A stretch of DNA of 64,000 bases. Source: Asterella californica. Taxonomy: Eukaryota > Streptophyta > Marchantiopsida > Marchantiales > Aytoniaceae. Shown piece by piece: positions 1 to 64,000 of this stretch; positions within the stretch are counted from its first letter, which is position 1; each line of letters begins with the position of its first letter. The notes under the pieces are model-generated. The model was not told where the DNA came from. It ran no database searches and was given only the letters and a program-made list of their open reading frames with translations. The stretch spans positions 28,829,501 to 28,893,500 of the forward strand of contig JAYKYS010000001.1 in NCBI GenBank assembly GCA_036924285.1, read 5' to 3'. Made by a program: the position numbers and the translations under genes.

Positions 1-1629
1 TACTTGCACTCCCATTACTGACACGCAAACTCTCTCCAGCACTCCCAATGGCCTAACTCGCTGTCTGTTAGCCATGCCAACCGTGATACTAGAAGGACGC
101 GTTGGTACTAGATCCAACTTCCTCATGAGTCGTTCCGAGATGGCGTTTACTGCCGATCCTCCATCGACAAGAACATCAGAGACATCTCTCCCATTGATAC
201 GAGCCTCTACTTTTGATGCCTTGTTGCATACCTCTCCTTCACTAGCGTCTAAAGCACTCACACCGACAGTAGAAGAATTTACCTTCTTCTTCCGACCTCG
301 TCGGGAGCTTAGACCGCTACGAAGTTCTTTCCTCACCGAAGGATTCAGAGCAATCAACTGTCCCACAGTAATGTTTGCTCGTTGCTTTCCCACGTCTTCC
401 ACCACATTGTATTTTGATTGCTCCATTGAAATTGTGAAATCAGTATTTCTCAATTTCTTCCGTCGCTCTTTGGTTTTTGAAGAAGATTTGCTACTCCGAG
501 TATTTTGACTTGGAGAATCTTCCATCACGACAGGTTCTCCCTCGTCGAAATGCGTCCTCATCCTCTTCCTCTCTTGAGCCAACAGCTCTACAGACTGAAA
601 ACCTTCTCGTACATCTCGCGGCTCCAAGATGTCAATGCATGCTACACCCTTGTCTTTGCTTTGTGAAGTTGAAGCTCCATCCGCCGTTCCACCATTACGA
701 CTCGGACAATTACGTTGAAAGTGTGATCCTCCGCACGTAAAACATCCTTGGCTCGTGTAGTTACTGGGTGATCCTTGCGGTGGTCCACCTCTGGACTGAT
801 AGTTTCCATAACCTCGTGAGCCCCCTCCAACATTTGGACTCCGGTGTTGCAACAAATTCACCATATTGATCTTCAAATCTGCCAGAGAATCTGTCAAACT
901 TTTCAACTCATCACGAAAGTCGGGAGTAACAGATCTAGATGGTACAGTGACTGTAACCGCACTAGTAGGAGCTATCGGAGTCAGATTCTGAAATCGAACA
1001 GTCGGAACACTCGCAGGTGTCAGAGTTGGCATGCTCGGCCCTTGCACATCTCCACATGCTGCGCCAACAATCATTGGTTGCAAGTCGTCTCCATCCAAAC
1101 TCTCTTCCATCCTGGTTGCGATCTTCACTGCATCAGCCTTCGAAGTTGGTCTCTCATACCGCACTTGTGTTCGAATCTCCGGCCTCAATCCCCCAATAAA
1201 ATTCTTTGTGAGCATTGCTCCAATGCCCACCATCGTTGGTTCTACTACATCTCCACTCTTTCGTAAAACCACCCGAAACTTCTGTTCTAATTTCTCCACC
1301 CTCTCGGCATAAGTCCTTACTTTCTCTTTCTCTCCTTGTTTGAGGTAAGTTACCTCCACCATTAACTTCTCGTAACTTTCATCAGGAAGAAAAGTTTCAA
1401 TTAAGGCCTCCGTCAATACTTCCCAAGTATCATCTGGAGTCCCCACTACTCTTCTCTTCTTCCTATCCTCATACCATGTCAATGCAGAACTCTCAAGAAA
1501 TTCAGGTATCAACCCTACCCACTCGCTCTTCTTTCGATCTCCATTGCCAATGCATGCTCTTTTGAAGTCTCTCACAAATTCTTCCACGTCTTCTCCATCC
1601 TTTCCGTAAAACACCGGAAGTTTCCCCAT
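1..1629 (-). CDS. Ty3/gypsy gag-protease polyprotein, C-terminus beyond window
   Basis: Open frame of 543 codons from the ATG at 1629 to the window edge; I checked every codon and found no stop. It is cut by the window, not by mutation. The first ~170 residues look like a retrotransposon gag/capsid region (F-Y-G-K-D start, W-Y-E-D motif). A zinc knuckle C-F-T-C-G-G-S-H-F-Q-R-N-C (CX2CX3HX4C) is encoded around 700-740. An aspartic-protease active site V-D-G-G-S-A-V-N-A lies around 145-170. Gag packages element RNA and the protease cuts the polyprotein. The reading frame closes just upstream of the ATG (stop at about 1651), which supports this start. Intactness suggests a fairly young insertion. 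The RT and integrase half would lie left of the window. Confidence 0.85.
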   Translation of the reverse strand, partial: MGKLPVFYGKDGEDVEEFVRDFKRACIGNGDRKKSEWVGLIPEFLESSALTWYEDRKKRRVVGTPDDTWEVLTEALIETFLPDESYEKLMVEVTYLKQGEKEKVRTYAERVEKLEQKFRVVLRKSGDVVEPTMVGIGAMLTKNFIGGLRPEIRTQVRYERPTSKADAVKIATRMEESLDGDDLQPMIVGAACGDVQGPSMPTLTPASVPTVRFQNLTPIAPTSAVTVTVPSRSVTPDFRDELKSLTDSLADLKINMVNLLQHRSPNVGGGSRGYGNYQSRGGPPQGSPSNYTSQGCFTCGGSHFQRNCPSRNGGTADGASTSQSKDKGVACIDILEPRDVREGFQSVELLAQERKRMRTHFDEGEPVVMEDSPSQNTRSSKSSSKTKERRKKLRNTDFTISMEQSKYNVVEDVGKQRANITVGQLIALNPSVRKELRSGLSSRRGRKKKVNSSTVGVSALDASEGEVCNKASKVEARINGRDVSDVLVDGGSAVNAISERLMRKLDLVPTRPSSITVGMANRQRVRPLGVLERVCVSVMGVQV

Positions 1630-1764
1630 TCTTCTCTTCTTTTCTTCTTCTTACTCAAGGAACTGCTTGCGGATGTGAAGATCGCACTTCACCGCAATCC
1701 ACAATTTCCCCGTTGAGCTCTCTCCTCTCCAAAGGTTAGAATAAGTTTGACCCTCATGGTCATG

Positions 1765-2229
1765 TTATCTCTCGTGTGACAGACTATCTCCATCCTCGCT
1801 AGAGGTCTTCACTCGTTCCGTTTCTACACTCAACCTTCTCTCGAGACCTTCGGCCACAGTTTCTAGCAAAGCAACCACTGCGCTACACTCGTGCTCAACT
1901 GGAATCCCGTCCACTCCACATCTAGGACAAAAGGTTGTAGGATCAATGACGTCTTGTCTAGGGGAAGAAGGACCTATGTGTAAGCTTAAGTCGACCAACC
2001 CTCTTCGCTCACGCAAAAGTCTATTCTTCGTAGGACACTTGCTCACTTTATGTCCTTCTTCTCCACACAAAAAGCACCTCGAGTTCTTCTCCTGGTTCTT
2101 ACGACTACTCTCTGCTTCTTCCTCAAATTCTAGTCGAAATTCTCCTTTCGCCAGATCAGCGGTAACTATCACCGCATAGCCTTGAGGGATCTTGCTCAAC
2201 CTCAATTTCCACTCTTGTTGTCCTTCCAT
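1765..2229 (-). CDS. Small leader ORF with zinc knuckle, upstream of gag
   Basis: A 154-residue ORF starting at ATG 2229, between the primer-binding site and the gag ORF, in the same frame as gag but separated by stops. It carries a classical knuckle C-F-L-C-G-E-E-G-H-K-V-S-K-C (CX2CX4HX4C) near residue 52, then a second cysteine cluster C-P-R-C ... H-E-C near residues 103-115, and an acidic, coiled-coil-like tail. It could be an extra nucleic-acid-binding protein of the element or a detached piece of gag. No function can be assigned. Gag has its own knuckle, so this is a duplication of that activity rather than the missing part. Confidence 0.6.
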   Translation of the reverse strand: MEGQQEWKLRLSKIPQGYAVIVTADLAKGEFRLEFEEEAESSRKNQEKNSRCFLCGEEGHKVSKCPTKNRLLRERRGLVDLSLHIGPSSPRQDVIDPTTFCPRCGVDGIPVEHECSAVVALLETVAEGLERRLSVETERVKTSSEDGDSLSHER

Positions 2230-2798
2230 GACGATGATCCGTCATACATCTCTCTCGCTATATAGCTTGTTTGACAATTTTGATCACTCGACTATCTTCT
2301 CACTTAGCAATCTCTCACATTACTAAGTAGAAGCTTAACTTGTCAACCCTGAGCCTTAGAGATCGAACATAACCCTCTCAAGAATTCTGAAATTCTTTCA
2401 CTCTTTTACTTCAGCAAGCGATATAACAGATTTGACCCCCCTTCACTTCGAATGCCATAACTCCAGTTCTACTCGATCAATTCACGCATGATTTGGGTGC
2501 CTAGATAGCTTATCTTCCAAGCTATCAGCATGTAAGATTTCAAGGTCTAACTTTAAAAACTGAAAATATGAAACTGACTGTAAACTCCTTCCCGAGAGCT
2601 CACTATTTGATACCGAAAAACCTCCTTAACTTCCGAAAGACATAACTCTCTCCTCACAATTGATCTCTCGGAGATATCAAGCTTATTGGAAAGCTTATCT
2701 TGCCCTCTATAACATGGTGTATGTACAAAGGTTCTGAACTCATGCTCAAAAACAGACATGAACTGTACTAACGACTAAATACGAATCTTTGTATCGAG
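2230..2798 (-). other. Retrotransposon 5' leader
   Basis: Non-coding stretch between the LTR/primer-binding site and the leader ORF of the left gypsy element. The small ORF at 2553-2759 has no recognisable similarity. Nothing else is seen. Confidence 0.5.
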
Positions 2799-2816
2799 GT
2801 CCCGGCAACGGAACCA
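2799..2816 (-). promoter_or_regulatory. Primer-binding site of left gypsy element
   Basis: On the minus strand the LTR ends ...CCGGCTTACA, followed after a few T's by TTGGTTCCGTTGCCGGGAC. This matches the TGG...GCCGGG type of tRNA primer-binding site found in many plant Ty3 elements. Its position fixes the inner end of the LTR at 2821. Confidence 0.65.
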
Positions 2817-2820
2817 AAAA

Positions 2821-5214
2821 TGTAAGCCGGCCTGTCTCTCACCCAAGGGTACCTCAGATGACTAGGATTACTAGTGCACCTTAATTACAAAGATTCTATC
2901 ATACCCATGCTCACTTCACTCAACACTCTGACCCGTATGGTCACATCGGTCCCTCTAATAGCGTTCCTGCAAACAAGTTCTAACCCCGCCCTCCACATTG
3001 CATCACATAGTACTCAAGGACTCCCAAGGTCTCCAATGCTCACTTTACTTATAGACATGAAAATGAGAGTGTCTTCCACCTTCTCAACTCCTCCTTATAT
3101 ACTCTACAACTTCTTACCGTGGTAACTTTCACTAAGTTACGTTACCTCATGGTAAGTGCGCAATCCAAAATAGTAAAACTTCTAAAGGCTACTAAGACTT
3201 AAGAATAGCACACACATTACTTGTTCTACTTTACTAAAGTAAGAGATTCTCCTACTTTAGCTTTTGTAAAGTGTTAACTTTCCACGCTATCCAGTCGAAA
3301 GACGACAACACACTAATACGTCTTTTGAGGAGCATCTTTAGATCTTTGTGCATGACTTTTCATCATGCATCCAATCAGCGATGGTCAACAAAGTCACATA
3401 CTTTTGGAAAGCATATTTAGAGCTCCGCACTTGTCTTATAGTGCCATAGTGGAACCTCTAATAGTTTCCTCAACTTAGTTATAACTATCTCAGCTAGTTA
3501 TGACTACTTTTGATCACTCTAAATTTAGATCTTCAAACTAGAGTAACCTTTAAGATAGTCATACCTAATGAAATGTATATAAGCATACACACAAATAATG
3601 GGATACTTGTGGTGTGACAGGTCTCACCTGTCTTCTTCTTCCTACGCGCAATCTATCCTCACAACAGACTCAAGACAGTTGCACTTTGTTCTTCTGACTT
3701 CTCACCTCTCATACGCACTCAGAAGAAGCTTGCTGCTCGGTGAGAAGACATGACCCTCGACCATTCTCTCCAGATTCTATCAGCAAGACTTCTCACGACT
3801 CTCTTCCTAAGTTTGGGAAGAAGAAGTAACGGTTGCTATGGGTCGGACAGAAGAGACCCGAAATGGACCCTCACGCCTTCTCGTTCATTTTGCCAGCCTT
3901 TCAGTCTTCTAGTATCTCTAGGAAGATGTAGAGTTGAGAAGCTTGGAAGACCGGGAGACACAGGCCTAGTTCCCGACTTCCAACTTCTCGAAATAACAAA
4001 AGAACTCACCACACCACTCAGGATTCGTACCAAGCCTCTCTTAACACAAAAAGAAACACAAATCCACTCTTGACACGAATTGTGTACAGTCGACTTCCGA
4101 AGACAGTCTTCCGAAGATGTTCCAATCTTCCGAAGCGTCTTCTGTTCTAGGTTTCGGGAGGAGAGGAGTAACCGGATAGGGAAATCGATAGCTGGGATCG
4201 TCAATTTGAGGACGATGGGTAGGGAAGCTCGAATTGAACTTAGGAAGAATCAAGAAGATGTCTGACAGAAATTGGACAGCGCTTCCGCACCCAATGTCAC
4301 AATAGGAAAAAATGGGGATGGGGGTAATCGATCAGGCTGCCTGCAAACAACCGGGGAAGCGCAGGGGATACCAAACAAAGGCGAGAAGAAGTGAGAAAGA
4401 GAAAGAACGTGGGAAGAACCTCTACAGTCTCCTCCTGCTTCCCGAGTTGTCTTCGACGTTCCGCGCGCTTCTGGCTCTGGTCCCAGCTCCAATGCGACCC
4501 CACTGAGCTGCCTCCGTCGTCAGCTCCAGTCTACGCCTCAATCGATTGAGCCAACCACCTCCGATTTCACTCAGTTGCTTCCAATGTCAGCTTCCGAGAG
4601 ACTCTCAGAAAACACGTTTCACTCAGTATGCTTCCAGCGCTTCAGCAATTCGACCTCGCCTTCTTGCTAACTTCTAATCGCTATGTCCTCACTCAATTTC
4701 TCCTTGCTGATTTCCTCACTCGAAGCTCACCTCACTGATTTCGATCTTCTCAAGAGCGCGCTTGCTGCGAGAAGTTGGAATGCGCTAATGCGCTTCCTGT
4801 GCATCTTCCCCGCAGATTAGGGGTTTCGATCCTAGGTGGCTTACTCGACCTACCTACCACCTTGGTGTTACCTAGTAGGTACACCCACTCTTTTACCTGG
4901 AAACTCATGGTTAGGTCTTCGCGGTCACTGTCTTCCGGAAGATGGTTGTCTTCCGCCGTCTTCCCGTCTTCCGCCGTCTTTCGTCTTCCGAAGGCGCAAC
5001 TGAGAAGACGTTCTTCGGAAGACGGTCGTCTTCTGAAGAAGTCAACTTCTTATTACAAAAAGCTCATAAGATCATCTTCCTTCTAAGGAAGCAGTAATCT
5101 TAAGTAACAACGCTTCTTCAGTTATACAAACAAGTTATTAATCTTAAAAATTCGTGAATCCTGTAATTTGTGGGCACCACAGTTTCATCATCTTGAACGC
5201 CACGTACTACGACA
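2821..5214 (-). repeat. LTR (about 2.4 kb) between two gypsy interiors
   Basis: On the minus strand it starts TGTCGTAGTACGTGG at 5214, directly after a purine-rich tract, and ends GGCTTACA at 2821, next to a primer-binding site. It therefore has a 3'-LTR-type junction on its right and a 5'-LTR-type junction on its left. The interior contains two clusters of the palindrome CTTCCGAAG and variants (4095-4140 and 4920-5040). No coding region is recognised. The small ORFs inside (3750-4073, 3836-4204, 4775-5086) are taken as chance. Confidence 0.6.
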
Positions 5215-5226
5215 TTCACCCCCTCC
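5215..5226 (-). promoter_or_regulatory. Polypurine tract
   Basis: Minus-strand GGAGGGGGTGAA immediately before the LTR start TGTCGTAG and about 55 nt after the integrase stop. This is the usual place and composition of a plus-strand primer in LTR retrotransposons. Confidence 0.6.
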
Positions 5227-5280
5227 AAACTTACACATCCTCTAGTATGTGCCAACCTTTCCACTAGTCTCCAAGGTTCT

Positions 5281-6616
5281 CTAAATTGTCATGGTCCTCT
5301 TCAACGTCCCTTGCGTCTTCTTCTGATAGCAGATTTGCATCGGCATCCTCATCTGATCTAACTCCAAAAATTCGTCCAACTCAACAGATTCTCCTCTTTT
5401 TCTAAACAACTTGATACGCTTACCAGCAACAAGAAGCCTTAGAGGTGTATCATCGAGCTCCCGTAAAGAATAAGTAGCATTCTGATGCACTTCTAAGACA
5501 ACATACGGACCAAACCACCTCTTAGAAAATTTCTGAATCGTAGAGTGCTGATTCTCTAACGTACTGTCATACACCAAAACCCAATCTCCAGCATGTATGA
5601 GCTTCGGTCGGAGCCTGTGGGTCTTGTCAAACCTGTCCTTGTTCTTAAGACGGGCCTCTTTTAGTTTCTGTTGTGCCTCTATAAGATCCTCCTCTCTATG
5701 TTCCAACTGCCTGATTCGAAGTGCAAGAAGTTGTACATGATCTATTTTGTCGTCCCACGGTAAAGTAGCCCATGTAGGAAAGTCCTTCTCTACCGGCATA
5801 ATCAATTTTTGACCCAGCATCAGTTCAATGGACATATACTCAGTAGTAGTGCAATGAGTCGACATGTATGCTCACAGAGCAAAAAGGAGCAACCTAGGTC
5901 ACTGTCATCACATGCCTTTACCAGAGCTTGAACAATTGATGGATGCCCTCTCTCATTCTTACCAATCCCCTCCGGATTCATGACAGTAGTGAGTCTGAGT
6001 TTCACTCGGTGCTGGGCGAAGAACTCTTTCACTCCCGTACCACGCAACTCTCCTCTGTCTGCACATAATCTCTTTATAGATCCGTATCTACATATAACAT
6101 CTTCAGAACAAACCTACATATCCCTTCTGTGATCTTCGTCCTCAGAGCTCGTCTTTCCACAAAGTTGGAGAGGTCTTCTCGAGCCAGCACCAAGTACCTC
6201 ATACTCCATAACCCGGGAGGCATCGCTACTAAATCAAGAACCCATTGAAAATGGGTACTAGGCGGATAGGTTGGTACCAAGCCATCCCTGTAACGTACCT
6301 TTGAATAAAATTGACAGTGCAAGCATGAACTCACAAAGTTCACTACATCTTGATAAAGTCCTCTCCATCAGTATCTCTCTTTCAATTTTGTGTAGGTAGC
6401 CCAAGCTCCTTGATGTCCGACCCACAAGGTGTCATGAAACTCTTTCATCAACCGTTGCTTGGTCTGCAGATCATCTATAACTCGTAGAAGTGCTCTATCT
6501 TTTCTCTTTGAACATTTCCAAAGATACCCATCTCGCAACAAGTAATAATATGCCTTCCTCCTTACCTCTCTAAACTCTGCATCACTCAAACCCTCCGATC
6601 TACTTAAGGAACTCAA
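5281..6616 (-). pseudogene. Ty3/gypsy integrase, broken
   Basis: Integrase in three frames separated by stops and frameshifts. The part at 6616-6368 ends with the zinc-finger histidine region (V-G-H-Q-G-A). The part at 6343-6074 has S-S-C-L-H-C (rest of the HHCC finger) and the first catalytic Asp in V-L-D-L-V-A-M. The part at 6047-5820 has Asp and Glu of the core (N-P-E-G-I-G-K-N-E-R-G-H). The part at 5865-5281 is the C-terminal domain (F-S-K-R-W-F-G-P-Y-V-V, then R-E-L-D-D-T-P-L-R). Domain order and direction match the RT remnant upstream. The product would insert element DNA, but it cannot be made in one piece here. Confidence 0.85.
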
Positions 6617-6640
6617 ATAGAACTCAATGTCACGTAACCT

Positions 6641-7135
6641 TCATGTGTAGAACTCCTCTTTGAACGGTAGTGGTTCCAAATCCGTGGTCTGTTGACTAAC
6701 TCGACACCAAATATCTCTCTTCTCTTCGTCCTCAGCTTCTATTACCATCTCATCCTCATCTGCGTAGCGCGCCTTAGACAACATATCTGCTACTGGATTT
6801 TCTCTATTGACTATGTGTTTCAGCTCAGGATTCAAACTCCGGATGTAAGCAATCCATCTCAACATTGCTATGTCTAGAGTATTGCAGTTTGCTATCATAC
6901 CAAGCAAAGATAAACAATCCGTTTCTAAAACTACATGAGCACCTATCAAGAACTCCCGATCTACCTTCATAGCAGTAACGGCTCCCCACAATTCACGCTT
7001 TACTTGAGGATAGTTACGTTGTCTGTCCATCAAGATTCGAGCCCCAAATCTAGAAACAAATCGCACAGCATCTGCATCTTCTTGACCAACTGCCCATCCA
7101 ATCGTCTTTGGACTCGTGTCCACAGTTAGTATCAC
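6641..7135 (-). pseudogene. Ty3/gypsy RNase H domain
   Basis: 164-residue piece with V-D-T-S-P-K (first acidic residue), K-R-E-L-W (Glu), E-T-D-C-L-S-L-L-G-M (Asp) and N-P-V-A-D-M-L-S-K-A, in the order expected for the RNase H domain that follows RT in Ty3 pol. It overlaps the preceding RT frame by 4 nt, so a frameshift separates them. Confidence 0.8.
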
Positions 7136-8685
7136 GAGTCTCTCTCTCTCTGATAGCTAAGTCTCCTTAGTATTGGTGGAGACTTCAAAATCTTCTTCAG
7201 TCGATCTATCGTCTCATGATGTTCTTGCGGCCAAGTAAACCTCTTCCTCTTTCTCAGAAGCGCATATAAAGGCTCGGCAATGTGTGCATAATGAAGAATA
7301 CTCACCCGAAAAAACACACAAGTTCCCAAGAAACGTCCAACCTCAGTGGTATTGATACAATCTACTATCCTTGCCATAGCATCTACCTTTTCTGGGTTCG
7401 GTCTTCTTCCAAATGGCCACACAAATGACCAACCACCATAACTCTGACATTCCAAAACGAGACTTAGTACTTGACAGAGTGAGGTGCACTTCCTCCAGAC
7501 GTGTCAGGACTCGGCCCACGTGTCGAATGTGATCTGCAATAAACTTTCTGCAACCGTCAGAAGTCATAGTCTCGTCCTTGTCTTCCACCGGACAACCCTT
7601 CAAAAGAATATCATCCAGAAATGGAATTGTGACGTCGGGTACAAATTTCATTAACACCTTATGCATTGCATTTTGCATATGTGCTACTGAGTTTGTCGCC
7701 TCCTGAGGAAGAGTGCACACCCGCATCAACTCCAAAGACGTGCGCATGGTAGTCAAATCTCTACTCTCCAAGGCAAGTTGGAACTGATCATAATCTGAAA
7801 ATAGATCTCCAATAGAATAGATCGACCTCTCAGCAAATGCCTCAACTATCTCATCAATCGCAGGTCCTGTTCCCACATTTCGATGTTGTTGGCAGGCTGC
7901 AAGTCTTGGATAAAGCGCAAAGCCCTTGACTTTTTAGGCACCGTGAACTATCGGCTAGAGTATGGAGCCATGGATGGCTCGAGGATACCCATCTGCATCT
8001 TTTCCTTCAATAGCTCAATGAGCTTTGGCAGCAAGGCAGCACGAGGGACTGGAATTGGCTTCAAGTCCCAAGGTATATGAGGAACAGTGAAGATAACCAT
8101 CGGAGCTATCACACTAGGATCTACACAACCAATCTCTTCAGCTGAAAGAGAAAACGCTCTACCATGGCTGACAATCATCTGCTCAAAAGTCTTCTTCTCT
8201 ACTTCAGTCAAGAAACCACCCCCTCCTATCTGGAGTTGTTCGAGTGTTTCTTGAGTAAAATGATGTCTTATTCGTGCAGGATTTCTAAGTACATGCTCAG
8301 TGGCTGCTGACTCCATCTGCTGTTGCGAATCAACAAATAATTGAGTCGCCACATGCTTCACCTTCCTCGCTACAGCTTTATATTTGACGTGCACTTCTGC
8401 TTCCTGACGAGAGCCACACCAGCAGACTGCATCCTTCCATTCATTCTCTAGTCTCGGATGAGGACGATATCGCAAGTACGAGACAATCTCCTCATAGACT
8501 TCAGGAGAATGGATGGGGATCACCACCCTACCTCTCAACTGTTCTTTCATCCTATCTACTTCATCTAACCAACGAACAAAAGACTGTATATTGATAAACT
8601 CTTCATACACACCAGAAATCACTTCATTTTCCTCCAGAGCTCCTATACAGCGCAGATCGGTTATACGTTTCTCCATCTGCCTCAC
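7132..8685 (-). pseudogene. Ty3/gypsy reverse transcriptase, frameshifted
   Basis: Three overlapping frames. 8685-7948 covers the pre-RT linker and RT start (D-L-K-P-I-P-V-P, then G-I-L-E-P-S-M-A-P-Y-S-S). 7876-7343 covers finger/palm with T-L-P-Q-E-A-T-N-S-V-A and the active-site box F-L-D-D (in place of the usual Y-x-D-D). 7455-7132 covers thumb/connection (F-L-G-T-C-V-F-F-R, F-T-W-P-Q-E-H-H). The breaks are single frameshifts or stops, so the copy is old but not rearranged inside RT. Confidence 0.85.
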
Positions 8686-8847
8686 TCTAATCCTCGAGAC
8701 TCAAACTCAACAAACCAGATCTCCAACTTGGTATTCCATATACACTCTCAGAACCTCAAGTAGCCTCTTCATTAGTATCATGTGATCTCTTAGGCTGCTC
8801 AAGCGAGATCATAGTAGTCTTTGATCTTTCACTCCTGTCCTCCCGCC

Positions 8848-9510
8848 CTACAAGAGTGGGTTCTGAAAACGCTTACTTCTACAAATAGGAGAGTCTCTCA
8901 AGGTCTGCTTATTTCGCTCGTGGTTTGTCCGAACAGTCAGAAATTGGACAGAACGTCTATCATCAGGACTACAAATCCTAGCAAAATGTGATCCATCGTC
9001 CATCACCTTGGTCTCAATGTGCACCGTAGTGATATAAGGTTGACCTAGAATGACAAGATACGAAGCAGAAGATTGCACAAAAATGTGCTGATCTATTTCT
9101 ACATCATCTATCCTTACCCTCACGTTAGGACAAGCTCCGTACAACTCACCCTTCTGGTTGTTAGCAGCACGCAGCACCCACCCATGATTCAGCTCGATAG
9201 GTCACTGTCCTCTCTCATATATCTCCCGTGACATGATATTGATTTCGGACCCGTGGTCAACTAAAGCAACAATAAGTTCAGATAAATTCCCAAGACGTAT
9301 CCGTGTAGCAGTTGTAGCACGAGCCCAATGCCTCTTCTTGAAGTCACTGTCAAGAGCTGAGCTCTCCTCATCATCTTCGTCATCATCAGCTTCGATAATG
9401 CTGGTATCAGCAACTAACGCCTCCTGCTGGTATCTCTTGTCACCGGTCTCTTGGAAATGCACCTTCCTAATTTCCACATCATCCACAGAAGCTCCTATCA
9501 CATCTATCAT
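8848..9510 (-). pseudogene. Ty3/gypsy retropepsin region, broken
   Basis: The frame 9510-9202 contains A-L-V-D-H-G-S-E-I-N-I-M-S, matching the D-x-G-S/T active site of retroviral-type aspartic proteases. The frame 9177-8848 contains the following part (G-A-C-P-N-V-R-V, then Y-L-V-I-L-G-Q-P-Y-I), including the typical hydrophobic-L-G stretch. A stop near 9200 separates them. Confidence 0.75.
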
Positions 9511-9623
9511 TTGGCTCTCTACTTGCTCAGATATGACTTGCCTCTTTCGTTTAATGACGTCGATAATCAGCTCATGAAACTCTCTCTTTGCAATGCATCT
9601 AATATCCTCTGCTCCAGAATGCT

Positions 9624-10178
9624 TTAAAGATCAGTGGAGGTCTCACTATCTGCAACTAATAACTTGTAAACCGGTTCTTTTGCCTTTTCCTGAGTAGTGA
9701 ACCGTCTACCAGCAGTTGTCGGCTCCTGCTGAGATCTCTGTACGTCCTCCACTGGACCTGGTGCAGGCGGTGGAGCTTGAGAGGTGGATGGGACATCCTC
9801 TGGAGGAGCTGCTCGTCTTCTAGTGACTCTCCGTCCTTGCCTTTCTCTAGTCTCCTCTGGAGTCCCAGTTTCAAGCTCAGAGGCATCTCGCCGCCTCTTC
9901 TCTTCCACAGAAGCATCTTTATCTACGTCCATGAAGGCTTTAATGGACGTTGTATCTACGGGGTCTTTCCACAGTGTGACTCTACGGATAGTTTCTGCTC
10001 CTCTTTTCAATATCTCATAAGGAACCTCAATACTGCTCTTATCAACAATCTTATCCAGCAAGGTAGGGCTAGAAGAGACTTCAATATGCCCAGCATACAC
10101 ATAAGGATTCATCGATGGTATCGTCAACGTAGTTATTGTTGCAGCTGTACTTGAGGTAGACTCCTCATACCTGCCCAA
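9624..10178 (-). pseudogene. Gag/protease linker of the gypsy element
   Basis: 184-residue ORF rich in Ser, Thr, Pro and charged residues. No motif is decisive. It is assigned to the element because it lies in the right direction between gag (11.2 kb) and protease (9.5 kb). Its start ATG at 10178 may not be native. Confidence 0.45.
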
Positions 10179-10960
10179 ACTGCGTGCTCAGTGGCTCTCC
10201 AGTAGAAAAAAGGTGTAGTCTACCATTCTGGTAACAAACTATACCATCTCGCAGAGCGACTGTAAGCTATTGGTAATCTTCTCGAAGATGATCTGGACTG
10301 TCACACCATATACACCTACGGATAGGAGCACCTCCTGGACGTACAGCACCAGATGTTGGCGGTTGCTCTCTATGCAAACCCGTCAGCTCTATCTTCAATT
10401 CACGCATCTGTTCGGATCAACTCCTCAATTTGATTTTGTTGACCCAGGTTCTCAACCGCTCTCTGAACAAGTACCCTCTGTGCAGGAACTGACACAACTG
10501 GCACTAGAGGCGCTGCTACAAGAATAACAAGTCTAGGAGCAGGAGTCGGAGGTTGCTGTACTTGAGGAGCATAAAGGTTGAAGGATCACTTCTGCAAGTG
10601 GTCGTCCCTCTACAACCACTCTCTCTCACCTCTGCCTTGTTAGAACAGCAACCGCGTCTTCCACTCTCTCCCAATCCATAGTAACACCTCCTTCAGCTGA
10701 TCGATCTGCTAACATGAAGCATAATCGATCTGCTGTAGCCTCATCGGACCTTGCAAGAAGAGTTTTGTCCTTCTAGCATCCAAGGTTATCCGTTCAAGTG
10801 TTGAAAGCTGTCGGTATCTTCGATCGAACTCTCTTAGCAACTCATTCAGTCCCATCCTACGGCCAGGTTGTTGCTCAATCCAATCCAAAAATGTCCTCCT
10901 AGTAACTCCCTCAGAATCCTCTTCAATAAATTCCTCTCAGAGAGCTCGCTCAAAACTTGC

Positions 10961-11224
10961 TCAAACACCAAGATTTCTCCTCTCTACGTCTCTGACTTGA
11001 TCTCTCAACTCAAGAATCACAGCTAATTCAAAACTACCGATCATCTCCGCATCAGTCATCTTCACAAGCTCCATCTCTCCTCTGTACTCACAAAGATATC
11101 TGGAAATATCTCTGCCTTCAAATCTTCCACACCTATTCACAATCGCCTGCAAGGCTTTTGTAGATTTTAACTCACCCCCTCCGATGATCGGATGTTGCTG
11201 AACCAAGGCCGCAAGTGTCTTCAA
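10961..11224 (-). pseudogene. Gag fragment of the gypsy element
   Basis: Contains G-R-F-E-G-R-D-I-S-R-Y-L-C-E-Y and A-V-I-L-E-L-R-D-Q-V, a pattern typical of gag in one plant Ty3 lineage. It lies about 200 nt inside the 5' LTR primer-binding site. Gag continues in other frames through about 10600, broken by stops. Confidence 0.65.
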
Positions 11225-11403
11225 TATCTCAACAGTATCCAGGCCCGATGTTGCAGTTGCTGCAGAAGACCTGGTGCAGCTGAAGGTGCAGTAGTAGATG
11301 TCGATGCCCCGGCCGTAGAGATAGTGACACCACTTCCGCTCTTGCGATCCATCTCTTCCTTGTATGAAAATCTCAACCTCCGCGATTAATCACCCCAAGA
11401 TGA

Positions 11404-11424
11404 CTCTCAGTGGAAGCACCAGAT
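11404..11424 (-). promoter_or_regulatory. Primer-binding site of the 5.2-13.4 kb gypsy element
   Basis: Minus strand reads ...CTCCTCCACA then TAAATC then TGGTGCTTCCACTGAGAG. This resembles the TGGTGCTTTCATTGAGAG-type site known in other plant Ty3 elements. It differs from the site used by the left element, so the two belong to different families. Confidence 0.55.
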
Positions 11425-11427
11425 TTA

Positions 11428-13354
11428 TGTGGAGGAGAGTCCTTCTCAAGAAGGACGAGCCTTCTGGCTGTGATAGATCGCGAGGTAGAAGTAGAGATTG
11501 AATACTAAGACAAGAGCCAAGCTAGTAGTCCACAACGGCTGAAGTCACTCACAAAGACTATATTCTGATTATAGGTCACTCACTACTTAACAGGTCAAGT
11601 CTCAACCATTAGGAACAGATCCACCTCCAAACACAACAGATAGAAGAAATCCGAACTCAAGATGTTTTATTTCTCTTCCAAAGACACTCAATTTTACAAG
11701 CGATCTCTACTCAACAAGACCTCCTTACGCTGAACCCCGCAAATCACTCCCAAACAGTCAATTCCCACTCAACTATCTTCTCTCGCTCTTCAGATAGCAG
11801 ATTACTTCCCAAAGCTTACAACTGATGAAGATCTGAAACCTCAACACCTTGTACCCCTTTTTTGCAACAGCTTCAGCACTGAAATCCTTCAGAAAACTTG
11901 ACCTTCTCAGTCCTTGTCTTCTCCTCCGCTCAAATAAATACTTTCTGCTCACCAGATTCATCTCCAAGCAGCCTAGTAGGTAAATTCAAGCTCCTCTAAC
12001 TCTTAATCCTCTCTCTATGTCAACCTCCCAACTGAAAACCTTCAGAAATTTGACCCCGTGACAATCAAAAGTACTCCGCAGATTATCAAATTGATCTCCC
12101 TCAATAAAACTGCCTCCTGTCCGTTCAGAAGGTAGTTATACCTCCAAACTGTATAATAGATAAAGATTAACCTCCTAAACACTTGTCTCTCCCTTTGCGT
12201 CGACCTCCCAACTCAATTCTTTCAGAAATCTGATCTCCTCAGCCCTCAAGCTTCTCCTGCGCGTCCCGTTGACTTCCTTCCTCGCTCTCTGCAAAAAAGT
12301 TCTCCTTGAGAACACCACAGGTTGATTAACCTCAAAGGTAAGTCCTTAGCTAAGCTGCCCCCCTACTGTCCTTAGAAGCACAACTACTTATCAGAAGCAG
12401 CCCCCTAGCTAAGCTGCCCCCCTACTGTCCTTATGCGTACACAGCTTTATTTGCTAAGCTGGCCCCTTTTTTAATAACAGTTTCACAGCTTCCTTTACTA
12501 AGCCGACTCCTTGATTACTTGGCTTGATTTAACAAAAGTCTCTCTTGATGCCATCATGAGTATACCACAAGCCATCCAATGTAGACCAAAGCCCCTACAC
12601 TTATGGGGCTACCTCATAAGGCTTACAGCCCCCCTCATATGGGCACCAGGTATCTCCCATGATATATTCACGGTGGCATGCGGAGGCTTAGGTCAGGAAG
12701 TCCACGATTAAGGGAGATACTGATCTCCCGTCTCTAGATATGCAGGACGTGGTTACATATCCAACAGACTCCTTTCCAAGAGATCAACATGCCGGTATAG
12801 GAAACATAGATCAAGAGGATTTGATCCTGAGACCTCTTTCTTCTTATCACTAAGATGGTCTCTATTTTTGTTCAAAAAGCAAATACAGTTGGACATATTT
12901 CTAAAAGAAGTTATTTGTACATTCTTTACTAGTTTTTTCTACACCAACTTCTCTGTACACTCCATTTTAGTGAATGAGGAGTCAAAACTATAATACTTGC
13001 TAACACTTACGCACTCACATTATCAGATCATGAAATCGAGTCACGAGCCAGAATCGACAGATTTCTCTCTTTCACACTTTTCATAACTTAATACTTGTAC
13101 CATCCGTTACCTAGAACGTCTTTTTCTACAACAGAAGACATGAAGTTGCTCTTCTCAGCGAGCATCACATTCTAGTACCTTTCGCTCTCTTCAAGGTGAT
13201 ACTTCAACACAAGCTAAGGGGCAGCTTGCCAAACATAGCCCCAACTTAGCTCCTGCTCAACTTGATAAGCTAGGACGCAGCTTCTTGAACAAATGCCAGT
13301 TTCAGTGTCTTCTGAAGTTCATTCTCATCACGTGGAATGCCACGCACTACGACA
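11428..13354 (-). repeat. 5' LTR (about 1.9 kb) of gypsy element inserted in copia RT
   Basis: Minus strand begins TGTCGTAGTGCGTGGCATTC at 13354 and ends CTCCTCCACA at 11428, beside the primer-binding site. The right edge breaks a copia reverse transcriptase in mid-motif (see 13355), which locates the insertion. It contains a 59-bp-period tandem duplication (12348-12433). Only about the first 20 bp resemble the LTR at 2821-5214. Confidence 0.6.
12348..12433. repeat. Short tandem duplication in LTR
   Basis: AGCTAAGCTGCCCCCCTACT followed by GTCCTTA occurs at 12348 and again at 12407, a period of 59 bp. A third, partial relative (GCTAAGCTGGCCCC) lies near 12450. Confidence 0.8.
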
Positions 13355-13776
13355 ACGTGAGGACTGCTTCAAGCCGTAGATTGCTTTTAGCAGCAAACAT
13401 ACTTTCCTAGTATAAGTTGATGATGAAGTTGAGGCGCAAAATGAATCGGTAAGTTTCTCTTGATCAAGATTGACAGATCCTCTCACCATCTTCCCAATTT
13501 CATCATGTTGTAACCTTCTAGAATCTCCATGAAGACTTCTTCCTTGTCAGTTTGATGCATTGGTAAGTCATTTTGAGTTGCAAGAGCCACCACACAACAA
13601 AGCGAAGAGTGTGTGCATATCGATGCATACGTCTCGTTGTAGTCTTCTCTTATAATCTGAGTGGACTCTCGAGCCACCAACCTTGCTTTAAACCGTAAGA
13701 TTTCATTACTTGGAGCATATTTGGTCTTAAAAACCGACCGATTGCTGACCGCTTTTCTTCCAAGTGGAAGGTTCAC
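13355..13776 (-). pseudogene. Ty1/copia reverse transcriptase fragment, cut by LTR
   Basis: The ORF 13776-13483 has F-K-A-R-L-V-A-R-E-S-T-Q followed by D-Y-N-E-T-Y-A, the N-terminal RT motif of copia elements. After a frameshift the sequence continues with K-A-I-Y-G-L-K-Q-S-S-R and stops being copia exactly where the LTR begins (13354). The YVDD box and RNase H are missing from this side. They should lie beyond the inserted gypsy DNA, outside the window. Confidence 0.8.
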
Positions 13777-14143
13777 TATGCGTCAAGTATCATTGAGCTC
13801 ATGAGCAGCCAACTCTTCTTCAATTGTGATCTCCCACTCTTTGCTGTTTCACTAGCCAAAGCTTCTTGGATTGAAATTGGATCTCTTGCTGCTCTCGAGG
13901 ACTATGCAATGGTTAAAGCATCTTCGGTCATCAAATTACCCTCATCCACAAACAACTCCTCAGTTGTTATCACATGATCAAAGTCATATCTTTCATCTAT
14001 TCCACATCTTGAAAGAGGTTTGAGAACTCGATCTCGTCGATTTAACTCCAAGACCGGCAATAGCTGATGACGTCTTCTGACCTGTGTTTGTTCTTGTCAG
14101 GGCTCTGTATGACATAGTAATGGGTATGATTTGATGCTCACTA

Positions 14144-14521
14144 TTATATGACATCTAAATCATCATACTCTATAGTCTCAGTCGATATTGACTCTCTTTC
14201 AGATCGATCCTCTAATGGCAGATTTTCTTCTTGCGAAGATGTCTTACTAACATTAGAAATAGATCTAGCACCAATGATAGAGGTAGGTGCAAATTCTCCA
14301 AGAAAAGTGACAGATGCATCTAGAATAATGCTAACAGACTTTTCCAAATCAGAATAGAACAGTTTTTCAAAGAAATGCACGTCCCTACTTTTGATCAACT
14401 GTCTAGTTGAAGAATTGTACATGCGGTAACTCTTCAAGCCATCCTCATATCCAACAAAGATGTATGGAAGGGCCTTCACTCCAGATTTACTCCTTCTGGA
14501 GTTAGGTGTCAACGCATACAC
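14144..14521 (-). pseudogene. Ty1/copia integrase C-terminus and linker
   Basis: 125-residue frame with I-F-V-G-Y-E-D-G-L-K-S-Y-R and R-D-V-H-F-F-E, the GKGY-like C-terminal region of copia integrase, followed by a Ser/Thr-rich linker towards RT. Same direction as the flanking copia pieces. Confidence 0.8.
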
Positions 14522-14613
14522 TATACACTCAAAGGTCTTGAGGTGTGGATCTCAATTTCGTCTTACCTTGTAAAGGTGTGGTTGGACTTAGATTCCTCAA
14601 GTAATTTCTGTGA

Positions 14614-15178
14614 TCATTGCCTCAGGCCCAAAATTTGTTGGAGAGACCTGCATGCACAAGCATGCACATCATCTTCTCTTTCAAAGTTTTGTTTAAGTCT
14701 CTCGGCTACACCATTTTGGTGTGGACTGTCATGTGTTGTGATCTCAACTGCAATTTTCTTCTCTCTCAAGAATTGACGAAATTTTCTATCCACGTACTCT
14801 CTACCTCCGTCGCTTCTAAAGCACTTAACCTTCTGTTCAATCTGACTTTCCACCAACAGTAGAAAATTTTGAAAACAGAAAAAAATGTCACTTTTGTGTT
14901 TCATGGTATAGACAAAGCTCTTACGAGTCTTGTCATCAATGAAACTCACAAAGTATTCTGCTCCTCCGAAATATTTATCCAGACCTCCATTAAAATCCGA
15001 GTGTATGAGTTGCAAGGCGCTCTACTGAAACTCGGTTTGACTTCTTTGGTGCTGGTTTGTTGTGCGTTTTACCTTGAGCACAACTTGTGCATGGAGTGAG
15101 TTGCATGTCCCTTAAAGCCATCATGCCATGTGATACCTCCTTGAGCATTTTCAGTCTGTCTTCCGGCAAATTTGTCAA
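14614..15178 (-). pseudogene. Ty1/copia integrase core and zinc region
   Basis: 15178-14990 encodes the end of the pre-integrase domain (T-P-C-T-S-C-A-Q-G-K, second half of the HHCC finger). 15015-14614 encodes the core with Asp in H-S-D-F-N-G, Asp in F-R-S-D-G-G-R-E-Y and Glu in S-P-H-Q-N-G-V-A-E-R. The two frames overlap, so there is a frameshift. The core itself is open. Confidence 0.85.
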
Positions 15179-15187
15179 ACGGTAGTG

Positions 15188-15505
15188 TCATCCATCCGCA
15201 TCAGTTGCTTCAGCAAGCATAGTAGATTCTTCTCTAGACACAATCCGAATGAGTCTAGCTCCATTGCGGTGTCCATAACACACCACATTAAAATCTTTTA
15301 TGATTATACAGCGTTTCGTCTCTGGATGAAACGTAACCGTATAACCATAATCTAATAATCGTGCTACTGATATTAAGTTCTTCCGAAAGTTAGGAACGAG
15401 AAGAGAGTCTTCTAAGGAGAGTTTGGTTGGATTTCCATGCTCATCTTGAAATACTCCAATCACTCTATCAATGCTTGAAACTTCTGATATGCTATCATTG
15501 CCCAT
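15188..15505 (-). pseudogene. Ty1/copia protease end / pre-integrase region
   Basis: 105-residue frame with S-L-L-V-P-N-F-R-K-N-L-I-S-V-A-R-L, the conserved segment after the copia protease, then the start of the pre-integrase domain. The protease active site is not recognisable upstream and gag is absent, so the element is truncated near 15.6 kb. Confidence 0.75.
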
Positions 15506-15599
15506 TCTAACAAACTTTAGCTCATCATCTTTACATAACTTGTCCGGTTAAGCCAGAACTCTTGACTATCTGCATTATATGCATGCTAGATCAACTTCA

Positions 15600-16640
15600 G
15601 GTAATTTTGTTCCGTTTGAAAAATATAGAAAATTTAGGTGAAAATTCTGTACCAAGCATGCAAGAACAAATCCAGTTTATTTCTAAATGTTGAAATATAT
15701 CCAGAGATGTGGGAAAATCCAGACATTACCCGTTAAAGAAGTAAAGACTCAAGTGAGGCAAAAACTACAATTGCGGAATCTACTGACAAAAAATAATTTA
15801 TTTGATCAACACACTGATTCATTACCTAACCTTTCCAAAGGAAAATCAAATTAGAAAAGATTTGAAAATGCAAAAGTAAAACAAACAAAAACTCTGAACA
15901 TAAAAAATATATATACATAGCTTTTACAATCTAGGTCTGTATGCTGAAAAAAAAATCTTTTACATTACATCGTGAATCTAGTTCTATATGATAATCTTTA
16001 ATACTACATGACACCGTCATTGTTTAACTGAGTAAGTTATTGCTAAAACCAAGTTTGAACAACATATCAGTCATTAACTTATTTCAAATTTGAAGAACAA
16101 ATCGGTTAATGACAGGATTTGAAAGAGTTTGGACCATGCTTCCCTACTGGAAAAAAAATCATAACACAATAGCAATACGAAATAATAAACGAGCTTTAAA
16201 ACAGCAAGTATAGAACCAAAAGTGAAAATAATAAACGGAAAACAAGGCATTCAACACATCGGTACACATCCGATGAAGCTCTTGGCGCTGGACGCAGTGC
16301 CCCCAAATCCATGTCAAAACAGTGCAACAGAAAAACCCCTTAGGTCTCGCAGCCCTCTCCGCAGATAGTTCGTGTATTCATTCCGTCTTTTCCGACCTTG
16401 CCTCACTTCCAAACGCCGCGAGGATTTGTTAATCACTCCCCGTACGTACATATATAGGTGGTACTGAATAAAGCCAATTCGTGACACATATCGTCTTACA
16501 TTCATGAATTGGTTTTCTCACCCTTTCTCACTCAAACCCGAATGATGCTGATTGTGAACCTCGTTTAGGGTTTTGGGAGAGATTTTGCATTTTATGGCGT
16601 GGGGCCGGAGTTAAAAAGAGAGAAAGAAAGAGAGGAGGCC
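15600..16640. other. AT-rich intergenic DNA
   Basis: No coding similarity, RNA gene or transposon end recognised. ORFs at 16314-16505 and 16528-16716 are short and unlike any family I know. Confidence 0.4.
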
Positions 16641-16647
16641 AACTCAA

Positions 16648-16800
16648 ACGAGAGTGTTGGGAAACAGGAATGGTCCAATCCAGAAAACTCAGTGACGGGT
16701 TGAATCGTTGACCCACCCAGATTCCCCGACACTCAACCCTTCACTGAGTTGACTGGTGAGAGTGTCGGGAAATCTGGCTTGGTCAATATCGAGACAAGTA
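16648..16800. repeat. Complex direct/inverted repeat
   Basis: GAGTGTTGGGAAA near 16650 is repeated as GAGTGTCGGGAAA near 16760. Between them CTCAGTGACGGGTTGA and TCAACCCTTCACTGAG form an imperfect inverted repeat. It may be a small fold-back element. No target duplication was identified. Confidence 0.5.
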
Positions 16801-19410
16801 TGGTAGGCGTCCGTGGTGTTATAGTGTTAGTGGGGACAAAGGCGAAATGAGAGAACCGCTGGGATTCTGAGGTTAAGAATGGGATGGAGGGCGTTGATGG
16901 TGAGTGAGATCAATCATCTCTCCTAATAGTCGATGTTCGTCTTCCTTTCGCACGTAATATACTTCGAGATCTCATATTGGCGGACACGTTCAGCACTTGG
17001 AATTAGATCGTTCGGTTTCCACTTACTCCCGTAATCTTCTCGACCGGTAGATGTGCAATTGAGATGGTTTCAGCTCGCAGATGCCTAACGCAGGAGCTTC
17101 TCCTGGCCTATCGACGGTATGTGCTATTAACGGTTGACGTCCTTACGGGGTTAGGATGTGAGAGAAGGTCAATGGTCCAGAATGGATTGTCGCTGTTACC
17201 TAAGCTTGAGGTGATAATTTGGTCTCGTTCCCAAGACACAGAATGCATTACGAATACTCTCGCCACATCTGTTTCGCTAGGGTTGAGTCGTTTGCTATCG
17301 TGCATTAGCCTTCTCTGCAGCATCCAGCAATCGCTAGCCTAACGCTGGATGGTTGATTGTTGCGCAAGTGAATTGCATGTGTTTATCATTGCCTGACTTT
17401 TCAGGCCTGTCCCTGATGCAGAGTTCCTTTGCCATGCCCACTAATGGTAATTTACAAACGAGGAAAATGAATCGTTCCGTTAATTGGTTCCTTGCTGTTT
17501 ACATTTTCGACAGAATCTGTCAAACGATGCGGATGTTGTGCTAGCAAAACTCTGTTACCAGGAACTGGAACACAATATCGTATCTGTGGTTGTACCATCA
17601 TTTCCCTAAACGACTGTTTAACACATAAATAGGAACTCTGATACGCATAGGTTTTCCTTTGGCGTCAGTACCGTGAATAGCCTGTCATCCAAAGTAGAAC
17701 CCTTGTTTCAGATAGACCTTCCTTTGGATCGTATCCCTCTTAAGCTTTAAAAGCTCTGTCATGTCACGTTTCCCTGCTTCTTGTTAAACCCTTAAATAAA
17801 GCGATTTCCCATCCTTGCATACAGTTTTCCGTGCGAGGAGACACTGACAAGAATTTCAGCTAAGCTTTTAATTCAAGTTCGGCTCCTTTACCAACTTCGT
17901 GGTTTTTGCAAGAAATCATCCAGTTTTACAGCAGTTCTCGAGCTATTCACACGATCAAAGCGTCAACTGTACATGCTCTATCCATCGAAGTCATTCCTAT
18001 GGCTCTATTATAACACGGAAGTAATCCTGTATAGTCGCACCGTATAAGGATTGACGACGTTAAAACCGTATTGCCTTTGTCGAAGGAAGAACTCTAACAT
18101 CGGTTACTACCAGGTCCTACAGTTCTGTCAAGGGTGGCGACCTGGTTCAGGTTTAACTGGAATCGTGAATAGAAGTAGGTGAAGGGGAACACGAACTGGT
18201 TGGTCTCTTGATGTTAATGACTAACATTCCGAACTTTCGTATGTACATATATACAATGCCCTTCTAGCCTGAAGTGAACTGCCTTTGCGTTTTATTTGGT
18301 GTTGTTCATGGTCATAGTGAAGTGGCTCTGTGAATCTGCTGACAGAGTGCTCAAGTGTTACGAAACGGATCCAATACTTACCAACAGTATTCGTTCTTTC
18401 ACTCGCCTGAATTCATTACTTCCATGGTTACCCCCTACTCAGTGGACGTGCTCTAGATCTGTGTACCACCAGAATTATCGTGGTCAGGTTTAACTAATTA
18501 TAAGAGCGTCAGTGTGTTGTAATTCTTCAACTGCATGGAGAACGAGTATTGAAACTTTTGTCCTTTGAATTTGTAGTTTATGCATATGACTTTAAAGTCT
18601 ATTTACAGACATATTACCTTCTTAAACATGCTACTTCCACGAAGGAGATCCGTCTAGAGGTTGTTAAACAGCAGCGATTCTGATGAGAGCTTAAGCAGTC
18701 TTCTCACACACAGATTGAATGTATTCACGGAGTGCTGTAACATAAAGGTACTGTACACCTTCGAGGTGCAGATGAGCAAGATCCGGAAGCAACACCCTAC
18801 TTAGAATTTCCGAATGTGCTTGTCTAAGTTTAACTTAGCATCCTATCCAGAATCGGTAGCATATGGTGTATCACATGTGTTCGATATTCTAACAGAGGTT
18901 ACAGCCTCTGGACAGTTAACAAATAACAGATCATACTGCCAGTACAGAAGACAGGAAGGCTTGGATTGGACTCTAGTAAATTCATGCGCGCAGATTTATG
19001 TCGATACAGTAGTCTCAGACTGAAATTAGGTGCAAGAAGATATTCCACTATCTCCGAAAGTAGACTGATCCTTGTGGACCTCCGAGTGCGAGTACTTTGT
19101 GGCCAAGGACAGTGACTGAGCTGCATGCTGTGATTAGAACTATTGAACAGTCAGATGTTGCATTGCAGAATTGTGAATGTCTGGATCAGCTGGAAGACTA
19201 TTCATATTATAGTTGAAATATAAGACACCGAGATGTTACTCGATGCAAGCTCTTGCTCTCCAGCGGTTCTCACCATGCTGTACGTGCTTCCAGCTAGAGC
19301 TTCTTATTCTATATACTCCCTATCCTCCAGGTTCATCGTCCAGAAACGCAACGGATCCGGATGTTTAATATCCACCTTTCCGGATCCTCAACTGTCGGAT
19401 TACTTTTTGC
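16801..19410. other. No gene recognised
   Basis: Several ORFs of 60-92 codons on both strands (for example 17064-17342 on plus and 17108-17323 on minus, which overlap antisense) show no motif, signal peptide or family similarity. Could be decayed or non-coding transcribed sequence. I cannot support a gene. Confidence 0.4.
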
Positions 19411-20143
19411 TCAGTATGGCTTCTGTCCAACGTAGTTACCAGGTGGGTTGTAGTTGCAGACAGATATCGTAGCACCGCTGGAGCACCTTGCACTTCCGCA
19501 GCCCAGAAACTGAGAGTTTCTCCAAACCACCTGTGAGTGATGACAATTACAGATACTGAATTCTGAGCGTCAAGATGTACATCAAGAAATTCCAGTGTAC
19601 AGACGGGGTACAAGCAAGACTGATAAGTGTGATTCGCTTATCAGATAAGGGCCATTTCGTAACCTGAAATTCTTGATATGCAGCAAACGAGGGTACGCGT
19701 GACACGTAGGGGTCGAGAGATGAATAGGTACATATCAGAATGAGTTCTGAAAGAGTGCCTCTACGTACCTGAGTGTAGTGGCCGCATACTTGACCAGAAG
19801 CGCAGCTGTTTGTGGCATAGTTGTAGTACTGCTTTTCATTCACCCATGCACTGACTGCATCACCGGGGGTGCTCGCCCAACTGGCCCAGTAGATATTTTC
19901 ACCGTAGGGATTATTGGACCGATGTGTCAGTGAACAGCCTTGAGATACTAGAGTGTTCGCCCAGCTGGTGGCATAGTCAGCTATACTCTGATCCCACTGA
20001 AGGCCTGCAACACCTACAGCTGCCCGAGCAGTATTATGTGGATTGACCCAAGCAGTTGATTGACAAGCTGCTCCGCTGATGAGACTGAGAACCAGAATCC
20101 AGCCAGTAAGGGACTGAACCATTAAGTTCTTTGAGGACTCCAT
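19411..20143 (-). CDS. Pathogenesis-related protein 1 (CAP superfamily), two exons
   Basis: Exon 1 is 20143-19769 and exon 2 is 19530-19411. The intron (19768-19531, GT...AG) falls between codons, inside the CAP signature G-H-Y-T-Q | V-V-W-R-N-S. The product is 164 residues, the normal PR-1 length. Residues 1 to about 27 form a signal peptide (hydrophobic W-I-L-V-L-S-L-I-S-G). The mature CAP domain has N-P-H-N (His36), G-E-N-I-Y-W (Glu82), H122 and the second signature C-N-Y-N-P-P-G-N-Y-V-G. Six cysteines (70, 114, 120, 136, 141, 150) can form the family's three disulfides. PR-1 proteins are secreted defence proteins; plant members bind sterols and carry a C-terminal CAPE peptide region. Nothing is broken. 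Confidence 0.93.
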
Positions 20144-20300
20144 CGATCTCGTTCGAATGGCTCGTACGTTTCAGAAATTCTGTCGGACAAAGCAACTTAC
20201 TGAGTACACTATGTACGTACTATACTGAGGAGGCAGCTCACGAGCTAATTAGCTTCCAACAGAAGTAACATGCATAATGCTAGAAGAGCAAAGAGGATGC

Positions 20301-20310
20301 CTTATATAGG
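20301..20310 (-). promoter_or_regulatory. TATA box of PR-1 gene
   Basis: Minus-strand CCTATATAAG about 160 nt upstream of the PR-1 ATG, a good TATA match leaving a leader of about 130 nt. Confidence 0.6.
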
Positions 20311-21342
20311 GATCTCCACACTCCTCCGCCAAGGAAGAAAACCCAATGGCATATGCTTGGTGGCATATCCATAAGATCGATGCTGTCTGGAGGTGATGAC
20401 GCAAGGCCAAGGACTATGGTGGTATGCATTTGAATAAACTGTGAAATAGCTGAAGAAAGATCGATGTCATCACCAGAGGTAAGATCTACGGGAGAACACT
20501 ACGTCATCCTTGGTAAAGAAACGAACGCGCAAAGAATATATTAAACCCATTGGCAAGTTCAAAGCCGATAAGTGGACGTACAAAAGAGGCGAAGCAATTT
20601 TCAAAGCAGAAGACTGTAAAACAGAAGGGAATAGGAAGACCAAGAAGTCAAAGAGTTTCATCAGATGCGCATGCGACTACAGCAACAGGGAGAGACGGAT
20701 CTGAAGAGACAAGCTAGTAGCTAGACTGAGCTAGTTTGTACCGACAAGTGTGATGAAACAAAACCTACGAAAGTTCTAAGTTAAAGTGTTATACCCGACT
20801 CATGCATATGGGCTTGCAAGTACGTTCCATCGATCCCAGAAGCAGTGGACTTCCTTCCTGAGCAAAGCCGTGACATACAAGTAGAAAGTTCTAAAGTAAG
20901 CTAACTTTCTACGTGGATCGTAATTGTACTTGAAGGATCTGTAATCTGTGTAAACAAATGAAAAAGATATTGATTCCGAATCGTAATTAACAAATATGCA
21001 GCTTAATTTTGATCGTTTCTTCTTTTGAATCAGTACAAATTGGTCTACAATATCCACGAATTTCAAAGCGCGTCCCGTTTCTCAGAGCCAAGTTTTCTAA
21101 CCGGAAGAGTCTCTTATGCGCCTGGATCGATCCGAGCGGGTCATTCAAAAGCCTGATCTTCTTGTATTAGTTTTCTTTCTGTACACCGACTTAATTTGCA
21201 TATCGCGGTGGGATAGTTTACACCTGTATGCATATAAATGACTCTTACAGCAACCACAGTGATTTCAAAGAGTCTCTGCACGACACTCCCAAGCTTAAAT
21301 CCATTGACGACGACGTTGGAACGAATAACGTTACCGTGAGAC
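20311..21342. other. Intergenic, nothing recognised
   Basis: PR-1 upstream region followed by AT-rich DNA up to the copia LTR. ORFs 20470-20661, 20510-20704 and 20800-21066 have no family features. Confidence 0.4.
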
Positions 21343-21520
21343 TACTGGAATTAGGCTTTCCTAGTTCAACTAGTTCAGGATATTTAGGCTAGTGCCCTTT
21401 GGCAAGTATAACCTGCACTTGTATCAAAATATAAATACTTGGGATATGGACCTCCTACATCATTATCTAGTAAACAATTAGCTTACACATACTTGCTCTC
21501 TCTTGTATCCATTCTCTCTC
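21343..21520 (+). repeat. 5' LTR of small copia element
   Basis: About 180 bp starting at a decayed TG (TACTGGAATTAGG) and matching the 3' LTR at 24071 in blocks such as TTCAGGATATTT, CCTCCTACAT and AAACAATTAGCTTACACATA. The two LTRs differ at many positions, so the insertion is old. Confidence 0.65.
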
Positions 21521-21522
21521 TC

Positions 21523-21534
21523 TGATATCAGAGC
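21523..21534 (+). promoter_or_regulatory. Primer-binding site (initiator tRNA-Met)
   Basis: TGATATCAGAGC differs by one base from TGGTATCAGAGC, the standard plant copia site complementary to initiator tRNA-Met, and lies directly after the 5' LTR. Confidence 0.75.
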
Positions 21535-21709
21535 TTAGGGTTGTTATTTTCTCAACATAATAAAGTAGACTTCAGATAGACCTAAGCATAGGTGAAGGAG
21601 CAATCAAAGGACGCCTTGATTGCTAAGCGCAGAAAACGTTTTTCGCTAAGATGATCGTAGCATCTCAATAGAACTGTAGTAGTTCAGAGACGTATCTGCG
21701 GTGGAGAAA

Positions 21710-22307
21710 ATGTTCAACACGAAAGACTGGACGAAGTTCGATGGGACGTATTTTTATATATTGGAACCATAAGATGAATTTCCAGCTAGACGTAGAAAGC
21801 ATCTTGGAAATAATCGATGATAGCATACTTCGACAAGTTGTCACTCTTGGTAATCCTCTACTTGCTATCGAAGTAGGTAGCATCACAGACTGAGATCGTC
21901 AGAGCAAGAACGCTCTTACGGTGATAAGTCAGTGTTGTGAGAAGCATTATCATTGGTCACATTATTTCTTGTCGCATGACGATGACGCATGGAACATGCT
22001 GACTCTTAACTTCTCCACACAAGACAACGTGACACAAATGCATTTGTAAGAAAAGCTGCAGATCCTCAAGATGAAGACGAATGACATGATCACATCGCAC
22101 GTGAACACCTTCACATCCATCATTGAGCAGCTAACGTCCGCTGGTGTACAAGTAGGCACACAAGAGCAACTACTTACACTCATGGACATCATGTATGATA
22201 GCTATCAAATGTTCTTACAAGTGATGATGCAACACCAACCTGACGTTATAAAACCTCATCTTGTTTCTTCTTATCGAAGAAACTTTCTGTCGAAAGATGC
22301 AACATGA
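21710..22307 (+). pseudogene. copia gag, broken
   Basis: Starts with ATG and N-T-K-D-W-T-K-F-D-G-T-Y-F, the usual N-terminus of copia gag, then breaks by frameshift. The later frame 22071-22307 (I-T-S-H-V-N-T-F-T-S-I, then Q-L-T-S-A-G-V) is the central UBN2-like gag region. Confidence 0.7.
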
Positions 22308-23141
22308 ATCTTCGATCACATTATTTGAAAAAAAGAAACAACCATCCAAGCAAGGAAAAAACAACAAGCGCTCCGGATGGAAACAGCCCAAGAAGCGATC
22401 ATCAGGCTCCTAACCCCACTCTCATTGCTCTCATGCAATTTAGAGTGATGTGCACTTCTTTCATCAGCATCATCTTCTTTGAGTTCAGCTCCTACCTCCT
22501 CAATGGGAGCCACTCTTTCTCCTCTGAGTCCGTTTGTTCAGCCTCCTTTTATTCCTCCTCCCGCCTTCAACTCTTTTGTTGACCCTAGCCCCGGTCCTTC
22601 TTCAAGCAGTAGCCTTGGTCCCGACCCCGTTCCTCCTCTCTCCTCGACGGGATCTAGAGGAGGAAGAGTTGGCAGAGGCATACATCACACACCAACTCAA
22701 TCTGTGACTAGCTCATCTAGCAGTAGTCCATAGTTGCACAGTCAATATTTTTTCAACTTATTCTACTATGCATTTATCTTCTCTTGTCCGAATCAGACAT
22801 AGTCCCCTAATTGATGTAGAGAATATGATCACGTTACACCAGTACCTACATCACTCACCACCACACTCAAGTGAGATTGAGATTGCAGCATCCTCTCCTC
22901 TCATCGAGATCCAAGCACCACCATCACTCCGACGATCCACACGTCAATCAGTCCCTCCTAACCGATCCAGCAGAATGTTACTGCACTACAACGTTGATCC
23001 CGAAGACACGCATCGATAAGAAGTGTGTTTAATGATGACTTTGAGACCAATCCCGGAGTCCAATTCCTACCCAGAGATTTTCTCATCTCCAAACGCTGCT
23101 CTATAAACTGAACGTCTATAACTAATAAGTGGACTTCAAGA
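22308..23141 (+). pseudogene. copia Ser/Pro linker; protease and integrase missing
   Basis: 22479-22733 is Pro/Ser-rich. 22768-23019 ends with L-R-R-S-T-R-Q-S-V-P-P-N-R, the conserved linker between integrase and RT. Protease and integrase domains expected between gag and this linker are absent, so the element has an internal deletion of at least about 1.5 kb near 22.3-22.5 kb. Confidence 0.6.
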
Positions 23142-23620
23142 TTGAAACTGAATTCAGATGGGTCCATCGTCTCATATAAGGTATGGTTGGTAGCTGAGGA
23201 TTCACTCAAGTGTACAGACTCGACTACACGCACACATCTAGAAATCGCAGTTCAGCACAACCTTCATATCCACCAGATGGATGTGAAGACAACATTCCTA
23301 AACAAGATGCTGAACGAAGAGATCTACATGGCTATCCTTGACAGCTCGATGTCTCATGAACTGATAAAGTGTGTATGGATGAGTACTTTATGGATTGAAG
23401 TAATCTTCCAGAGAACGGTACTTGATCATAGATTAAGTTCTTACTTTCTCTTGGGTTCAGTAGGTCAGGAGTTGGTGATAACGTATACTACATTCATAAA
23501 GATAATCAGTTTGCCATCCTAGCACTTTATGTTGACGACACAATCATAGTAAGCAGCAGCAACAGATTGCTGGCATACATCACAGCAACCTCATCACAAG
23601 GTTCAGATGAGTGACATCGA
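23142..23620 (+). pseudogene. copia reverse transcriptase remnant
   Basis: 23142-23522 has Y-K-V-W-L-V-A-E followed by I-H-Q-M-D-V-K-T-T-F-L-N (catalytic Asp). A new frame from about 23518 reads A-L-Y-V-D-D-T-I-I-V-S, the YVDD box. The region between, which should hold the S-L-Y-G-L-K-Q motif, is deleted or garbled. Confidence 0.8.
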
Positions 23621-24060
23621 TAATATCCACCACTGTTTGAGTATAGAGATTAATAGAAACCGAGCAGAAGGATGAATCAAGCTTAACCAAACAATATATC
23701 TGATCCAAAAGTTATTCCACTTTGGTCTATAAAATTGCCAACTTGTTAGTACACCATTGACCCTGGAGAATGAGAATGATAATTAAGAGAATTAGCTGAG
23801 AAGGAGACTATCACTTTGTATTGTGATAACCACAGTGCAATAGCACTCGTAGAAACAAACAAGTTCCATGACAAGACGAAACATATAAATATTCGGCACC
23901 ACTTCATTAAGGACCAAGTTACATCCAAGACAATTGAAGTGAAGTAATGCTCTACTCAAGAGATGGTAGCAGATGTCCTAACTAAGGGCTTACCGACTCC
24001 AAAGTTGGACTACCTCCTACCAAGACTATGATTAATATTTAGTCTACAACAACTAGTCTT
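23621..24060 (+). pseudogene. copia RNase H remnant
   Basis: Around 23815-24030 the plus strand reads Y-C-D-N-H-S-A-I-A-L, then H-I-N-I-R-H-H-F-I, then A-D-V-L-T-K-G-L-P, the three C-terminal motifs of copia RNase H, with one stop between them. Much of the N-terminal RNase H half is lost. Confidence 0.8.
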
Positions 24061-24070
24061 TGAGTGGGAG

Positions 24071-24256
24071 TGTTGGAATTAGGTTGTCTAAGTGTGAACT
24101 TCAGTACTATAGCAACTACTTCAGGATATTTGGGCTCGTGTCCTTTAGCAGGCCTAGCCTGCCTTTGTACCAAAGTATATAGGCCTCCTACATTATTATT
24201 ATTCAGTAAACAATTAGCTTACACATACTTTCTCTCTTTTGCATCCATTCTCTCCT
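24071..24256 (+). repeat. 3' LTR of small copia element
   Basis: Begins TGTTGGAATTAGGTTG directly after the purine-rich TTTGAGTGGGAG. It pairs with the 5' LTR at 21343. The full element is about 2.9 kb, short for copia because of the internal deletion. Confidence 0.7.
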
Positions 24257-24530
24257 CTTTTTCTTATACTATAGGTCTCCTACCTCATGTTGACTTAATG
24301 GAGCTGAAATTGCTCGTGTTGAATGGGCACGAGCACTAGACTGGAATTACAACTTGCGTATCCAATAAACAATTAGCTTACACATACTTGCTCTCTTTTG
24401 CATCCATTCTCTCCTCTTTTTCCTATACTATGGGTATCCTACCTCATTATCCAATAAACAATTAGTTTAAACATACTTGCTCTCTCTTGCATATTCTCTC
24501 TCTCCTTTTCCTATATAGACTACGTATCAT
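24257..24530 (+). repeat. Extra copies of the copia LTR tail
   Basis: The segment AAACAATTAGCTTACACATA plus the following CT-rich tail, present once in the LTR (24208), recurs at about 24366 and, as AAACAATTAGTTTAAACATA, at about 24458. Three copies of the LTR end are thus lined up with spacings of roughly 160 and 90 bp. Confidence 0.75.
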
Positions 24531-25075
24531 GATCACCTGTCTTGGTTCGAGGCAAAGGAGGGAATTAATCCAGAAGTATCTTTATGATTAAACTGATGAA
24601 CTCTGCTACTGCAGGTTCAGCTGCAGGTGACCAAGAGTCTTTTATGAAACTGCGGCAAACCGTTTTGACAGGAAAGAAGAATTGGTGTTACGTCAAGCTG
24701 CAGTAACAGTAAGATATTTTGAAAGATTAATATTGTTCCATTTCCAATTCTTGTAACTCACAAGACAGACACTCCAGTTTAGTTTAATACTTCCTTTTCC
24801 GGTCGGTCCAATGATCGATGGATGTCATGGTACGTAGCTGTTTCCAGTAAAATATACGTTGAAGTGAAAACACTTGAGTCGAAAATATTAGCTTAAGTTT
24901 TATGAAAGATTTCCATTTTCAGTGTCACCATATTAGGCAATCTTCTTACAGAAGAGTTTCTTTCATTGATTCAGAGCAGCTCGATCAGTTTGAGAACGCA
25001 GCTGCAGTGAGAAGCGTAGTTAAGGAGTAGGATGATACCACGTGACTGACACCCAAGCATGTGTCTTCCCGTTTC
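24531..25075. other. Intergenic, nothing recognised
   Basis: No gene or repeat end identified between the copia tail array and the hAT MITE. Confidence 0.4.
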
Positions 25076-25083
25076 TTATCGAG

Positions 25084-25300
25084 CAATGTTCGGGGAGTAC
25101 CGGCGTTACGTTGTGTCATTTCCGGTTCAAAATCGACATTACCGGTCTTTACCCAAATCTGCCGGAAAATTTCTGAGAGAAAAAGTTGAGATTTTAGTGG
25201 AAACTAGACAAAATTTCCGGCGAAAATTAAAGATTTCCGAAATTTCCCTTCCATCCACCGGAAATTTACCGATTTTCGACAGAAACCTTCCCGAACACTG
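25084..25300. mobile_element. hAT-type MITE, 217 bp
   Basis: Ends CAATGTTCGGGGAG and, inverted, CAGTGTTCGGGAAG: imperfect terminal inverted repeats of the hAT consensus type (CA-TGTTCGG). It is flanked by a perfect 8-bp direct repeat TTATCGAG (25076-25083 and 25301-25308), the hAT target-duplication length. It has no coding capacity of its own; the ORF that crosses it is accidental. It would need a transposase supplied elsewhere. Confidence 0.88.
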
Positions 25301-25308
25301 TTATCGAG

Positions 25309-26519
25309 AGGTACGCACGTGTTTCCAGTCCCGTGCACGCCGAGGATACATCAACAGTTACTACTGTACTTGGAAACTCGCAAGTGAGCTATGAGTCACG
25401 GCACCGATTCTCCACATTCTGGTCTCCAGAATGGTATTATATACGACAGACCACCTCGAGAGCTCTGCAGGCGACACACGTGTTCGCCGTGCACATACTT
25501 CTACTTCCCCACGATACCTTCACTATTTCATGTTTACGTCCATTCTTCTATTAGTATCACGATGAGTCACAAGATTTTCTCGGCTAGATTATAGTTTAAT
25601 TAGATAATCAGAATAGAGAGAACTTCCCTTATGACTTTATATTTTCTTCTTCTTCACGTTACCATACTTACTCTCTGTCGTGCCTCGTGTATCTCTTCGA
25701 TCCTATCATTGTTTCTCTTCTCATTTGATGTATATTTCGCTGCCATAGTGGTGTACAGGAACCGTGGGTCGAGTCCTCCCGGCGGGGGGACTCATGCTGT
25801 GCAATGGCAGCAGCATACGGCTGCAGAAAGCCCCACAGCGAAAAGAGGCCTGAAAAAAACCAAAACAAAAAAAGTTGTTGTACAGGAAATGTTCTGATAA
25901 CCGTGTATCTTATATCTGGGGTGGTCCCAGTTGATATATCACGCAATCGTAAGATGCACTAATATTCAGCCACGGAAGACAGAAGATGCCAGATCAAGCT
26001 CAAGGAACAAGAGAATGGGAGAGTATGATCGTGATCTGTAGTTACAACAGGAGGATGACCACAGAGTCAACCCACTAATTCACCTCCTTTCATGCTTCAG
26101 GTGACTCCTAGGCAGCTTGATCACCACTGATAATTCCTTTATCTTCAAGGCGTATACGTAGCTCAAGACCAGCAAAGTCAAGTCACTCCTCTTTCCCCAA
26201 ACCCCACGCGCTTCGGTTTCGAACCATTAAGTGCCACGAGTCCCAACCGTTCCACCTTCGTCGTCGGCCAGCAAACCGAAACACGAGACTGGAGCTTTAG
26301 CATGCTCTGAAACTTGAGTCATGGCAAAGTATTTTACTGGACAGTGTAGTCATGGGATATCATGATCATCAACAATATGGGATACGGAACCCTCCGGGCC
26401 CATATATAGACGTGCTGTGAGGTCCCTGTTCACGATGATCACGGCAGATCCTCCCTGATCTTCAAAGTAGAAATCAATAAATATGCATGCTCGATTCACT
26501 TCTGGGAACTTTTTTTCTC
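25309..26519. other. Intergenic; weak SINE-like box
   Basis: No gene. Around 25765 the plus strand has GTGGGTCGAGTCCTCCCGGC, resembling a pol III B box and T-arm, with TGCCATAGTGG slightly upstream. A related sequence occurs on the minus strand near 28720. This is suggestive only. Confidence 0.35.
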
Positions 26520-26840
26520 CTTTTGTTAACAAGGTATTATATAAATGTTAAATAAAATATATAGATTAAGTAGATTTAAAAAATTAAAAAATTTCATAAA
26601 TGTTATTTGTTAGCCCATGCCTGCAAACACGGGGAGAACAGAAACAAACCCATAAGTGTTGGGCGGATCGGCGCGCTTCAGGAAGTACAAGTGCGCGGGA
26701 CTGTAGTCGTGAATGGGTAACATTAATTACAGGTTTAATTTAATACCTAACCCTTCCAGCCGGAAGGGTTAGGTATTAAATACATGCATGTCCCCCTCTT
26801 CCGAACTTGGAAGAGGGTGAATATGCATGCATAAAAAAAA
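26520..26840. repeat. Paired-hairpin repeat, copy 1
   Basis: Hairpin A: 19-bp perfect arms 26739-26757 and 26762-26780 (TTTAATACCTAACCCTTCC) with a 4-nt loop. Hairpin B: 9-bp arms 26794-26802 and 26809-26817. The ~200 bp before them match the right end of the element at 45.25-46.65 kb in blocks (CCATGCCTG-AAACAC, CTTCAG-AGGTACAAGT). The inverted partner end was not found here, so this may be a solo or truncated end. Confidence 0.7.
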
Positions 26841-26886
26841 TATGCATGCAAAGTGCACTTTGGGTAGACAGAAGAAGAGGAAAAAC

Positions 26887-27088
26887 GTATAAAACGGGAA
26901 GAAAACTGAGGACAGTACTTGGCTATGATAAGGGTTTAGTGTTAATATAGAGGAGATCTATTTATTTATCCAATATTACTTGGAAGTGTATGAAACGGGA
27001 AGAAAATTTTGGACAGTAATTGGCTATGATAAGAGTTTAGTGTTAATATAGAAAATAAATCTATTTATTTTTCTAACAGTATTTGGAA
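26887..27088. repeat. Tandem duplication, period 101 bp
   Basis: A unit beginning GTATAAAACGGGAAGAAAA and containing TTGGCTATGATAAG-GTTTAGTG is repeated once with about 85-90 % identity. A trace of a third copy (TTTGGAAGTGCAGAG) follows at 27080. Confidence 0.75.
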
Positions 27089-27505
27089 GTGCAGAGAAAA
27101 AATATTTTTCATGAGTCTTCGCTTGAAGTAGTCAGAAAGTCAGAACTATAATATAAGAGTATTTTACTATTTTATTTTTGGCTAAATAAATCTATAAATA
27201 GAAAATATTTTTGTCCAAGAAAGAGACAGCATGTACTGGAGATAGTTTGGTTTGTTTGGAGACAGTTTGGTTTCTGTTCGAATCCTGAATCACTCTATAT
27301 GACAAAAAATTAAAATAATCCTCTAGTTTAGGAGAAATAATTATCTCATGAGGAGAAGTAGAAACTCATTTCCGGAATGATTTAAAGGGGTATATTTAAC
27401 ATTTAATTTTCAATATAGCTGTCTAAAACAACACTTGATTGTTTGAAGTGTAAAATAAAATACATATAAAAACAATAACACTTAAATACAGTGAACGAAC
27501 AGAGC

Positions 27506-27613
27506 TCAGGTGAATATGCCGCTAGAGTAACCGAGATAATAATACGCTTAGTACAAGAGCCTCAGGTGAATATGCATGCTCGAGTAACCAGAATAATAGT
27601 ACGCTTAGTACAA
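27506..27613. repeat. Tandem duplication, period 56 bp
   Basis: TCAGGTGAATATG ... AGTAACC ... ACGCTTAGTACAAGAGC occurs twice in a row with a few changes. Confidence 0.8.
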
Positions 27614-27798
27614 GAGCCTCAGATCTCGCATCTTGTGGAACAAAGCTAGTTAGCTCCCTACTGGTTCGGAAGCTTTAAACATAGTGCTCAAAAACATATC
27701 GATGACATTTGCTGATCATGTTTTCTGATCATCTTCTTCCGTTCGTCAAAAAGAAAACAGAAACAATTTCCAAGCTGATCAGTTATAAATCTATGATA

Positions 27799-27838
27799 CT
27801 CAGACTCTATTGGATTTGATCATCTAATAGAGTCTGAG
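27799..27838. repeat. Perfect 13-bp hairpin
   Basis: Arms CTCAGACTCTATT (27799-27811) and its exact reverse complement (27826-27838) around a 14-nt loop. No gene adjoins it. Confidence 0.75.
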
Positions 27839-30060
27839 CATTCTATTATTATTCACACGAATCTCTCTTGGTAGTTCACTTGTCTCGAAGTTTCTCGTTG
27901 GCCTCTCTTCCTGCCTTCTTTCACCAAGTTATATAATATAAATCAGACGAACTTCAGGTTTCGTCATAAGCTGACAGGTACTAGCTTACAAATCAACAAC
28001 CAAAAGCGTAGAATCGAGTGAAACTTGGGAATATTATTCGGGGGAGATCCGGACAGCATGCCTTTTGAGAAGAAGATCAGATATTCTGAACTGGTCAGAA
28101 GAATCGCCTACCCAAAAATTCCAAATATTGAAGGCTATTTACTGTTAGTATATGAAGTCGGAACTTGGCACGAAGTTTCGAGCTTCAGTTTGTAAGATTG
28201 GCTGACAGGCAAATGTTGAACAAACGGTCGCCAATGCACAGTATTATATGACTTATGGTCTCGACTAGACATGAATTCTGTTAGTACATTCTGTGGATGA
28301 ATCAGCTTGAGCCAAGTGATCAAATAAATAAAGAGCAAACTCCAGGTCCAATCTGAAGTTCCACATATCCAAAGTTTCTACGGCAGCTTGTGGCGTTTGT
28401 CTGACTTCCATAGACGAGAACAAGCTTACAAAAGTCGTCACAACAGTTCATTTCCTTGTACCTGACCTTATGCTTCAGGGGAAGTAGCTATAGATCACGT
28501 TTCTGTAGCTTGACTCAAGAGTCAAATCCGTAACGCGTCTACCGAAGTATATTTTCAGTCGAATGAGAGACGAAAGGTCACTTCTAGCATGGCCCTAGAG
28601 AACGGACGGCAAGGCACCTCAATCTTGGGTGTCGCTGTTTCACTTTTTCCTTAGGGCGCGGCACTTGGAGCTGTTGTCCAGCCGCTAGTGGCGACTTCTC
28701 CACAAACTGAACCCTCCCGGCAGGAGGGTTCGACCCCACACCATCTTTCTTGGGTGGTGGAAAACTACTACCATCCTAACACTTGGTGGTCTAACATCCA
28801 GGTCGCTGTAAACCTCGAGCTGTAACAAGCTTAAAAGTTGGAGAGTAATGTGGAGGGCCACTCAAACCTTGGCTATAAAGGATTCCCGTAACTCCCGTCA
28901 AACGTTTTACAGTTTTATGTCGTAGATCTTATAGACCATCTCCAGAGATAGTACGTAGAATTTACAATCACTAGACTTATGCGGTGTATTTTCGTAAATG
29001 AGATCTCTTGAACATGGTTGAAAATAAATGAATCGGTTACTATTCTGCAGTCACTGACAAAGCCTGACATTTTGGACTTACGTCTTCTCATCTGATTCCT
29101 ATCATTCTGGTTACGGGAAAAGGTTGAGTGTGCCTAATTGGGAGCTTAACATGGAAGTTGCGAGCTTCAGCTTCCAAGAGCAAGTTGTGAAGGAACTGTA
29201 TTCAATTAGACTTAAGGGAACATCAGATTCACTATCTTCCCCACTTCTTAGCCACTGATATGAATCCCGCACCCATTCATGTGAGATGATGGGACTCGTC
29301 AGCGTTAACACCCACTTCTTCGGTCTATCAAGGTGTAGCAGCTAGCTGCTCCTAAATGCTTTCAGCACGCTGGATTTCCTACTGGATCAAACACAATGTA
29401 AAGCATGCTGACATGCAGAGATATGAGATATTCGACTTGGTGTCTGTCGCTTGCAAGGTATATTCAGGAGGGACTCGATCATATGACTGAGAAGTCTCGT
29501 CGATCTCTTTCCCTTGGCAGACCTTGTAAACCCTAAATTCAGGACTGACCTCTAGTTCTTCGTCTCTCGCTTGAGTTCGGTTCAGTCTGTTCAAGTTCTA
29601 TAACACTAGGCAGATATAGCATGAAATTACGTTAAGGCACCTTCAAAGTTCCAAACGATGTGGAGAACTGATCATGAGTTTGTTTTGTTTATTTCATGAG
29701 AAGTGACATCGGGGAACGCAAGAAAAGCAGGTAGAAGAATTTGGAATCTGCTCAAAGTCCACCAGCTGCCTTTGGGAATGTTGAGTAAAACAGGTTCAAA
29801 CTCGTCTGAAGCAGCTCTCTATCTATCCATCCCCTCCACGATATATATTTTGGATTCCAATGTATCGCTACCACCGTGCCCGTCATATCTTTGCTCTGTT
29901 TCTCGAGCCCTGACTTCGCAGTGGAGCATTCTTGTTCACAAACTTCCTGTTTCATGATCATTGTTTTGCCAGTTCATCACATGTGTTTTCTTTGGGCTTC
30001 TTTTACTTGATCGATGTCAAAATCATTATCAACTGGAAACCTACATATATCGCAGGCTAG
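27839..30060. other. Intergenic; two weakly similar segments
   Basis: Segments near 28140-28330 and 29120-29310 share phrases such as GCGAGCTTCAG and encode related short minus-strand peptides (K-L-K-L-E-T-S versus W-K-L-K-L-A-T-S). This suggests a duplicated, decayed sequence that I cannot identify. Other ORFs (29379-29594, 29703-29957) are unrecognised. Confidence 0.35.
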
Positions 30061-30128
30061 CTCCTCATGATCGCCCATTATTGGGCGATCATGAGGAGAT
30101 CTCACTGGCTAGCTAGCCAGTGAGATCT
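30061..30128. repeat. Two adjoining perfect hairpins, 3' of chitinase
   Basis: Hairpin 1: 17-bp perfect arms (30061-30077 and 30082-30098) with a 4-nt loop. Hairpin 2: a perfect 32-bp palindrome centred on GCTAG/CTAGC (30097-30128), sharing AG with hairpin 1. They lie only 12 bp after the chitinase stop codon, so they fall in its 3' UTR. Confidence 0.85.
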
Positions 30129-30140
30129 ATCCACATTTTG

Positions 30141-31340
30141 CTAGAGGAGTGCATCAACATCTTTCTCCGTCTGGTAATTGTTGTTCAAGCCTCGTGAGAG
30201 ATCTGCATTCCATAAGTACACTCCACTCCACTGATTTCCTTCACTCCTGAGTTGAGTGACACAATTGTAGAAAGTGGATCCAGTGATGGTATTGGGATCC
30301 CCAGCTACTTGTGTGCTGACCCCCACTTTGTTTACCGGCAGGGACTGCAGCACTTGGTAGTACCTTGTCTTGTACTTGGCACAAGTGTTAAGACCCTCAC
30401 CGTAAAACTGGTAATTCGCGAGGTCGATGTAGCTGCCGTAGGAGTCGTGGAGACTTTTGTAGATGGCGAGCTGGTCATAACCAGGGGCAATACTGACGAT
30501 GTTGATCACTCCATTGTTCTTGAGCCTCTGGATCAACTGCCCGATCAAGGAAACGAAGTTGGTGGTACCAGAAGGGAATCGCTCGATGTCGATGTCTATT
30601 CCATCAGCACCGTAGTCCTGGATGATGGTGGTGAGAGAAGTCACGGCGTTGTTGAGCCACTGGGTGGTATTCGACGGGTTGTACCACTCGACAGGGACTT
30701 CAACCTGGCTAGAATTGTAGAAGACAGAACCCCCGATAGCAACGACGATCCTTCCGTTGGAGTGAGCTTGTCTCCAAGCCTTTGCTGCCGATTTCGTCAG
30801 TGACGAACTCCAGTAAGCTGTGTGGACTCCATTAGCGTTGGCTCCACTTGAGGTCTTGTCGATTGCAAAGGACAAACCCAGCACCCAAGTTCTATTACTC
30901 TGGGTGATAGGTATCTCGTTGAACGTAATGGGTACACCATTGGACCCGAGGTAATCAAACAGCATTCTCCCAGGCTGTAGGCCTTTCGGGGCTGCATAAG
31001 AGCATTGGCCTTGGCATCCAGTACCACAGTAATCGGCCGTGTTTCCACAATAGCCGTACTGGCTGCAGCACAGATTGTTCCGACAGTTGAATGTCACTGC
31101 TCCCAGTCCGCACTCGTTTGCTGCAGCGCACTGACTCTGGCATCCGCTTCCACAGTAAGCTGGCGTCGTTCCGCAGTATCCATACTGGCTGCAGCACCGA
31201 TTGTTTGGGCACAAAGCTCCTCCAGCTCCTGATCCACAGTCCACTGCACAAGCCAGCTCCTGTAGAAAACTTGCGCAAATTAACAGCATCAAAGCAATCG
31301 CCGCCTGGTATTTGCTTCCAGCACCTTCCGTTATTGCCAT
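30141..31340 (-). CDS. Secreted chitinase: two hevein (CBM18) domains + GH18
   Basis: Intronless, 399 residues from ATG 31340; the frame extends 27 nt further upstream but without ATG. Residues 1 to about 31 are a signal peptide ([11 protein letters not shown]). Two hevein-type chitin-binding domains follow at about 35-71 and 77-113, each with eight cysteines and the C-C-S-Q-Y-G-Y-C-G core. A GH18 barrel runs from about 125 to 395 with the catalytic D-G-I-D-I-D-I-E (246-253), Glu253 being the proton donor, so it should be active. The barrel resembles the narbonin/chitinase-2-like GH18 branch. Family knowledge: it cleaves beta-1,4-N-acetylglucosamine chains of fungal walls outside the cell. 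Hevein domains in seed plants usually sit on GH19; hevein+GH18 is known from seedless plants. Confidence 0.93.
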
Positions 31341-31594
31341 CACGAGTTCCCGATTGTATAAGATCAAGATTCCAGCAGTCGCCGGAACTGCTTAGCTAGC
31401 CTAACGAGTAATATCAAGGAAGCTCCCCTCCAGACCTTGCCGAAATTCCGAGTACCTCAAGTCAACCGCCTCCACCGTAGAAGTCACTGATCAGTTGAAC
31501 TGATGGGTCGTCTGAGCTGCAGAAGCTTGCCTTCTGAGATCATGAAACTCCTAAGGCTGTATCGTTTGGTTGGAGTTGCATTCGGAGGTTCACT

Positions 31595-31604
31595 CTTTAT
31601 ACAA
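31595..31604 (-). promoter_or_regulatory. TATA box of chitinase gene
   Basis: Minus-strand TTGTATAAAG about 255 nt upstream of the chitinase ATG. The spacing implies a leader of about 220 nt if it is used. Confidence 0.45.
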
Positions 31605-34483
31605 GGTTTTGGAGCTGCAAGGTGCTGCAACGGTCTTGTCAGTCGACACTAGCTACGTGACGAAAGTGAACACGCGACTCAATGAATTTCGACACACACA
31701 ATTTTGTCAAGACGTCGTCGTGACGAAAGCAGATGTAGACGTAAAGTCGAAAACTGCCTTTTGCAAAGATAGGTACAAGTGACAAATTCAACGTTGACTT
31801 CTCCATGATTGCTCTATCGTATCCGACGTATCGAAGTCGGTCGAGGTCTGACTTTCGTCACACTTGTTTCCTGGTCCACGTTGAAGAAGATCGATGTTCT
31901 GTTCGACGACGCAAACATTAGCAGTTGACGCTACCAGTGTGGAGCCACGATGAGAAAATTGCTGGCCAGTGAGTAGAAGAAAGCTCTCTAGTCCTGACTA
32001 CGATCCCGGAAGTGCGCGTTCGCTTACTCGGACTTCACAAACGTGATTCGTCAGTCGCCCGATGACGTGAGACGCCCGGTGGCTGGTTGTTTTCTTAGAA
32101 TTTCTTCGTTTGGTTTGATCTGTATTCTACAGTAAATCGAGCTACGTTTTTATCATGACTGGAGATTAATGAATCGGGTGAAGGGAGTACTGCATAAGCA
32201 TGTGCAGGATACAAGGCGGGAGTAGTCAGTCGTGCGGTGCGTTTTGTGGGTGCAAGTAGTCCCACGTTTTCCCATTTGGTTCGACCGCAGTTATTGTCGA
32301 TCGTCTGTGTTGTTTTGATCGAAGTGAACAAGCAGTTCTCCGGTTGAAGTGCATTTGACTGCTGGAGATCTAAACTTTTCACGAGATTGCTCATGGATTC
32401 CGGTTTAACTACGTCGATGTTAAATCTCGGATAGCAGAACCGCTCGTATGTTGCATTCGAGTGGACTCTATGGTTTTTCTACGGGTATCCACACGACCCC
32501 CATAACATTCCAGAAGCCGTCTTTCCAGTTCGTACCCCACACAATCAAGAACTATAAGGTTTCCGATGTGGTTCCCACAAAATCCGTGCAATTTATCTCT
32601 CTGCGAAGAAACCCATCCATAGAAACTTACCGTTGTCGTTCATAAACACTGCCATTTTCAACGAAGTGACTGTACTTGACGAAGGCACAGTATTGCCTTC
32701 CTGGATCATATTCTGTGTACCATGATACCATCGGGTGAGCGGCACTTGACCTCAGCTCATAGCAGATCTCCGGCACTCAAATGCACGAACCTATACTGAG
32801 AAACAAGTGCTTGCACACTTTGGTTTCCTTTCTACTTCCGGACCGTTGAGGACAAAAAGCACCCGAGGATTCCCAGCCACCTTCTCGTTCACCCCGAGCA
32901 GCCTTGCTCTTCTCCTCCTTCTCGGCTTGAAGGCTGCCGCTATTGCCGATAAACGTGCGGCAGCAAAGAGACATCCTACTTAACAAAGTAGGATGGTCCC
33001 TTCCTCATCTAGCATCTCTTCTAAACCATGGGCGAAGATAGAATTTCTAGCACTGTCTAGGTAATCGTCTTCTTAATAATTACGTAACGCACTGGCGGAA
33101 TTTGCGTCATGCAACGTGATATCACGGGCAAGAGCGTAAAATCAGGCACGAACAAAAATTTTCTCTTCGTGTTTTATGCAGGCTAATGCACTATCCGGCT
33201 CACTGCGCGCAGTGCATAGTCTCATACATTGAAGATTCTCTGTTTGTTTGAGGATAAGATTTGTCTCTAAAATGATGTGATACGTATCAGTTTTGAGATG
33301 GCCTCTGAAATTTCTCCAAATCGGTCTTAGAGCTTCAGAGTCATGTGTCAAGAGCCACGAGTCAGATTCCCTAACGTTGAATGCAGCAAGCGCTTGGTCA
33401 CTCTTCCTGGAACCGAGCAACCTTGCGAGCGTTATGCAGTCTCTAAATGCCCAGGAAGCATTTAGGTGAGTAGGCAAGTAAAAGATGACGTTTGCCTCCG
33501 CGGTGTGATATCGATGTGCTGACTACGCATGATTGCACATCAGCGTCCGGTACAGCATATCATCTCTGCTCGTGAGTGCCTGGGGGTTACTGCTAGACTA
33601 TCTGGAGAGCAGCATTTCTGTCTGCTCGATCCATGAAATATCCATCTCGCGGAAAACTCGACAGGATAAAATGTCAATCATGCGATAATCATAGAGGCGC
33701 TGCGAAATCGAGTGGCAACGGGATGCCGAAACAGGAATGTGTTACAGTTACCGTGGTAAGAACAAACTTACTCGAAAGAATGTTTAACCAACTAATTATC
33801 AGTGGGGCATCCGATTAGCTTTGTTGACCCACAAGTATCAGGAATTTGGAGACATACCCGTATGCATCACCAGTACAATGAACTACAAAAGTTTCACCGC
33901 TAAGTCACTGCTTCGACTACGGAAACAAAATCGCCTGATTCGTTAACATTCGTAAGATTCAGACGGAAGCAAGAAAAGAATTTTGAAGGAGTCAGAACAT
34001 ATTCTTGTGACCATGGTCAAGTGAATAACCTGGAAAACGGAAGTAGGGTTCTGTGGAGACTGCAATAAGCAGGGTAACAGCAGCAACCAAGCCACAACTA
34101 AATCATGAACGCTTCATACATACATTCAAATGCAATTCACGTAACGGGTCCGAGCAACTTATCACAAAGACATACCAGCCGCTTCACCCTCATGTAAGCC
34201 ATGACTTACAACCCTCCACACAAGACTCGTGCCAAACTGAGCGAGATCAATATCCATTCAGCTATCCTCCCTTCGGCAGAAAACTAACTTGGCTCACATA
34301 CATGAGAATAGGATGAGTGCTCCATACGCACCAAGCACTTGGTAATTCTGTATTATTCCATCTTGTATGAATAATCTTGGAGTACAAAATTATGATCATG
34401 TTGGAGTTGCAACATGAACTTGCTGTGCCCTCAGAAAGGGACACACGTAAACCCTCGATCGTCTTCCAGTGAAGTCTAACCCT
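31605..34483. other. Intergenic between chitinase promoter and MDH
   Basis: No gene supported. ORFs at 32095-32394, 33142-33477 (111 codons, minus) and 34053-34316 lack recognisable domains. Two small hairpins occur: 32972-32995 (CATCCTACTT arms) and 33438-33461 (CTAAATGC arms). Confidence 0.4.
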
Positions 34484-37726
<3,243 letters not shown>

Positions 37727-39227
37727 GATGGAATTTCGTATAGTCCGACGAACTACACAACGATCTAGATTCAAGTGCGACTCCGATCCGGCTCTGACAA
37801 CGGACGCCAACAAAGACCACAGAGCAAATGTTGGACTGCAAAAGAACCCGAAGCTCCTGGTGAACGAGAATGAGCAGCGCACGAGTATAAAAGACGTGTG
37901 TGGAGACGGGAACCACCCGCGGACGAAATACCGATTCTACCCATCTTCAGGTCTCCTTTTCATCCGTGGTCACTGCAGTCCCCTCCGACTGGGCTGACCG
38001 CATGGATATAGACGACTAAACTCTGGCTAAACTCTGGCTCTGGCTTCATTCCGGTTCAGGCAGAAGAACATATCCGGAGTATCATTATTCGAGCCAACTT
38101 GAATAGTAATACTTTATGCATAACGTACCATATACGAACTTGCAACTTCAAAAGTTATCCCCATCAGTAATTATTGACTGATCTTTCTGTTAGATTGTGT
38201 AGTAGATAGCTATGCTACGTGTTAGTATCCTTCGTTCTGCCTTGCTTTCTACTGAAAACAGGGCACAGTAAAGTAACAAGAAAGAAACACGTAAGAAGAA
38301 TAGAAAGGTTAACTTTCCTGAAAGTGACAATCGTGAAATTAATGTTAGTCTATCACACTATTGTGATGTACTGCTTCCCCCTCTTTGAAAACGCTCATAT
38401 GATGGTCCTTGAGCAGAAACCGAATCGCGAACTGTCGGTGTAAAAGGGCCCCAAATAGTTGGGAGTTTTCCCCTCCATAGCCCTGGTTGAGATAGATTAC
38501 GCTGATTGCTCATTTTAGTCCGTTAACATCTTCTCAGTTGAGGAAGGAGTGAAGACAGAAAAGACAATACCTTCAGAAGTTTAGAAAGTCGTATAGAAAG
38601 TCTTGATAAGCGGAGATCGTGAGAATAAGTCACTTATTGACTCATGACCAGAGCAAACTTTGACTTTTCCCCGGGTAGACTCCACCACCCTTATACCCAC
38701 TAAATCGTGATTGGAACTGAGCAGCATGGTTACCAGCAGTTGCGGTTTCAAGCAGTTTGAACTCGATGGATCTGATGCGAGATGTTAAGAGTCTGTGAGT
38801 TAACCTTAGTCGGCAACCAGTTGTACTCGGTCAAGTATCCAGGAAACGCCAGCTGATACCATCGGTGCTGGTTATGGACTGGTTATTAGAAAGCAAATTT
38901 ACTTAATATATATCAACAGTACCGAACTTAGAGGTATCCTAATCTACTAATGTAGCAAAAACTTCCTATCGGCGGCTTATGTTTTCGTCCTGTCTAAGCA
39001 TGACGACCAGGCCTAATTAGAGAAGATTGAAGCGGCTATCTGGTCGTAAGGGAATGGAATTCAAACGTCTCAGCACGAGGATCCTCGGTTTTTCAGCCGA
39101 AAGCCATCCCTTCGCCACGTAGACAGCATATAAAAGAAAATGACTCGACGCAATATGTCAACAAGAATGTTTAAATAACTGTTATGCACTCTTAGCTCGG
39201 TGGGGAGAGTCTACATCTCCGAAGGTG

Positions 39228-39254
39228 GAGGTGCAAGGAGATCACTTGCACCTC
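39228..39254. repeat. 10-bp hairpin
   Basis: GAGGTGCAAG (39228-39237) and CTTGCACCTC (39245-39254) around a 7-nt loop. A second purine/pyrimidine inverted motif (CTCTCATCTT / CAGATGGAG) follows, recalling the paired-hairpin family. Confidence 0.6.
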
Positions 39255-39399
39255 TCTCTCATCTTTCTCAGATGGAGAAACTTTAGTTTGCGGTTGGAAT
39301 TCTGTTCATGAACGACAGAACGAAGTAAAAGCTTTTCTGCATGTTAGGTGTGCTTTTAATAAAAAATTATTAAGTTAAAATTAAATTTGGAAAGTAAAA

Positions 39400-39655
39400 T
39401 ACAAATTCTTATAGTAGTAATTTGATATAAGCTCGTAATTTCTTTTTTGTGTTGATTACGTATCTAGTATGCTGGTAATCTGATATTCTTTCTTACAAAA
39501 ACAATTCTTATGCTAGTAATATGATATTGACTTTTACTCTCTGTGTCGAACACAACATTCTATCGAATGAACTCCATTACAAACAAGTGTTAGGCTAAAA
39601 ACAAACCTGAAAAATTAAAAATTCTTATGCTGGTTATCTGATATTGTCTTAATCG
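39400..39655. repeat. Interspersed short repeats
   Basis: A motif close to TTCTTATGCTGGTAATCTGATATT appears four times (about 39405, 39462, 39505 and 39622) separated by unrelated AT-rich DNA. Confidence 0.55.
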
Positions 39656-40996
39656 AAATATGCAGGTTGCATTGGTTTTAATAAAGAAGACAAGCATTAT
39701 TTCTCCATTTTTTTCCACGGGGAAGCTTTTACAACTGCCTTGTACAAAAAGTCTTTCTTGTGCATTTGTTCGCTTTATGTTATCAAAAATATATAGGTGT
39801 TAGTATTTAGGGTTTAGAGTGTTAAGTATGAAATAATAGACCAAATAATAGATGTTAAAAAGGAGAGAGTAACAATACCAACAAACAAACAAATATTTCG
39901 TACTGTTAGATAGCAATGATTCCACAATTTGTCGATTACCGTTTTGTAATGGAAGAGATTATTCATGGAATGTACATGTTGAGTTTGTAAGTATTCCATG
40001 GTGCACTTTTAGTCTTAGACTATGCAGAGACTTTGTAAAAGAATTTCTTTTCCTTTTCCTCTCAATCATGTGTGTGAACTCGACATGCGTGCAGCGATTC
40101 TGTAAATCTCATCGTAACACGAATTGACATTAAACTCCAGTTGCGGGTATAAAAGCAAAGAAAAGAATAATTCTCTTCTCCTTACAGTGTGCTTTAGGTT
40201 AGAAGAAGATACTGTTTTATACTAAGAAACCATTGAAATTTTATTTTAATATTTTTTAATGAGTACTCAATAGTTAGTAGTGAAAATCAATCCCAAGTGT
40301 AGAGGGTTGAGAAAGCTTAGATACAATTCCTCATTTAACTTAATACAAGCAAACTCTATCAGCAAAAACTATGTTAATGTAACAGTTAAATTTATTTGTT
40401 CGATAACAACACACCAGCATAATGAAGTCCTCTTGGTTACCAGACATATTTATAGGGGCATTTTGGTTTTATAAACCTCAATGTATATATGCAACCAAAA
40501 TGAGGTGATACATGAGAATAATAAGCACTGTACAAAGAAGAAACTAGGAGACCATCATTGGTTTAGAGACTAAATAAGCAAGCGCTACTTGGGCCATAGC
40601 TAAACTGAAGCATCCACATAAACATGATGAATATGTTCACCAAGATAAGTAAAATATTGTATAGACATTTATATTATGCAATCATGTCATATCTTTTCCA
40701 GAGGACATGATAAAAAGCCAAAGTGAACATAATTAAGTGTACATTCTTTTGACATTTAACGGCCTTCATTAAACATAAAACATCCAAAGAATAACTTTTG
40801 CTCATCACATGTGGGATTAACAATATATCACACCTCGAATAATCTAATGCTAAATGATAATAATATTAGCGCGCGTCTAACTTATAATCTTAAGGAAAAA
40901 TCTATCTGTTTCAGGCTACGGACGTGTTCCTCTAGAGACAGAGCATATGCAGCCAAAGTGCACTTCCGGCCGGGGGCCGGATAACGCCAAGCGGCG

Positions 40997-42197
40997 AGTG
41001 CGGCTGGTTCTCGGTTGGTGGGCCGTGCGTAGAGAGGGATTAGATAGGTTTTTCAAAAAAGAGCGGTCGCGCATATTAAGACGTGAAGGCATTAATACGC
41101 GAGCAGGGCGACTTTGCTGTTGTTAGATCATTTTTTGCGAAAAAGGGCGGCCGCGCATAGGGATGGCGTTAAGACGTGTTAAGGCGTTAGGGTATTCTGA
41201 TGTCAGCGGGGCGAGTTCGGTTCACGACGACTTAGGGCATTGATTCTCTCTAAGTTGGCGAGTCTGCGAGTCGGGCGAGTTTGGAGAAGCGGACTTTGGA
41301 CTTGCTGTGCAGATAGTTTCGTGCTTTCGCTCTCATTTTCTCGCTTCTTTGCTCGCATGGATTGGGACTCTTCGGTATAGCTGAAGGACGCCTTGATTCG
41401 TTCTTGTTGTCTTTGTCTTTGTTGCTGACAAACTCGTTCTTGTCGTTTTTCCTGCACGGTGCCTGGAGATCGTGCTACTGTGGTTGCTGCGTGGTTTTTT
41501 TGTGCGTGCTGTCTGGAGTTGCTCCTTGGTCCCGAAGATCATCCGTGGGTCGTTGTTGGTGGAAGTACTTCGATCGGGGATTGGATGGAGGTCGTAAGTG
41601 CGGCTGGTTCTCGGTTGGTGGGCCGCGCGTAGAAAGGGGTTAGATAGGTTTTTCAAAAAAGAGCGGTCGTGCGTATTAAGGCGTGAAGGCATTAATACGC
41701 GAGCAGGGCGACTTTGCTGTTGTTAGATCATTTTTTGCGAAAAAGGGCGGCCGCGCATAGGGATGACGTTAAGACGTGTTAAGGCGTTAAGGTATTCTGA
41801 TGTCAGCGGGGCGAATTTGGTTCATGATGACTTAGGGCATTATTTCTCTCTAAGTTGGCGAGTCTGCGAGTCGGGCGAGTTTGGAGAAGCGGACTTTGGA
41901 CTTGCTGTGCAGATAGTTTCGTGCTTTCGCTCTCATTTTCTCGCTTCTTTGTTCGCATGGATTGGGACTCTTCGGTATGGCTGAAGGACGCCTTGATTCG
42001 TTCTTGTTGTCTTTGTCTTTGTTGCTGACAAACTTGTTCTTGTCATTTTTTCCTGCACGGTGCCTGGAGATCGTGCTGCTGTGGTTGCTGCGTGGTTTTT
42101 TCGTGCGTGCTGTCTGGAGTTGCTCCCTGGTCCCGAAGATCATCCGTGGGTCGTTGTTGGTAGAAGTGCTTCGATCGGGGATTGGATGGAGGCCGTA
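40997..42197 (+). repeat. Two 600-bp tandem direct repeats
   Basis: Copy 1 is 40997-41596 and copy 2 is 41597-42197. Both begin AGTGCGGCTGGTTCTCGGTT and end near GGAGG-CGTA; they differ at roughly 4-5 % of positions plus one single-base indel. Each unit has an internal near-duplicate of about 100 bp around GCGGTCGCGCAT/GCGGCCGCGCAT and AAGACGTG/TTAAGGCGTT, which look like iterated sites. ORFs on the minus strand inside are repeats of each other and not credible genes. The arrangement ahead of the Rep gene suggests a promoter/origin region. Confidence 0.88.
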
Positions 42198-42667
42198 AGT
42201 GTCACGCGGTGGTGCTTTGACCTCGTGCAAGGCAATCGATGACAGGCAATTACTGCATGCCTCAGCAAGGCTGTTCGTTTACATGGCACAGCAGAAACCT
42301 CGGTTCTTGAACATCGTGGTTTCAGTTCTGCGTGCGGTCGCTTCGTTTATATCTTCCGTTCTTGCTCCATGAGCTGCTGTCAGTGTGGTGGACCATTCTC
42401 GCTTCCTGGACATCGTCCTGCATTGTCTTCGCTTGGTTGGTCCATCATTTGGTTTGGCTCGTTTCGCTATGACTTTTTTGCACGGAAGTGCATGCCGATG
42501 AGAACGGGTAAGTTTCCACCGTCAGTATGGAGTACCTTTGATCAGCTTTCGTGCACGCGAGTCCACGACTGCTGTCTTCCTAGGAGATATGTCTGTACCG
42601 CTTTCGACACTGCTCGACTATCAGGTGCGTTTGTGCGTCATGCGTGTTATTTTTCCCATCTTTGCAA

Positions 42668-43285
42668 ATGTTTGAGAGTAGTGACCACTGCGAGACTGTC
42701 CCCGACAGGGAGGAGGCTGTTGATTCCGTCGATAGTGAAGAGCAAGTACAAACTGTCCAGGAAGTGACTGGTGTGATCTCAGATCCAGACTTCGAGTTTC
42801 TGGATCTGAGTGGTGCTAGCCCTCATTTTTCTCTCTTGTCGTCTGAGACTCCAATGATTTCTTTCGGGGAGGAGTTGTTGCAAAAGACTCGTTGTTACAT
42901 TTACTTGCAGCTTGGATTTTCGCAGCAGCTTCCAGAGTTTTTGATTAAGTTCGATTATGTTCTCATAGGTAGAACGTGTTATCCCTGTGAGTTGCATCCT
43001 GTTCCCTTGCAATGGTTGGCTGGACCATTTCGATTTTTCTCATACTCTGTGGATAACTTTTACCTGTATTTGCAGGACAGGCGGTTTCGCATGTTCTCTT
43101 ATTCTGCCTGTTTTGCTCGTGCTGACGGTTCTCTGAGATCTACCGTGCACGCAGTTTATCGAACTCAATCTCATCCTTGTGTTTGTACTCAGGTTGACCT
43201 TGAGAACAGTGTTGTCATTTGTCGGCATTTCCCTCTGCAGCGATGTCTCTCCGTCGAGAGGCAAGGGCTAAGCGTCTCAGCCTAG
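42668..43285 (+). CDS. Unknown ORF upstream of, and overlapping, Rep
   Basis: 205 residues from ATG 42668; the frame is open further upstream to about 42644. It overlaps the Rep ORF by 43 nt in a different frame. The N-terminal ~55 residues are acidic (E-E-A-V-D-S-V-D-S-E-E); the remainder is rich in aromatic residues and cysteines (F-R-F-F-S-Y-S-V-D-N-F-Y). No known family recognised. Possibilities: an accessory protein, a Rep N-terminal domain joined by splicing (a pyrimidine-rich TTTCCCTCTGCAG acceptor-like site ends at 43240), or a chance ORF. Confidence 0.4.
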   Translation: MFESSDHCETVPDREEAVDSVDSEEQVQTVQEVTGVISDPDFEFLDLSGASPHFSLLSSETPMISFGEELLQKTRCYIYLQLGFSQQLPEFLIKFDYVLIGRTCYPCELHPVPLQWLAGPFRFFSYSVDNFYLYLQDRRFRMFSYSACFARADGSLRSTVHAVYRTQSHPCVCTQVDLENSVVICRHFPLQRCLSVERQGLSVSA

Positions 43286-44193
43286 AGGTTTCTGTTACTG
43301 TGTGTACTGGTGCTGACCTTGATCTTCGTTTTTTTCCTGTTGTTTGCGAGTTTTTGAAGAAAGAGTGTGTTTCTGGTATATTTTCCATTGAAAGGGGTGG
43401 GTCGCTGCTTCATCTTCACTTTCAGGGTGTTATCTGTATATATGACAAATCGACCGTGCAGGTGAAGAAGCGCATTTCTCAGGCCTTGGGTTGGGACAGG
43501 GACAAGCCACTAGGAGCAGAGATTTGCGTGAAACAGCTTACCAACAAAGGTATCCATACCTTTGTTGGCATGGTGGGCTACTGTCTAAAGGATGAGAACC
43601 AGGAGCACCACCAGGCTGTAACTAAGAACATAACTGATGCTATGATTGACGACGGCAGAGAATTGTTTATGCTGATGGGGGCCGCGGACACCAAGAATCG
43701 AGTTGAGTTAACCTACTTGAATATCCTGCCCCGAGCTTTACAGTACAACAGGTATAAGAGCCCTAATCCCCTTTCAAATACTTTGCCTCGATGTTTACGA
43801 GCGATGCTGGCATCTGGGAAGTACACAGCATCTCCGCGTTGGCTCACACAGGCAGGTATTCATAAGTGCCGTTCAGATTCGCTGTGGAATTCGTTTATCA
43901 GGCCTGGAGATATTACAGCAAGTGACATTTACAATATTTTCTTCTTTAGAGAGAGTGCTCGCTGCCCTCACTGTTCCCGCAGATACTACAATAGCAAGGA
44001 TGGTGTCGATGAAGAGGCGGACGCAGGAGTGGAGGTTCCACCAGTTCTAGAGCAGCACGACGTGGGGACCGATCCTGAGAGTCCTGGCATTGAGGCGCAC
44101 GCCGATATGTTTACTAGTGTGCAGCTCTCGGAGTACATCCCCCTCACCGAAGCGATGACTCGTAGCACCGGACATGAGAGGGGTATAGCGTAG
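43243..44193 (+). CDS. HUH endonuclease (Y1 Rep), Replitron-like transposase
   Basis: 316 residues from ATG 43243. Motif 2 is L-L-H-L-H-F-Q-G: H57-L-H59 is the HUH metal-binding pair, followed by Q-G as in CRESS-type Reps. Motif 3 is V-G-Y-C-L-K-D: Y113-x-x-K116 is the single catalytic tyrosine and lysine. A possible motif 1 is the strand V-S-V-T-V-C-T-G near residues 17-23. There is no Walker A box or helicase, so it is neither a Helitron RepHel nor a virus Rep with its S3H domain. A C-terminal region has F-I-R-P-G-D-I-T-A-S-D-I-Y and a C-P-H-C pair (241-244). HUH enzymes nick single-stranded DNA and form a tyrosine link. The frame is intact, so recent activity is possible. Confidence 0.75.
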   Translation: MSLRREARAKRLSLEVSVTVCTGADLDLRFFPVVCEFLKKECVSGIFSIERGGSLLHLHFQGVICIYDKSTVQVKKRISQALGWDRDKPLGAEICVKQLTNKGIHTFVGMVGYCLKDENQEHHQAVTKNITDAMIDDGRELFMLMGAADTKNRVELTYLNILPRALQYNRYKSPNPLSNTLPRCLRAMLASGKYTASPRWLTQAGIHKCRSDSLWNSFIRPGDITASDIYNIFFFRESARCPHCSRRYYNSKDGVDEEADAGVEVPPVLEQHDVGTDPESPGIEAHADMFTSVQLSEYIPLTEAMTRSTGHERGIA

Positions 44194-44236
44194 ATTGAAC
44201 AGTGCAGTATAGTATATTACCTTACTTATGTTACCA

Positions 44237-44266
44237 ACACAGCAAACCGTGTAGAGTATGCTGTGT
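44237..44266 (+). terminator. 8-bp hairpin after Rep
   Basis: ACACAGCA (44237-44244) and TGCTGTGT (44259-44266) around a 14-nt loop, 43 nt after the Rep stop. It could be the subterminal hairpin of the element or merely 3' UTR structure. Confidence 0.4.
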
Positions 44267-44300
44267 GTAATACGACTTGTGTACACCGCTTTTTCTCAGA

Positions 44301-44306
44301 AATAAA
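44301..44306 (+). terminator. Poly(A) signal after Rep
   Basis: AATAAA 108 nt downstream of the Rep stop on the same strand. Confidence 0.5.
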
Positions 44307-44340
44307 GTAACGTGGGTCACCGTACCCCTTTAACCCTAAA

Positions 44341-45251
44341 ATCGAAAAGATACATGACGCGTAGAGTCCAGCAAAAAGAGAGTAGTATCATCAAAACGGC
44401 TCGTCAGTGGCCCGTGCGCAAAAATAATTCCCAAACCAAAAAATAAAACGCAAAAGAAGTCCAGAAACGTGGGCACGACTATAATGCAACGAAGTCTTAA
44501 ATTCAAGAAAGCAGAAACACGCCTGCATGTGTTTCCTTTTTCTCTCTCTCATGTTATCATCTTAGATTCCAGGTAAGTATGGCAAAGTTCAAGTAGCATG
44601 TTACCTTGTATATTTCTCATAACAAACTCGGGTAGTCGTGACGGGCACAGACAAAGTTACCTGTCGCTAGTTTCTCAAATTACTCGTGAAGCGGAGTTAC
44701 AGATTTTATGTTTCTTTCGTTAAGTTAACCTTGGACACGCACTGACTTTGTTGTTGGTTAGCAACCCCTCGTACATGTAACTTAGGAAGGTTTCCAAGTT
44801 TTCTCTTTAGGTTATGTCTGGATGGTGTCGTAACTGTAAATGCAATTATCACTTAACACTTACATATTCATTTACTTTTTCTTGACAGATTACTAGATTT
44901 CTGTAAAATACTTACATCTTTTTCAAGAACAGAAAGCGAACAAAAGCTTCCTAAGTTGGTATTGCATGCAAATCCATATCACTTTTTAAGTCTAACGACA
45001 AGGTTTTATGTGTTATGAGAAAGTAATCATGAGAACAGTCTTTTCAAATGTCGTTTCCTCACAGAAAAGGAATAATACCGTGGAGCATAAAGCACGATGA
45101 GTTTCGAAACTAGATGTAGTGAACCAGTTGGAAAGTGGATCACTGCAGTGTAACTAACCTCAAAGTCAATAGAATATGTTTTCTAGAGCTCAGCCAATCT
45201 TACTTATTACTAGAAGAATATAGTTTCCTTCTGGTACCCGTCTTATTCACC
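44341..45251. other. Intergenic, nothing recognised
   Basis: AT-rich DNA to the right of the Rep element, without ORFs or repeats that I can identify. Confidence 0.4.
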
Positions 45252-46653
45252 CGTGCATATTATTATTCACCTCTTCCATCTTTCGAGAGAGGAGGCAAAT
45301 ATGCAAGGGTTTAATTTAGTACCTTTTCTTTTCAACCGGAAGGGTTAGATAGTAAATTAAACTCACTCTGAATTAATGTATAAACATTTTCAGGTTTCTG
45401 GACTTGTACCTTTAGCAGCACATCTGTGTATTCATGCTTTATGGTTTATACCCTAGTCTGCTTATGTTTCCAGACATGGACTAACAGTTAATATTTACAT
45501 AAACTTTTGATTATTTTCATCCACTTGGTATATAATTTCTGTTTAACACCTATATATGTTCTAGAATCATTAAAGAAACAAAAGTTCTCCACATCGAGCA
45601 TGCATATATATGCATGTATCCATGCGTTGAATTTTTATACCTAACTTTTCTTTCCTCACATTGAATCAATGCATGAATGACTACAGCTTCTCGGAGTTTG
45701 TACCTTTTGAAGCGTGACACCTTACTCATGACTTATGGTTTATCTCCTGCTCTCCTCGTGTTTCCAGTGATAAGTTAACATATAATATTTTTATTATTTT
45801 TATCCACTTGGTATATATATTTTTATTTAATATTTATATATTTCCTCGATAACAATAAAGTAGCAAAAGTTCTCAGCAGTTCATACAGCCTCTGTCATGT
45901 CTATCTCACTTCAGTACGTTCAGTTGTCTTTTACAACGCCGTGGATGCTCATCAGTCAATTCTTTTACAACACCGTGGATGCTTATCAGTCAAAGGTCTT
46001 CCCGCATTGTTATCAGCGAAGCTAGCCTAGTACGGTTCAGAATATGTAGGAGTCTGAATATCATCCCGGATTAAATTACAAGGTGAGCAGATTAAGAGTT
46101 ATTCCTGCGTGGGAAATGTTTAAATCAATCTTTACAAATATATTTTTCAAGTCATATGTATGAGAGAATAAATATACATAGAAACGTCCGGAAAGGAAAA
46201 ACGGAGGAACACGACAAGCGGAGGTTTTGGGAGGTAAAACTGAACTGCAGGATAAGACGGGAGGGCACTGTAATGCCGTCTTTGGTGTAACGTCTCCAAT
46301 ATGCATGCTGGATGAACTCTGGAAACGTTTTCTCGCATAATGTTATCGATAATATATATATATATATTAAATAAAATATATATATTAAGTAAATATAAAG
46401 AATTAAAATATTTTATAAGAAATATGTGTTATCCATGCCTGGAAACACAGGGAGAATAGAAGATAATCCATAAGTCTTGACCCGAATGCCGCACTTCAGA
46501 AGGTACAAGTCCGAGAATCTATACTCAATAATACATTAATATACACTGAGGTTAATTTAATACCTAATCTTCCTGTCGGAAGGGGTAGGTATCAAATTAA
46601 ACTCCTGTATATTTACCTCCTCCATCAGAAGATGGAGAAGGTGAATATACATA
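45252..46653. mobile_element. Paired-hairpin element with long inverted ends
   Basis: The left ~330 bp (from TGCATATTATTATTCACCTC) and the right ~320 bp (reverse-complemented) match in order: hairpin B, hairpin A with TTTAATTT-GTACC, GGACTTGTACCTT, CTTATGG-TTAT, TGTTTCCAG-CATGGA. The ends are thus long imperfect inverted repeats carrying two hairpins each. A further left-end copy (about 45600-45870) is nested in tandem. There is no coding capacity, so it is a non-autonomous fold-back element of unknown superfamily. Related ends occur at 26.5 kb and 52.5-53.55 kb. Confidence 0.65.
45927..45994. repeat. Tandem duplication, period 34 bp
   Basis: TCTTTTACAAC-CCGTGGATG followed by CT-ATCAGTCAA occurs twice, with two substitutions. 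Confidence 0.85.
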
Positions 46654-47192
46654 GTGTCAGGGTGATATGAGAGAATGAATACCTGAACTCTCGTCTGAAC
46701 GGAAAAAAAAGCAACCGCATAGGGGCCAAAATTGGAGACATAATTGGCCGAATAGTGTCATGGATTATGAAAATTGTGAGTCAACTTTGTTTCTTTTGAT
46801 CAATATTAAATTAATTTCTACCCATTAATGCTTAGTAATAATTTTAGAAATAGTAAATCATAAATATAAACTAACTTCAAGACAAAAATATAATTTTTCA
46901 TTACAAATACTAAAGGATACATCCACTCCGGGAATGATAAAAATATCTTTATGTAATGCATGAGAAACCATGCTGTACGAAACATAAAACTGCATTTTTA
47001 TCCCGTAAAAAGAAACCTTTTATTGTAAGCTTAATTTATCATCTATCATCGTGCATATATAGTCCCCTCTTGCATCCGCATATGGAAGACTGGTATGCGA
47101 GGGTGCTCACTTTTGGAGACTGCTTAGAAAAACTAATCTTCTGTCACCTTGGAACTTGGGAGAGATTGATCACTAAGAGCTAAGCTTCTCTT
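46654..47192. other. AT-rich; weak repeat
   Basis: 46.69-46.95 kb resembles 26.88-27.4 kb in phrases (ATTGGAGACA-TAATTGGC, GGAATGAT-AAA), so the repeat family may extend past hairpin B. A 48-bp imperfect duplication (CACTAAGAGCTAAGCTTC) lies at 47150-47235. Confidence 0.4.
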
Positions 47193-47546
47193 ATGTTGGA
47201 ATTCGTGAGAGCTTGTTCACTAAGAGCTAAGCTTCGAGTTGTCACAATAATTCAGATGAAGAAAGTGCAAGAACGTCAAAAGAAGTACTATGACAAGCGT
47301 CTCGGTAAGAGAGAGCTGAAGCCGTTCAATGAAGAAGATATGTTAATTCTTTTTTATGCCATTAGGTATAAAAGAATTAAGATGTAGTTTCTTCTATGTT
47401 ATTTTGATCATTTTATTGTTGAGAAGGTGTAGAGCAACGTTATCTACGACTCAAAAGAGCTTGGATGATGGAAGTTCGACTGTGTGAATCATGACAAGCT
47501 CAAGCTCTTCATCAAAGGAAGATCATTGTTCACTCCGAGGACTTGA
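47193..47546 (+). pseudogene. Ty3/gypsy integrase C-terminal relic
   Basis: One continuous frame with three internal stops. It reads Q-K-K-Y-Y-D-K-R-L, then R-E-L-K-P-F-N-E-E-D-M, then F-L-L-C-Y-F-D-H-F-I-V-E-K-V, then V-N-H-D-K-L-K-L-F-I-K-G, the characteristic order at the end of Ty3 integrase. The rest of pol is gone. Confidence 0.75.
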
Positions 47547-47575
47547 GTGAACATTGAAACATCTAAGGGGGTAAA

Positions 47576-48320
47576 TGAAATACCTAAGGGTTGCATAGTA
47601 TTAAATATGTGATAAGTTATAAACTATGTGTGGAGAGTCTTCTAAATAAATTCTCAATGTTAGACGACACTCTAAGTTAATGACAAATAATTATTATTAG
47701 TCATAGTTAGAATTGATTATATTTATAGACAGAATATTAAATATTCTAAGTGTAATAATCCTTTTTTATTTTTGTGTGCATAAGATAACAAGTAGGTGAA
47801 TAATACCGTCTTGTCTTATGCGTGACTGAATTTTATTAGTTGTAGAAGCTTATGGTAAAACAATCAAGGGTGTTGTTTATCTTTCTGGCTCAGTTATGTT
47901 TTAGTACTTTGTCTTATAGAGAGCAATCAGAGAATCATTTTCAAAGATTTCTTTATGCTTCTAGAAGGATTCAAGTCATTAGAGTAGAGTCAAAGTAGAA
48001 ACATCTATCCTTGACTTTTATATTTGACTTAGTCAAATATAAGTACAATAAATCATATTTATGGATAGTTACCACGATAAATATGGAGTAGTATAAAGAG
48101 AGAGATTGTGTAGTGATCTCTCATCTTTTTCTTTTTGTATTCTGAAATAGTTAGGCTATACCTTTATAAAGAGTGTATTCGTCATCTTCCGCATCTCCAT
48201 GAGAGCTCTCGCCTTGAGTGAGAGAATGATATGAGTGCGTTTGATAGTTAGTTTAGCTATGTCTTCTTAGTTCTACGGTGAGTCTCATTAAAGACTATAG
48301 AGGTTAACTTTGGGTGAGAG
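47576..48320 (+). repeat. Probable 3' LTR of the gypsy relic
   Basis: Starts TGAAATACC after the purine tract CTAAGGGGGTAAA, 30 nt after the integrase relic. It contains a TATA-like TTTATAAAG near 48165. The right end is uncertain; GAGAGACA near 48320 is only a guess. Confidence 0.45.
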
Positions 48321-51300
48321 ACATGACCGATAGTAAGCTTGAGGGTAACAATACTGCAAAAGATGAAGCTTTACAATCACAATTACAACAATAGTGTTCT
48401 CAATATATTCACGATATTGTCTTCAAATATCAAATGCACAAAAGTGAGAAACATCATCAGGTAATGATTCTCTTATATCCCAAAGTCTATGCGTTATTGT
48501 GGCAAGAAATTACTGAAGTCAGCAAAGTCTTTGCTGAAAAGTTCTTATGATTCACTTGAGGTAGAAGGTCTCTATGGTATATTTTCCGGATTCCAGTCAA
48601 ATCTGCAGAACAATGAAGTCAGTAGTAGCATTCCAGCAGATCTAGAACATGTTATAAGCAAAATGAACTTTACTCAACTAAATAGTTTAAACAAGTTCAT
48701 CGCTTACGAATGATTCTGAGTAGGAATCCAATAGAGATGAATATTTCTACCCTTCTTCCACAAGATGCGTTAATGACATCTTCGACATGTGGAGTGCAAC
48801 TTATGTTGCCTATAGTTCAGTTTCAGTTGTGGAGGAGAAGTTAATGATAATCATTAATAACCATTGTTATGGTCTACTGTAATAATGTGTAATTTATAAT
48901 AGTTCTCGGGTCCTTGGGAGATATAGGAATGGAATCAGAAATATGTGAGAGGGATTTATATCTTGATGGCTCGACCATTGCAATTCCAATGACTATACAG
49001 TACAATTGTTTTGTAATTCTTACGGCTTTGTTTCAAAATGTATGAGTATCCCAGATGTTCAAGTTACAAACTTGTGAGTTTTTTTGTCAACTGTCAATAT
49101 ATTCCCCTCGGATTTCTCTCATTCTTTTGTTACAATTAGGAAATCTCTTAATCTTTCGCTATAATTGATCATATATTTGATTCACAAAACATTAATTGTT
49201 TAAGACTTGAATAACAATATGATATTGGGAAGGAGTGCAACTTGGAAGAGCACCTTTAAAGCTTTGGGGACCTGGGTATCCAATGTGTTTTCATCTTCTT
49301 ATCGTTTAGTGTTGTAACTCTTGGAGCAAAATCCTTTGGCCTACGAGTAGTTTATAGTGCCGCATTTTGATAAAGAGTGAAGACCCTATACCTATATATT
49401 CGCATGAATACTGTTGAATCTGAAAAATTCAGCCTAACTGAAAGTTTTAAGTGCATTTGGTGTACTTACACTAGATTAGAAACTTTAGGTGTTGGAAGAA
49501 AACTTTCACTTCATCATTGTGAGTTACTATTTTCTACTACCTCTGACAATTTCCATGGATGCTCGGGTCAACGAAAGGAATCCATGGGAATGTCCTAGGT
49601 GTTTATGTTGATGATAGAGAATATAAACCTTTCTTATGGTTTCCAGTACTTGTAGTTTTATTCATACGGAAACGCAAAAATGGTTCTCTAGTGTTCAAGT
49701 CCGACTTCAAGTCAAAAATAAAATTGCCAAATCTTGTTATCTCGACCTAAAAGATGACAAAGTGAGTCTAACCAGACAAAATGAAGCTGGTAGCAAACGT
49801 GCTAATAGGGCGTGTCAAAGGTCGCCCGTTTAGGCGCACGACATGGACCCGTAGTACCGTCGAACGGCGAACAGGCGATAAGTGAGCGGGGTACCTATCG
49901 AGGTCTCCTGTTCTCTCTATCCGGGTAAACCAGCTTTTCCCGTTCTTCCGGCTCTCAGTCGAACATTCAATGCTTCTCAGTCGAACATTCAATGCTTCTG
50001 CCTCAGAAACCTAAACCCGTTACTCGTCTATCCAGGTTCTGACCAAAGCTGTGCACCATTTTCATAACTAATGAACGGTTAGGTTATCCGGGCTCGACGT
50101 CTAATCCCGTTTTCTGAATTACGGCCAGGGCTTTGACACTAATAATCATCTCGAGATAGTGATTCCTGTTTGATACTTTTACAAGTCCTTATAGAGAATA
50201 TGGAATATTAAGCAATAAGTGTTTTTTAAGGGTTTTGGTGATGAGTAGTAACCCGTGAGCTGCTTGTCACTAATCATTGCTAGTTTTGAGTAATACAGAC
50301 ATTCGGATTAGCATTAGAAGGACCTATTCTTCTACACAACCACTGGTGACCCGTTTGCACTAAATTCTGATATATAAAACTATATGTAAAATAACTAGGT
50401 CGTGAAACCAATTGCACACACCTCTTAATATTTTAATACTTTTAGAGGCATCGCTTGTCTTTTATCTCGTGTATACTGCATTATCAGTGTACAAAGAAGC
50501 CACCATAGTTCACTAGTGTTTAAAGAGTATACTAGTGAGATGTTTTGAGACTGTGACTGAGGTAGACATCATTTTCACAGTCTAATTGTGCCGTGTCTGT
50601 TTTGAAAGCGTGTTGTCTTATTACTCGAGAGTAGTTATTACGGATTTTTGTCATTTTTGTTTCCCTCAAGCCGATTATATAGTAGAGACATATATTTCTG
50701 GCTCTGGATGTTCAAAACAACCTTGAAGTGATTTCTATCCTGAAGCAGAAGGAAAAAACAAAAAATACTCATTTTTTGATCTTTTAGAGCAAACTGTTCA
50801 CTGCAGAATATTATTTGTCGATATAATGTGAGCTCTCATGACCTTTTGGGACACTGTTACAAATCGATATCATAAAATTGATCGCGAAACGTGAATCTTT
50901 TGCAAGGCTTTTGACAGTGATACGATAATGAAAATTTCTTGAGCACGATACCGAAGTCGACGTTATAAACGAAGATTCTATAGGTTATGGTATGTTTCAG
51001 TAACAAAGTATTGTACTGAAACTAATAAACTTTTAGAAAAGATTACCTGGAAGAAAATATATAATATATACTTCTTTAGTAGAGTTGGATATCTGATTCA
51101 TCTGATTCAGTGTCATAATATCTTGAAAAGATAAATTGGAAAACAAGATATGTTATTAACTGTTTCGAACTCCATAGAACATGTCAGTCTGTTCCCATTA
51201 ACCGCTGGTCCAATCCCGAGACTCGCCTATTGAGATACCTGCCTGAGGAGCTATACATTGAGAAGCTAGTTTTGGAAACAGAAACATTTCTTTTAATATA

Positions 51301-52540
51301 CTTTTATCGTTTGTATTCAGCAGAATTATGATGAGATATTAATAAATTATAATCTACAATATTAAATTATTGTAGATAGAAAGTGTTTATTGTATGTTTT
51401 GCCGTCGTATATCAATTAAATGATATTCGGACGATCTTCAGCTTTGGAGACGTCCAATTTTTGGTCCACTAGTCATAGTTTCAGGCGATTCATTTTCATG
51501 GTATTATCCCGAGAAAGTTTGGGAAACCGATAGGTGCCACCATATGAACATTATTGCATAGTGCACTACGATATTAACAGAGGACTATTACATAATAACA
51601 TGTTTACGTTGTGAAAACATACACGAGTTTTGCCCCTTGACCCTTTGTATTTTTCAGATGCTTATATCTGATAAACCATCGACCTTTTACCATGTATCAT
51701 TGTCTAGTTTCGAAATGGATAAACCACAACCATTTAGGCTGGGTTTAGGTCCAAAACTAGAGATTCCACAGTTTAAGCTCAAATTTAGATATGTCCATTA
51801 TTTAGGCTCGATTCAGGTTCGGGAAATTAACGTTACACTGTTCTAGGTTCGGTTTAGGCTTGACAAAGTGATATGCCATTGTTCAGGTTTGGTAAGGATC
51901 TCTTAAAATGAAAAGACATGATGAGGGTTGTTCCTTGGCGATTCAAACTAAGTGAACCTGGGGCTCCACTCTAGTTTCAAAAGAAATAAAAATGTATATA
52001 CAGTGGAACCTGGATAAATGTTAGGACTCCAGAGAAACGAAATCCTAACCTTTACAGATAATTAATATGATAATCATCTAAGTGTTATAACGACTAGCCA
52101 CTATGTAGTGCATATGTTATACCACATAAATAAGAACTAATAATAAGACATAAGAACAAAAAGTATATATGGTACAATACACGATGAAAATATGAGTGAA
52201 AAAAAGAACAATGATTTAAATTGAAAACTCAATTCTTACATAGTATTAAGATTCTGACTAAAAGAAAATCACGAATATCACTTGAATAAGAGAGAAAAAA
52301 TTACATATTGGATTTTTGTTGTCATAAGTCTGTTTTTTCAACTTTTTTGTTCCTTTGTATCATGGGAAGACTGTTATAAATAACTCTCTATCGCACTAAA
52401 GCCTCTGTTGTTTACCGTGAGTTTCAGTTGAGACTAAATCTAAGTATTCATATTTTTATATTATTTTGACTGGAAGTAAATGCGGCGATGAATGAAAGCG
52501 GAGAAAATTCTAATTATTTTTAGCATATTGGTATAACTTC
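48321..52540. other. AT-rich DNA without recognised genes
   Basis: ORFs such as 48489-48713, 49377-49598, 49559-49750 and 51637-51846 lack motifs. A GC-richer island at about 49.78-50.15 kb holds the 22-bp duplication listed separately. 51.73-51.90 kb is rich in TTTAGG/TTCGG phrases. None can be tied to a function. Confidence 0.4.
49954..49997. repeat. Perfect 22-bp tandem duplication
   Basis: CTCAGTCGAACATTCAATGC plus TT occurs twice without gap or mismatch. Confidence 0.9.
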
Positions 52541-53550
52541 CTTGCATATTTCACCTACTGAGTGGAGGAGACAAATATGCAAGGGTTTAATATATTTCCT
52601 AACCTTTTTGCTAAAAAAATTTAGGTAATAAATTAATCTGTTGATTAAATACATCCTTTTGTAATCAGATGTTTGCAGTTGTGATTTTTAAAACGAGTGA
52701 ATTTTCATTTCCAAGTCCTAATAATATTTAATATAATAAAAATATATTGTTTCTTATCAGTTTGATATAGAATTTTTATTTAACATTTATGTCTTTTCTG
52801 ATAAAACCTGGCGAGCAAAATTTCCCCAGAAGTTCATGTTGCATGCCTATTATTGACTTACATTTTGCTAAAAGAAAATGAAATCGTTAGCTGAGGAAAA
52901 GAATAAACGGATAAATATAAAATACCGCAAATTCGAACAATATAATAGTTACATGATATGATCATAGGAGAGAGAAATGGAATAAAAAATGTGTGAAGAA
53001 TCTGCATTGAAAAGAAAGTGAGAGCTGACGCAAAACAACTGAATAAATAAGCATGTTCAATGGAGTTTTGGTTCAGATCAGGAAAAAGACAAACGTAACG
53101 TAAAAAATAAAACGTAAAAATAATGAAAATTTATTCACACATGGTTGATGGAAACATGGTGACAAACGCTAGTCTTGGGAAGCGATGATAAAATGTCTCG
53201 ATAAAAGATGAATTTCACATTATCTTTGCAAAGAATTTTGGGGACAGAAATTTTTTGATAGAGGAAGTTGGTATATGATGTGTGTCTTGACAAAAATCTT
53301 TCTGTACTAACCGAAAAGTTATAGAATCCACTATATAAATTAAAACATCTAAATATAAAACACTAAATTTGAACCCTCCTAAGCAGATCGTAACACATGG
53401 ACTGTGGGAAAGCAAAAAACCATAAGCAGTACCTATAGAAGAAGCGAGCAGGACGAATAAAAGAATCATTAATTAATCACATTAGTTTATGAACTAACCC
53501 TTTCTGCAGGAAGGGTTAGCTCATAAATAATGTGCACGCATATTTTCCTC
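52541..53550. mobile_element. Paired-hairpin element, copy 3
   Basis: The left end (52541: GCATATTTCACC, GGTGGA-like stem, then CAAGGGTTTAAT and CCTAACCTTTTT) corresponds to the left end at 45.25 kb. The right end has hairpin A with arms 53487-53504 and 53511-53528 around CTGCAG, then GCATATTTTCCTCTCC. About 1.0 kb, AT-rich inside. The ORF 53215-53469 shows no similarity to anything known. Confidence 0.5.
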
Positions 53551-54409
53551 TCCATGAATAAAAATTAGACTTCAAAAGTGTGAGATCGAAGAGTATAACT
53601 GCCATAGCAAGGAATGTGAAAAACTGGGGATATCATAATCATAACACGTAATGACAAGAACTAAGATTCCTCAGCACACAAGAATCATGTTCCAGAAGTG
53701 AGACGATCAATCTTTTGCCGGACATCGGTACAAACCGCAGTAGGTACAGTAGTGAGTAGGTGCGCACGTGCACCAATACACAACAAAGGCATACATACAG
53801 TCCCAGGTCCCATGAATCCAAGTATGCAGGTACTGTATTGTATGCACCACACCTGGATCTACCAGCAACTCCAGGTACGTTATCATTGAATATTATAAAT
53901 TAAACAATAATTAAATAAGATATATTTTATAGTACCGTTTTTCTACAGATTTTTTCAATTCTTTTTGGAAAAATAGCGAAGAAAAATTCTCCAAAGGCGG
54001 CTGGAGATGTTAAATTATAAGTTACTGTTCTTTGCATAATCACTTTGAACAACTATTTTCAGCCTTTGTATTTCAATGCAGTTAGTTTTTCAACCGAAAT
54101 AGTTTTCTAATCTTGACAAATCATGTACGTTGCGGAGGGTAAAATTTACCTTCTTTTTGTTTTTTATTTGGTTTTTCTATCCTCTCTCCATGTAATATTT
54201 GGATATCGTTTAATAACTAAAAACTTGGAAGTTATTGATATATAAATCTAATGATCGCATAAAAATATCTTTATTATGTAAAAAGGCTCCAAGATATTGT
54301 CATGTGATGAACTAAATATACATGAAGTATAAGTTGATAATTTACACCGTGAAATATTTTATTATCTATGAGTTAAATATTCATGAAGTGCATGTTGGTC
54401 ACTTGAACA
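53551..54409. other. Intergenic, nothing recognised
   Basis: AT-rich DNA up to the chromovirus 5' LTR; no gene seen. Confidence 0.4.
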
Positions 54410-55353
54410 TGTAACACCTTTTGCTTTATCCCACCAGATGGCATTCGGACAGTGATTAACCAAAAAGTGGCAGCTGCATGGTCATAAAGCAGGCTCAAGG
54501 AGACTAGATAAAAGAGTGTCGCGAGCCCTAAAGGGGCCATTCTCAGTTTCAGTTTTTGGGAGAAGAGCACTCTTGGTGATGAGGAGAGAAGACTGTATTT
54601 TCAGAATAGAAAGATTGTATCTTGGAGTTCAGAAAACAGAGAGCATGCAAATCTGATTCCTTGGAGAGTAGACTTGGAGAGCAGATCTGGAGAGCAGACT
54701 TGGGGTGTTGATTAGATCGCTGACTTGGGGTCTGATCTGTTGAGTAACAGAAATCAGGGCGTTCAGAGTGAAAGTAGGTTCTCTGGCGAAGTCTTAGTCA
54801 CAGCAGAGTTGCTGAGTAATGAAGGATTGCCGGTCCAAGAGCGTTGCGTGACCTTGTCAGCAAGTAAACGCCATGTAATGTATATGAGCCCGTGACTTGC
54901 TCCATTCTGATAAGTAGGCTTGAGTTGTGTGCCAAAACTGAGTTGGGCGCATCTGGTGTCGTGTTGACTTTATTTCGGTGTAATTGCTTTGCCTTCCTAC
55001 TTCCTAGCATCTACTAGGTCTCCTAGTCTTGGCGGTTGCTCCTTGTGAGTCCTGACGTTCCGACTTGATCACCAGTAGCGGAAGCGCTGCCCAAATTTTA
55101 TGCAACCCAGGTTTAGAATAGTTCCACCTGTATTTAGTAACCTAAGATTGACCAGAGACCTACAAAGGACTAGTTGGTTATTCGAAACTCGTTCAACAGT
55201 TATTGAATCCTCTATGCTTATTAGCGGATAGTTTAAAGAACTAGATCTGGAGACACAAATAAAGTATACAGGTCTCACAGGGAGGTTCACATTCGGCAGT
55301 TCATTGGTTAGAGATTAAAGAATCTGTTTAGAGATCTACGGTCGAACGTTACA
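54410..55353 (+). repeat. 5' LTR of chromovirus
   Basis: Starts TGTAACACC and ends ACGTTACA; the 6-bp terminal inverted repeat TGTAAC/GTTACA defines the ends. It is followed by AT and the primer-binding site. Confidence 0.95.
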
Positions 55354-55355
55354 AT

Positions 55356-55367
55356 TGGTATCAGAGC
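55356..55367 (+). promoter_or_regulatory. Primer-binding site (initiator tRNA-Met)
   Basis: TGGTATCAGAGC, an exact match to the plant initiator tRNA-Met site, 2 nt after the 5' LTR. Confidence 0.92.
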
Positions 55368-55403
55368 AGGTTCAGGTTGAATCTTTGCTGAACACCATCG
55401 ACA

Positions 55404-57128
55404 ATGGAAGCCGTGTCGACTGGGATGGACGAGATGCAGGCGTTTCTGAAGAAGTTGGAAGGCCGACTTGAGCAAGTGGAAGCTGAGAACAAGGTGCTCA
55501 AGGCAGATTTAGCTCAAGCAAAAGCGACACAGGAGAAAGAAGCAGAGGTCCTTGTACCGCAAGCTGAGCAAGTCAAGGATTTAGCACTGCTGGGTGAAGG
55601 AGCAGTTGATGCTACTCAAGCAGATAAGAATGAAGATGGGTCATAGAAGGCGCAAGAGAATGTTGCGGAAGGCAGCTCAGCCAAAGAAGGGCACAAGCGG
55701 AAAGTGAAGTGGGCTGAACCAGCAACGCTATCAACCTTCAACGGTGAGAAAAGCTTTTCCAAGTTTGAGTTATGGGTTACTGAGATGGAGAATTACTTGG
55801 AGAACTTCGATGAGCGCAGTTGGTTCACCTATGCTGTTAGTAGACTGGAAGGAGAGGCTAATGAATGGTATGGAGGTCAACAGCGGATGAGGAGTTTGAA
55901 CGGTACAACTCCTATGTCCACTTGGCCGGAGCTGAAGGATGAACTCAGAAGACATCTGGTACCGGTGGATGAAGCTACACAATTTCGGCTGGAGCTCCTT
56001 CATCTGAGACAGACAGGGAGTATCAGGCAGTATCTCCAGCAATTTTCTGAGTTGGTTACTCGTTTGCACATGGTGGATCGCACCGATTTGCTGTTTCACT
56101 TGAAGAAAGGTCTGCAAGGTTGCTATGCTAGTGTGTTTGATAGCTGGGTTATGTTTCACAAGTCCGAGGACATGCAAGACTTGTTTGCATTTCAAGAAGC
56201 AGCAGAGAACACTAGGGAACGTAACTACACCGTGCAACCCTCCAAGTTTCAACGTGGAACAAGTGGTGGCGAGCCTAGTAGAGGATTTTGGCGCAATCCT
56301 CAAGGACAGATAGCGTCCTCTCAGAGTAGAGATGGTAGAGGACGTGGTGGTGGAAGATTTGGTGCAGCAGGAAGGAGATTTCCTCGTGGGTCTCAACAGC
56401 AAGGAGTTACTCGTGGTCCTACTCAGACACGACCTACAGGATCTTATGCATCCAATGCAGGATCCAACCAAGCTTCGACTTCAGGTGCTAGGAGCAGTGG
56501 AGCTAGCAGTGCTACACCTTCAAGGACGATCATCTGTTTTCGATGCGGACGAGATGGTCATATCGCTCGTGAGTGTCCTCAACGTTCAACAACGAGCAAC
56601 GTTCGTGGGTTGACAGCTGAAGAGACAACCAGTGTTGAAGAACCAGTTGAGGCGACTACAGAAGCAGAGGTATGTGCTGGTGAGCATTTGGTAGAACATG
56701 GAGATTTTCTACCGTGGATTGAAGTAAAAATAAGAAACCACCGGTGTTGTTTGCTTATTGATACTGGAGCAGATGTGAATGTCTTGGATGAAAAACTGGT
56801 CAGGACCTTAGGGGTGACTAGAACCAAGATAATGAGCCCGTTGTTGGTAAGGTTTGTGCAAGGCAGCACAACCGTTACAGAAAAGCTCATGAGTGTTCCT
56901 ATTACTGTTGGAGAGGTAACTAGGAAGCATGAGTTTTTAGTTATGAGCTTAGGTGACACGATGGAGGATATCTTGTCCTGGTCTTGGTTACAAGAGACCA
57001 AGGCAAAGCTAGATGTTCAAGAAGGGAACATCATAGTCATAGATCGATGGGGCTCGGGTCAACCACATCCATTGGTCATCAAAGAGAGACCTAAGGAGCC
57101 AAACCATGCTGTCCGTAGGTTCCAATGA
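55404..57128 (+). pseudogene. Chromovirus gag-protease part of gag-pol
   Basis: Begins with ATG at 55404 and a coiled-coil-like stretch (L-E-G-R-L-E-Q-V-E-A-E-N). An in-frame TAG at 55644 interrupts it, and the same frame then continues through capsid (W-F-T-Y-A-V-S-R-L-E-G-E-A). An Arg/Gly-rich basic region follows, then the zinc knuckle C-F-R-C-G-R-D-G-H-I-A-R-E-C at about 56535-56575 and the protease site D-T-G-A at 56760. An in-frame TGA at 57126 ends this section. No frameshifts. Confidence 0.9.
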
Positions 57129-58910
57129 GCCAAGGTGGCATTTCAGATCTGCACAGCTAGATAATTTGGAAAGCAGATCAAGTCAGTAGACGAAGCTTGG
57201 GTTGCAGTGATGTCTAAACCTAAGGTAGAGACGGATGAGAAAGAACGTGTTGCTGCTCTTCCCATACATCATGATATGCAAATGCTGATTGAGAGGTATT
57301 CTCATATAATGCCGGATCAGTTACCAACATGACTTCCTCCGAGGAGAGCCTTGGATCATGTCATTAATCTGGTTCTTGGGGCTACACCTATCGCAGTGCC
57401 ATCAAGACGCATGTCGTTTGATGAGCTAACAGAGCTGAAGACTCAGTTGAAAGAATTGATAGCTCAAGGTATCTTACGACCCAGCATATCACCTTATGCT
57501 GCACCGGTCTTGTTCGTGGCCAAGAAAGATGGTGGTATCCGCATGTGTGCAGACTACCGTGCACTTAATAAGGTTACTGTCAAGAACAAGTATCCTCTTC
57601 CTCTCATGGATGAAACCACGGATCGGTTGGCCACAGGAAAGTACTTCACCAAGTTGGATCTTCGTTCTGGATATCATCAAATTCGGATCAAAGAAGGAGA
57701 TGAAGAAAAGACGGCTATAAGGACGAGGTATGGCTTGTTTGAGTATACAGTGTTGCCGTTTGGATTGTCCAACGCACCTGGTACTTTCTGCAGGCTAATG
57801 AACGAGATCTTCAGAGATCTCTTGGATGAGAGTGTTATCGTGTACTTAGACGATATCATCATCTTCTCATCCACTTGGAATCAGCATCTAGCAGATGTTG
57901 AAATGGTGTTTAAGCGTCTAGAAGAACATCAACTCTACCTCAAGAAGAGCAAGTGCTCTTTTGGACAAGAGAGTGTGGTGTTTCTAGGATGTTTGATCGA
58001 TGCGCAGGGTATTCATCCTAACAGGGCTAAGATTCGAGCCATTGTTGAATGGAAGAGACCTGAGAGTGTTCATGAGCTCAGATCTTTTCTTGGGTTAGTC
58101 ACATATTTTTGGCGCTTTGTTTATCAGTTTGCGCATAAAGCCGCACCTTTGTTTGGCTTATTACGCAAGACTTCCAAGGTTGTTTGGAATCCAGTAGCTG
58201 AAAGAGCGTTTCAGGAGTTGAAACAAGCACTGACAGAGATGCCCGTGCTAGCTCTTCCAAAGATGGAAGAACCTTTCGAGGTTCACACAGATGCTTCTCA
58301 ATGGGCCATTGGAGGAGTGTTGATGCAAGAAAAGCATCCAATGGCTTACGAAAGTCATAAGTTTTCAGAAACAGAGGAAAAATGGCCTGCTCATGAACAG
58401 GAGATGTTCGTAGTTGTTCATTGTCTGAAGCGTTGGGAGCATTATTTGTTATCAAGCAAGGTTACTGTTGTGACGGACTGCGAGGGTAATACATACTTTC
58501 AGAGTAAACCCCGTTTGTCCCACAAACAGCAGAGATGGCAAGTGGAGCTTGCACGTTTTGATATCGAATGGCTGTATCAAAAAGGGAAGGAAAATATTCC
58601 AGCGGATGTGTTAAGCAGACGTGTCCAGGCGTTAACAACCCAGGACACAAGTGAAGAGCTTTTGGATCGAATCAGACAAGCATTGCCAGATGATCCTCAG
58701 GCTCAACGTTGGACCAGCCAACAAGGGAGAGATCCATTGGTACGTCATCTCTCATTTCGCAATGGCCTTTGGTGTTATAAGCAAACCAAGGTCTATGTTT
58801 CAGCTGGAGCTCTAAGGACACTAGTCATGCAAGAATGTCATGATTGTGAACTAGCTGGACATGGAGGACAGAATAGAACGTTACAACGACTTAAAGAGCA
58901 GTTTTATTGA
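57129..58910 (+). pseudogene. Chromovirus RT-RNase H-integrase finger part of gag-pol
   Basis: Same frame as gag. In-frame stops are TAA 57162 and TGA 57330 before RT, and TGA 58908 in the integrase zinc region, where the family usually has Trp. RT has K-L-D-L-R-S-G-Y-H-Q-I, L-P-F-G-L-S-N-A-P and the active site Y-L-D-D at 57843. RNase H has V-H-T-D-A-S, and P-A-D-V-L-S-R closes it. The integrase finger histidines are in E-C-H-D-C-E-L-A-G-H. Confidence 0.9.
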
Positions 58911-58916
58911 CCAACC

Positions 58917-60185
58917 ATGTTGGAGGATGTGATCAAGTACGTGCAGACTTGCTTGACATGTCAGCAACAACGAACTGAGCGGAGGAGACCTGCAGGATTG
59001 CTGAGACCATTACCAATACCTGATGGACCTTGGGAAAGCATAAGTATGGACTTATGCACCGGTTTACCTGAGTCAGGAGGTTTTGACACTTTGCTAGTTG
59101 TCATCGATCGTTTCAGCAAACAAGCTCACCTCATCCCTTGTAGGGAAGCAGTAACGTCAAAAGGTGCCGCTGAACTATTCATTCGATATGTTTTTAAGTA
59201 TCACGGGATGCCTAAAGATATTGTTTCAGACTTGGATAGGAGGTTTGTTGCTGAGTTTTGGAAGGGTTTGTTTCGAAGACTCGGAACTATCCTCAAGTTC
59301 AGTTCCTCCTATCATCCTGAAACTGATGGTCAGACGGAAAGGACGATACAGATAGTAGAGCAAGGGTTGAGAAACTATATCATACGAGATCAAAGTGATT
59401 GGAGCGAGCACTTGGACTTGGTGGAGTTTACATATAACAACACTAAGCATTCGAGTACAGGATTTAAACCATTTGAAGTGGTTTATCGAGGCTCTCATGC
59501 ACCTTGGACTCCTATAGCTCTGGCTACCAAGGGGCATGAAAACACAAGAAGGTCAAACCAGGATCCTCCAGATCTAGAGACTTTCATACGTGTTCAGGGT
59601 ACTGTGTTTCAAGAAGCCAAGAAACACATGGAGAAGGCACAACAACGGTATGCCAAGTATGCAAACCGTGGTAGGCAAGACGTACAGTTCGAAGAAGGGC
59701 AGAGGGTCTGGTTGAGAACCAAGAACTTCAGAATACCAGCAGGGGTGGACTTAGCCAAGAAGCTTCTTCCAAAGTGGGTCGGACCATTCCTGATTGGGAA
59801 GAAGTTAGGTCCTGTGACTTGTAAGTTACGTTTTCCAGCTAGTATGAAGCATTATCACCCCATCATTCATGTTTCTAACTTGAAAATGTTTCGTGAAGAA
59901 CTAGAATCGTTGCCAGGAAGATATCAGAAATGGCATCCAGTGTTAGAAGCATTACCAAGAGCTGATGATCTTGAGTTGATTGAGATAGTAGATCATCGAG
60001 CATCACCGAATCCAGATGGAGCTGGAGAACCCGTCACTCAATACCTATGTCGTTGGACAGGTAGAGTACCGGGATTGGTAAGTGAAGCTTGGGAGTACCT
60101 AGATGATCTAACATTGTACAAGTTCCAAGAACCACTGCGAAGATACTTTGTGAGACGACAGTCCGCAGTGGTCTCTGCCAGCTAA
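58917..60185 (+). pseudogene. Chromovirus integrase core and chromodomain
   Basis: Same frame, 422 residues, open to its natural stop. Finger cysteines are C-L-T-C. Catalytic Asp in S-M-D-L-C-T, Asp in V-S-D-L-D-R-R-F and Glu in H-P-E-T-D-G-Q-T-E-R. A GPY/F-like module follows (W-V-G-P-F-L-I-G-K). The last ~75 residues form a chromodomain-like unit (E-L-I-E-I-V-D-H-R, then Y-L-C-R-W-T-G, then A-W-E-Y-L-D-D-L), which in chromoviruses steers integration to particular chromatin. Confidence 0.9.
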
Positions 60186-60587
60186 GCGGTGGATTGAATC
60201 GAGTCAGAAGAGTCATGCCAAAGGGCCCTTCAAAGACACTGGAACCGAGTAGATCTGGCCAATCTGCTCGTCTAAAGGTGGAGTTGTGGTCTGTTTACTG
60301 CTTATGGCTGTCAGATGTCAATCAGGTTTAGACTGATGCTACTATGTGTGTATCATAGTAAAGAGGTGGATAAACGAAAACTGACGAGTTCACCACCTGG
60401 AAGCTAGGGTTCTGTCTCACCCGAAAGCTTCAATGAATGCTCGGTAATGGAGCATAGCTCTGAGAAAGAGCTTAACATTATCCTGGATGGGATAATGTTC
60501 CTCTGGATTTGAGGAAGTGTTGTCCTAATGTGGTATTGCAGATACCGCAGTTCAGTGGAAGAACTGCGTTTTGCTGGTTGGGGCGAT
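60186..60587 (+). other. Chromovirus 3' non-coding region
   Basis: 402 bp between the gag-pol stop and the 3' LTR, ending in the purine-rich GGTTGGGGCGAT that serves as the likely polypurine tract. No ORF. Confidence 0.7.
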
Positions 60588-61531
60588 TGTAACACCTTTT
60601 GCTTTATCCCACCAGATGGCATTCGGGCAGTGATTAACCAAAAAGTGGCAGCTGCATGGTCATAAAGCAGGCTCAAGGAGACTAGATAAAAGAGTGTCGC
60701 GAGCCCTAAAGGGGCCATTCTCAGTTTCAGTTTTTGGGAGAAGAGCACTCTTGGTGATGAGGAGAGAAGACTGTATTTTCAGAATAGAAAGATTGTATCT
60801 TGGAGTTCAGAAAACAGAGAGCATGCAAATCTGATTCCTTGGAGAGTAGACTTGGAGAGCAGATCTGGAGAGCAGACTTGGGGTGTTGATTAGATCGCTG
60901 ACTTGGGGTCTGATCTGTTGAGTAACAGAAATCAGGGCGTTCAGAGTGAAAGTAGGTTCTCTGACGAAGTCTTAGTCACAGCAGAGTTGCTGAGTAATGA
61001 AGGATTGCCGGTCCAAGAGCGTTGCGTGACCTTGTCAGCAAGTAAACGCCATGTAATGTATATGAGCCCGTGACTTGCTCCATTCTGATAAGTAGGCTTG
61101 AGTTGTGTGCCAAAACTGAGTTGGGCGCATCTGGTGTCGTGTTGACTTTATTTCGGTGTAATTGCTTTGCCTTCCTACTTCCTAGCATCTACTAGGTCTC
61201 CTAGTCTTGGCGGTTGCTCCTTGTGAGTCCTGACGTTCCGACTTGATCACCAGTAGCGGAAGCGCTGCCCAAATTTTATGCAACCCAGGTTTAGAATAGT
61301 TCCACCTGTATTTAGTAACCTAAGATTGACCAGAGACCTACAAAAGACTAGTTGGTTATTCGAAACTCGTTCAACAGTTATTGAATCCTCTATGCTTATT
61401 AGCAGATAGTTTAAAGAACTGGATCTGGAGACACAAATAAAGTATACAGGTCTCACAGGGAGGTTCACGTTTGGCAGTTCATTGGTTAGAGATTAAAGAA
61501 TCTGTTTAGAGATCTACCGTCGAAAGTTACA
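60588..61531 (+). repeat. 3' LTR of chromovirus
   Basis: 944 bp, TGTAACACC to AAGTTACA, the same length as the 5' LTR. Differences are scattered substitutions, with a small cluster in the last 70 bp. Confidence 0.95.
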
Positions 61532-63219
61532 AACAATGAAGTAGTATATTGGTACGAATCTACTTGTCCCGTAGATTCTTACGACTGCGTGAGGTCGACT
61601 CCAGTCATAGTTCAAATGGGAATATCGTTCCAAAAAGATAATTAATCCGTCCGAGGAACCAGAGAGTGTATACATTGTTCATAATCTGTGTTTTTTGAAA
61701 ATTAGTTAATTGGAGAGAGAGTGACACCAGAGCACTATCTCTTTTCTTACATATCATGCGAAAGACTTTCACTTGGATACATATTGCGCGGAGGTTCGCA
61801 CTTGGTGAATATAGTGGAAATAACAGCTGGAAACCCATAAAGCACAAGCTGAATCCTCTGGGTATTATTCTTCTATACAAGTACTGACCATTCTGAACCA
61901 ATGCTCAGTCTGAGGCGTTACTGCCGTCGAGATACTGACGTGGCAAAGTGACGGACTACAGTGATGTGGCTGCTCTTCAAATTTGTTTCTGCTGTGGTCC
62001 ACAGAATCTACGGCTTTACAGTGACCACGTTCCTTCTCTCCTCAAGTTCCGACCCAACCAAGTAGAGTACGACTGAGACAGACTGTGATTTTCGCCGAAA
62101 TCTTCTAAATTGAGTTTGCCTGGTCTAGCACTTGGACTACGATGCAAGGCAAAGATTACACTTGTGCAAGGTGTGAATGCGATAACGGGAAGCAGACGTC
62201 GAGAATATCAGCTAAGGTGTCACTTTGATTTAGGGTTTATGATCTCTGTCGCAATTCTTGTTCGGCAAATCGGCCCTTTGTGGAGCTGGTTCTTAGTTTC
62301 AGCCGAGAGAATTGTTATCGAGACTCTAGAGGAGGGCGTGGAGTTGGGCGGCGGTCGATTTTGACTAGGTCATGAGGCGTTGACCGTTGTTTTCAGAAGC
62401 TTTTGGTTCACGAGGAGCAGTCAGGCCTTCGCCCAAGCTGCATAAGGTAAGGACACCGTACTTGACATATGGTTGAGGGAGTGATACGGTTCGTAAGAGG
62501 TCATGTTCTTGATTGGTTTTCACACCCTCATAGTCCAAGCGCGAGTAAGGTATTTTTGGCGTGTCTCATTTTTGAATTGTAACCGTGAATATATTTTCCT
62601 TCTCTTGCGTTCATTGCCGCATATGCGCAGCATTCTTGTCTGAAATCTCTCAGGCGGACTATAGTCGCTGTAAATCACGTTAGGATTTCTGTGTGCATTC
62701 CACGCGTGACAGGAGAATGAGAAGCCTATAGAAAAAGTGTTTTGTGTACCGTCCGGTGTAGCTTGGTTCCAAGTTTAAGACAACAACCGTTCGTCGATCT
62801 GATAAGAGTGTCAGTCTCTCACGATGACAGCCACCGGGAACTCGACTGCAGTTCTGGTGATGAAGTTGTCCTTGTACCTTTCGGCTGAGCGTACATGTTC
62901 AGGCGTGTGTGTGAAGTGTCCGTATCGGTCTCTTTTCGGCAGTGAGGACAGTTCAGATGTTCGAGTGGGAAACTCGGAGGTCAAATTTCCTTCTGATGAG
63001 ATTAGACCGTTCATCAGCTCTGTTTGATGACAAGACCGTGGCACCTTCTTGAGCTCTGAACAATTTACCTTGTTTTGAGGTAGTGAGGAATGTGGTGGAA
63101 GCCAATTTTGTACGTTCGGCTAACATGGTCTTTTACCTATGTGAGATGCACTCTCCGGCATCTGCTACCGTCACCAATCATGCAGGGGTTGAAGTCGTTG
63201 CTTTCAAGGCTTTGTACGC
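61532..63219. other. Upstream region of the K/R/S-rich gene
   Basis: No separate gene supported. ORFs 61605-61901 (minus), 62110-62364 and 62824-63027 have no domains. The part near 62.1-63.2 kb probably holds promoter and 5' UTR (perhaps with an intron) of the gene starting at 63220. Confidence 0.4.
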
Positions 63220-64000
63220 ATGGACAGCGCGAAGTTCCTCAAACTGGTTGAGGAGAAGAAGAAGAAAGCTCTTGAGAAAAAGGAAGCCCCTTTGAAGTGG
63301 CAGCAGAGGCTTGAAGCAGGACAGAGACTTATAGAGGAAGCGGAAGCCAAAGCTAGGGAGGAGAAGAAGGTCCGAAAGAGACAGAAGAAAAGAAGCTCAG
63401 TCTCAGAGTCAAGTGAGTCCGGGAGCGATATCGACAGGGAAAGGAGATCCAGGAGGCGTCGTAGAAAACATAAGCGCAAACATTCAAAGAAACACAGAAA
63501 GGACCAGGATTCCACTTCCAGTTCCGGAAGTGAGGAATGGAGCTCTGATGACAGCGTGGATAAGAAAACTCACAAACGGCGCTCCAGGAAGCATCACCGG
63601 CGGGACCATTCGAGTTCCGAAAGACACATATCCTCAGGTTCGGATGGTCATAAAGATAAGCACAGGAAGAAGAGGCGCAGTTTCGAATCCGAGGGCTCGG
63701 AGGTAGAATATGACAGGGGAAGGTCGAGTAAACGAAGACGCAGCCATGATGACGACTCAGATTCAGGCATAGACAGGAGGGAGCGACACAGGGGAAAGCC
63801 TCGCAGTACCGACAACGAAGACTCGGGGTCCGAAGGACGGAAGGAGTTGCTGAAGAGGAGAAAGCAGGGTGCTGGGGAGGAGGAGTCTGATTGCTATGAC
63901 ACGGATGCCGAGGGAAATAGGAAAAGAAGTAGGAGGCACAGGAAGGACCACCATCATCACCACCGGCATCAGGATGGCAATGCGAAGCACACGGAGAGTG
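63220..64000 (+). CDS. Lys/Arg/Ser-rich nuclear protein, probably splicing-related, partial
   Basis: Open frame from ATG 63220 to the window edge, 260 codons without stop. The N-terminus M-D-S-A-K-F-L-K-L-V-E-E-K-K-K, followed by K-E-A-P-L-K-W-Q-Q-R-L-E, resembles a conserved plant family of small K/E-rich proteins annotated as splicing regulatory Gln/Lys-rich-like. After residue 50 the protein is low-complexity: basic runs (R-R-R-R-K-H-K-R-K-H) alternating with acidic Ser clusters (S-E-S-S-E-S-G-S-D) and a His-rich stretch (H-H-H-H-H) at the end. Such RS-like regions are usual in nuclear speckle proteins. Function is inferred from composition; the C-terminus is outside the window. Confidence 0.75.
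   Translation, partial: MDSAKFLKLVEEKKKKALEKKEAPLKWQQRLEAGQRLIEEAEAKAREEKKVRKRQKKRSSVSESSESGSDIDRERRSRRRRRKHKRKHSKKHRKDQDSTSSSGSEEWSSDDSVDKKTHKRRSRKHHRRDHSSSERHISSGSDGHKDKHRKKRRSFESEGSEVEYDRGRSSKRRRSHDDDSDSGIDRRERHRGKPRSTDNEDSGSEGRKELLKRRKQGAGEEESDCYDTDAEGNRKRSRRHRKDHHHHHRHQDGNAKHTES

Follow-up and report, generated by a model that had tools for sequence, protein, structure and literature searches.

A predicted Replitron with a second gene in the genome of the liverwort Asterella californica

The 64,000-nucleotide stretch of Asterella californica DNA that we analysed (hereafter the window) contains, at positions 40945..44496 of the forward strand, what we consider, with a probability of roughly 0.8, to be one copy of a high-copy Replitron family. 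This reading draws jointly on an HUH-fold Rep, terminal repeats, dispersal in the genome, a second gene (ORF1) and a proposed mechanism. The initial annotation, which saw an intact Replitron-like element here, is partly supported; it missed that there is a second gene, where the element truly ends and that its termini carry direct repeats.

RESULTS

Extent and ends of the element

In alignments to relatives from the same genome, homology begins at window position 40945 and stops near 44496; the ends first given, 40965 and 44340, lie 20 bp and about 155 bp inside these limits. The features of the element outside its genes are:

40945..44496, + strand: whole element, about 3.55 kb, right end at 44493 or 44496
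40945..40959, + strand: left terminal repeat ATATGCAGCCAAAGT, from the aligned left ends of 16 relatives
40965..40981, + strand: GC-rich subterminal hairpin TCCGGCC/GGCCGGA, from DNA folding
40998..42198, + strand: 5′ tandem repeat of two units, 600 and 601 bp long and 95.8% identical
44301..44306, + strand: AATAAA, possible polyadenylation signal, read from the sequence
44481..44496, + strand: right terminal repeat ATAATGCAACGAAGTC, from aligned right ends, the last three bases differing among copies

The direct repeat between the two ends was noticed by inspection. In the window, ATATGCAGCCAAAGT and ATAATGCAACGAAGTC are imperfect direct repeats, and the pair ATATGCARCnAAAGT / ATAATGCAACGAAGTC has the core ATGCA. 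This agrees with the Replitron pattern in the passages of PMC10741241 available to us, i.e. direct terminal repeats of 5-11 bp and no inverted ones. Since the three bases following the right-end GAA vary (GTC in 5/11 copies), the right end is placed at 44493 or 44496. In related subfamilies, ends were fixed by near-identical pairs with unrelated flanks, namely L043/L046 (99.2%), L036/L037 (98.4%), L041/L049 (98.0%) and L031/L032 (97.8%), where L numbers denote related loci of the same genome. The length, 3.55 kb here and 2.56-2.83 kb in ten relatives, lies inside the 0.9-4 kb that the same passages of PMC10741241 give for Replitrons. The base at -1 of the left end is A in 16/16 listed relatives and C in the window copy, which counts against our reading; three of these relatives, L002, L003 and L004 (contig C81), lie about 33-36 kb apart with identical flanks and stem from duplication of one segment rather than from independent insertion.

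The left hairpin is stable and mostly kept, and shows no excess covariation. Its DNA fold has a z of -3.13, with 2 of 200 shuffles equally stable, and its stability is reached in 12 of 6393 windows of 71 nt, the hairpin's own overlapping window being counted among them. Over 12 tips, 81.9% of cells keep its pairs; covariation over these tips did not exceed that of shuffles (137/500), which counts against our reading. The tandem units differ by 22 transitions, 2 transversions and 1 gap column, and the unit is present once in L002-L004.

The three kilobases from 41001 have a GC content of 0.506, 0.491 and 0.466, against 0.343-0.348 at 39001-41000 and 45001-46000, so that the sharply GC-richer block described at first holds for the near neighbourhood. 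Window-wide the block is unexceptional, because the range within 1-38 kb is 0.330 to 0.508.

The Rep gene and its active site

The features of Rep are:

43243-44193, + strand: Rep, 316 aa, predicted Replitron HUH endonuclease (ATG start, PF21859, fold, genome family)
43390..43425, + strand: putative metal site E50, H59, Q61 (with H57), conserved in Riccia and this genome
43579..43590, + strand: YCLK with predicted nucleophile Tyr113 and Lys116, from conservation

The uninterrupted 316-residue frame of the initial annotation was found again, with an ATG start and no internal stop over 329 codons from stop to stop. Dinucleotide shuffling of 40965-44340, repeated 1000 times, gave longest open frames with a 99th percentile of 231 codons and at most 310 codons; the 329 codons of Rep were never reached, and 9 shuffles attained the 233 codons of the upstream frame. 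Pfam PF21859 (Replitron_HUH) matches Rep at 65.9 bits (cut-off 28.5, E 5.9e-18) and is matched by 11/11 rows of alignment A1. PF21860 (Replitron_C) scores 14.4 bits in the window Rep, below its cut-off of 27, and is matched by 7/11 rows of this alignment at E 0.01; the weak score counts against our reading. Pfam scans gave no helicase domain, only Replitron_HUH above cut-off and two sub-threshold matches for Rep; a Helitron, with its Rep-helicase fusion, was rejected on this ground. HLHFQG begins at residue 57, YCLK at residue 113, and a scan of all six frames of the window hits the pattern H-x-H-x ... Y-x-x-K a single time.

The predicted fold contains the HUH sheet, whose absence the initial annotation had named as a refutation, and together with PF21859 and the Pfam scans this bears out its single-tyrosine Replitron HUH Rep lacking a helicase. 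The closest folds are viral Rep domains, as would be expected if an integrated CRESS-DNA virus had left its Rep gene here, and Foldseek with Rep gave no PDB match below 1e-3, which counts against our reading. Such a viral origin is highly improbable and already disfavoured: the best sequence family is Replitron_HUH, the arrangement of an HUH domain with a superfamily 3 helicase is absent, the terminal repeats are defined, relatives are dispersed over hundreds of kb to Mb at over a hundred places, and a scan of IMG/VR viral contigs found no encoded relative. Nuclease domains of circovirus and nanovirus Reps are about 10-16% identical to the window Rep in structural alignments, and differ from it in that the window Rep has no helicase and a transposon setting.

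Two protein searches with Rep yielded 10 and 14 hits, which together make 15 different proteins (P0001-P0015); every one is from the liverwort Riccia sorocarpa, and from this we infer that the Rep family belongs to plants. These Replitron proteins are 36-52% identical to the window Rep over the aligned parts. In alignment A2, Riccia rows covering the site have E50 in 12/12, H59 in 12/12 and Q61 in 11/12 (one H), and Tyr113 is present in 14/15. Within this genome, E50 is kept in 38/40 copies, H57 in 38/40, H59 in 37/40, Q61 in 37/40, Y113 in 39/40 and K116 in 40/40, the 40 being 43 distinct loci less the window and two duplicates. Unlike the window Rep, the 12 Riccia rows covering residue 57 have N (6), Q (5) or K (1) there and His in none. 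Of the two motifs expected in homologues, YCLK is conserved, whereas the HLH register does not hold generally. The residue set common to Riccia and this genome is E/H/Q, which we take to be the HUQ form, as in circovirus and nanovirus Reps; E50, H59 and Q61 would act as metal ligands, and H57 was either gained in the lineage of the window copy or lost in Riccia. Over 17 pairs, some interdependent and 3 not computable, dN/dS of Rep was 0.10-0.39 in 12 pairs; two close pairs, in which changes are few, gave 0.79 and 1.24.

A second gene upstream of Rep

The features of ORF1 are:

42668..43285, + strand: ORF1, 205 aa, putative zinc-binding protein (ATG at 42668; upstream of Rep across loci)
42977..42997, + strand: CxPCxxH motif of ORF1 (C104, C107, H110), from conservation
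43178..43228, + strand: SWIM-like CxCx(11)CxH motif of ORF1 (C171 to H187), from conservation

ORF1 was suspected to be a gene because three Riccia proteins resemble it at their N-termini: P0011 (BLASTP E 7e-5), P0012 (1e-3) and P0013 (4e-5). A profile of these three, run against 778 six-frame ORFs, had ORF1 as its sole significant match (E 2.5e-6; next 0.16). An ORF1 match lies upstream of Rep at 51/51 listed loci, or 43/43 distinct places once re-fetched loci are taken out. Its dN/dS was 0.10-0.58 in the 16 pairs with usable dS among 17, some of them interdependent. Both frames are open (Rep over 295 codons, ORF1 over 180) in 21/36 copies, a set that leaves out two duplicates and five loci without a Rep start. 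ORF1 is a constrained, protein-coding second gene of the element. That it came from a neighbouring or older element as a chance passenger, as its want of a Pfam family and of a reliable fold might suggest, is very unlikely, for it sits inside the element ends at all distinct loci across subfamilies, is conserved as a protein, and has relatives beside Rep in Riccia.

CxPCxxH is invariant in 10/10 ORF1 members and present in 21/21 open copies. CxCx(8-14)CxH occurs in 20/21 open copies and in 1/140 window ORFs of 80 aa or more; CxCx(n)CxH is the pattern of SWIM zinc fingers, and the ORF1 motif is SWIM-like. Riccia P0011 and P0012 lack it, and P0013 has it in altered form, so that the SWIM-like pattern, unlike in the window family, is not kept there, which counts against our reading. 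For ten ORF1 proteins, Pfam gave no convincing match (best E 0.036), a scan up to E 10 listed no SWIM match, and there was no match in PDB; the structure model of ORF1 is too poor for judging its fold. The Replitron passages seen from PMC10741241, PMC13231165 and PMC13253262 contained no ORF1 counterpart, nor did Pfam.

Riccia gene models P0011-P0013 differ from the window in that the ORF1-like part is fused N-terminal to Rep, which counts against our reading and would fit a single protein made through a -1 ribosomal frameshift or a short intron. An in-frame TTTCCCT at 43228-43234, read from the sequence, and L008, which carries ORF1 and Rep in a single frame, point the same way. However, the frame of Rep relative to ORF1 is 2 in 15, 1 in 20 and 0 in 1 of the 36 copies, Rep retains its own ATG, which is conserved behind a spacer rich in indels, no splice site pair or heptamer is common to copies, and the sequence 3′ of the heptamer folds no better than shuffles. 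We regard a single protein as unlikely. The ORF1 stop lies -8 to +77 nt from the Rep ATG in 35/36 copies, one copy being fused, and from the overlap with Rep we suppose either that translation is coupled or that transcripts are separate. Most likely, the ORF1 product would be a separate zinc-binding helper with a part in binding the ends, assembling the complex or choosing the target.

Copies, target sites and age

A search of the genome (516.7 Mb, 773 contigs) gave at least 130 dispersed matches to the Rep family, a lower bound, since 126 of 4072 first-look candidates were scored; a single-copy host gene, which would have refuted the initial annotation, is not what was found. Near-identical copies at unrelated sites mark a mobile, dispersed family. 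The joined window flanks matched their own place and one partial place at 69%, and no empty site was found in this genome. No consistent target-site duplication was seen among 11 type-A copies, where the top rows of the scan were the terminal repeats themselves, or at 8 sites with exact ends. Possible exceptions are AGTAA at L007, offset matches of 4-5 bp at L041 and L046, and a 12-bp repeat at L036 whose start lies 8 nt past the presumed right end. The absence of a regular duplication, against 2-8 bp in the part of PMC10741241 that we saw, counts against our reading.

Some copies have further structure at their ends. At L019, L046, L015, L020 and L027, right ends adjoin or lie within about 50 bp of other left ends of the AATATGC- or GTCATAATGCGGGC-like type, which would fit clustering of elements or insertion of one beside another, and L025 has a short inverted copy of the right end directly beyond its right end.

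Other subfamilies moved recently; nothing marks the window copy as young. Its nearest fetched relative by DNA, L005, whose Rep carries two stops, is 95.07% identical over 2210 bp, and the recent activity initially suggested for the window copy is not supported. It may be a silent, ageing relic despite its open frames, a reading to which we give a little less than an even chance. The identity to this relative (95.1%), the C in place of A at -1, and the excess of transitions between the tandem units, as expected from decaying methylated cytosines, speak for it. However, both frames are open and both ends present, dN/dS against L002 is 0.30 for ORF1 and 0.28 for Rep, the tandem-unit transitions are not concentrated at CpG (8/22), and the tandem duplication may predate insertion.

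Other features of the window

Two short repeats at 26480-26830 and 46298-46650, 75% identical over about 300 bp, begin with AATATGCATGC, and GTGAATATGCATGC also stands at the end of the first; in appearance they are non-autonomous elements whose terminal direct repeats are of the Replitron's kind. The 21-nt left-tip pattern of the Replitron has one more perfect match (2 in the window, 0.00 expected), which opens a body from 26840 to about 27570 that has no Rep and ends near GGTGAATATGC. AATATGCA occurs 12 times on both strands of the window, against about 2.4 expected from rough base frequencies. At 54410-61532 lies a Gypsy-type LTR retrotransposon (gag, protease, RT, RNase H, integrase), probably a young insertion because its 945-bp LTRs are 99.0% identical; a small scan found no 5-bp duplication at it. 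An ORF at 30141-31391 on the minus strand resembles a chitinase and has chitin-binding and glycoside hydrolase 18 domains.

DISCUSSION

As far as the parts seen of PMC10741241 and PMC13231165, and Pfam, describe Replitrons, the window element resembles them in Replitron_HUH, a single tyrosine motif, lack of a helicase, short direct terminal repeats, size and a non-seed plant setting, and differs in ORF1, an HUQ-type site, the lack of a regular target-site duplication and a weak C-terminal domain. With Helitrons, whose target is 5'AT3' in the passages of PMC10741241, it has in common HUH chemistry and no regular target-site duplication, but it has no helicase, one tyrosine motif and direct terminal repeats. 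The Riccia sorocarpa proteins are alike in Rep and, in P0011-P0013, in the ORF1-like part.

In the mechanism that we propose, Rep would nick one strand at the left terminal repeat and stay joined to it through Tyr113, the cut being expected within ATATGCA/ATAATGCA of the terminal repeats. Because the right end has the same core sequence, a one-tyrosine Rep could cut a like site a second time, and this second cut would finish or release the strand. The strand would then be joined to DNA elsewhere, in most cases immediately 3′ of an A, and no regular target-site duplication would arise. The ORF1 protein would act as a helper beside Rep. The predicted fold, conserved catalytic residues, ends, dispersal and constrained ORF1 are the observations behind this scheme, whereas nicking, second cut, joining and helper role are its conjectural steps.

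More generally, we propose as a tentative view, close to an even chance but short of it, that liverwort-type Replitrons are two-gene elements, which combine an HUQ single-tyrosine Rep with a SWIM-like zinc-binding protein in an overlapping frame, leave no target-site duplication and give rise to a large number of short non-autonomous AATATGC-repeat elements. What may be new here lies in ORF1, and would lapse if the founding description of Replitrons, Craig 2023, PNAS e2301424120, already describes it.

What is known of Replitrons comes from a single paper of 2023. In this genome the matches number at least 130, several pairs among them are near-identical and ends are defined, so that the cut sites, target rule and need for a second protein become directly testable; a conserved partner gene would imply that Rep does not work alone. 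For annotation this is a warning, as ORF1 and short AATATGC-ended repeats may belong to the Replitron group.
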